38,321 nt of DNA from Candidatus Brocadia sp. (GTDB taxonomy: Bacteria; Planctomycetota; Brocadiia; Brocadiales; Brocadiaceae), in the NCBI GenBank assembly GCA_021646415.1, contig SOEU01000027.1, positions 1 to 38,321 of the forward strand, in the 5' to 3' direction. Positions 1 to 38,321 of this stretch are shown here, piece by piece. The number at the start of each line of letters is the position of its first letter. Position 1 is the stretch's first letter. Under the pieces are notes generated by a model. It was not told the DNA's origin and did not search any database. It saw only the letters and a list, made by a program, of their open reading frames with translations. The translations under genes were made by a program, and so were the position numbers.

Positions 1-4
1 CAAT

Positions 5-90
5 CGTCCCTACGGGACTGTATTTCTCTTTGATAAAAATACAGGCAATAAATTGCCTGCCTATTGCCTCACGTCCCTATAGGGACTTAA
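5..90. repeat. Cluster of short palindromes (REP-like)
   Basis: Four palindromes stand in a row: GTCCC-TAC-GGGAC at 6-18, TGTATTT/AAATACA at 19-25 and 37-43, GGCAAT/ATTGCC at 44-49 and 52-57, and GTCCCTATAGGGAC at 73-86. The first and last are variants of one unit in a paired arrangement, as in REP/BIME repeats. No gene is visible on either strand. A role is not evident. Confidence 0.5.
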
Positions 91-139
91 AAAGCACAAC
101 TCATCTTTCAAAAAACTAAACTGTTTCAACGCAACTTAT

Positions 140-203
140 ATATAACTCCTCCTTTCATTGCATTATTAAAAGGAGGAGTTATATGATAATGTTATAACAT
201 TAT
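140..203. repeat. 16-bp perfect inverted repeat plus 18-nt palindrome
   Basis: The arms at 140-155 and 169-184 are perfect reverse complements separated by 13 nt. The right arm contains AAGGAGGAG, which looks like a strong ribosome-binding site but is not followed by an open frame. An 18-nt perfect palindrome follows at 186-203. No T-run is present, so an intrinsic terminator is unlikely. The structure may be a repeat element or the remains of a leader region. Confidence 0.5.
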
Positions 204-292
204 GGCGTACCATCAAACAAAACGATCATCGCAAGCATGCAATTATGAATAATTAAAACCTCGCCATGGGCATCTTTCGTGTCCCTTTAAAC

Positions 293-346
293 AAAAAAAG
301 CCTTACTGCAGAGACATTCATTAAAAACATCTTCGGCAGTAAGGCT
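293..346 (-). terminator. Riboswitch expression-platform terminator
   Basis: Read on the minus strand, the 11-nt arms at 346-336 and 309-299 pair perfectly and are followed by seven T residues (299-293). The 5' arm overlaps the last bases of the aptamer, so folding of the aptamer and of the terminator should exclude each other. The same stem sequence occurs in the terminator at 11336-11387. Confidence 0.85.
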
Positions 347-443
347 GTCTTTTTTCTATTTCTTAGACTACTTCTCGGGCTTTAAAGACCCTTTGCTTTG
401 CGTCCCCTGATCACTCAGGGTTTGCCTTTATCGCAATGTTTTT
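323..443 (-). promoter_or_regulatory. GEMM (cyclic di-GMP-I class) riboswitch, orphan
   Basis: Read on the minus strand, this holds the hallmark GEMM core: AAAGGCAAACC, then a short CCCTGA...TCAGGG hairpin, then GGGACGCAAAGC, and at the 3' side AGCC...GCCGAAG. The outer stem is formed by AAAAACAT (443-436) and ATGTTTTT (330-323), which are exact complements. It aligns over most of its length with the second copy at 11211-11357. No open frame of useful length follows between 292 and 1, so the regulated gene is lost, very small, or beyond the window. I cannot decide between cyclic di-GMP and cGAMP as ligand from sequence alone. Confidence 0.85.
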
Positions 444-570
444 CATATAGCAGTTATAAAAACATAATTAGTTTTTTATGTCAAACAAAAATAGAAACGA
501 TTGGTTTTGCCGGGGTAATGGTATACGATGAAGAAGATGTGCCTTTGGTGTTGCAAAAGAATTCTTGAAA

Positions 571-607
571 CAAAAAAGACTACTAAAAGATTTGATTCCC
601 TTAGTAG
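571..607 (-). terminator. Intrinsic terminator of fdhA
   Basis: On the minus strand, CTACTAA (607-601) pairs with TTAGTAG (586-580) and is followed by a T-rich run (CTTTTTTG). It lies about 30 bp after the fdhA stop codon and so probably ends that transcript. Confidence 0.7.
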
Positions 608-635
608 CCTTTCAGCACCATTTTTCTTGAAAATC

Positions 636-3332
636 CTATATCTTTTCGATCCTTGCCCCGCAGACCTTGTATTCGGGCGTCTGAGTGATGTTGTCGTATG
701 CGTCCATGGTCAGTTTGTTCACGGCAGCCTCCGCAAAATGCATGGGCATCCAGATGACACCCTTTTTCACCTTGTCAGAAACCTCGGCGCGGGCGGTTAT
801 CTCACCGCGGCGTGATGCAACTCTTACCAATTCACCATCAAAGATACCAAGTTCCCGGGCATCCGTTTGATGTACTTCAACGAAACAGTCATTTGTCTTA
901 TGAATAATTCCAGCCGACCTCCGGGTCATAGTGCCTGCACCGTAATGATAAAGGGTACGCCCCGTGGTAAGTAATAATGGATACTCCTTATCCGGACTCT
1001 CGGCAGGGGCACGGTAAGGTAACACAAAAAACTTACCAAGACCCCGTGGAAATTTACCCTCATGCAGGAATTTGGTACCGGGATGTTTCACATCAGGACA
1101 GGGCCATTGAATACCGTTGTGCTCGATCCTTGCATAATTAATGCCTGCAAGCATGGGTACAAGGCTGGCAATTTCGTCCCAGACCTCTTTGGGAGATGGA
1201 TAATCCATTGTATAACCCATGCGGGTAGATAACTCACAGATGATCTGCCAATCTGGTTTTGTATTCCCGATAGGGTTAATAGCCTTGCGTACACGCTGCA
1301 CCCGGCGTTCTGTATTCGTAAAGGTACCGTCCTTCTCTGCAAAGCTGGCCGCCGGCAGGATAACATCAGCATACTTGGCCGTCTCTGACATAAAAATGTC
1401 CTGTACGACCAGAAGCTCTAAGTTTTTTAGTCCATGTATGGTATAGTCCTGATTGGGTTCACTCATAATAGGGTCTTCCCCAATGACATACAACGCCTTA
1501 AATTCCCCTTTATGCATACGTTCAAACATGGTTGGCGATGTATTGCCCGGTGTTTTGTTCAAGGTAACACCCCAGGCCTTTTCAAATCTTTCTACGACTT
1601 TTTGATCCGAGAACAATTGGTATCCCGGTAATTTATCAGGGGTACACATGTCTGTCGCACCCTGGACATTGTTCTGCCCACGGATGGGGTTAACCCCGGT
1701 ACTGGGTTTCCCGATGTGTCCGGTTAACAAGGCAAGATTTGCAATACTTCTCACATTGTCCGTTCCACAAACATGCTCGGTAATACCCAGTGTATAGTAT
1801 ATTGCAGACTTCTCCGACTGAGCATACAATCTTGCTGCCTTTCTTATGTCTTCCGCAGGAATACCTGTAAATTCTGAAGCTTTTTCGGGTGTAATATCCT
1901 TTACATACTCCTTTAATTCTTCAAAACCTTCAGTTCTCGTCTGTATGAATTCCTTGTTTTCAAGACCTTCCGCAAGAATAACATGGGCCATTGCATTTAA
2001 TAACCAGTTGTCTGTACCGGGTTTCAAAGGAAGATATAACTTTGCATGCTGGGCAAACCAGATCTGGCGAGGGTCTGCGACAATAAATGTGCATCCCTTG
2101 CGGAGCGCCTTTTTCATCTCTAACCCTACAATCGGGTGTGCCTCTGTGGGATTGCCACCGATAAGGAAGATCAGTTTGCAATCCTTAATTTCACTAATGG
2201 AATTGGTCATTGAACCGCTACCGAATGACATCGCCAGACCGGCGACGGAGGGTGCGTGTCAAGTCCGGGCACACTGGTCTACGTTGTTCGTACCAATCAC
2301 TGCCCGCGCGAATTTCATCGCCAGATAATTTTCCTCATTGGTGCATCGCGAAGAACTAAAGACCCCTATTGTGTCTGGTCCGTATCTGGCTTTTATGTCA
2401 TTCAATTTACTGGCAATAAAATCAAGGGCCTCGCCCCAGCTTGCTTCTTCAAACGTTCCATTCTTTTTTATGAGTGGGTGCTTCAGCCGGTCAGGGTGAT
2501 GGATAAAGTCATACCCAAATCGCCCTTTCACGCACAGATTCCCATCATTAGGAATGGAACCTGCCTTTGAAGTCACCTTGACTACCTGATTTCCTTTAAC
2601 GTTTAAATACATCGTACAGCCTACACCGCAATAAGCACAGGTAGTTTTAACCTGTTTAAATTCCCACTCCCGCCCCATTCCAACAGCCTGCTTTTCCACC
2701 AAGGATCCCACGGGGCACGTCGACACACACTGGCCACACAACACACATGTCGTCTCGCGCCTCGGTTTACCAAAGGGTAAACCTGTTTCTGTATCAAATC
2801 CACGATTCTTAAAATCAATAGCGTAGTCCTGTTGTACTTCGGCACAGATGCGCACACAGCGGCCGCAAAGGATGCACTTGCTGGTATCCTGTTGAATGGC
2901 AGGATTTTCGTCTTCTAGAATACCACCGTCAGGTTCTTCAAAGAACTGGCTTTCTCTTACCTTATATTCATAAGCAAGGTCTTGTAACGCGCAGGTGCCG
3001 CATTTCTCACAGGTCATGCAATCCTTGGGATGATCAGAAAGGATTAATTCCAAGACCATCTTGCGTGTCTTCAATACTCTCTCTGAATCGGTACGGATTA
3101 CCATACCATCGGTAGCCTCCGTATTGCAAGACGTGATCAGCGCACTCGATTTACCCCTCTCCACTTCTACCATACAAACGCGACACGCCGCAAAAGGTTC
3201 CAGGCGCGGGTCGTGGCAAAGTGTCGGGATACGAATCCCTATGGAATTGGCTGCCTGCAAGACTGTTTTGCCTTTATTTACCTCTATAGTCTTGCCGTCG
3301 ATATTTAATTTGATTTTTGGAACCATCACCAT
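636..3332 (-). CDS. fdhA: Formate dehydrogenase catalytic subunit, selenocysteine-containing
   Basis: This is a molybdenum/tungsten bis-MGD formate dehydrogenase of the long, NuoG-like type, interconverting CO2 and formate. The reading frame has one in-frame TGA at 2261-2259. Read through as Sec358, the protein is 898 residues. Cofactor ligands are visible in order: [2Fe-2S] at C39/C50/C53/C69; NuoG-type H101/C105/C108/C114; two ferredoxin clusters at C153-C163 and C196-C206; and the FDH [4Fe-4S] at C232/C235/C239/C267. The motif CAR-T-Sec-HAPS corresponds to the E. coli FdhF CARV-Sec-HGPS active site. A SECIS-like hairpin follows the TGA. The start ATG has GAGGAGA upstream. The gene stands alone with its own terminator. 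In an acetyl-CoA-pathway organism it would feed the methyl branch (inference). A conventional annotation would give two genes, 2259-3332 and 636-2231. Confidence 0.93.
2231..2261 (-). promoter_or_regulatory. UGA(Sec) codon and bacterial SECIS hairpin
   Basis: The UGA codon is at 2261-2259. Thirteen bases later, TCGCC (2245-2241) pairs perfectly with GGCGA (2235-2231) across the loop GGTCT. E. coli fdhF, as I remember it, carries a closely similar GGUCU apical loop at about this distance from its UGA. The hairpin lies wholly inside the coding sequence, as expected for SelB-dependent decoding in bacteria. Confidence 0.85.
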
Positions 3333-3456
3333 ACTATCATTCTCCTCGTTCTAACCAGGACACAAATTTCTTCAGATGTACACAGAATACAGTTTTTATT
3401 TTTTTATATCCTGATGATCTGTGTTTATCTGCGTCAAAATAAAAAATCCATACTAT

Positions 3457-4260
3457 TTAATATACCATAATTCCTGCATAACCTACAACCTGATCGTAAT
3501 TGCCTGTAATGTCACCGCTGGTTTCATAACGCACGAGTTCAGCCTCTTTTGCCCCACGGTCCTTAGAGCATACAAGCATGGTAATCGCAGGATAAATACC
3601 GCACATCGTAATACGCATTTCGCGTACTTTGCTGTATAAGTTATCCTCATGAAGTGCCAAAACTTCATTAATGGCGATCTTGTCTTTCCTGTTAACCGAT
3701 GCCTGTGACTCGTGGTGCGTCATATCAGAAGAGGCTACCACAAGTGCATCGGGACTTAATTTCTGTAACACTAATGAGAGACTTTTCCCTATACTTTTAA
3801 GGTCTGCAATATTCCCGGAAGATAAAACTATCACAACAATTTTACTCTGGGGATTAAAGTATTGAATAAAGGGTATCTGCACCTCAGCAGCATGCTCATA
3901 GAGATGGGCCTCCTGGTCTTTCTCAACGAGCTTACATACATGAACCAGTTCGTTTACCACCTCTTCATCAACCATGACGTCCCCTAAGGGTGTCCGCCAC
4001 GACCCACCTGGCCAGATAGAATATGGCACACCGTAACCCGTATGATTGGGCGCTAATATGACCACGGTACCGGGTATTATAATCCTTGAATAAAGACTTC
4101 CTGCAACACGTCCTGAATACATATATCCGGCATGCGGTGAGATGATGCCCAATACGGCCTGTTGTTTACAATCCTTGATTACAAAATCTTCGATATCACT
4201 CTTTAACTGGATTGCATCTCCGCTATAAAAACTGCCCGCCACTGCCGGTTGTCTTACCAC
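3457..4260 (-). CDS. MEMO-family protein (AmmeMemoRadiSam system protein B)
   Basis: This is a MEMO1-like protein of 267 residues, a fold related to class III extradiol dioxygenases. With the chosen start, the likely metal or active-site residues are H43 (SPHAGYMYSG), H73 (APNHTGYG) and C220 (ITMCGIYP). The SSDMTHHES segment typical of the family is also present. I start it at the GTG at 4260, which has AAAGGG eight bases upstream and makes the protein begin with VRQPAVAGSFY, the usual family N-terminus. The frame stays open to another GTG at 4311, but that extension has no sensibly spaced Shine-Dalgarno. The AMMECR1 and radical SAM partners often found with it are not here. Its biochemical role in bacteria is not established. 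Confidence 0.88.
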   Translation of the reverse strand: MVRQPAVAGSFYSGDAIQLKSDIEDFVIKDCKQQAVLGIISPHAGYMYSGRVAGSLYSRIIIPGTVVILAPNHTGYGVPYSIWPGGSWRTPLGDVMVDEEVVNELVHVCKLVEKDQEAHLYEHAAEVQIPFIQYFNPQSKIVVIVLSSGNIADLKSIGKSLSLVLQKLSPDALVVASSDMTHHESQASVNRKDKIAINEVLALHEDNLYSKVREMRITMCGIYPAITMLVCSKDRGAKEAELVRYETSGDITGNYDQVVGYAGIMVY

Positions 4261-4566
4261 AGTATTTTCCCTTTGGAATTTGCTTGTTATTTGGCACTTG
4301 AACTTTAGCACCCTTCTTGAATAACAGCCTAATTTAACATAACATTATAAAACAGTCAAACTTCTTTTGAATTGATCATTTATAATTACTCAATGAAGAT
4401 CACAGGGAATTCCCTATTGATTTATAACTATCAATCGTTCTCGCATTTACTAAGTGCAAATTCCATTTTTTATTTGAAAGACGCATCCATTATCGTTTAA
4501 AATTCCGTAAATAGTTTTTAAAATAATTTACAGAACTGAAATTTACTGTACTTAAGGAGTTCGATT
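4261..4566. other. Intergenic region between divergent genes
   Basis: This AT-rich spacer separates the leftward MEMO gene from the rightward PP-loop gene and should hold both promoters. No box pair was clear enough to call. The first 50 bases remain an open extension of the MEMO frame but look non-coding. Confidence 0.5.
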
Positions 4567-5631
4567 TTGGCTAAGGCATTAGCATTATTATCAGGTGGTC
4601 TAGATAGCACCCTTGCTATTCGTGTTATCCAGCAACAAGGGATTGAGGTGATTGCGCTTAATTTTGTGACCGTGTTTTGTCGCTGTACCTCCCATGGTAG
4701 CTGCAAACTTGAGGCCGTAAAGGTTTCTGAAAAATTTGGGATACCAATCAAGGTCATCAATACCACAGAACGATTTCTGGAACTGGTCAAAAAACCGAAG
4801 TTTGGCTATGGAAAGAATATGAACCCCTGCATCGATTGCCGGATTAATATCTTTCGTATTGCAGGAGAGTATATGCGGGAAATCGGCGCCGATTTTATTA
4901 TCACCGGTGAGGTGTTAGGGCAAAGACCCATGTCCCAGCGAAAAGAAGCCATGAAGATTATCGATCAAGAGGCAAATCTTACCGGACTTGTCTTGAGACC
5001 CTTATGCGCCAAGCACATGGAACCTACCATCCCCGAGAAGTTAGGCATTGTAGATAGGGAACAACTTCTTCAGATTCGAGGCCGTTCCCGGAAAGATCAG
5101 ATACAGCTTGCCGATGTATTTCAAATCAAAGATTACCCGTGTTCTGCCGGAGGCTGCCTGCTCACCGACCCTGAATTTGCACACCGTATGCGGGACCTGG
5201 TCAATACCTGCGATGCCAATGTAAATGATGTCAACCTGCTCAAGGTAGGAAGGCATTTCAGACTCAACGCTCAAACAAAGGCCATTGTTGGCAGGAATGA
5301 AGAGGATAATAATAAAATCGAATCCTTTGTAAGGGAGGGGGATTTTCTGTTAAGCCTGATCGATATGCCGGGACCTCTTACCCTTTTGCGCGGCGAAATC
5401 ACCGAAGAAATGATTCACATTGGGGCACGCCTCACGGCAAGGTACGGGAAATCGCACATGTTGCCTTCTTCTAAAGTTTTAGTAAAACAGGTGAACAATG
5501 ATACTCTTCAAAGAACCCTGGAGGTTGTTCCGATGAGTCAGGAAGAGGCAGACAAACTCATACTCAAAAAACAGCCCGTTAGCAGCGCCACGCGGGAAAC
5601 ATCCCCGGTAACAGAACTTGACATCGGATAA
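4567..5631 (+). CDS. PP-loop tRNA thiouridylase-like protein (MnmA/ThiI-like) with C-terminal NFACT-R-like domain
   Basis: This 354-residue protein has an ATP-pyrophosphatase PP-loop, SGGLDS, at residues 9-14. Cysteine motifs follow in the catalytic half (CRCTSHGSC near 39-47 and NPCIDC near 87-92), as in adenine-nucleotide alpha-hydrolase sulfurtransferases that thiolate tRNA. The C-terminal third (PGPLTLLRG...ARYGKS) resembles the DUF814/NFACT-R domain found fused to such enzymes. The start is TTG at 4567, fixed by AAGGAG seven bases upstream. A role in tRNA thiolation is inferred. It is unlikely to be canonical MnmA, because it lacks that enzyme's usual C-terminal part. The coiled-coil gene starts 30 bp downstream on the same strand and may be co-transcribed. 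Confidence 0.75.
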   Translation: MAKALALLSGGLDSTLAIRVIQQQGIEVIALNFVTVFCRCTSHGSCKLEAVKVSEKFGIPIKVINTTERFLELVKKPKFGYGKNMNPCIDCRINIFRIAGEYMREIGADFIITGEVLGQRPMSQRKEAMKIIDQEANLTGLVLRPLCAKHMEPTIPEKLGIVDREQLLQIRGRSRKDQIQLADVFQIKDYPCSAGGCLLTDPEFAHRMRDLVNTCDANVNDVNLLKVGRHFRLNAQTKAIVGRNEEDNNKIESFVREGDFLLSLIDMPGPLTLLRGEITEEMIHIGARLTARYGKSHMLPSSKVLVKQVNNDTLQRTLEVVPMSQEEADKLILKKQPVSSATRETSPVTELDIG

Positions 5632-5661
5632 AATTTTTGCTGATCATTTTATTGAATAAAC

Positions 5662-6942
5662 ATGTCTGAAACAGATATAAATATAAATACGAACAAAGAC
5701 ATTGATACCAAAACCCCACCTGATGGAGTGGATTCCGAAAGCAACGTTCTTCCTCCAGTTCGGAATAAAAAATACAGGAGCTTTTTTCAGGCAAAATCAG
5801 TCTTCAATGACCTGTTCAATCGTTTTAAAAAAATAAAAATGGGCGCAGCTCCGAAAAGGGTTTTCATTAAAACAGATAAACAACTTTCTGTCATTCTGAT
5901 CATTGCCTTCGGTGTTTCAGTTGTTGCCCTCATTTGCTACTGGTTCTTCATAGAAAGACCTTACTATAACAATCTCCTTGCCGAAAAAGATGAATTAATC
6001 AAGACACTAAAATTTACCCGCGATAAACAGAAGAAAATTTACGAAAATGCCGTAGATGCTTATGAAAAAAGATTAACAGAGGAATATATTCCTAAATCAA
6101 TCTATGACGATAAGATAAACGACTACGAACAAAAACTGGCAACTTACAAGAATGATTATATCTCCATGGAGGAGCATCAAAATCAAGTTGCGGAAATAGA
6201 ACATCGCATTAAAGAAGAATCTTCAGCCAAAGAACACCAGTCAAAAGAAGAACACGAACAAAAAATCATTGCACTGGAACAAAAAATCTCTATCCTGGAA
6301 GACAAGAATACCGACCTGAAAACGACTCTTAAAGAATCCACAGAATTCATTAGGGGAGAGAAAGAGTCCCTGGAAGATATGCTTCTCCTGGAAAGAAAAA
6401 AGGCGTCAATTCCCTCTTTGGTTCTCTCTGAAACCAAAAACAAGGGCGTGAGTAACGCCGCATTTAAAAAGTTAGTCACCATAAAAGACAAGTTAAAAAG
6501 TATTGAAGAAATGAATATTGCCTTAAGACCGGATACGTATTTTGAGATGGGTCTCATTTCCTATTACAACAAACAACACGATGAAGCAATTGAACAATGG
6601 GAAAATGCGGTATCCTTGAATAAAAACAATCTTAAAGCGTATATCTGTCTTGCGACCGCATATAACGAAGAAAATATGTCAGACAATGCGGTAAAAATCT
6701 TGAAACGTGCCCTGGAGATCGACCCAAAACATGCAACCCTCCATCTCGTACTCGCCCGTATTTATGAGCAAAAAGGCACCCTGGATGATGCTATTTATGA
6801 ATACTCTAAGGCACTGGAAATCAATCCTGAAACGATAGATATCTATAATATTCTTGGGACGCTTTATGAAAAGATGGGTATGAAGGAAGAGGCCAGAAAA
6901 TCATTTGCCCAGTATGAGAAATTAAAGGGGACAAAAAAATAA
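5662..6942 (+). CDS. Membrane-anchored coiled-coil protein with C-terminal TPR repeats
   Basis: This is a 426-residue protein. A hydrophilic N-terminus (1-74) is followed by one transmembrane segment at about 75-95 (LSVILIIAFGVSVVALICYW). A long, charged heptad-rich region (about 100-255) and at least three TPR units between about 300 and 422 follow. The TPR units are recognisable by motifs such as AYICLATAY, ALEIDPKHATLHLVLARIYEQ and ALEINPETIDIYNILG. The architecture suggests a protein-protein scaffold fixed in a membrane with the coiled coil and TPRs on one side. No enzyme domain is present. The upstream region has no strong Shine-Dalgarno. It starts 30 bp after the PP-loop gene. The specific function is unknown. 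Confidence 0.8.
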   Translation: MSETDININTNKDIDTKTPPDGVDSESNVLPPVRNKKYRSFFQAKSVFNDLFNRFKKIKMGAAPKRVFIKTDKQLSVILIIAFGVSVVALICYWFFIERPYYNNLLAEKDELIKTLKFTRDKQKKIYENAVDAYEKRLTEEYIPKSIYDDKINDYEQKLATYKNDYISMEEHQNQVAEIEHRIKEESSAKEHQSKEEHEQKIIALEQKISILEDKNTDLKTTLKESTEFIRGEKESLEDMLLLERKKASIPSLVLSETKNKGVSNAAFKKLVTIKDKLKSIEEMNIALRPDTYFEMGLISYYNKQHDEAIEQWENAVSLNKNNLKAYICLATAYNEENMSDNAVKILKRALEIDPKHATLHLVLARIYEQKGTLDDAIYEYSKALEINPETIDIYNILGTLYEKMGMKEEARKSFAQYEKLKGTKK

Positions 6943-7117
6943 CCATGAAAACAAACTGTGTGTTTTTGACTCCTTCATCATACCGTATAGTATTAACATG
7001 AAAATACCCTCACTTTAATCCTCCCCCACAATGGGGAATAAACGTTTCCTCCTCAATGGGATCAAAGGGAAGGTGTCTCATTTTCTTCTGAAAGTTGTTT
7101 CCCCGTATACAGCTGTT

Positions 7118-7666
7118 TCATTTGAAAGTAACAAAATCTTTTTTGGTAGCACTACACAGTGGACAGTTGTCCGGAGCATCTCCTTCCAGTGTATATCCAC
7201 AGATTTTACAGACCTGGATCGGTCCTAAATCTGCATCGCTATTTTTATCGACGGATTCCTTTGCCTTTTCAAAGAGCTTTTTATGCATCTTTTCCGTACC
7301 GTAAGCCCAGGTAAAAGTCCTCAACGCCCCCTTTTCCTCTTGAAATTTGGCCACTTCCATATATACAGGATACATTTCGGTAATCTCGAAATTCTCTCCC
7401 ATGATAGCCAGCTTCAAATTCTTTTTCGTATCACCGGGTCCAAAGGCCGCCATACTGTTTGCCACAAACCCTCCTTCCAGGTGACTGAGTTCGTGGTAAT
7501 GATCGCCAGCATGGACATATTCTGCATGAGAAATGGCTCGGAATAATCGAGCCACGTTTGGAAAATTTTCCTTATCTGCCTGATCGGCAAAATGCAGATA
7601 GCGCATATGGGCCTGACTTTCACCACCAAATGCATTAATCAGATGCTGTTCAGTCATCATTTTCAT
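7118..7666 (-). CDS. rbr: Rubrerythrin
   Basis: This non-heme di-iron peroxidase of 182 residues has the classical order. A four-helix ferritin-like domain carries acidic and His ligand candidates (E16 in GGESQAHMRY, E49/H52 in AEYVH, E94/E97, E125/H128 in EKMH). A C-terminal rubredoxin-like knuckle has C153-x2-C156 and C168-x2-C171. It reduces hydrogen peroxide in anaerobes, using electrons from rubredoxin or similar carriers. The start ATG has an excellent AAGGAGG (7679-7673). It lies 34 bp downstream of a small membrane protein gene on the same strand. The gene suits an oxygen-sensitive, anaerobic lifestyle. Confidence 0.95.
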   Translation of the reverse strand: MKMMTEQHLINAFGGESQAHMRYLHFADQADKENFPNVARLFRAISHAEYVHAGDHYHELSHLEGGFVANSMAAFGPGDTKKNLKLAIMGENFEITEMYPVYMEVAKFQEEKGALRTFTWAYGTEKMHKKLFEKAKESVDKNSDADLGPIQVCKICGYTLEGDAPDNCPLCSATKKDFVTFK

Positions 7667-7700
7667 AAAACACCTCCTTGTTAATATACAAAAAATATGA

Positions 7701-8222
7701 TTACTTGCTGTTGGATTCCTCAGGTGACCCTTCCAATCGTTTACTGGGCATTATCGTATCAGGTTGTGTGAACGTGGAATTCCCCTTTTCCACCATTAAG
7801 GGCAGATCTCTTGAAGTGACTTCCTCACCGCCATCGGGAAGCTTTTTCTTCACATCATCAGTATCACCAGACTCCTGGTTTGTGGCCAAATCACCCTTTA
7901 ACGTTTCTTTTTCAACTGCATGTCCCCAGCCTTCAAACTCGAGGTATTTTTCCCGCAGCGCGTCAATTTCTTTCGCCATCCGTTCCTTCGCCTGGGCCAA
8001 TGCAGAGCGAATGTGCAATAACTCTTGATTTGCAGCGGACAACTCTCGGATCTTATCTTCGAGTTCTTTTACTTTATACGTTTGAATTTCCGTTTCAGTT
8101 TTCTGATGCTCATACCTGGAGGCCATGTAGGTTGCGAAAAAGAGGCACATAAAACAGAACAGGACGGTTCCTATTTTCAGGAACCTTGATATCTTGATGC
8201 TACTGGCTATCATAATAATCAA
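7701..8222 (-). CDS. Small membrane-anchored coiled-coil protein, unknown function
   Basis: This 173-residue protein has an N-terminal hydrophobic segment at about 14-33 (FLKIGTVLFCFMCLFFATYM). A heptad-like charged region at about 40-95 follows, then a low-complexity polar tail rich in D, E, S and P. It looks like a single-pass membrane protein with an extracytoplasmic or periplasmic coiled coil. No known domain is recognised. AAGGA lies about nine bases upstream of the start. It ends 34 bp before rubrerythrin on the same strand, so the two may share a transcript, but nothing shows a functional link. Confidence 0.65.
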   Translation of the reverse strand: MIIMIASSIKISRFLKIGTVLFCFMCLFFATYMASRYEHQKTETEIQTYKVKELEDKIRELSAANQELLHIRSALAQAKERMAKEIDALREKYLEFEGWGHAVEKETLKGDLATNQESGDTDDVKKKLPDGGEEVTSRDLPLMVEKGNSTFTQPDTIMPSKRLEGSPEESNSK

Positions 8223-8435
8223 TTATCCTTCTATAGTATTTTATTTTTTAAAATCTTCTTTCTTTGTTTGAAATGAGAATTTATTCCGAATCCCGATATT
8301 TGAATTTCGAAATGCATTCGGCAATGCTGTGCAAATAGCATATAGCATTTTGAAGTCAATTGCAAACTGTTTTGAAATTTTATGACTGATTATTATAAAC
8401 TATTTGTAATGATGATAAATTTGTTGGCATTTATC

Positions 8436-8464
8436 TTGACTGAACTAAATAAATTTGTTATGAG
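8436..8464 (+). promoter_or_regulatory. Candidate sigma-70 type promoter for the ykgJ-like/gcvT/gcvH genes
   Basis: TTGACT (8436-8441) and TATGAG (8459-8464) are separated by 17 bases in an otherwise gene-free, AT-rich 290-bp spacer, about 50 bp upstream of the YkgJ-like start. The -35 box matches five of six consensus bases and the -10 box four of six. Confidence 0.4.
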
Positions 8465-8513
8465 ATACGGATATTATTTTGGTTTTTTAACTTATTAAAA
8501 AGGGTAAAGTTCT

Positions 8514-8888
8514 ATGACTGAGTTAATTAATAAGCTCGAAATAAAAAAGCTTAATCAAATTGTGCAAAAGATGCATCAAATAGCACAGAAGATAGATATA
8601 TTCTGTTCCGCGATTTTATTGCAGGCATGGAGAAGGATGTATTATGTGTTCAATAAACGGGAAATTTATTCCTCATTAAAAAAACGACAGGGAAATTGCC
8701 TCAGATGTGGACGGTGCTGCCATGCATCTTTTAAATGCCAGCACCTTGAATATGATGAAAACGGGCTCTCCCTGTGTAAGGTATACGATCGGAAACCACT
8801 CATGTGTTCCCTCTATCCGTATAATGAAAATGATTATTTTTTCCATCTTAAAACTACCTGTGGTTACAAATATGATGATGAAGAATAA
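8514..8888 (+). CDS. YkgJ-like cysteine-cluster (CxxCxxCC) protein
   Basis: This 124-residue protein of the YkgJ/zinc- and iron-chelating family (formerly UPF0153) has a cysteine pattern typical of the group: C62-x2-C65-x2-C68-C69, C75, C88, C98 in RKPLMCSLYP, and C116. The N-terminal 60 residues are helical and unremarkable. The family is thought to bind metal, possibly an iron-sulfur cluster or zinc, but its job is not firmly established. It is followed after 12 bp by gcvT and is likely its operon leader. A weak AGGG lies upstream of the ATG. Confidence 0.82.
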   Translation: MTELINKLEIKKLNQIVQKMHQIAQKIDIFCSAILLQAWRRMYYVFNKREIYSSLKKRQGNCLRCGRCCHASFKCQHLEYDENGLSLCKVYDRKPLMCSLYPYNENDYFFHLKTTCGYKYDDEE

Positions 8889-8900
8889 CATTTCTCAATC

Positions 8901-9995
8901 ATGAAGAAAACACCACTGTATGATAACCACCTCAAATTCAATGCAAAGATGGTGTCCTTTCATGACTATTTCATGCCCCTCCAATATGACACCATCATCA
9001 ACGAACACCACTGCGTCAGAAAAAACGCCGGCCTCTTCGATATATCACACATGGGGAGATTCGAGGTTTTAGGAAACAAGGCGTTTCCATTTATTCAGCA
9101 CATTATCACAAATGACGCGGGGAAACTTACAGAGAAACAAGTTCAATACACCCCCATCTGCAACGAACAGGGCGGGATTCTTGACGACATCCTTGTCTAC
9201 AAATGGCATAAAGAACATTTCATGCTGGTGGTAAATTGTGGTAATAAAGAAAAAGACCTCTTATGGCTGCAAAGACAGGCTGTCGCCTTTCAACCATTAG
9301 AAATAAGGGATTTGACTGATCGTATATCTCTCATTGCATTGCAAGGGCCCCAGTCAGAAAGTATCCTTGAAAACACATTCAAAACGAAATTTGATTCCCT
9401 GAAGATGTTTTACTTTGATGATTTTTTATGGGATGATATACCCCTAATAATCTCAAGAACAGGATATACCGGCGAGGATGGTTTCGAGATATTTATAGAT
9501 GCAAAGTATATTGAAAAACTGTGGAATCTACTCCTTGATAAAAACAGGCAGAATGGTTTGAGACCTGCCGGTCTTGGAGCAAGAGACACCCTGCGATTGG
9601 AGGCGTGTCTTTTGTTGTATGGAAATGATATGGACGAGACCATAACCCCTTTAGAAACCACCATCGATTGGACCGTGAAATTTGACAAGGGTGACTTTAT
9701 TGGGAAAGAAGCAATGCTCAGGCAGAAGGCAAAAGAGATAGACAGGAAATTGGCCGGATTTGAGATGATTGACAGAGGGATTCCCCGCCATGGCTATCCC
9801 GTACTGAAGGGGAACGAAACGATTGGCAAGGTTACCAGTGGATCATTTAGCCCTACCACCAATAAAAACATCGGCCTGTGCCTTATAAAATCTCAATACA
9901 GCCATATAGGGGAGGAGTTACAAATTCAGATCAGGAATAATCCTTATCATGCATGTGTCGTAAAAACCCCATTTTATAAAAGAAAAGTTACATAG
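8901..9995 (+). CDS. gcvT: Aminomethyltransferase (glycine cleavage system T protein)
   Basis: This 364-residue protein has normal family length. It has the GcvT N-terminal signature FDISHMGRFEV, the conserved LDDILVYK and ALQGPQSE segments, the SRTGYTGEDGFEIF block and GLGARDTLRLEAC, followed by the C-terminal barrel (GKVTSGSFSPT). T protein moves the methylene carbon of the H-protein-bound aminomethyl group to tetrahydrofolate, releasing ammonia. gcvH follows at 10312, but gcvP (P protein) is not in the window. The 316-bp gap to gcvH is unusually long for this pair and contains repeat elements. Confidence 0.95.
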   Translation: MKKTPLYDNHLKFNAKMVSFHDYFMPLQYDTIINEHHCVRKNAGLFDISHMGRFEVLGNKAFPFIQHIITNDAGKLTEKQVQYTPICNEQGGILDDILVYKWHKEHFMLVVNCGNKEKDLLWLQRQAVAFQPLEIRDLTDRISLIALQGPQSESILENTFKTKFDSLKMFYFDDFLWDDIPLIISRTGYTGEDGFEIFIDAKYIEKLWNLLLDKNRQNGLRPAGLGARDTLRLEACLLLYGNDMDETITPLETTIDWTVKFDKGDFIGKEAMLRQKAKEIDRKLAGFEMIDRGIPRHGYPVLKGNETIGKVTSGSFSPTTNKNIGLCLIKSQYSHIGEELQIQIRNNPYHACVVKTPFYKRKVT

Positions 9996-10016
9996 CGCAA
10001 CGAAGCCGCACCCAAA

Positions 10017-10036
10017 TCCCCCTTAAAAAAGGGGGA
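10017..10036. repeat. CCCCCTT/AAGGGGG palindromic intergenic repeat
   Basis: TCCCCCTT (10017-10024) and AAGGGGGA (10029-10036) form a short hairpin just after gcvT, followed by GAAGGGGGTTG. A similar unit is at 31505-31522 and a related one runs through the start of the gene at 21674-21710, so this is a dispersed repeat. Confidence 0.6.
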
Positions 10037-10091
10037 CGAAGGGGGTTGTTAAAAAACTTGAAATTGTTTCGAATTTCGATATTTGGATTTT

Positions 10092-10232
10092 GTAACTATT
10101 TAGCCAAGTGAAATAATCACAAAAAGATTCTAAAACAAGTTCAGAATGACAAATAAAAGCGCCGTGTCATGCTGAATTTATTTCAGCATCAGGTCTTATA
10201 CAGGGCAAAGCTTCACTTGGCTAAATAGTTAC
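10092..10232. mobile_element. MITE-like 141-bp inverted-repeat element between gcvT and gcvH
   Basis: The 21-nt arms at 10092-10112 and 10212-10232 are perfect reverse complements. Inside them lies a second, imperfect inverted repeat of about 27 nt (near 10126-10152 and 10164-10190). The whole could fold into one long hairpin. The element is flanked exactly by a 16-nt near-direct repeat (10077-10092 and 10233-10248, one mismatch), as expected of a target-site duplication. It has no coding capacity. It would need a transposase in trans, and none is present in the window. Confidence 0.6.
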
Positions 10233-10311
10233 CGATATTCGGATTTTGGATTTTTAATGAACAATACAAGTTGTTAAAAATTTATAAAAATTTTTTTCCA
10301 GGATACTGTAT

Positions 10312-10704
10312 ATGACGACTATACCAGAAGAACTCCTTTACACAAAGACGCATGAATGGGTGAAAAAAATAAACCAAAAAGAAGTGATCATGGGCATCAC
10401 CGACCATGCGCAGCAGCAACTAAAGGATATCGTCTTTGTCGAATTGCCTTCGATAGGCAAGGTAGTAACGGCAGGCGCCGCCTGTGCAGTGGTGGAATCC
10501 GTAAAGGCCGCCTACGATATTTATGCCCCGTTATCGGGAAAAGTTACTAAAACCAACCAAAAGATTCAGGAAAAACCGGAACTGGTGAATAAAGATCCTT
10601 ACGGTGAGGGGTGGTTTTTACACATCGAAATATCCAACCCAAACGAATTCAACAATCTCTTAAGCCCCGTCCAGTATCGAGCTATTAGTGAATCTGAACA
10701 TTAA
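10312..10704 (+). CDS. gcvH: Glycine cleavage system H protein (lipoyl carrier)
   Basis: This 130-residue protein begins with the usual YTKTHEWV segment. It carries the lipoylation site K65 in [14 protein letters not shown], and ends with the conserved [15 protein letters not shown] block. The lipoyl-lysine arm shuttles the aminomethyl group from P protein to T protein. Shine-Dalgarno AGGA lies about nine bases upstream. gcvT is upstream on the same strand, but the inverted-repeat element between them could separate their expression. gcvP would have to be elsewhere. Confidence 0.95.
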
Positions 10705-10710
10705 ATGTGT

Positions 10711-10830
10711 AGGGGCGTATTGCAATACGCCTTACGGTCAAATATCCTGATTGTATAAATTGCCAAAGCCCTGGCTTGATGCAAGGGATTTCGATGTTTT
10801 AGATGTTTTCGGTGAGTCCCCTCACCGAAA
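10711..10830. repeat. Two palindromic repeats after gcvH
   Basis: A 16-nt perfect palindrome, GCGTATTGCAATACGC (10715-10730), begins 11 bases after the gcvH stop. A perfect 10-bp hairpin, TTTCGGTGAG/CTCACCGAAA with loop TCCC, is at 10807-10830. Neither has a T-run. They may be dispersed repeats that also stabilise or end the gcvH transcript. Confidence 0.5.
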
Positions 10831-11012
10831 CAAAATAGCAGAAGGACGTACAGGGGTTTTTAATTATCATCAGGTGGCTATGTTAACTTTGCCCGCTTTG
10901 TTTATCGATAACATTATTCGTTTCTAGCATTACCACGCACGCTTTACAATACGGGCTTCGTAATCTATTTAACGTTGCCACTGGGATAAGCACACTTACC
11001 TCTACTATAAAA

Positions 11013-11060
11013 TGTGTCATGGCACACTTGTGTGACGTTACACTTATGTGCCATGTCACA
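11013..11060. promoter_or_regulatory. Array of TGTG-N-CACA dyads, possible operator cluster
   Basis: TGTG-N6-CACA occurs at 11013-11026 and 11047-11060, with TGTG-ACGT-TACA between them at 11031-11042. Start-to-start spacing is 18 and 16 bases. The two outer dyads also pair with each other over 13 bases with one mismatch. The block lies about 150 bp before the riboswitch leader. It may be a binding site for a dimeric regulator or a cruciform-forming repeat. Confidence 0.3.
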
Positions 11061-11210
11061 CTTTTTATGCCTTGCCTGAATATACTCATTACTATATATT
11101 TCTATTGTAGTGTGATCATGAGTGATTAAAATCTAAAGCTTAATGATTTATTTCTATAAATTCTTTTATCTGATCTTTATTCTGGCGTTTTATTTGCGCA
11201 ATATTCAAAA

Positions 11211-11357
11211 TACATTACGATAAAGGCAAACCCTGAGCGATTGGGGGACGCAAAAGTAAAGGGTCTTTAGGCGTACAGGGAAGTACGTCGATAAAGTAAA
11301 TTCATAAGACAATAAGGAAGTAGTCTCCAAAAGATAGCCTTACTGCCGAAGATGTTT
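11211..11357 (+). promoter_or_regulatory. GEMM (cyclic di-GMP-I class) riboswitch of the kelch-repeat gene
   Basis: The core reads ACGATAAAGGCAAACC, a CCCTGAG...GGGG hairpin, then GGGACGCAAAAG and, after an extended P3 arm, AGCC...GCCGAAG at the 3' side. This is the known GEMM-I layout. An outer pairing ACAT/ATGT closes it. The last bases of the aptamer (AGCCTTACTGC) are the 5' arm of the following terminator, so ligand binding should block termination and switch the gene on (inference). The P3 arm is about 25 nt longer than in the minus-strand copy at 323-443. Confidence 0.88.
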
Positions 11358-11387
11358 AGATAAATATCTTTGCAGTAAGGCTTTTTT
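11336..11387 (+). terminator. Riboswitch-controlled intrinsic terminator
   Basis: AGCCTTACTGC (11336-11346) pairs perfectly with GCAGTAAGGCT (11372-11382), followed by a T-run at 11382-11387. It stands 38 bp before the ATG of the kelch-repeat gene and overlaps the aptamer's 3' strand. Confidence 0.88.
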
Positions 11388-11425
11388 GTTTTTAAATGCC
11401 ATTTAATTTTTAAGGAGGAAGCAAA

Positions 11426-14400
11426 ATGAAGTTAAAGTGGTGGATAATAAGTCTTTTGGGGGTTATGTTCTTAGTCGGACAAGCGGGATGGGCAAAGGCA
11501 TGGGGACTAAGTATTGAAGAGAGGATGGCATGTCAGCGGGCCATTGAAGAGGTTTACTGGAGCCATACCCTATGGCCAAAGGAAAATCCATCTCCAAAAC
11601 CTCAGCTTAAAGAGGTCATGTCAGAAGAGGAATTGAGAAAGAAGGTAGAGAAGACCGTAAAGATGTCCAGGGCCCTGGAAGTAATCTGGAAGCGTCCCGT
11701 CAGGGGGTACCAACTCCAGGCAGAGCTTCAGCGTATGGCTGAAACTACGAGGAATCCTGATATGCTGCGAGAACTCTGGCAGGCGCTGGGTAATGACCCT
11801 CATCTGATAGCGGAATGCCTGGCCAGACCCTTACTTGTAGAGAGGCAGATCCAGGAATGGTATGACTTTGATGAACGTTTTCATGGGAAATTAAAGAAAC
11901 GGGTGATGAGGGAACTGAAACTGCATGATAAGGTAGGGGATATGAAGGGGATGGATGGAGAGTACCGGGAAGTGGAATTGAGGAAAGGGAAGTCTCATGA
12001 GGGTAAAACGGCAGAAAAGAAAGATGTGCTGGAACTTTCTGAAAAGGAATGGGCAGAGGAGATAGGTCGTCTTGCCGGTGCATTTGGGGCAAAGGGACGG
12101 GATGCGATGAAATTGCCGCTGAGGCGAGTTGCCGGCGACCGCTCCGCTCAAACGGTCGATGTGAAGGGACCGGATGTGATGAAATTGCCGATGAGGCGGT
12201 TAAGTAAGTTACAGGAGGATGAGGAGGGATTTTATGTAGTAGGAGTATTGAAGAATGGGGCAGATCGGGTGAGAATAGCAGTAGTGGAGTGGCAGAAGGT
12301 AGGGTTTGATACGTGGTGGTCAGAGGCAGAGGAACAGTTTACCGCAGAAATAGAAGGAGAAAACTATGCCTATAACTTGCCTGAAATTACCACGACAGCC
12401 CTTGTCCCCCTTGCGCCGAGCAACACCTGGTCAGCAACGGATGCAGGTGCGCCTGCCCCTACTGCCCGATATTGGCATACAGCGGTATGGACCGGTACGG
12501 AGATGATTGTATGGGGTGGTGGCGATAGGGGAGGACGCTACAATCCGGCGACAAATACATGGTTTGCTACAACCACAACGGGCGCCCCTACTGCCCGATC
12601 TTTCCATACAGCGGTATGGACAGGTATGGAGATGATTGTATGGGGTGGTGGCGATGGCCTCAATACGGGAGGACGCTACAACCCGGCGACAAATACGTGG
12701 TCTGCCACAAACACAACGGGTGCCCCTACTGCCCGACGTTCCCACACAGCGGTATGGACCGGTACGGAGATGATTGTATGGGGTGGATGGAATTGGGATA
12801 GTGGTGATGACTTCAATACGGGAGGACGCTACAACCCATCGACAAATACGTGGTCTGCCACAAACACAACGGGCGTCCCTACTGCCCGATCTTTCCATAC
12901 AGCGGTATGGACCGGTACGGAGATGATTGTATGGGGTGGATTTGGTAGTAGTACCGGTGACCTCAATACGGGAGGGCGCTACGATCCATCGACAAATACA
13001 TGGTCTGCCACAAACACAACGGGCGTCCCTACTGCCCGATCTTTCCATACAGCGGTATGGACAGGTACGGAGATGATTGTATGGGGTGGAATTGATACTA
13101 ATAGTTATAGTTGCGTCAATACGGGAGGACGCTACGATCCATCGACAAATACGTGGTATACTACCACTACAACGGGCGCCCCTACTGTACGAGATGAGCA
13201 TACAGCGGTATGGACAGGTACCGTAATGATTGTATGGGGTGGTGAAGATTACGGTTATTATTCCCTCAATACGGGAGGACGCTACGATCCATCGACAAAT
13301 ACGTGGTCTGCCACAAACACAACGGGCGTCCCTACTGCCCGACATTCCCATACAGCGGTATGGACAGATACGGAGATGATTGTATGGGGTGGATGGGATT
13401 CGTATAGTGGTGATGACTTCAATACGGGAGGACGCTACGATCCTGATATAGACTCGTGGGTAGCTACAAGCATGGGTAAACGGAGCGCCCCCACTGCCCG
13501 AGATTCTCATACAGCGGTATGGATAGGTACGGAGATGATTGTATGGGGTGGATACAGTTCTAGCTACCCTTATAACCTCAATACGGGGGGACGCTACGAT
13601 CCAGCGTTAAATGCCTGGAGGTTTACAAACACTACAAACGCACCCAGTGCCAGATATGACCATACAGCGGTATGGACAGGTACCCGGATGATTATATGGG
13701 GAGGTGAAGACGTTTACGGTCCTTCAATAACCGGGGCTCATTATAACCCATTAACCAATAATTGGGTAGCTGTTACCAACAAGACTGGTGCCCCCACTGC
13801 ACGATATGGCCATACAGCAGTATGGACAGGTACGCGGATGATTGTATGGGGTGGAGTCGGTAGTACTGGTTACCTCAATACGGGAGGGCGTTACGATCCA
13901 GCGGTAAACTCGTGGCTTCCTACGAACACAACGGGCGCCCCTACTGGCCGATATGAACATACAGCGGTATGGACAGGTACTCGGATGATTGTATGGGGTG
14001 GATCCGGCAGTAGTACTGGTTATCTCAAGACGGGAGGGCGTTACGATCCAGCGGCAAACTCGTGGCTTCCTACAAACCCAACGGGCGCCCCTACTGCACG
14101 ATATAAACATACAGCGGTGTGGACAGGTACCGTAATGATTGTATGGGGTGGACACGGCGGTACTGGTTACCTCAATACGGGAGGACGCTACAACCCGGCG
14201 GCAAACACGTGGTCTGCTACCAACCAAACAGGCGCCCCCACTGCCCGATATGGCCATACAGCGGTATGGACAGGTAGCGTAATGATTGTATGGGGTGGAA
14301 GAGGTAGTACTGGTTATCTCAATACGGGAGGACGCTATAACCCAGCAAATACGTGGTCTGCTACCACCACAGCAAGTGCCCCTGCTGCCCGATATGAGCA

Positions 14401-14491
14401 TACAGCGGTATGGACAGGTACGGAGATGATTGTATGGGGTGGATACGGGAGCACTGGTTACCTCTATACGGGAGGACGCTATTTCCCTTAA
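11426..14491 (+). CDS. Secreted protein with 14 kelch-like beta-propeller repeats
   Basis: This is a 1021-residue exported protein. A signal peptide (1 to about 25, basic start, hydrophobic core, AKA cleavage site) leads into a charged helical region (about 27-330) of unknown fold. From residue 345 to the end come 14 repeats of about 48 residues. Each has the core PTARxxHTAVWTGTEMIVWGG, then a short variable stretch, then NTGGRYxPxTNTW. Fourteen blades would fit two seven-bladed propellers. The last repeat lacks its final strand segment, which fits closure of the ring by an N-terminal strand (SNTWSAT, 332-338). AAGGAGG precedes the ATG. A GEMM riboswitch controls it, so it probably acts outside the cell in surface attachment or matrix (inference). 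No enzyme motif was seen. Confidence 0.9.
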   Translation: MKLKWWIISLLGVMFLVGQAGWAKAWGLSIEERMACQRAIEEVYWSHTLWPKENPSPKPQLKEVMSEEELRKKVEKTVKMSRALEVIWKRPVRGYQLQAELQRMAETTRNPDMLRELWQALGNDPHLIAECLARPLLVERQIQEWYDFDERFHGKLKKRVMRELKLHDKVGDMKGMDGEYREVELRKGKSHEGKTAEKKDVLELSEKEWAEEIGRLAGAFGAKGRDAMKLPLRRVAGDRSAQTVDVKGPDVMKLPMRRLSKLQEDEEGFYVVGVLKNGADRVRIAVVEWQKVGFDTWWSEAEEQFTAEIEGENYAYNLPEITTTALVPLAPSNTWSATDAGAPAPTARYWHTAVWTGTEMIVWGGGDRGGRYNPATNTWFATTTTGAPTARSFHTAVWTGMEMIVWGGGDGLNTGGRYNPATNTWSATNTTGAPTARRSHTAVWTGTEMIVWGGWNWDSGDDFNTGGRYNPSTNTWSATNTTGVPTARSFHTAVWTGTEMIVWGGFGSSTGDLNTGGRYDPSTNTWSATNTTGVPTARSFHTAVWTGTEMIVWGGIDTNSYSCVNTGGRYDPSTNTWYTTTTTGAPTVRDEHTAVWTGTVMIVWGGEDYGYYSLNTGGRYDPSTNTWSATNTTGVPTARHSHTAVWTDTEMIVWGGWDSYSGDDFNTGGRYDPDIDSWVATSMGKRSAPTARDSHTAVWIGTEMIVWGGYSSSYPYNLNTGGRYDPALNAWRFTNTTNAPSARYDHTAVWTGTRMIIWGGEDVYGPSITGAHYNPLTNNWVAVTNKTGAPTARYGHTAVWTGTRMIVWGGVGSTGYLNTGGRYDPAVNSWLPTNTTGAPTGRYEHTAVWTGTRMIVWGGSGSSTGYLKTGGRYDPAANSWLPTNPTGAPTARYKHTAVWTGTVMIVWGGHGGTGYLNTGGRYNPAANTWSATNQTGAPTARYGHTAVWTGSVMIVWGGRGSTGYLNTGGRYNPANTWSATTTASAPAARYEHTAVWTGTEMIVWGGYGSTGYLYTGGRYFP
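12458..14488 (+). repeat. Tandem array of 14 kelch-coding repeats of about 145 bp
   Basis: The coding DNA is repeated almost exactly in places. For example, CATACAGCGGTATGGACAGG and GATGATTGTATGGGGTGG recur in nearly every unit. Units 2 to 6 are the most alike and units 8 and 9 the most diverged. This suggests recent expansion or gene conversion. The array also keeps the opposite strand open, producing long spurious frames there. Confidence 0.85.
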
Positions 14492-14559
14492 TTGCTCGCT
14501 TAAGGTTGCATGCTAATATCGTCCTCGATTGAGCCAAAAACGCTTTAGCAAAGATACAC

Positions 14560-14640
14560 TGTAAAGACAGGTTTGAAATCTGTCTCTACACTGGAGAGTT
14601 CAACGATATGGTGCAATCTGCAAGATTGCACCATATCGTT
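14560..14640 (+). terminator. Two hairpins after the kelch gene
   Basis: An 11-bp stem with one mismatch (TGTA-A-AGACAG / CTGTCT-C-TACA, 14560-14590) is followed by a perfect 18-bp stem with a 3-nt loop (14602-14619 and 14623-14640). There is no T-run, so they are not standard intrinsic terminators. They may protect the 3' end of the mRNA or be a repeat. Confidence 0.45.
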
Positions 14641-14718
14641 ACTTGATTTAACAGTATGATTTCTTATTGAAATACACCTTAATAATGTAATGGTAAATTT
14701 GGAAGGTACTTTTTGGCT

Positions 14719-15501
14719 CTATTTCAGATATTTTTCCTTGTTTTTGAAATGTTCCTTATAAGTTTTGGCAAAATGGATTCGGCCGCTTTTATCATGGAGA
14801 TAATAAAGGTAAGGCGATTTTTGGGGATGCAGGGCGGCATCTATGGCATTTGGTCCCGGGTTGGCTATTGGCCCCGGCGGCAGGCCTTTATGCAAATATG
14901 TGTTATAAGGGGAATTAATTTTTAAATCAGCAAGAAAAATTTTTTCTCTCCGTGTAAGATAAGGAAAAACGGCATCAACTTGCAGTGGCATGCCTATTTT
15001 TAGCCTTTTCCACAAGATGCCGGATATTATTTTCCTTTCTTTTCCTTGCGACGATTCTTTTTCTATCAATGAGGCCATCGTCACAATTTCATGATCGACT
15101 TTGCCGATTTTGGCATTAAAATTATCTCTCATCGCCTCGATAATTTCATCTGTTTCAGCAGTAGATGGAATAAGATAAGTATCCGGGAAAAGATATCCCT
15201 CATGATTTTTTGCTTTATCAAGAAACTCTGCCTTGTTAAAATTTTCAAAACCGCTAAAAATTTCGGCGATGTCTCTGTTATCCGATCCTTCCGGCACCCT
15301 AATCTTAACTAACTTAACGCCAAATTCCCCTCTTACCATTCGGCTGATAATCCCGAAGACCGATACAGGCTCGTTAAAAATATAATCCCCGTATTTTATC
15401 TCCCTGGTTTTATTTAAAAACTTTACAAAGAAAGCGAACGCCCACCTGCTTTTTATCACGCCCCTGTCGCTTAGTTTGGACGAAATTTCCTGCAGGTTCA
15501 T
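14719..15501 (-). CDS. mltG: Endolytic murein transglycosylase MltG-like, lacking the N-terminal anchor
   Basis: This 260-residue protein of the YceG/MltG family has the catalytic glutamate E147 in MASLIEKES, the PLQVDAVFPY segment and the C-terminal blocks PYNTYLHKGLPPGPIANPG and KSPYLYYLHDKSGRIHF. MltG cuts nascent glycan strands at the membrane. Family members are usually about 330-380 residues with an N-terminal transmembrane helix. Here the first residues already belong to the LysM-like region (LSDRGVIKSRWAF), and an in-frame stop lies about 20 bases upstream. The gene has therefore lost its anchor or starts differently. No good ribosome-binding site is seen. The lysine-rich end resembles candidate-phyla versions as I remember them, so transfer is possible. 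Confidence 0.8.
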   Translation of the reverse strand: MNLQEISSKLSDRGVIKSRWAFAFFVKFLNKTREIKYGDYIFNEPVSVFGIISRMVRGEFGVKLVKIRVPEGSDNRDIAEIFSGFENFNKAEFLDKAKNHEGYLFPDTYLIPSTAETDEIIEAMRDNFNAKIGKVDHEIVTMASLIEKESSQGKERKIISGILWKRLKIGMPLQVDAVFPYLTRREKIFLADLKINSPYNTYLHKGLPPGPIANPGPNAIDAALHPQKSPYLYYLHDKSGRIHFAKTYKEHFKNKEKYLK

Positions 15502-15835
15502 TCGGTTAAAGATTTCTTATCTTTTTCCTCACAGCCCATTATAACAACAGTATATCAGGCTACCAAAAGATAAAACAAACAGATCCATCCGGCCAATTTT
15601 AGGCGGGCAGACACTGGAAGCTCGCTTTTCCCGGCTTCAATTCTTGACAGGCAGTATCATGTGGGTTCGCCGTCCATGCACAACTCCAACTGATGCAGCA
15701 GTTGACCACGAGTTGAGTATTGAGCTTCTTGGCGTAGGGCAAGGAATCGCCACCATCCATGGGTTGGCAATCAAATTCTGCCTTAAAGGAAATTACCAAA
15801 ATCTGCAAACCCCGAGGCGGAATAGTGGTTTTGGT
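15502..15835. other. Gene-free stretch, less AT-rich than its surroundings
   Basis: Between mltG and cax lie 334 bp without a convincing gene. Small open frames exist on both strands (15599-15808 minus, 15644-15841 plus), but none has a recognisable product or ribosome-binding site. The base composition of 15590-15830 is visibly richer in G and C than the AT-rich spacers nearby. The stretch may be a remnant of an inserted or degraded gene. Confidence 0.4.
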
Positions 15836-16894
15836 CTATAAAAAATACGCGGTGATGGCGATGATAAGATAGAAGGATAACAGGGAAAAGCCCTCCCACC
15901 AGTTGCTCTTGTTGTCATGGACGACGAGCCAGGTGCCGCCGATGGACATAGCGAGGGTAATCAACTCGATCTTGTTAAAAATCAGGTTAAAATTTTGACC
16001 GAAGAGGCCTGCGATAAGGACACAGACGGGTGAAACGAAGAGGGCAATCTGCACGCTGCTTTCTGCTGCAATGGCCAGGCTCAGGTTGATCTTGTTCTTT
16101 AGAGCGGTACCAACAGCAACTGAATGTTCCGCAACGTTACCGACAAGCGGCAGGATGATCAAACCAACAAAGGCAGGCGGGATATGGGTAGATTCCACAA
16201 GAGGTTCTATCTGATGTACCAATATCTCAGACATATAGACAAGTCCACCCGTCGCTAAAATCAGGATAACCAGACTCTTTGTCATACTCCATGGAGGTGC
16301 CGTAGCCTCGATGGCCTCATGAATGACTTGTGACGCCTCTTTGTTTTCACGATTTACCATGGTATAAAATACCCCTACAAAGTAGACCATGAGCAGAACC
16401 ACGGCAATGCCAATGCTATACTTGTGGAGGGCTAATATCGAGTCCTCTCTTGCAAAGATAGAAGGTACCACAAAACACATGGCAGCCATGGAGAGGTGGA
16501 TAGTCGTTGTCCCGGTAATGATGGGACTCAGCCTCAATTCACCGAATTTTACGCCACCAATGAAGAGACTTAACCCCAGAATGAGCAGGATATTACCGAT
16601 AATTGAGCCAATCAAAGAATATTTCACAATATCGATTAAACCGCTTTTAATGGCAAGGATTGCAATGACCAACTCTGCTGCATTACCAAAGGTGGCGTTG
16701 ATAATGCCAGAAAGATGTTCACCGGTCTTTTCGGAAATTACCTCCGTTGCCTCTCCCAGGAAGTGGGCTAGTGGCACCAGGACGGCTGCAGCCAAGATAA
16801 AGGTAATGACTGCAGGAAATTGATAATTATGGGCAATAATGGTGACAGGTATAAGCAGCAGAAGATAATGCCAGAAGCTGAATTTGGGGAACAA
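15836..16894 (-). CDS. Calcium/proton antiporter (CaCA family, Cax type)
   Basis: This is an integral membrane cation exchanger of 352 residues with about eleven hydrophobic segments. It contains the two family-defining alpha repeats, ATFGNAAELVIAI (GNAAE at 70-74) and PLVGNVAEHSVAV (GNVAE at 252-256), whose acidic residues bind Ca2+. Such proteins use the proton gradient to export calcium. I start it at the TTG at 16894 because AAGGA lies eight bases upstream and the first membrane segment then follows closely. The frame stays open to another TTG at 16936, which has no visible Shine-Dalgarno. The gene stands alone. Confidence 0.88.
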   Translation of the reverse strand: MFPKFSFWHYLLLLIPVTIIAHNYQFPAVITFILAAAVLVPLAHFLGEATEVISEKTGEHLSGIINATFGNAAELVIAILAIKSGLIDIVKYSLIGSIIGNILLILGLSLFIGGVKFGELRLSPIITGTTTIHLSMAAMCFVVPSIFAREDSILALHKYSIGIAVVLLMVYFVGVFYTMVNRENKEASQVIHEAIEATAPPWSMTKSLVILILATGGLVYMSEILVHQIEPLVESTHIPPAFVGLIILPLVGNVAEHSVAVGTALKNKINLSLAIAAESSVQIALFVSPVCVLIAGLFGQNFNLIFNKIELITLAMSIGGTWLVVHDNKSNWWEGFSLLSFYLIIAITAYFL

Positions 16895-17203
16895 TGATAT
16901 GATCCTTGCGTTTTTAAACTCTTTAAAAAAAATCAATGTTAAACGGTAATTTGATAGTATAGTACTACTGTATCAAAATTACCCCTTCTTCAAAAAGGGC
17001 ACAAAGCGGCAAAGCCGATTCATTATAAATGAAAAATTTTCAGAACGTCTTTTGCCAATCTTTCAAAAAATATCCCCCCAAAACAGTATTTTTTTCTACT
17101 TTTTCTGAATACCTGTACTACGCAATTTCCTAACCGGAGAACGCTGGCTTTTTTAATGGTTTATCCTTTAGTTTATGTGTAGGTTCGACGCTCTGAAGAA
17201 GAT

Positions 17204-18919
17204 TTACCGGATACCAACAGCATCGAAGGCAGCCCGGACGGCACTGAGCTCTTTTCCACTGCCATACAGATCTATGGTAGCCTGTTCTATTGCGTCCCGG
17301 GCATCGACAAATTGAGAATTGGAGGAAAGGTAAAACATGGCATTATAATATATCTGTTTTGCCTTCTCGGCGCCAACATTCGCGTTTGTAGTAATCAGAT
17401 AAGCCGCTTTATTGGGAATACCAGAGTTTATATGTACCCCCCCATAATCAGTCCAGGGTCTGCTTGCTGCAAGGTACTGTTCGGAGGTATGTTCTGGTTG
17501 CCCCCAACTATTCCTGGGGTCTTCAGGGTTATAGTCGTTTTCCGGGTAGCTATCGGTTCTGAAGGAGGGATCATCCATTCTTCTAAGTGTGTAGTATGCC
17601 TCTTTACCAGGGGTCCTGGCAATCTTCATAACATCTTCTCCAATCCAATAAGGACGGTCGTCTCCGTAATCGTAGGACGCAAACATTGCCATAACATCCG
17701 ACCATGATTCATTCAGCGCCCCGGACTCCTGACTGTAAACGAGGTTGTTGATAGAATCAGTAACACCATGGGTGATTTCGTGGGCAACTACATCCACTGA
17801 CCCTGACAATGGGAAAAATATGTCTCCGCCATCACCGTACAGCATCTGAGATCCATTCCAGTAGGCATTATCTAAGCCCTTTCCATCATTGGGATTATCA
17901 TCGTAATGAATGGTCGATATAAGGCCATGCGAGGTATCAAATGGACTTCCAACATACCAGGAAAAGTCGCTGAAGTTGTTTTTATAGAAATCAAAGACAT
18001 AGTTTCCGTAAAAATGGGCATCCACACCTGCCGGATCATCCCAGGAGTTATTTGAATCCTTCATTATGTTCCCCGGGAGGGAGTCGGTGCCGTTGGCTGT
18101 ATAAGTCTTTATCGTTATGTTGGTCTTTTTGACGAGAGGAGCGTTTCCAAGGTAGAAGGTGCCTCCTTTCTCATAGGTGTCAAAACTCTTTAAATTACCA
18201 TCCAGACCAATACCTGATCCGGTAGCAGAACCCTCGTACATGACCCTGTTTTCAATAAGAACGATTGTACCGTCATGCGCATTAACATATACCCGATATC
18301 TTGACGGCTCTGGCCCGGGATTAAACTGAAAATCTATCCTATAGCTAAGGTAGCATGCTCCTTCCCAGCGAAAGATGACCAAGCTGACATTGTCGATCTG
18401 GTTTTGTGAATTTATCTCGCGTCTGGCGATAGCCGTTGCTTCTTCATGGGAAATCGTGGGCGTGGTTTTAACAGTGATATTTGGCTCAAAGTAGTTTGCA
18501 ACCGTAGTTATCATCCCATTTTCTATTCGTACCGTAATCTTGCCGCCTATAACATCCAGTCCGTCTTTTTTCTGCCTGAAGTTAACAAAGCGCCCCATTG
18601 ATGCGGCATTGGTATTGTCCAGTTCTAATTCTTTATCCGGGTTTTCTATACCAAATAATGCCTTGTTCCGCTTAATGAAATCTAACGACAAGTCTGTCTT
18701 AGATTTGTCAGACGGCGCGGTAAGCTGCCCCGAAATAAATTTAGCAACGCCTCTTCTCTCATCCCATTTCACAATTACCTCTTTTGAAGATGTCTTTTCT
18801 ATTTCTGAAATTGCAGCCTTCTGATCTTCATTTGCTGTGGTAGGAATATCTCCGGCCATTACAATGAAATGGCTGAAAATTGCAAAAAAAACAACACTAC
18901 ATATCGCTAAATTTTTCAT
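17204..18919 (-). CDS. Secreted M4 (thermolysin-type) zinc metallopeptidase
   Basis: This 571-residue precursor has a signal peptide (1 to about 22) and an FTP/PepSY propeptide region (about 30-225). The catalytic part has the zinc motif H380-E381-x2-H384 (VAHEITHG), the third ligand E404 in GALNESWSD, and the transition-state histidine H496 in GGVHINSG. The calcium- and substrate-binding segments typical of M4 are present (DNAYWNGSQMLYGDG). The enzyme should be exported, self-processed and degrade extracellular protein. Shine-Dalgarno GGAG lies eight bases before the ATG. The protein ends just after the usual peptidase C-terminal helical domain, with no extra sorting module. It is monocistronic. 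Confidence 0.95.
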   Translation of the reverse strand: MKNLAICSVVFFAIFSHFIVMAGDIPTTANEDQKAAISEIEKTSSKEVIVKWDERRGVAKFISGQLTAPSDKSKTDLSLDFIKRNKALFGIENPDKELELDNTNAASMGRFVNFRQKKDGLDVIGGKITVRIENGMITTVANYFEPNITVKTTPTISHEEATAIARREINSQNQIDNVSLVIFRWEGACYLSYRIDFQFNPGPEPSRYRVYVNAHDGTIVLIENRVMYEGSATGSGIGLDGNLKSFDTYEKGGTFYLGNAPLVKKTNITIKTYTANGTDSLPGNIMKDSNNSWDDPAGVDAHFYGNYVFDFYKNNFSDFSWYVGSPFDTSHGLISTIHYDDNPNDGKGLDNAYWNGSQMLYGDGGDIFFPLSGSVDVVAHEITHGVTDSINNLVYSQESGALNESWSDVMAMFASYDYGDDRPYWIGEDVMKIARTPGKEAYYTLRRMDDPSFRTDSYPENDYNPEDPRNSWGQPEHTSEQYLAASRPWTDYGGVHINSGIPNKAAYLITTNANVGAEKAKQIYYNAMFYLSSNSQFVDARDAIEQATIDLYGSGKELSAVRAAFDAVGIR

Positions 18920-19264
18920 ATTTAGATCTCCATAGTGTGAATGAATTTTGTCATTGAAATTTACAGGAATTAAGCTTGTTGATGAATCGCTAAAAGGGTG
19001 GGTAGTGCTATGAGCTAATTAACACAGATTGCATAGTATGTATGTAAAAGATAAGAAATAATTTTTACATTTTGATGTGTAATTTTTATTTTTCATCTTT
19101 GATTTTTGATTCCTAAGGTGCGAGGTGCATTTATGTTTTTCCAGTTCCTGAACCTACCAGAAATTTTGAAAACGATGAGCCGATCCCTTAACCAATTCTT
19201 AATCACAAGAATTCCCTTAATTCAAAGGAAAAACAAAAGAGAACAACCCCTATTTTCGTAAAGT
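18920..19264. other. Intergenic region, nothing recognised
   Basis: This is 345 bp of AT-rich sequence between the M4 peptidase and the 3' end of the tRNA gene. No open frame, strong hairpin or att-like duplication of the tRNA end is visible here. Confidence 0.5.
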
Positions 19265-19342
19265 TGGTCGGGGCGACTGGATTCGAACCAGCGACCTCGA
19301 CGTCCCGAACGTCGCGCTCTAGCCAAACTGAGCCACGCCCCG
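19265..19342 (-). tRNA. tRNA-Pro (anticodon CGG)
   Basis: Read on the minus strand, a complete cloverleaf is present. The acceptor CGGGGCG pairs with CGCCCCG. The D arm is GCTC...GAGC. The anticodon stem CGACG/CGTCG carries the loop TTCGGGA, giving anticodon CGG. The T arm has TTCGAAT. Discriminator A is followed by an encoded CCA (19267-19265). The C at position 1 fits bacterial proline tRNAs. There is no intron and no neighbouring tRNA. Confidence 0.95.
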
Positions 19343-19457
19343 TATTTTTTTACAATAGTTTACCACACTTTACCACAAAGACACAACGGGCACAAAGAAA
19401 AATCTAAAGTAAATAAAATTCTTCATCTGTGTACAAAGAGAGAATTTGCGTCCTCAT

Positions 19458-21788
19458 TTATTTCACTTCAATCATCACCTTCTCGATTCCAATGTTTCCC
19501 TCACTATCAAATGCATTGACAACAAGGGTATAATCGCCGGTCGTAAGAGACCTCGTGACTATTTGGAAGGATTCCTCAAGACTATCGAAGACCCCATCCA
19601 CAGGATAAGCAGAGATCCACTCCTGTCCATCGAGGGTATATTGAACCTTTACGATGTTGCTGTGTTCGTCTTTTGCAGTGCCAGAAATGACATACCTTCC
19701 ATCTGTACCTGCCGCAGCGGCTAAAGACCTGATGCTTGGCCTTGAATTATCAATCGCTATGGGTTGTATTGTGTCTTCGGCACTGAAAGCAGTCTCAGGG
19801 GGATTGTCGGGTTCATCACTTGCCGTCAGTCTTACCTGATATTTCCCATCAGGCAACCGCAAGGTATCCCAGGGATAAGAACCCTTTTTTTGCGTATTCT
19901 TATCGATAATCTTCCACGCCTTTTCCTCTATACCTTTATAACAAATGGTCACCTGAAGGGTATCATTGTTCGGGTCTTCTACCTCCCAGTGGATATTTTT
20001 TTGTGCCATTTGATGGTGCGGTCTTTGGCTAACAGCCGCCTGGGGTTTGGATTCTACCTTACTGTCCGGTTTTCCTTCCGGGGGCTTTTGTGCCGGCGAT
20101 ACTTCTTTTTCTACGACGAAATTAACTATCCGGGGGGGACGGTTTTTCGGAAGGTATGACAGCGATACGGTATTTAATACCGGGGTCGAATCGTGATTCG
20201 CTGTTTGTAAGGTGGCTTTATATTGTATAAAACGTGCGGGGGGACTTGTTATTCTTTCCCCTGCCGATGTGTAAGGAATTGACCAACCACTCCACGTAAT
20301 GTCAGGTTTTTCACAGTTTCCTGAACGGGTAGCCAGGATGACTTTCGTGCCCTCCGGCTGTGTGTCTATCCAATATATACAACCCCAATTCGACAATACC
20401 GTGGTATCAAGTACGTTAGATATAAAAAGGCCTTCTTCTATAAAAGATGGTGAGATCTTATAGACATTTCCAAGATTGCCCGTGCCAAAATAGAGTTCGT
20501 TATTGTTTGTACTGAGACAACAAAGCACCTGTACCTCTTCTACTTTTACCAGGCTGCTTGAAATTTCATCCCCGGATACTTTATACACACCCGACGTATT
20601 TCCCGTGACTACATACAGGTTATCTTGCGCATCTAAAGAAATATCCAGGATAAATGCCTGACTGGTCTCCAATATTTTTTGGACGAGTCCCTCCCGGGTG
20701 ATCTTATAAATATAGTTTGGCACAGTTGGAAGGCCTGTACCTCTTGGTGGTGCCTCAATCCCTTTTGGTACCGCCTTTTGCTGTTGAAGGTACGTAGCTT
20801 GTGCCATAGGTAATTCTTCCGGGAGATCCAAATCCCAGGACTTTCCTTCCTTGAAGATAGATGTAACGACCCCCATTTGTAAAGGAGGCTGTGGAGGGGG
20901 AGCCACAGGCACTTGTACCGGCGCGCCAGAAGCCGTTCCGGCATAAATATTACCCATGGAATCCATCGCGAGACAATGAATTTCACCTTCACTTGCATCG
21001 TAAATTACTTGTGCTTGACCTGACGGAGAAATCTTATATATTAGCCCATCCGGCTCTGTGCCAATATATATATTATCATACCGGTCGAGAAGTATATCTA
21101 AGAGATTTGTCTCCGGGGAATCAAAAAACACGTCCGGAATACCATCCGGGGATATCTTAAACAGGATGCCATCATTCCCCGTCGCTGCAAAGAGGTTGGA
21201 ATTATTGTCTACGGCCAGGTCCCAAATATAGGGAACAGGCAGGCTGCAGAATATAGCAGTCTCACCTTTGTTGTTTATTTTGTAAATAATACCCCTTGGC
21301 GCAGTTCCCGCATAAAGATTGCCGTATTTATCAGCGGCAAGGCTCTGGATATATAATTCAGGTGATTTGAAGAGTTCCACGGCTTCTAAACCATTCTTAA
21401 TAAGATAAACAGTTCCTGGATCACCCGTACCAACGAATACCCGATTTTGCATGTCAGATGCCATCGACCAGACAAATGCGCCTTTGATTCCCGTTATCGC
21501 TTCTACATTTGGAGAAAGCCGTATTTCACCCTTATTATTAATAGATACATTTTGGGCAGTACCTTTACTGAAGTCAGATTCTGTCGATTGCGTCCATGTG
21601 TTCGTTGCCGTACCATAGGTAAAAGAGGAGAGGATGACAATGAAAAACACCACAGCGCAGCATAATTGCAACCAAAATCCCCCCCTTTGCAAGGGTGGGG
21701 AAAAAACTTGCCAAAAAAAGAAGTTTTTATCATGTAATTCCATAAATACTTTTAGCAATGCAAAGCCTTTCTTGTTCATTTCTTTCAT
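19458..21788 (-). CDS. Exported beta-propeller protein with C-terminal Ig-like region
   Basis: This 776-residue protein has an N-terminal hydrophobic segment at about 43-62 (VVFFIVILSSF), probably a signal or anchor. At least six propeller-type units follow (for instance NLYAGTAPRGIIYKI, NLFAATGNDGILFKI, NIYIGTEPDGLIYKI, LYFGTGNLGNVYKI). A Pro/Gln-rich linker comes near residue 300. The C-terminal third has Ig/fibronectin-like strands (EDPNNDTLQVTICYKG, YTLVVNAFDSEGNIG). The start codon overlaps the stop of the upstream S55-type gene by four bases (ATGA), so the two are translationally coupled. The first 35 residues include a stretch encoded by a dispersed palindromic repeat. The role is unknown; it may partner the peptidase-like protein at the cell surface or periplasm. 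Confidence 0.8.
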   Translation of the reverse strand: MKEMNKKGFALLKVFMELHDKNFFFWQVFSPPLQRGGFWLQLCCAVVFFIVILSSFTYGTATNTWTQSTESDFSKGTAQNVSINNKGEIRLSPNVEAITGIKGAFVWSMASDMQNRVFVGTGDPGTVYLIKNGLEAVELFKSPELYIQSLAADKYGNLYAGTAPRGIIYKINNKGETAIFCSLPVPYIWDLAVDNNSNLFAATGNDGILFKISPDGIPDVFFDSPETNLLDILLDRYDNIYIGTEPDGLIYKISPSGQAQVIYDASEGEIHCLAMDSMGNIYAGTASGAPVQVPVAPPPQPPLQMGVVTSIFKEGKSWDLDLPEELPMAQATYLQQQKAVPKGIEAPPRGTGLPTVPNYIYKITREGLVQKILETSQAFILDISLDAQDNLYVVTGNTSGVYKVSGDEISSSLVKVEEVQVLCCLSTNNNELYFGTGNLGNVYKISPSFIEEGLFISNVLDTTVLSNWGCIYWIDTQPEGTKVILATRSGNCEKPDITWSGWSIPYTSAGERITSPPARFIQYKATLQTANHDSTPVLNTVSLSYLPKNRPPRIVNFVVEKEVSPAQKPPEGKPDSKVESKPQAAVSQRPHHQMAQKNIHWEVEDPNNDTLQVTICYKGIEEKAWKIIDKNTQKKGSYPWDTLRLPDGKYQVRLTASDEPDNPPETAFSAEDTIQPIAIDNSRPSIRSLAAAAGTDGRYVISGTAKDEHSNIVKVQYTLDGQEWISAYPVDGVFDSLEESFQIVTRSLTTGDYTLVVNAFDSEGNIGIEKVMIEVK
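21674..21710. repeat. Dispersed C-rich/G-rich palindromic repeat inside a coding region
   Basis: The core CCCCCCCTTTGCAAGGGTGGGG is bracketed by ATTTTGG-like and GTTTTTTC-like bases (minus-strand sense). It resembles the intergenic repeats at 10017-10036 and 31505-31522. Here it is read through in frame (SPPLQRGG) just before the hydrophobic segment of the propeller protein. Confidence 0.5.
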
Positions 21789-23602
21789 TTAACAGATACC
21801 GGGATAGTTTGATTTCCATTAAGCACATATGTTGTTGGAATGCGGGTTATCACTTCATCAAAGAGAGGCCCAATCCCGCTTTGATTGGAAAAACTCATAA
21901 TGGAAAGCATTGAAGATGGAAGCGATGGGAATCCTTCTCCTTTATAGGTAATTCCCTTTTTAGCTAAAAGGACACGTACCATGAGATTGTTGTTTCGCTC
22001 TAAATTTTCGATATACCGCAGGAGCTGTTCAAAATTCGTAGGCAAATACTTTCCCGCAGACCGCCCCAGATTCAATGCATGGCCAAACGTGGCATCACAT
22101 GCCGTAACATTTAACATACTTCCCGGAAGGGTATCTTCTGGTATGTGCACCATTACCGTTTGATAAAAACTTTCTCCGGTAAATGGTTTAAGACACACGT
22201 CTACCTGGAGTGTGTCCCCTGGTTTCACTTGCTTTTTATTCACCTTAATGGACTCGATATATGCTGTTTGCCGGATATCCAATACCTTAATTCTCAGATC
22301 GATCTTGTTTACCCGTACCGCCTGGAATTGGTTATTGATAATCATGGTAAAGGGCTGGACTATGTGGTTAAGAGAAAACCACGATTGGTCGAGTTCGTAA
22401 AAGACGTTTTCGACTACAACGGGTTTTTCGTATCCTTCAATTTGAGCCGAGAGTTTGATGTTTACCGATTTTTCTCCTACCTTCCTTTCCGTTGACAACA
22501 CAGCACTTTGGGCTGCCATCAGGATAAGGCTCGGTGTTAAAATTTTATTATTTACGATTTCAAAATTGTATTGAAGTTTTTGCGAACCTTCCACTTCGAT
22601 ATGACAGGGTATCATACGGGGCGGCTCTCCGAGAATACCGGCGATCCCTGCCCTTCTGTCCTGGCGTATGCTGCCGACTATTTCTACCGGAGAAGCCATT
22701 TTTACAGAATTAGACAGGCTGCTGAGGACGGTATAAACATAGGCGGATGCCATGGGAAGGTCTGCATTCCCCGTTTGTAAAAATGGGTGCCCAAAGGCAA
22801 GGACATCGTCACCTTCTACATAAGTTACCGTACCAACGACTGCGGCACTAAGGTCGCCTCTGATCAGGATAGCCGCCACCGATGCCCCCGGAACAAGCCT
22901 TTTCTTCCCTAAGATATTTTGGGGGGAAACATGGCTACCCCCCTGTACAGGATACAATCCATAAACATTAAAGAGGGGTTGCATTCTCTGCAAGACTTCG
23001 CTGTCAACGCCCGATACTACCAGGGGAGTAAGGATGGGGGTAAGTGATATTTTACCCGAATCATGGTTCACTCCTTCCTGTGGTATTAAGGAAGTGATCA
23101 GCGGTCTTATTGCCGGATCGTCCTGTGATGAGGATGGGAGTTCCCAGTCTGCAGCAGTCAGTGAAATGCCTTTTTCAGGTACCGGTATGTTGAGCAAGGT
23201 ACTTTTCATTTCATTGATCGGGGTAATACCCGCAATGGCCTCTTTTGAAAAACTCCATCCATAGGCAACGGCACCAATAAGCCGATTGTTGATATAAACA
23301 GGACTGCCGCTCATGCCTGCAATAATGCCGGATTTTTCCAAAGGGCCGCCCGACATCCTGACCAGGATCATGTTGCTCTTTGCTTCCCAGTTTTTCAAGA
23401 TACCCAGCACTTCGACATTAAATATTTCTATCCGGTCACCCGTAAAAACGGTTTTGCCATATCCTTTCATGCCGGGAACAATCTCGTCAACGTTCATGAT
23501 ATTTTCCGTAGCAAAAAGTGACGACTTGCCCTGCAAAACGAAGGCAGAGAAAATGCATAAAAACATGAATAAATAAGACAATTTATGTATCTTTAATTCC
23601 AT
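21785..23602 (-). CDS. SpoIVB/S55-type serine peptidase-like secreted protein
   Basis: This 605-residue protein has a signal peptide (1 to about 32). Its N-terminal domain (VDEIVPGMKGYGKTVFTGDRI) leads to the S55 hallmark GMSGSPVYINNRLIGAVAY (GMSGSP at 96-101, nucleophile candidate S98). The histidine candidate H272 lies in DVLAFGHPF. Strands of unknown fold follow. S55 peptidases such as SpoIVB are serine proteases that signal across membranes. Here the serine motif precedes the histidine motif, the reverse of SpoIVB as I know it, so activity is not assured. No clear Shine-Dalgarno precedes the ATG. It is coupled to the downstream propeller gene by an ATGA overlap. Confidence 0.8.
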   Translation of the reverse strand: MELKIHKLSYLFMFLCIFSAFVLQGKSSLFATENIMNVDEIVPGMKGYGKTVFTGDRIEIFNVEVLGILKNWEAKSNMILVRMSGGPLEKSGIIAGMSGSPVYINNRLIGAVAYGWSFSKEAIAGITPINEMKSTLLNIPVPEKGISLTAADWELPSSSQDDPAIRPLITSLIPQEGVNHDSGKISLTPILTPLVVSGVDSEVLQRMQPLFNVYGLYPVQGGSHVSPQNILGKKRLVPGASVAAILIRGDLSAAVVGTVTYVEGDDVLAFGHPFLQTGNADLPMASAYVYTVLSSLSNSVKMASPVEIVGSIRQDRRAGIAGILGEPPRMIPCHIEVEGSQKLQYNFEIVNNKILTPSLILMAAQSAVLSTERKVGEKSVNIKLSAQIEGYEKPVVVENVFYELDQSWFSLNHIVQPFTMIINNQFQAVRVNKIDLRIKVLDIRQTAYIESIKVNKKQVKPGDTLQVDVCLKPFTGESFYQTVMVHIPEDTLPGSMLNVTACDATFGHALNLGRSAGKYLPTNFEQLLRYIENLERNNNLMVRVLLAKKGITYKGEGFPSLPSSMLSIMSFSNQSGIGPLFDEVITRIPTTYVLNGNQTIPVSVK

Positions 23603-23621
23603 GCTGCAAACTCTACCAAAT

Positions 23622-23639
23622 TTGACAATTTATTGTCAA
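23622..23639. promoter_or_regulatory. TTGACAAT-TT-ATTGTCAA palindrome upstream of the S55-type gene
   Basis: A perfect 8-bp dyad with a 2-bp centre lies 20 bp upstream of the start codon at 23602. Each half contains TTGACA. On the minus strand it could be a -35 box with TAGAGT 18 bases on, but transcription would then begin almost at the ATG. An operator is equally possible. Confidence 0.3.
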
Positions 23640-23813
23640 GGTATAAAAGAAGTTGAAATATTTATATTTAAAAACTAAACTGTTTCGGGTAATATATGTG
23701 TCTGGAATTTTAATTCCACGCAAGACAGGTAAGGCACAAGCTCTGATTTACACTTGAAAATAGAAGCGTAGTTAATGTGTTTATCGTAACAGGTAGTTCC
23801 TGCGATCGTAGTA

Positions 23814-24440
23814 ATGGACACAATAGTACTTAATCTCAGAGATCAAAATCTTTATTCAAAACACATAGAAGCAGCTGCCCGGGCATTACGGGCGGGTGAA
23901 CTGGTTGCCTTCCCTACAGAAACTGTATATGGACTTGGGGCTTATAGAGACAACACAAAAGCCGTCGAACGTATCTATAAGGTAAAGAAAAGAGTCGAAG
24001 AAAAGAGACTTACCTTAATGATTGCTGATCCCGACGACGTGAAAAAGTATGTTGACCATTTTTCAAACACTGCAAAGAGATTGATGGAATTTTTCTGGCC
24101 GGGGGCGTTAGCCATTATTTTCCCTTTAAAGGACGGTTCAGACATTTGTATACGGTTTCCCGATAACACGGTGGCAAGGGATTTGATCCGGGCTGCAAAG
24201 ATACCTATCGTTACTACAAGTGCAAACATTTCCGGATATCCTCCCTCCACAGACGCGCAACAGGTGCTGATGGACTTTCGAGGCAAGATCTCCATAATAC
24301 TTGACGGCGGTTCGACACGGTTTCGCTCCCCTTCTACCATACTCGGGTTGAAAGATGATACCTTCGAGATCTTCCGCCAGGGTATAATTTCAGAGGCTAT
24401 GATACGAAATCGCCTTGAAAAGGGTTTGGTAAAAGTGTAA
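23814..24440 (+). CDS. Sua5/YrdC/YciO-family L-threonylcarbamoyladenylate synthase
   Basis: This 208-residue single-domain protein is of the short TsaC/YciO size, without the Sua5 C-terminal domain. Family landmarks are FPTETVYGLGA near 34-44, the KxR/K region VKKRVEEKRLTLMIAD, FWPGALAIIF, and the TTSANISGYPP block that contacts nucleotide. The reaction makes threonylcarbamoyl-AMP from threonine, bicarbonate and ATP for t6A37 tRNA modification. A YciO-type paralogue with a different role cannot be excluded. The start has no strong Shine-Dalgarno. rpiB follows 238 bp downstream on the same strand. Confidence 0.88.
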   Translation: MDTIVLNLRDQNLYSKHIEAAARALRAGELVAFPTETVYGLGAYRDNTKAVERIYKVKKRVEEKRLTLMIADPDDVKKYVDHFSNTAKRLMEFFWPGALAIIFPLKDGSDICIRFPDNTVARDLIRAAKIPIVTTSANISGYPPSTDAQQVLMDFRGKISIILDGGSTRFRSPSTILGLKDDTFEIFRQGIISEAMIRNRLEKGLVKV

Positions 24441-24678
24441 TATTTATACGAGCGAATCAGGCCTTCGGCAACTTCTTTAACAGTAGTGGCAAGGCGCACC
24501 TTGACCACTACAACGTTGGTTTGAAATTCTTTAACATTGGATTAGATTGGTTCTTGGCTGTCCAATCCAAGGAAACGCAGGTTTTACTCCTGTACGAAAT
24601 ACTCGGTATTGTTGTAGTTATACATGTGGTTTTTTATCTTTCATAAAATTTTTATAAGCGATAGTAAAAGAGTATAGA

Positions 24679-25131
24679 ATGAAAATTGCATTAGCGTCAG
24701 ATCACAGAGGTTTTGATTTTAAAAAGCGTGTAGCAGCTATGCTTACACAGATGGGGCACACGGTAAAGGATTTCGGTACGGATAAAAATAATGAATCAGT
24801 GGACTATCCAGATTACGGATTACAGGCGGCCCGGGCTGTGGGATCAGGGGAATGCGCACGGGCGATTCTGATCTGCGGTACCGGGATTGGGATGTCTGTA
24901 GTGGCAAATAAAGTACGGGGCGTGCGGGCTGCATGCTGCCATAATCTTTATACGGTTGAGATGAGCCGAAGGCACAATGATTCCAATGTATTGTGTATCG
25001 GCGCTGATGTCATAGATGAAGAGCTTTTAGAGCAAAAGGCCAAGCTGTGGTTGGAAACCCCTTTTGAGGGTGGGAGACACGCCCGTCGCTTAGAAAAGAT
25101 CATGGAAGTTGAAAATGGGGGAGGAATCTAG
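24679..25131 (+). CDS. rpiB: Ribose 5-phosphate isomerase B
   Basis: This 150-residue protein is of the RpiB/LacAB family at normal length. It has ASDHRGF (D8, H9) at the start, VDYPDYG, the catalytic cysteine C66 in LICGTGIGMS, and H88 and H99 in the CHNLYTVEMSRRHNDSN block. It interconverts ribose 5-phosphate and ribulose 5-phosphate in the pentose phosphate pathway. In many bacteria it sits near translation or serine hydroxymethyltransferase genes; here it follows the YrdC-type gene. The stop codon overlaps by a few bases the end of a leftward integrase fragment. Confidence 0.95.
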   Translation: MKIALASDHRGFDFKKRVAAMLTQMGHTVKDFGTDKNNESVDYPDYGLQAARAVGSGECARAILICGTGIGMSVVANKVRGVRAACCHNLYTVEMSRRHNDSNVLCIGADVIDEELLEQKAKLWLETPFEGGRHARRLEKIMEVENGGGI

Positions 25132-25331
25132 TTCAGGGTAATTGCACCGGTTCCTAAATCACCCTGAAGACTTGCAAAGGTATGTCTCAGATTGTGGAAC
25201 GTGAAATTGGAAATGCCTAACTGTTTGAACAACTTGCCGAAATATTTGCTGTATTCCAATAAAACATCATGATTTATCTCCCGATCTTCAAAGTGATATT
25301 CACTGTCACGTCCTGCCTGGTTTTTTGCCAC
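25128..25331 (-). pseudogene. Tyrosine recombinase (phage integrase) C-terminal fragment
   Basis: The 67-codon frame contains YFGKLFKQLGISNFTFHNLRHTFASL, cut here as LGISNFTFHNLRHTFAS, the HxLRHTFAS box of tyrosine recombinases with the conserved HxxR. The catalytic tyrosine region and everything N-terminal are missing. It looks like a leftover of an integrated element whose remainder has been deleted. Confidence 0.7.
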
Positions 25332-25403
25332 TATAATACAAAGAAAACTTAATGTCTCCTCCCCCTATCCCCCTCCAGAGGGGGACACAGATACACGGCA
25401 TTA

Positions 25404-25526
25404 TCAGATCTTTCCCCTTACTGCCCGAACGTAGTGCCTGATATTGTTGTCTGTATATGCATAGTTGCAAAAGCCGGAGTCGAACCAAACGACCCAGGCC
25501 ATGCCATCCTTCCTGTAATCAAATGT
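25404..25526 (-). pseudogene. DUF1566 (Lcl C-terminal) domain fragment
   Basis: In one minus-strand frame the segment reads MAWVVWFDSGFCNYAYTDNN then IRHYVRAVRGKI before a TGA at 25406-25404. This is the typical end of a DUF1566 domain (usual pattern AWVVxFxxGxVxxxxKxxxYYVRAVRG). The frame closes quickly upstream, and no start or remaining domain is present. It is an isolated 3' end of a lost secreted-protein gene. Confidence 0.65.
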
Positions 25527-25862
25527 CCTACTCTTTTAAAAATTGGGCAATCTGGGTGGATTCTGCATGAAAGATTGGATCGAAATGGTTTTGACAAATA
25601 ATCGGTAATTGGGGTGATACGCGTACGATACTCTACGTTAAATATGCGAATGTCTGCCGCTTTGGAACCGTGGGATTGATTATGGCGGGCAATGCGGCAA
25701 TGCCCTGCCCTACCTGGTTCAGATTTTAAACTAGTTTCAGCCATGAAAGAAGCCAACTGTTTTTGGTTCAATCGTGGACGATTAAACCGGCAAGAACCAT
25801 ATTTGCAATACGCCCTATTTTAGACCGCAAGGCATCGTTATTCTTGAGATTTTTTCAAAAAA
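25527..25862. other. Degraded intergenic sequence
   Basis: No intact gene is seen. The stretch contains bits that look like dispersed repeats (GGGCAATGCGGCAATGCCC near 25686-25704; TTGCAATACGCCC near 25805). Together with the two gene fragments to its left, it forms about 700 bp of genomic debris between rpiB and the hydrolase gene. Confidence 0.5.
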
Positions 25863-26642
25863 CTACATTGTCACAAATTCTTTTATAGCCCTGAAAACCA
25901 CGTCCTTTTCCTTATCATACATCATTAAGTGATGACTCCTCTCAAGCCAAACCAATCTTTTGTTATCCGACCCAAGATGATTCATCACGTGTCTTGCACT
26001 TGCAGGTGCAGCAATAAGGTCTTTTTTGGAATGGATAACCATCGCAGATGACTTTACATCCTTGAGTCCTAGATCGACAGCCTGAATGATCTCGGTAAGT
26101 CCATATAATGCCGGGATTGAAAAATGGGTATCGACCGGTTGGTGCAAGTAGCCAGTGTATCCTTCCGTCTCCATATAACACTTTCTTTTCCAGGTTTTTA
26201 CCCTTTTCATGAAATTTTTGCATATCCTGATTATACTCTGTATGGGAAAATATTTCCGGATTATAAACAGTGGGGTGCCCATGAGGACGATCCTTCCTAT
26301 TGGGTATTTTAGGGCCAATTGCAAGGTCAATAGTGCACCTAAAGAAAATCCGATAACGATAACCTCTTTGTATTTCCTTTTTAACTGATGATACTCAAAC
26401 TCTACCTTTGCGATCCAATCGTGATGCGAATTTAATGAGAGTCCGCCCGTATTCCCACAATGTCCTGGCAAAAGAATGCCCCTGGCAGTAAAGCCCCAAT
26501 TACATAAATTTTCTGCAAGCTCCCGCATCTGGATCGGTCCACAACCAAAGCCATGGATGAGCAGGCACGCCGTATTACCATGACCAAGAGTAAATTCCTT
26601 GCTATAAAAAGATAAATCACTCAGTATAGAATTTTGTTGCAT
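25863..26642 (-). CDS. Alpha/beta hydrolase (carboxylesterase/monoacylglycerol-lipase-like)
   Basis: This 259-residue cytoplasmic alpha/beta hydrolase has the oxyanion motif LLIHGFGCGP near 28-36, the nucleophile elbow GFSLG with S100, an acidic residue in SKKDLIAAP near 212, and the catalytic histidine pair H237/H238 in ERSHHLMMYD. The layout is that of Est30-type carboxylesterases and monoacylglycerol lipases. The PlsC-type acyltransferase gene lies 24 bp upstream on the same strand, so the pair is likely an operon acting on acyl glycerides or lipids. The exact substrate cannot be read from the sequence. Confidence 0.85.
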   Translation of the reverse strand: MQQNSILSDLSFYSKEFTLGHGNTACLLIHGFGCGPIQMRELAENLCNWGFTARGILLPGHCGNTGGLSLNSHHDWIAKVEFEYHQLKRKYKEVIVIGFSLGALLTLQLALKYPIGRIVLMGTPLFIIRKYFPIQSIIRICKNFMKRVKTWKRKCYMETEGYTGYLHQPVDTHFSIPALYGLTEIIQAVDLGLKDVKSSAMVIHSKKDLIAAPASARHVMNHLGSDNKRLVWLERSHHLMMYDKEKDVVFRAIKEFVTM

Positions 26643-26666
26643 AATTTTAATAAAAGCCCCAGAAAT

Positions 26667-27410
26667 TCATTTCGTCTGTTTATCAAAAAAAGATAGTTTT
26701 TCAATTTGATCCATAATCGAATTTGTAATCTCCACAATTCCTTTTTTGTTTTCCTTGTTTTCGATATTATCAAATACCTGGAGTCTTCCAAAGATTATTT
26801 TAATTCTGGAAATTTTCGGTATCTTGGCGCCCTTTGGTAATGCCTCGTAAGTACCGGAGATAAATGCCGGAATGACGGGTGCGCCGCTCTTTACAGCCAG
26901 AAAACCGATACCCGGATTTCCTTCCTGGAGACGGCCTTCCCTGCTTACCCCCCCCTCGGGGAAGATGCCCAGGACACCATTCTTTTTCAGCACTTCAATG
27001 CCTTCTTTCAGTGCGGCTATGTTGGAACCTTTCTCTTTTACACAGATGCAATGTAATATTTTAAAAAGCCATTTCCAACGACCCTCGTAGTAGAGTTCCG
27101 TCATCATAAAAGAAATACGTCTTGGAAACATCGATTGAAGTACGACAGGATCCATGTAACTGAAATGGTTTGCTGCCACAATCAGAGGCCCTTGAAGTGG
27201 TATTCTCCCTCTATTTTCAACCTCGGTGTGATAAAATATTTTTAATACAATTACGCCTATTGCCTTGAGCACAAAGAAGAAACAATTATTCAGAAAACCA
27301 GTGATCCTGGGGAAAATGCCATAAATACATGCACATATTTGATGATTCATCCCCTTTCGTCGCCATTCAGGAAAGAGGGGTTTCGTGTGATTTGTCCGGA
27401 AATTATGCAT
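26667..27410 (-). CDS. 1-acyl-sn-glycerol-3-phosphate acyltransferase (PlsC family)
   Basis: This 247-residue acyltransferase has the catalytic NHFSYMD box (H82-x4-D87) and the substrate-binding FPEGGVSREG block at 150-159, with the usual KSGAPVIPAFI segment after it. A hydrophobic stretch at about 42-60 should attach it to the membrane. It adds the second acyl chain to lysophosphatidate or a related acceptor. AGGGAA lies about seven bases upstream of the ATG at 27410. The internal ATG 60 bases on has a ribosome site too close to use. It is followed by the hydrolase gene and preceded by a decayed MFS gene, a layout reminiscent of Aas/LplT lysophospholipid recycling clusters. Confidence 0.88.
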   Translation of the reverse strand: MHNFRTNHTKPLFPEWRRKGMNHQICACIYGIFPRITGFLNNCFFFVLKAIGVIVLKIFYHTEVENRGRIPLQGPLIVAANHFSYMDPVVLQSMFPRRISFMMTELYYEGRWKWLFKILHCICVKEKGSNIAALKEGIEVLKKNGVLGIFPEGGVSREGRLQEGNPGIGFLAVKSGAPVIPAFISGTYEALPKGAKIPKISRIKIIFGRLQVFDNIENKENKKGIVEITNSIMDQIEKLSFFDKQTK

Positions 27411-27453
27411 CTTTTGTTCCCTGTTGCAATATGGTATTCAGTTTGAAACTCCC

Positions 27454-28195
27454 TCATGCTACGATAATACCGGCCAGAAAAATGCCCGTGCCCAGATACA
27501 ACATCAGTTTTTGACTGGAAATTATGGTTGTTGGTTTCCCTACAATCAGTATCGGTGCTACCATTGCAGCGCTTACAAAGATATCCTTTCAGGCAAATGT
27601 TCTTCCCCTTAACCCGTCAGGAGTGATCTTCTGGATATCCGCATTGATGGGGGGTAAGGAATGCCCCGCCTGCAATTCCTATAAAAAAGATAATGTACGA
27701 AGCAACGGTATATGATTCTACCAAAGAAAAGGTCATAATGCCAAACACTAGCTTCCATATGGTAGCGGCAGAGAACAGATAGGTAAAGCCGTCGAAGTAC
27801 ATAGATGCCCTGAATCCCACAGAATCAAAGATAATACAGCCCGCAGCAGTACCGGCCAAAACGCTTAAGAGCGCCGAAGAGGCAATGAGTGAATTTGCAA
27901 ACAGAAGATGGCGGTCCTCAAAAGATTGGGAATTATTGAAAATTTTGCCGGCGAAAAGAGACAGGTAAAGATACCCATGACGAAGATCACAGGATAGGCA
28001 GGGGCAATATAAGCAGGGTCGTGAATTTGTGGCTACGTTTTCCCACCATGACCATACTGACCTTTGCCCTGATTTATAGCAAGTCAGGAGAAGTTGCCCC
28101 AGTAAATTACGCCAGGGGTTTACCGAAAAACAAGACCGATGGTTTTTAGAAGAGTAATTATTGGGAGTATATTTGAGGAAATCCAAGCCCCCCAA
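27454..28195 (-). pseudogene. MFS transporter (LplT-like) pseudogene
   Basis: Pieces of one MFS protein appear in order, in different minus-strand frames. YIAPAYPVIFVMGIFTCLFSP then KFSIIPNLL is followed, in another frame, by NSLIASSALLSVLAGTAAG and FDSVGFRASMYFDGFTYLFSA and IIFFIGIAGGAFLTP. In a third frame come NADIQKITPDGLRGRTFA, an in-frame TGA, and KDIFVSAAMVAPILIVGKP up to the stop at 27456. At least two frameshifts and one internal stop show that the gene is dead. It lay just upstream of plsC and may have been a lysophospholipid flippase. Confidence 0.8.
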
Positions 28196-28210
28196 TTAAT
28201 CATGGGCTTT

Positions 28211-29515
28211 TTAAGACAAATATTTAGCCTCGTCTCTTCCCTTCTCCTCATGTACGAAATAGAATAGAGTTCCGCCTGCTATGAAGAAGAACGAAACCGA
28301 TATGATGCCTGCTCGTGATGCAATATTACCACTGTAACCCATAGATTTTACCAGTAGACCGACTCCCCCAATGAGGACCGGGCCGATAACAACTGAGAAT
28401 TTGCCGAGCATATTATAGAAGCCAAAGTACTCAGCTGATTTGTCGACAGGGATTATTTTTGCATAATATGAGCGACTTAGTGCCTGAATACCTCCTTGGA
28501 CCAGACCAACGATAACGGCGAGGATAAAAAACTCTTTTTTGCTTTGAATAAAGGCACCCCAGATGGAAACAAACAGATAAACTGCAATGGCGATAAAAAT
28601 GGCACGCCTGGCGCCTATCTTAACCCCAAGGTAACCAAATACTATGGCGGCTGGAAAACCAACGAACTGGGTGACGAGCAATGCAACGATTAAGTCGCTG
28701 GATTCGAAGCCAATGGAAATGCCATAATCCACCGCCATGTGTATAATTGTATTCACACCATCAATATAGAGCCAGTAAGCGACAAGGAACAAAAAAATAG
28801 TTTTCAAATGTCGGATCTTTTGAAAAGTCTCTTTTAATTGAGCAAAACCTGCCTTCACCACGCTTATACCTGTAGCCGAATCAGCTTTTTCATTTCTTGG
28901 CTCTTTCACAAAGAGGAATAGCGGAACCGAAAAGACTGCCCACCAGATACCTACGGAGAGGAATGAGAATTTTATAGTTTCTCCGGCATCTGCAAATCCG
29001 AATGTTTCAGGACTGCGGGTCATCCATACATTGAGAGTGAAAAGTATACCACCCCCCAGATAGCCCAGAGAAAAACCCAAAGCAGAAACAAAATCTATCT
29101 TCTTCTCAGATGCAACACCAGTGATCAATGCGTCATAGAAAATGTTACCTCCGGAGAACCCAATGGTTGCCAGGACATAGAACATGACAGCAATAGGCCA
29201 ATTACCCTTTGAAACCGTGTATAGGGAAGAAGTCATCACCACACCCATGTAAGCGAAAAAAAGAAGAAACTTCTTTTTTGATGTTCCTTTGTCAGCAATA
29301 GCACCCAATACAGGAGCTGACAGACCCACAGTAACGCCGGCAATAGAATTTGCAAGTCCTAATCTTGCAGTACTTACGGTGGCATCAGCGCCGGCACTCC
29401 AGAATTGTTTAAAAAAAATCGGAAAAAATCCAGCCATGATCGTTGTGGCAAAGGCTGAATTGGCCCAATCATACATACTCCATCCGAAGATCGCTTTCTT
29501 GTCATCGAGCTGCAT
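28211..29515 (-). CDS. MFS transporter, Atg22/UMF1 family
   Basis: This 434-residue protein has about twelve hydrophobic segments. The N-terminus FGWSMYDWANSAFATTIMAGFFP is the signature of the UMF1/Atg22-like branch (recognisable as YDWANSAFAT). Other landmarks are APVLGAIADKGTSKK and GGIQALSRSYYAKIIP. Eukaryotic Atg22 exports amino acids from vacuoles; the substrate of the bacterial members is generally unknown. It is intact, in contrast to the decayed MFS gene 16 bp downstream. Confidence 0.85.
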   Translation of the reverse strand: MQLDDKKAIFGWSMYDWANSAFATTIMAGFFPIFFKQFWSAGADATVSTARLGLANSIAGVTVGLSAPVLGAIADKGTSKKKFLLFFAYMGVVMTSSLYTVSKGNWPIAVMFYVLATIGFSGGNIFYDALITGVASEKKIDFVSALGFSLGYLGGGILFTLNVWMTRSPETFGFADAGETIKFSFLSVGIWWAVFSVPLFLFVKEPRNEKADSATGISVVKAGFAQLKETFQKIRHLKTIFLFLVAYWLYIDGVNTIIHMAVDYGISIGFESSDLIVALLVTQFVGFPAAIVFGYLGVKIGARRAIFIAIAVYLFVSIWGAFIQSKKEFFILAVIVGLVQGGIQALSRSYYAKIIPVDKSAEYFGFYNMLGKFSVVIGPVLIGGVGLLVKSMGYSGNIASRAGIISVSFFFIAGGTLFYFVHEEKGRDEAKYLS

Positions 29516-30050
29516 TGGCTATTTCCGCTGTTTTCTCATAAAAAGTTCTGCTTTGTAATTATGAATAGTAAAACACGATTTAACGAGAGATCGAAGGAAT
29601 TTGGGTGACAATTCTGCGGGCAATGTGATTCACTAAAAAAGGGAACTTTATGGCATGTAAAATACCATCCGGCGGATGGCTAAAGCAAGAATTTTTTAAT
29701 CCTTAATCCGGCGATAAAACAGCATTCCATTTTTAAGCTAGAAGATCAGTGAGTGATTTAAAATTGATTTTTAGTAATGATAAATTATAACATACGCTCA
29801 ATACATACTATAGTTTTTTACTGAAACAGAATTGGATATGCGAAAAGTAATCATATTTTTTTCCAGTTGGTTAAATAATTACCATTTTCATGGCAGGACA
29901 CAGGATGTGTTGTCATTTTATCGTATCATTGTACTGATTTCGATAATTTTTTATCCTTGATTTATCCCCTTGCTCCTGTTATTAGTTGTACTTGCAGATT
30001 CCTGGAATGGACAACAAGAGTTGAAACCGCAGATTTCACAGATTCTACAG
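29516..30050. other. Intergenic region between divergent genes
   Basis: This is 535 bp of AT-rich sequence with the promoters of the UMF1-type and acyl-CoA synthetase genes. A short palindrome CCATC-CGGCG-GATGG lies near 29667-29681. The frame of the rightward gene remains open upstream to a TTG at 29970, but that part (with phrases like CAGATTTCACAGATTCTACAG) looks like non-coding repeat sequence. Confidence 0.5.
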
Positions 30051-31439
30051 ATGGAAACTTTTTTTAATCCTTCATCGGTTGCCATTGTTGGCGCTACGGA
30101 AAAACCAGGCAGTTTACCGGGCATTATCCTGAAAAACCTCCTTGATAAGGGTTTTCAGGGTAAGATATACCCGGTAAATCCCAAATACGGGGCAGTCTTT
30201 GGCTTAAAATGTTTTCCCTCGATACTGGATATCCCGGATGAAATAGCACTAACGGTAATCGCCATCCCAGCGTCGCTGGTATTGGATGTCATAAAGCAAC
30301 AGGCGCGCAAACGAATTCATCATGCCATAATTATCAGCGCTGGTTTCCGGGAAATGGGTGCCGAAGGTATTGAAATGGAAGAGAGGATCAGACAGGTTGC
30401 AATCGGAAACGACATCAAGATCCTCGGCCCTAATTGTTTGGGGGTTTTGGATAATTATACCAATTTTACCACCTCATTCCTGTCGTGGGAAAGGGTCAGC
30501 AACCCGAAAAAAGGTTCCCTCTCGATTCTCTCTCAGAGTGGTGCCTTTGCCGTGGCCCTGCTGGACATTGCAACACTGGAGGGATTAGGTATAGCCAGGA
30601 TGGTAAACTACGGGAATAGAATCGACGTGGGGGAGTCTGCTCTCTTGCCATTTTTAAGAGATGATATCCATACAAAGGTAATTGCTATCTATATGGAATC
30701 AGTCGACCATGGAAGGCGGTTTATCGAAGCAGCTAAATCCTGTTCAAAGAAGAAACCTATTGTAGCGCTCAAGGTTGGAAAGGGTGCGGCCGGTATTGCA
30801 GCCGCCAAATCCCATACAGGCGCAATTGCGGGAAATTATGAAATATACAAAGCCGCATTCCTGAAATCCGGGATTATTGAGGCAAACGGTCTGGAGGAAT
30901 TTATCGACGGTGTGAAGGCCCTTTCCATGCAGAATCCCCCGAAAGGAAACAGAATTCTCATTGTTACCAATGGCGGTGGCTTTGGTGTTATTGTGGCCGA
31001 TCACTGTTCTGAAAACGGGTTGGAAGTACCGCCCCCTTCTCCCCTGTTAAAAGAGAAACTGAGAAGTAAATTTTCAACATTCTATGTGGTAAACAACCCT
31101 GTTGATTTAACCGGAAGTGCATGCGATAAAGACTATTACGACGCCCTACAGACGTGCATGATCGAAAGTGACGAATACGACGCTGCCATTATCATACCAC
31201 TCATGGCGCCTCAGGGCATGACCGAGAAGGTGGTCGATCTTGTCACGGATACCATGAAACGATCGGGAAAGCCTGCAATTATATGCACGGTGGGAGGTGC
31301 ATTTACCACGAAGGTAAAACAATTATTTGAAGAACGGGAGTTTCCTGTTTATCCCTCTCCTGAAAGGAGTGTACGGGCTATGTCAATGCTCATGAAAAGG
31401 AGAGTATTGCAGGAAGGCGCTGTGCATTCGGCAATATAA
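30051..31439 (+). CDS. acdA: Acetate/acyl-CoA ligase (ADP-forming), alpha subunit
   Basis: This 462-residue protein matches the alpha subunit of NDP-forming acyl-CoA synthetases. It has an N-terminal CoA-binding Rossmann domain (VAIVGATEKPGS at 10-21), a succinyl-CoA-ligase-like domain with LGPNCLGV and LSQSGAF, the phosphohistidine H245 in AAKSHTGAIAG, and the C-terminal NGGGFGV and NPVDLTG blocks. With an ATP-grasp beta subunit it converts acetyl-CoA, ADP and phosphate to acetate and ATP, or the reverse. The beta subunit is not adjacent. I start it at ATG 30051 because the family begins FFNPxSVAIVGA; upstream open sequence does not look coding. Confidence 0.88.
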   Translation: METFFNPSSVAIVGATEKPGSLPGIILKNLLDKGFQGKIYPVNPKYGAVFGLKCFPSILDIPDEIALTVIAIPASLVLDVIKQQARKRIHHAIIISAGFREMGAEGIEMEERIRQVAIGNDIKILGPNCLGVLDNYTNFTTSFLSWERVSNPKKGSLSILSQSGAFAVALLDIATLEGLGIARMVNYGNRIDVGESALLPFLRDDIHTKVIAIYMESVDHGRRFIEAAKSCSKKKPIVALKVGKGAAGIAAAKSHTGAIAGNYEIYKAAFLKSGIIEANGLEEFIDGVKALSMQNPPKGNRILIVTNGGGFGVIVADHCSENGLEVPPPSPLLKEKLRSKFSTFYVVNNPVDLTGSACDKDYYDALQTCMIESDEYDAAIIIPLMAPQGMTEKVVDLVTDTMKRSGKPAIICTVGGAFTTKVKQLFEEREFPVYPSPERSVRAMSMLMKRRVLQEGAVHSAI

Positions 31440-31504
31440 AAAATTACAAATCAAATGTTCCAAACTTCTTTTCCAATTTCTGCAATTTTTTTACAACCCC
31501 TTCA

Positions 31505-31522
31505 CCCCCTAGTTTAAGGGGG
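31505..31522. repeat. CCCCCT/AAGGGGG intergenic repeat
   Basis: CCCCCT (31505-31510) and AAGGGGG (31516-31522) form a hairpin between the converging acdA and VWA genes, bordered by ACAACCCCTTCA and GATTTGG. It belongs to the same dispersed family as 10017-10036. Confidence 0.55.
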
Positions 31523-31544
31523 ATTTGGTTGAGACTATGCCGCT

Positions 31545-32564
31545 TCAGGGTATGCGCATCCAGACATTTTCTATAAAAACAGAAACCAAAAGAAGAAAAA
31601 GGCTTGCAATGGTGGGGAAGAGATAAAGGTCTTTTTTCTTGAGAACAGTTTCTATGGTAATCTTGTCCTTTTCGATTTTGTCGATCTCATTGTAAAATTT
31701 GGCAACCTCTTCAAAATCCTCTGCATGGTAATACTTCCCACCGGTTGACTCGACGGCCTCCTTTAACTCTTCAATATGTTCGGCTGCAACTTCCGGATCT
31801 ACGCCGGTAACATCCGAAGCCTTTACCGCTACGACATATGCCTTTATTCCCATTCTTTTCAACAGGCGCAAGGGTCTGGTGGGTGAGATACCAATGTTGT
31901 ATATCCCATCCGTAAAGAGGATGATAAGTTTATTTTTAAGCACCTCCCTTTGTTCCATTTCTTTGACGAAAGAAATGGCATAATCGGCAAGGTATTCTTT
32001 ATTAATACTGTTTCTCAATTCTTTAATGGTAAATTGCTTTCCCATCTCTCTTTCAAACAGTGCCGAGATCGAGGTAAAGAGCCCTTCTCCAATGGCCGTT
32101 TGATAACCCACCTGAGAAGCTTGTACACGTTCCAGGGATTTTTCCAGTAACTGGGTTTCCATGGTAGGAATAACAATGAGGGCGGCATCCGTACCGAAGA
32201 TCGTAATACCGATTAGGTCATTCGACCGTTTTTTAATAAAATCACCGACAACCTTTTTTATTGTTTCAATGGCCGTTCCCGTCATACTAAAAGAGGTATC
32301 TATGGAGAGGACGATCTCCCGTCCCTGCAGGGCAGTCTCCTCCTTGTAATACCTTGTCTGCGGATGTGCAATGGCCACGATTGCAAAGAACACCGCACCA
32401 AAAAAAACGGGTTTATTGAGACGGGCGATAATCCGTTTGGGCCCTGCAGGTTCTCTTATGTAATAGAGGCTGGAATACCCAAGAAACTTCTTTTCCCTCC
32501 AAAAGAGACATAATAAACCAAAGGGAATGAGAAGCAGAAAGAATAAGGGGTTGGCGAAGGTCAT
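31545..32564 (-). CDS. VWA-domain membrane protein (BatA-like)
   Basis: This 339-residue protein has two N-terminal membrane segments (about 6-22 and 53-68) and a von Willebrand A domain. Its MIDAS motif is DTSFS (D89, S91, S93), with further metal-site residues in the domain and FTDGIYNIG. A C-terminal membrane segment is at about 313-333. BatA-type proteins of Bacteroides and related groups have this layout. It is the last gene of a MoxR-DUF58-BatD-like-VWA cluster. A 254-bp gap with repeats separates it from the BatD-like gene. AGGTG lies about seven bases before the ATG. The role is probably envelope stress or maturation of partner proteins by the MoxR ATPase (inference). Confidence 0.85.
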   Translation of the reverse strand: MTFANPLFFLLLIPFGLLCLFWREKKFLGYSSLYYIREPAGPKRIIARLNKPVFFGAVFFAIVAIAHPQTRYYKEETALQGREIVLSIDTSFSMTGTAIETIKKVVGDFIKKRSNDLIGITIFGTDAALIVIPTMETQLLEKSLERVQASQVGYQTAIGEGLFTSISALFEREMGKQFTIKELRNSINKEYLADYAISFVKEMEQREVLKNKLIILFTDGIYNIGISPTRPLRLLKRMGIKAYVVAVKASDVTGVDPEVAAEHIEELKEAVESTGGKYYHAEDFEEVAKFYNEIDKIEKDKITIETVLKKKDLYLFPTIASLFLLLVSVFIENVWMRIP

Positions 32565-32627
32565 TTATCTGCACCTAACTCAAACGAGTCGGAAGAGACA
32601 AAATCCGAAACACGAAATTTGTGCGTC

Positions 32628-32744
32628 AACCCTGTCAGGGTTAATTTTATTTTTGCTAAAAGTGTCAAAATATTTTTTATAAGATCGTTCAATTAGACCC
32701 CGGGCAGCTTTTTCAATGTAGGGCGAAGAGGCTCTTCGCTCTAC
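32628..32744. repeat. Two hairpin-forming repeats between BatD-like and VWA genes
   Basis: AACCCT-GTC-AGGGTT lies at 32628-32642. A longer hairpin of the form GTAGGGCGAAGA / TCTTCGCTCTAC with a short loop lies at 32718-32744. Neither has a T-run. They may be dispersed repeats inserted into an operon. Confidence 0.45.
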
Positions 32745-32818
32745 AAGTCGCATAAATAAAATGGAAATTCCTATACAATGGATTTACGATTTCAGATTAA
32801 GGGGTAAAGGGTAAAATG

Positions 32819-34198
32819 CTATTTAGGACCAGTCCATGCTATAATTCCTTCTGCCCCCTGCAACATTTTGTCAAATGCTTCTTTCTCAACGTGTTTTCCA
32901 AAAATAAGGCTATCGAGTTGTTTTAATACCGTTTGGATGGGAATTGAACTTTCTTCCGGGAGTCGTTTTTTTGTATCGTACTTCAGGAAATTCGACGTTG
33001 TGGCAGATTGTGCCGTTGCATTTGAAATGCCAATAAGCACACCGAGATACGTTCTTAATGCTTTATTAATATTGTAGACATTCTCTTGATTTAATGAGTC
33101 GTCTTCTGTGAACTGGGAAGATGATATGGCATTTTTTAATCTTTCCAGTGCAATTTGAGGAGTTTCACTTATCGGTTTTGGTGAAGCCGGTGATACCTTT
33201 CCAACGATAGAACGTAACGCAGTCACACCCAAAAACAAAAACAAAACGACACCAAGACTCATGGGCAAATATCCATGGGAAAACAGAGATTTTTTTGAAT
33301 AGTACATTGGCCCTTTAATTCCTTCTAAAGGTACGTCTACTGCCTTCAGAAGACTGTTGACAATAATAGGGATGGCGACCGTCTTCACTTCTTTTGTCTC
33401 AATGGTGCCTGTTCCTTTGTCAGGCTTTGAAGGTGATTCCACATAATACAAAATCGTTAGCTCAGGAATTTCAGGGGTCTTTTTTTTCCCGCCCAGTTCA
33501 TACAGTGAAAGGGTGTAATTGAGTACTATCTTTTCGATATTTCCTTCCGTAAACTGTTCTCTCTCCGTTTTTAAAACCTCAAACGGAGAAAAATTGAGTT
33601 TTTCAATGGTTTCCCACAATAGTTTCACATTTTTTTCGTGCCGGATTGTGAGGGCATAATTGACGCGGTCTCCGATGGTGATGACGTCCTTGTCCACCTT
33701 TCCTTCAACAAGAATAGGCACCTTTTTAACTGCAACAGGCGATGAAGCTGCCATGCCTTCGCTCTTATCAACCTCATTTCTGTAAGAAAGAGAAAGAGAA
33801 GGGATAGAATAAATACCATCTTTCATATCCGAAGGCAACGAAAGTGCATAGGTAATTATCAGATAATCATGTTCGTTATCAAAGATTTGGCGTTCTCCTA
33901 TTATTACACCTTCCACCTTAAACGGGGAAAGATCGATTTTATCCACACTTTCCAGATTAACTGTCACCCCTAACTTCCACAAAACCTGAACGGTCAGATG
34001 CAGTGTCTTGCCCGTGATTATCCGGTAATCATCAATAAATGTCCATATTTCAAGCGGTTTATCCGTCAGTACCGGTTCTTGTTCTTGTCCCATTTCTGCA
34101 AGTTCCTGAGTTTGGAGTTGCTCTTGTGCATTGACATGAAGAATACCGTTTCCCCAAAACACAGCGCTGACACATAAGATGATATAAAAATACTTCAT
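32819..34198 (-). CDS. BatD-like exported/membrane protein
   Basis: This 459-residue protein has a signal peptide (1 to about 24, HVNAQ cleavage region). Two beta-rich domains follow, with similar elements such as VDKIDLSPFKVEG and IEKLNFSPFEVLKT, suggesting an internal repeat. One transmembrane segment lies near 305-328 (GVVLFLFLGVTAL). A cytoplasmic helical tail of about 130 residues follows. The layout matches BatD/oxygen-tolerance proteins found with MoxR and VWA genes. Its start codon overlaps the stop of the DUF58 gene by four bases (ATGA). The molecular role is not known. Confidence 0.75.
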   Translation of the reverse strand: MKYFYIILCVSAVFWGNGILHVNAQEQLQTQELAEMGQEQEPVLTDKPLEIWTFIDDYRIITGKTLHLTVQVLWKLGVTVNLESVDKIDLSPFKVEGVIIGERQIFDNEHDYLIITYALSLPSDMKDGIYSIPSLSLSYRNEVDKSEGMAASSPVAVKKVPILVEGKVDKDVITIGDRVNYALTIRHEKNVKLLWETIEKLNFSPFEVLKTEREQFTEGNIEKIVLNYTLSLYELGGKKKTPEIPELTILYYVESPSKPDKGTGTIETKEVKTVAIPIIVNSLLKAVDVPLEGIKGPMYYSKKSLFSHGYLPMSLGVVLFLFLGVTALRSIVGKVSPASPKPISETPQIALERLKNAISSSQFTEDDSLNQENVYNINKALRTYLGVLIGISNATAQSATTSNFLKYDTKKRLPEESSIPIQTVLKQLDSLIFGKHVEKEAFDKMLQGAEGIIAWTGPK

Positions 34199-35049
34199 CG
34201 TCTCCTTCTCCCCCCCCTCCTGATACGTCTGTCGAAAAATTCAGAGATTTTTTTAATCCACATTTCCTCATTTTCCTCAGTAAGCAGTGCAAGATGGTCT
34301 ATATTAAGTTTCCGAAACAAAGTCAGATAAGGTAAAGACTCTCTGCATGCGGTTGAAATATCAAGTGATTTTATCGTACCTGTCTCTATATCCTGAACAG
34401 CCAGAAATCCCCTCGCATCTGGCAAGGACGATTCCGTTCTGTCGGAAATAACAATTGGAATTACTTCGTGCAGATAAGATAGCATTTTCAGCGACTGTTC
34501 ATAGTTATAAGGCGCCAAAAAATCAGATAATAGAAATACCAAAGCCGGGGGGGAAATTTTTTCGTGTAAAAATTGAAAAGCGTTATTTAAGTCGGTACGA
34601 GTACTCGACGGTGTTTCACGTAAAATATTTTTTACATTTATTAGCGCTTCCTTTTCTCCGGCTTTGGGCTGAATATAATTTTCCACCCTGTCAGTGAATG
34701 TAATAAAACCTATTTCATTACCAGTTTCCGATGCGGCATGGACAAGGATTGAGAGAATACTTGATTGAACCTCTTCCTTTGTATTAAGAAAAGAACCAAA
34801 CTTTTCTGACCGGCTTTTGTCAACAAGAAATATGATGGTGACTCGTTTATCCACTAATTTCATGCGTACATGGAGTTTTCCGGTCTTTACCGTTGCCTTC
34901 CAGTCGATGGATTTACAATCATCTCCAGGCTGGTATTGCCGAAGCTCGTCAAGTTCCAGACCATGCAAAGCATTTACATAACTAGAGAATACCCCCTCGA
35001 AGAGGTTTCCAATCAATCGTTGTAACGAAAGCTTTATTCTCCTCTTCAT
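34195..35049 (-). CDS. DUF58-domain protein
   Basis: This 284-residue protein has the DUF58 core motif LRQYQPGDDCKSIDWKAT at about 36-53, followed by a VWA-like half (IIFLVDKSRSEKFGS, LVFLLSDFLAPYNYE) with no canonical MIDAS. DUF58 proteins are regularly encoded next to MoxR ATPases and are thought to be their partners. The C-terminus is very arginine-rich (DRRIRRGGRRRR). It lies five bases downstream of moxR and overlaps the BatD-like gene, so these three genes form a tight operon. Confidence 0.9.
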   Translation of the reverse strand: MKRRIKLSLQRLIGNLFEGVFSSYVNALHGLELDELRQYQPGDDCKSIDWKATVKTGKLHVRMKLVDKRVTIIFLVDKSRSEKFGSFLNTKEEVQSSILSILVHAASETGNEIGFITFTDRVENYIQPKAGEKEALINVKNILRETPSSTRTDLNNAFQFLHEKISPPALVFLLSDFLAPYNYEQSLKMLSYLHEVIPIVISDRTESSLPDARGFLAVQDIETGTIKSLDISTACRESLPYLTLFRKLNIDHLALLTEENEEMWIKKISEFFDRRIRRGGRRRR

Positions 35050-35054
35050 CTTGT

Positions 35055-36050
35055 TTATTCCAAAATGGGAACCCGATGAAGGATTTTTTCAATGATACCG
35101 TCAGAATCAATGCCCTGGGATTCAGCCTCATGAGTGAGTATAATTCTATGCCGTAAGACGGGATAAGCCATTTTATGAACATGTTCCGGCAATACCATAT
35201 CAGCTCCATGAATAAAGGCATAAACGCGGGCTGCTTTCGCTAGAGCAATAGTTGCTCTGGGTGATGCCCCGTACATTACGAGATTTCTTAACTCTCCATT
35301 CCCTTCTTCCGGTCTTGTTGCCCTAACGAGGCGTGTAATATATTTTACAATGACTGAGGTTTCTTCCAAAGGTAGCCATTCAGAAATTGTGTGCCTTAAA
35401 GAGATCACTTCTTTCGTGTCTAAAACAACGTCTAATTCAGCCTCCTCATCCCGAATCTGCCTTTCTGTAATTTCCCTTTCATCTCCATATGCCGGGTAGC
35501 GTACTTTTAGTTTAAACATGAATCGGTCTATTTCGGCCTCCGGCAACAGATACGTTCCTGATATCTCAATGGGGTTTTGAGTTGCCAGTACAAGGAATAA
35601 TTTTTCCAAAAGATAGGTTTCCCTACCAATAGTCACCTGCTTTTCCTGCATCGCCTCGAGTAAGGCGCTTTGAACTTTTGCCGGCGCACGATTAATTTCA
35701 TCCGCAAGGAGTAAATTGGTAAATACAGGCCCTTTTTGTATCCGGCTTTTCCTTGTTTCCGGATCCCACATTTCAAATCCTGTAATGTCACCGGGGATGA
35801 GGTCCGGCGTAAACTGCACCCGTTTGAATTTTGCATCTAATACTCGGGCAAGGGTTTTTACCGTTATAGTCTTCCCGAGCCCCGGATAACCTTCCAGGAG
35901 GATATGGCCGTCCGAAAGGAGCGCAACAATGACAGTCTCAATCATTTCTTCCTGTCCGACAATAACCTTTCCCACTTCCTTTTTTATCTTTTCGACCTTT
36001 TCTTTGATAAAATCCCTATCATGCACTAGTGTTTTTGTCCGTGTCTTCAC
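35055..36050 (-). CDS. MoxR-family AAA+ ATPase
   Basis: This 331-residue ATPase has Walker A GYPGLGKT at 54-61, Walker B LLLADEINRAP with D117/E118, sensor-1 ATQNPIE, and the MoxR-typical RFMFKLKVRYP and GASPRATIALAKAARVYA segments. MoxR proteins act as chaperone-like ATPases that activate or assemble partner complexes, usually together with VWA proteins. The start is GTG at 36050, with GGGGGA upstream. It is the first gene of the MoxR/DUF58/BatD-like/VWA cluster, and its promoter should lie in the 440-bp spacer to the right. Confidence 0.93.
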   Translation of the reverse strand: MKTRTKTLVHDRDFIKEKVEKIKKEVGKVIVGQEEMIETVIVALLSDGHILLEGYPGLGKTITVKTLARVLDAKFKRVQFTPDLIPGDITGFEMWDPETRKSRIQKGPVFTNLLLADEINRAPAKVQSALLEAMQEKQVTIGRETYLLEKLFLVLATQNPIEISGTYLLPEAEIDRFMFKLKVRYPAYGDEREITERQIRDEEAELDVVLDTKEVISLRHTISEWLPLEETSVIVKYITRLVRATRPEEGNGELRNLVMYGASPRATIALAKAARVYAFIHGADMVLPEHVHKMAYPVLRHRIILTHEAESQGIDSDGIIEKILHRVPILE

Positions 36051-36373
36051 AGTTTTCTATCCCCCATCTTGCCGCAGCAAACCGCGGCCAAATTATCTTA
36101 CATTTATTTCCATTTTGGATGTGTCCGAGTTGGCGGGGATAAACCGCCACATCACAGGTTATTTTCAGCCAACACGCATTTTATTTTTAGATTGAATTAT
36201 ATAGTTTCCTTTTTTTGTTTACAAACAAATTATGGTTCTTTTATTACAACTCAATGTAATTTCATTAAGATACAACTAACCACAATAAATTTTTCCAAAC
36301 AAGGAAATCTTCGTACATATATTGGCATGCCATATGCTCTTATGGCTGTCGTTTGTTTCTTTGTAGAATTGTA
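36051..36373. other. Intergenic region between divergent moxR and gltB-like genes
   Basis: This is AT-rich spacer without a gene. It should contain the moxR promoter (leftward). CCGCGG occurs near 36081-36086, but no extended hairpin or riboswitch-like core was recognised. Confidence 0.5.
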
Positions 36374-36402
36374 TTGACAGCAAATTTAAAAATGTGTATA
36401 TA
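36374..36402 (+). promoter_or_regulatory. Strong sigma-70 type promoter of the glutamate-synthase-like gene
   Basis: TTGACA (36374-36379, perfect -35) and TATATA (36397-36402) are 17 bases apart. The start codon lies about 88 bases downstream, which leaves a leader of about 80 nt. Confidence 0.6.
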
Positions 36403-36489
36403 CTGAAAATTTAATTCATAAATTATGAAAAAGGCAAATTCAATTACCGTTTAGTTTGATAAATTTAATTCATGGAAAGGGGTTTGAAA

Positions 36490-38154
36490 ATGACATTTTC
36501 AAAACCAAATGCGTCTGCAGCAACACGTACAAAAAACAGAACACCTAACGATAGAACACATGCCAGCGGCATGTGTTCGGTTTGTGTGGATGAGTGTCCA
36601 GGCTTATGCGAGATCGGGAAATCAGCCTTCAGGGCATCGGAAAATTTATATCCACAGCCGTTCGGAACTATTACGGCCGGGGCAGACAAGGAGTATCCCG
36701 TAGACTTTTCCCATTTAAATATTATGGGAACTGCCGTTGGAGCGGTAGGAATAGAGGCTAACAGCGACAAGGCAATTTTTGAGAACGTAAGCGTAGAAAC
36801 ACGGTTAGGGAAAGACAAGGGGATTAAACTAAAGTTACCTATTGTGATTCCAGGGTTGGGGTCAACGAAAGTTGCCAAAACACATTGGGACGGGATAGCT
36901 GTCGGTTCCGCAATTTCTGGTACGGTTTTAACTATTGGTGAAAATGTGGGTGGTATGGATGTAAATTCCAAGTTCGAAAATGGAAAGATAACGTACTGTC
37001 CCGATATTGAGTATCGTGTAAAAGCCTTTCAGGATTGGCAACAGGATGGCTATGGAACAATTGTACTACAGGAAAATGTAGAAGATTCCCGATTAGGTGT
37101 AGTGGAGTATGGCGTTTCAAAATTGGGTGTTCAGGCCGTAGAATTGAAATGGGGGCAAGGTGCCAAAGATATTGGGGGGGAAGTTAAGATTGATAGCCTG
37201 GAAAAAGCGAGAATGTTGAGAGATCGTGGTTATATTGTACTCCCTGATCCGTATGACAATACGGTGGTGTCTCTTTTCGGGAAGGCATTTAAAGAATTTG
37301 AAAGGCACTCCAGGGTTGGAATGGTATCGGAAGAGGGGTTTGTAAAAAGGGTGAAAGAATTACGGAAGGCAGGCGCAAAATATGTTTTCTTGAAGACGGG
37401 CGCTTATAGACCGGCAGATCTGGCCAGGGCGGTTCGTTATAGTTCTATCGCCGGTGTGGATGTCCTAACAGTTGATGGTGCCGGTGGTGGTACGGGCATG
37501 AGTCCCTGGCATATGATGAATGAATGGGGAGTACCAACCTTATATATCGCATCTCTTACGTATAATTATGTACATAAATTGGCATCAAAAGGGCAGTACG
37601 TTCCGGATATCATCCTTGCCGGCGGCTTTGCCTTTGAGGATGATATCTTTAAAGCTATGGCACTTGGCGCACCGTATGTAAAGGCTGTAGGAATGGCACG
37701 CCCGCCACTCTGTGCTGCCCATGTGGGAAAATTAATTGCCGAGCAAATCAAGAAAAACAGCGTTGACAAGACTGTTGAACCTTATGGAAAAACACTGGAA
37801 GAAATATTTGTTCTGGCATCCAGGGTAAAAAAACTATTCGGTGCCAATGGTCGTGAGGTACCTCCCGGGGCAATTGGTGTTTATTCATATTATCAACGTT
37901 TATCCCAGGGACTGCGACAATTGATGTGCGGCGCAAGAAAGTTTGCCCTGGAATATTTAACAAGAGACGATATTGTAACTCTGACTCGTGAAGCAACTGA
38001 AGTAACCGGGATAAAATACATTATGGATGCAGACCGTGAGGAAGCTGAACGGATCCTCATGGGAAAAGAAAAACCTGCTAAACCAGCAGCAAAGGTAAAA
38101 CCAAAAGTATCCCCAAAACCTGTAGCAAGGAAAAAGGGTAAGGGTAAAAAATAA
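36490..38154 (+). CDS. FMN-binding glutamate synthase-domain protein (GltB2-like)
   Basis: This 554-residue protein carries the FMN-binding glutamate synthase central domain. Visible landmarks are PIVIPGLGSTKVAKTHWDGIA, the VDGAGGGTGMSPWHM loop, and IILAGGFAFEDDIFKAMALGA with AVGMARP. It lacks the amidotransferase domain, as in archaeal-type or ferredoxin-linked enzymes. Near its N-terminus CSVCVDECPGLC gives a C-x2-C-x3-C-x3-C pattern (C29 to C40) fit for an iron-sulfur cluster. The last 30 residues are a K/P/A-rich tail. I start it at ATG 36490, where AAAGGGG is seven bases upstream; an ATG at 36472 is also in frame. It may make glutamate or perform a related FMN-dependent reaction. A glutaminase partner is not seen. 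Confidence 0.85.
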   Translation: MTFSKPNASAATRTKNRTPNDRTHASGMCSVCVDECPGLCEIGKSAFRASENLYPQPFGTITAGADKEYPVDFSHLNIMGTAVGAVGIEANSDKAIFENVSVETRLGKDKGIKLKLPIVIPGLGSTKVAKTHWDGIAVGSAISGTVLTIGENVGGMDVNSKFENGKITYCPDIEYRVKAFQDWQQDGYGTIVLQENVEDSRLGVVEYGVSKLGVQAVELKWGQGAKDIGGEVKIDSLEKARMLRDRGYIVLPDPYDNTVVSLFGKAFKEFERHSRVGMVSEEGFVKRVKELRKAGAKYVFLKTGAYRPADLARAVRYSSIAGVDVLTVDGAGGGTGMSPWHMMNEWGVPTLYIASLTYNYVHKLASKGQYVPDIILAGGFAFEDDIFKAMALGAPYVKAVGMARPPLCAAHVGKLIAEQIKKNSVDKTVEPYGKTLEEIFVLASRVKKLFGANGREVPPGAIGVYSYYQRLSQGLRQLMCGARKFALEYLTRDDIVTLTREATEVTGIKYIMDADREEAERILMGKEKPAKPAAKVKPKVSPKPVARKKGKGKK

Positions 38155-38194
38155 ATCATAGTAAATTTTATTATTACCAGTACTTTGTTAAAAT

Positions 38195-38321
38195 TTAAGC
38201 GGCGAATTTTTTCTTCAGTCGTTTCAATTTGATTTTAAAATAGTCACGAGCAAGATTTTCGTTCTTTGAGAGAGTGCTTGTTGAGGCAAATTCAAGCAGG
38301 GAATTAATAGCCTGTTTGAAT
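38195..38321 (-). CDS. 3' end of an unrecognised gene (partial at window edge)
   Basis: A minus-strand frame enters from the right edge and stops at TAA 38197-38195, giving 41 residues that end in DYFKIKLKRLKKKFAA. The composition (AINSLLEFA, KNENLARDYF) is plausible for a real, basic, helical C-terminus. No family can be assigned from so short a piece. It converges with the glutamate-synthase-like gene. Confidence 0.45.
   Translation of the reverse strand, partial: FKQAINSLLEFASTSTLSKNENLARDYFKIKLKRLKKKFAA

Follow-up and report, generated by a model that had tools for sequence, protein, structure and literature searches.

The present analysis supports a model according to which the expression of an exported kelch protein in an anammox Brocadia (Planctomycetota) is governed by a transcriptional ON switch responding to c-di-GMP, the protein being a probable contributor to cell aggregation; we put the probability of this reading at roughly 0.82. 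The switch lies within a stretch of 38,321 nucleotides, in the following termed the window, and is one copy of a riboswitch family that is spread over the whole genome and shares a single, nearly invariant design.

The leader of the kelch gene contains a c-di-GMP-I riboswitch aptamer at positions 11215-11350 of the forward strand. A Rfam covariance search of the window assigned it to RF01051 with 51.8 bits (E 1.9e-7), the gathering score of this family being 35 bits, so that the first-pass annotation was right in placing the element in the GEMM class. The Rfam alignment and covariation among 42 paralogous leaders, all from the window's genome, define a stem at 11231-11246 (forward strand) closed by the GNRA tetraloop GCGA (11237-11240), a loop which is present in 39 of these leaders. 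The alignment and the pair counts define stem P3, formed on the same strand by 11255-11265 and 11333-11344 and enclosing an unusually long and variable loop of 67 nt (11266-11332). Over the 42 leaders, both partners have changed at 9 pairs of the aptamer helices compared to a shuffled mean of 2.9, with 1 of 500 shuffles being as high, and 95.9% of their cells are paired compared to 29-48% in slid registers; the conserved aptamer stems are backed by covariation. At the pocket position separating c-di-GMP from cGAMP, the kelch leader carries a G (11225), from which we infer c-di-GMP to be the ligand. Upstream of the switch, an imperfect 31-bp inverted repeat (77%) is found at 11006-11067; it could be either a protein site or the place where the upstream transcript ends.

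The 3' strand of P3 serves at the same time as the 5' arm of an intrinsic terminator (11336-11387, forward strand), detected by folding and as an inverted repeat, in agreement with the overlap of aptamer and terminator described previously. The hairpin formed by 11336-11382 has a folding energy of -27.4 kcal/mol (z -8.7, no shuffle being equally stable) and runs directly into six T residues (11382-11387). In the terminator, 11336-11346 and the bases adjoining them are paired to the segment ending at 11382. Bases 11338-11344 are thus common to P3 and the terminator helix, making the aptamer and the terminator folds mutually exclusive. In a kelch-leader transcript ending at the aptamer, the aptamer fold lies 3.2 kcal/mol above the minimum, and this gap widens to 13-14 kcal/mol once the terminator arm is included; the median gap over the 42 leaders increases accordingly from 4.4 to 17.8 kcal/mol. 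Without ligand the terminator should win, and the ligand should have to act before the arm emerges. The terminator helix is paired to 93.7% in the 42 leaders compared to 37-52% in slid registers and shows no excess covariation in this set because its letters are nearly fixed; the terminator is supported by conservation and energy, the aptamer by covariation. A Shine-Dalgarno sequence, AAGGAGGA, can be read at 11412-11419 (forward strand) outside both the aptamer and the terminator, and control is therefore most likely exerted on transcription. With one strand shared in this way between P3 and the terminator, ligand binding should permit transcription, which upholds the earlier interpretation as an ON switch.

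In the proposed mechanism, when c-di-GMP is scarce, the P3-forming strand AGCCUUACUGC would pair with the downstream GCAGUAAGGCU to form the terminator, and RNA polymerase would halt ahead of the kelch gene. At high c-di-GMP, the dinucleotide would bind the nascent aptamer before the terminator arm emerges, P3 would retain the strand, formation of the terminator would be blocked and the kelch gene would be transcribed. The exported product, acting within a set of 45-50 switch-controlled units, would then probably aid the aggregated state, i.e. granule or biofilm, promoted by high c-di-GMP.

The switch-controlled gene (11426-14491, forward strand), as defined by open reading frame, translation and Pfam kelch matches down to E 1.8e-131, encodes a protein of 1021 amino acids and is, as anticipated, the only gene of its transcription unit. 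No further gene follows closely on the forward strand, the next one being a YceG-family gene on the opposite strand, and an inverted-repeat search revealed a perfect 18-bp hairpin 3' of the kelch gene (14602-14640, forward strand) as a possible transcript end. By simple prediction rules, the N-terminal sequence MKLKWWIISLLGVMFLVGQAGWAKA qualifies as a Sec signal peptide comprising residues 1-25 (11426-11500, forward strand) with AKA preceding the likely cleavage site. Between the signal peptide and the repeats we identified a domain of about 300 amino acids (residues 28-308; 11507-12349, forward strand) missing from the earlier description, for which no Pfam family was matched. Its AlphaFold2 model (pLDDT 89, pTM 0.82) has SurA/PrsA-type foldases in the first 15 VIA rows of the structure comparison with Z-scores of 7.5 to 4.0, values below 8 possibly arising by chance, and unrelated rows scoring below 4; Foldseek returned a PPIase as the best, weak match (E 5.6e-3). 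Together, these comparisons suggest this domain probably being SurA/PrsA-like. The remaining part of the protein (residues 331-1021; 12416-14488, forward strand) consists of exactly 14 kelch repeats according to repeat count, Pfam, model and fold comparison, as previously counted, and is modelled as beta blades (pLDDT 84.8, pTM 0.58). The best structural matches, galactose oxidase and other kelch propellers (Z 27-33), align with about 280-330 of 692 residues, so that the repeats probably build two seven-bladed propellers rather than the single propeller of 14 blades suggested before.

The link between leader and kelch gene is conserved within the genus. Of the eleven Brocadia genomes searched, five encode close homologues of the kelch protein, the nearest relative being that of Candidatus Brocadia pituitae (58%), and a search of related genomes, as proposed in the first-pass annotation, found the switch leader preceding all seven Brocadia kelch copies checked in five genomes, one copy being decayed. 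These seven comprise the window's copy, the decayed second copy of the same genome, one copy each in G001, G002 (B. pituitae) and G008, and two in G005; among further small fragments in G005, L175 gave no match. G002 was recognised as B. pituitae by 2,000 bases that are identical between L154 and L045, and the window's genome is accordingly assigned to an anammox Brocadia. The decayed copy consists of a leader at C11:7316-7465 (46.5 bits) before a broken kelch reading frame, and the leader in B. pituitae has drifted to 37 bits. Just upstream of this drifted leader, at L045:4525-4595, lies the end of a group II intron (RF00029, 51.2 bits). Outside of Brocadia, proteins of the same two-part architecture, SurA-like plus kelch, occur in Acidobacteria, Verrucomicrobia, Fischerbacteria and Gammaproteobacteria, with 11-14 kelch motifs in the ten counted compared to 14 in the Brocadia protein. 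In contrast to the Brocadia genes, these lack a leader of the Brocadia switch family: none of 78 kelch relatives from these groups and others had a convincing leader within up to 5 kb on each side when searched with the lineage covariance model, a model trained on Brocadia that a very different c-di-GMP-I RNA could escape.

The kelch gene had been regarded as the sole c-di-GMP target, a view which we reject: the window's genome (3.8 Mb, 99.96% complete) contains 45 matches to RF01051, 43 of them above the cut-off, and about 45-50 units, the kelch gene among them, are under riboswitch control. A lineage model trained on 42 of the genome's own switches yields about 50 switches; among its 54 rows, three or more are echoes of the terminator palindrome from the antisense strand. 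The RF01051 counts amount to 20-56 in genus-mates, 1-24 in other genera of the family and 0-10 in other families of the order, and are typically 0-3 elsewhere in the phylum, a count of 14 there meaning at least 14. For comparison, about 30 c-di-GMP riboswitches are present in one Geobacter genome. The copies share a common design, i.e. GACAGCCUUACUGCCGAAGAU, a loop, AUAUCUUUGCAGUAAGGC and a U-run, and in all 41 leaders that could be parsed automatically (of 45) the aptamer's 3' end pairs with the downstream terminator arm in the ligand-free fold. Aptamer core and terminator are nearly invariant, and the P3 loops vary greatly in length, often carrying perfect hairpins. We considered these palindromic loop inserts as a high-copy mobile repeat and discarded the idea, one such sequence being found only in two riboswitch loops (at most 3 mismatches).

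The window itself holds a second copy on the reverse strand, composed of an aptamer (331-435) and its terminator (286-435 in total), which matches RF03167/RF01051, reaches 152 bits with the lineage model and scores higher than the kelch-leader aptamer. The remaining 331 bases beyond it contain no open reading frame and end at the contig edge in short inverted repeats; the gene of this switch has either been lost or falls outside the contig. Elsewhere in the genome, two complete switches about 120 nt apart precede a 711-aa Big-domain protein (C7:153506-155331), and two switches about 480 nt apart precede a DUF11 protein (C28:15914-16638); such tandem arrangements could sharpen the response. One paralogue (C9:74491-74600, reverse strand), which precedes ferredoxin and rubredoxin genes, deviates by an A in place of G at the cGAMP-linked position of the pocket. 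A search of five further Brocadia genomes with the lineage model did not recover this variant in front of ferredoxin homologues.

Judged by the first downstream genes, the switches would control, among others, CHRD, Big, DUF11 and SBBP-propeller proteins, peptidases of the S8, M4 and M48 families, a caspase-PEGA protein, an amidase and a UDPGP-family uridylyltransferase, as well as cytochrome c', P460, rubredoxin, ferredoxin and two sigma-54 activators. A polysaccharide epimerase is encoded directly 3' of a STAS-PilZ protein, each being preceded by a separate switch. Signal-peptide-like starts are found in 19 of 40 targets compared to 30 of 128 other nearby reading frames (p 0.005), according to a rough rule that wrongly counted one ferredoxin. 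For at least 11 target proteins, homologues are also encoded next to switches in B. pituitae, where 30 loci plus the kelch locus were compared. The switches probably activate a regulon rich in exported and matrix-related proteins. The genome encodes 12 GGDEF matches, showing that c-di-GMP can be made, and 8 PilZ matches. A switch that scores below the threshold (31.4 bits) but retains its terminator intact precedes a 1726-aa PAS-GAF-GGDEF-EAL protein (C1:386000-386137), a possible feedback loop on c-di-GMP. Another switch is located directly before the alpha subunit of a DMSO-reductase-type-II molybdoenzyme (C18:4771-7600; TIGR03479, 1046 bits), and c-di-GMP may also control respiration in this organism. 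Further switches precede an NHLP-like leader-peptide protein, behind whose gene a likely radical SAM gene is located (C12:92104-93500), and two small Cys-rich peptides (C8:101906-102700), both loci being candidates for c-di-GMP-controlled peptide natural products.

Several alternative explanations bear on the switch itself. The principal ligand of the aptamer might be 3',3'-cGAMP, or it might respond to both dinucleotides, as some GEMM-I RNAs of Geobacter do; aptamers of this class have changed their ligand (PMC9481103, PMC7266159), and the A-pocket paralogue described above shows that the discriminating position varies within the genome. We consider this improbable for the kelch leader, as the G at this position, shared by 41 of the 42 leaders, favours c-di-GMP (PMC9481103), and even an A would not be decisive, Bc2 having an A there and yet being c-di-GMP-specific (PMC4933901). 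OFF switches exist among the c-di-GMP-I riboswitches, an example being Cd1 (PMC9262584), and the element could accordingly work in this direction or act on translation instead of termination. This is very unlikely given that the terminator takes the aptamer's own strand, making a separate antiterminator unnecessary, that the Shine-Dalgarno sequence is outside both folds and that the design is common to all parsed leaders. A decaying, non-functional leader would fit its score, which is below that of most paralogues, its 67-nt loop, the drifted leader of B. pituitae and the broken second leader and gene in the window's genome; however, pocket, stems, terminator and reading frame are all intact at the kelch locus and leader and gene have stayed linked throughout the genus, leaving decay just as little probability.

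A functional c-di-GMP ON switch thus remains the preferred reading of the leader, and the more substantial alternative concerns its product. With the switch working as described, the protein could be a periplasmic folding factor or an enzyme-like propeller instead of a surface or matrix component, which we regard as a realistic prospect though not the favoured one. The closest structural neighbours are SurA/PrsA chaperones for the N-terminal domain and, for the propellers, galactose oxidases and other kelch propellers, consistent with a folding or an enzymatic role, respectively. On the other hand, the chaperone assignment is moderate, as reflected by the Foldseek E-value, and many regulon partners look surface-located or secreted, which argues for the kelch protein being part of the cell surface or matrix.

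Measured systems with a similar logic exist. Bc2 of Bacillus thuringiensis is a c-di-GMP ON switch located before the collagen adhesin gene cap (PMC4933901); it resembles the kelch leader in combining a c-di-GMP-I aptamer and an intrinsic terminator into an ON switch with a single exported output of adhesion type, and differs in its target, a collagen adhesin instead of a kelch protein, and in number, two such riboswitches being described in its strain compared to about 45-50 in the Brocadia genome. Whereas Bc2 was characterised experimentally, the kelch leader is known from sequence and folding. The pilM GEMM-I element of Geobacter metallireducens is likewise a measured ON switch, in which terminator and binding-competent aptamer exclude each other by sharing a strand (PMC9262584), as in the kelch leader; unlike the latter, it has cGAMP as ligand and a pilus gene as target. 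With the RF01051 family the kelch leader shares sequence, stems, GNRA tetraloop and pocket letters, and it deviates from the family at large by its long variable P3 loop and by one terminator design being used in dozens of copies.

Anammox granules play an important part in the nitrogen cycle and in wastewater treatment. A link between c-di-GMP and anammox aggregation has reportedly been established (Guo et al. 2017). The literature searched revealed no output genes of c-di-GMP in this process, and no paper on c-di-GMP riboswitches in anammox bacteria or planctomycetes was found in a search that was thin on subscription papers. Pure cultures of anammox organisms are lacking (PMC11224092); for such organisms the uniform switch family provides a direct and testable list of output genes, and the leaders are individually accessible to in vitro assays that need no cultivation. 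What makes these findings interesting is above all how large the regulon is, as this could contribute to explaining c-di-GMP-driven anammox aggregation. In the broader model, for which we see an even chance, Brocadia would run much of its aggregation and extracellular programme via one recopied c-di-GMP ON switch, with about 50 default-off units per genome forming one of the largest bacterial riboswitch regulons, including feedback on a GGDEF-EAL enzyme, a PilZ protein and sigma-54 activators, and with the SurA-like/kelch protein serving as a matrix component in part of the genus.
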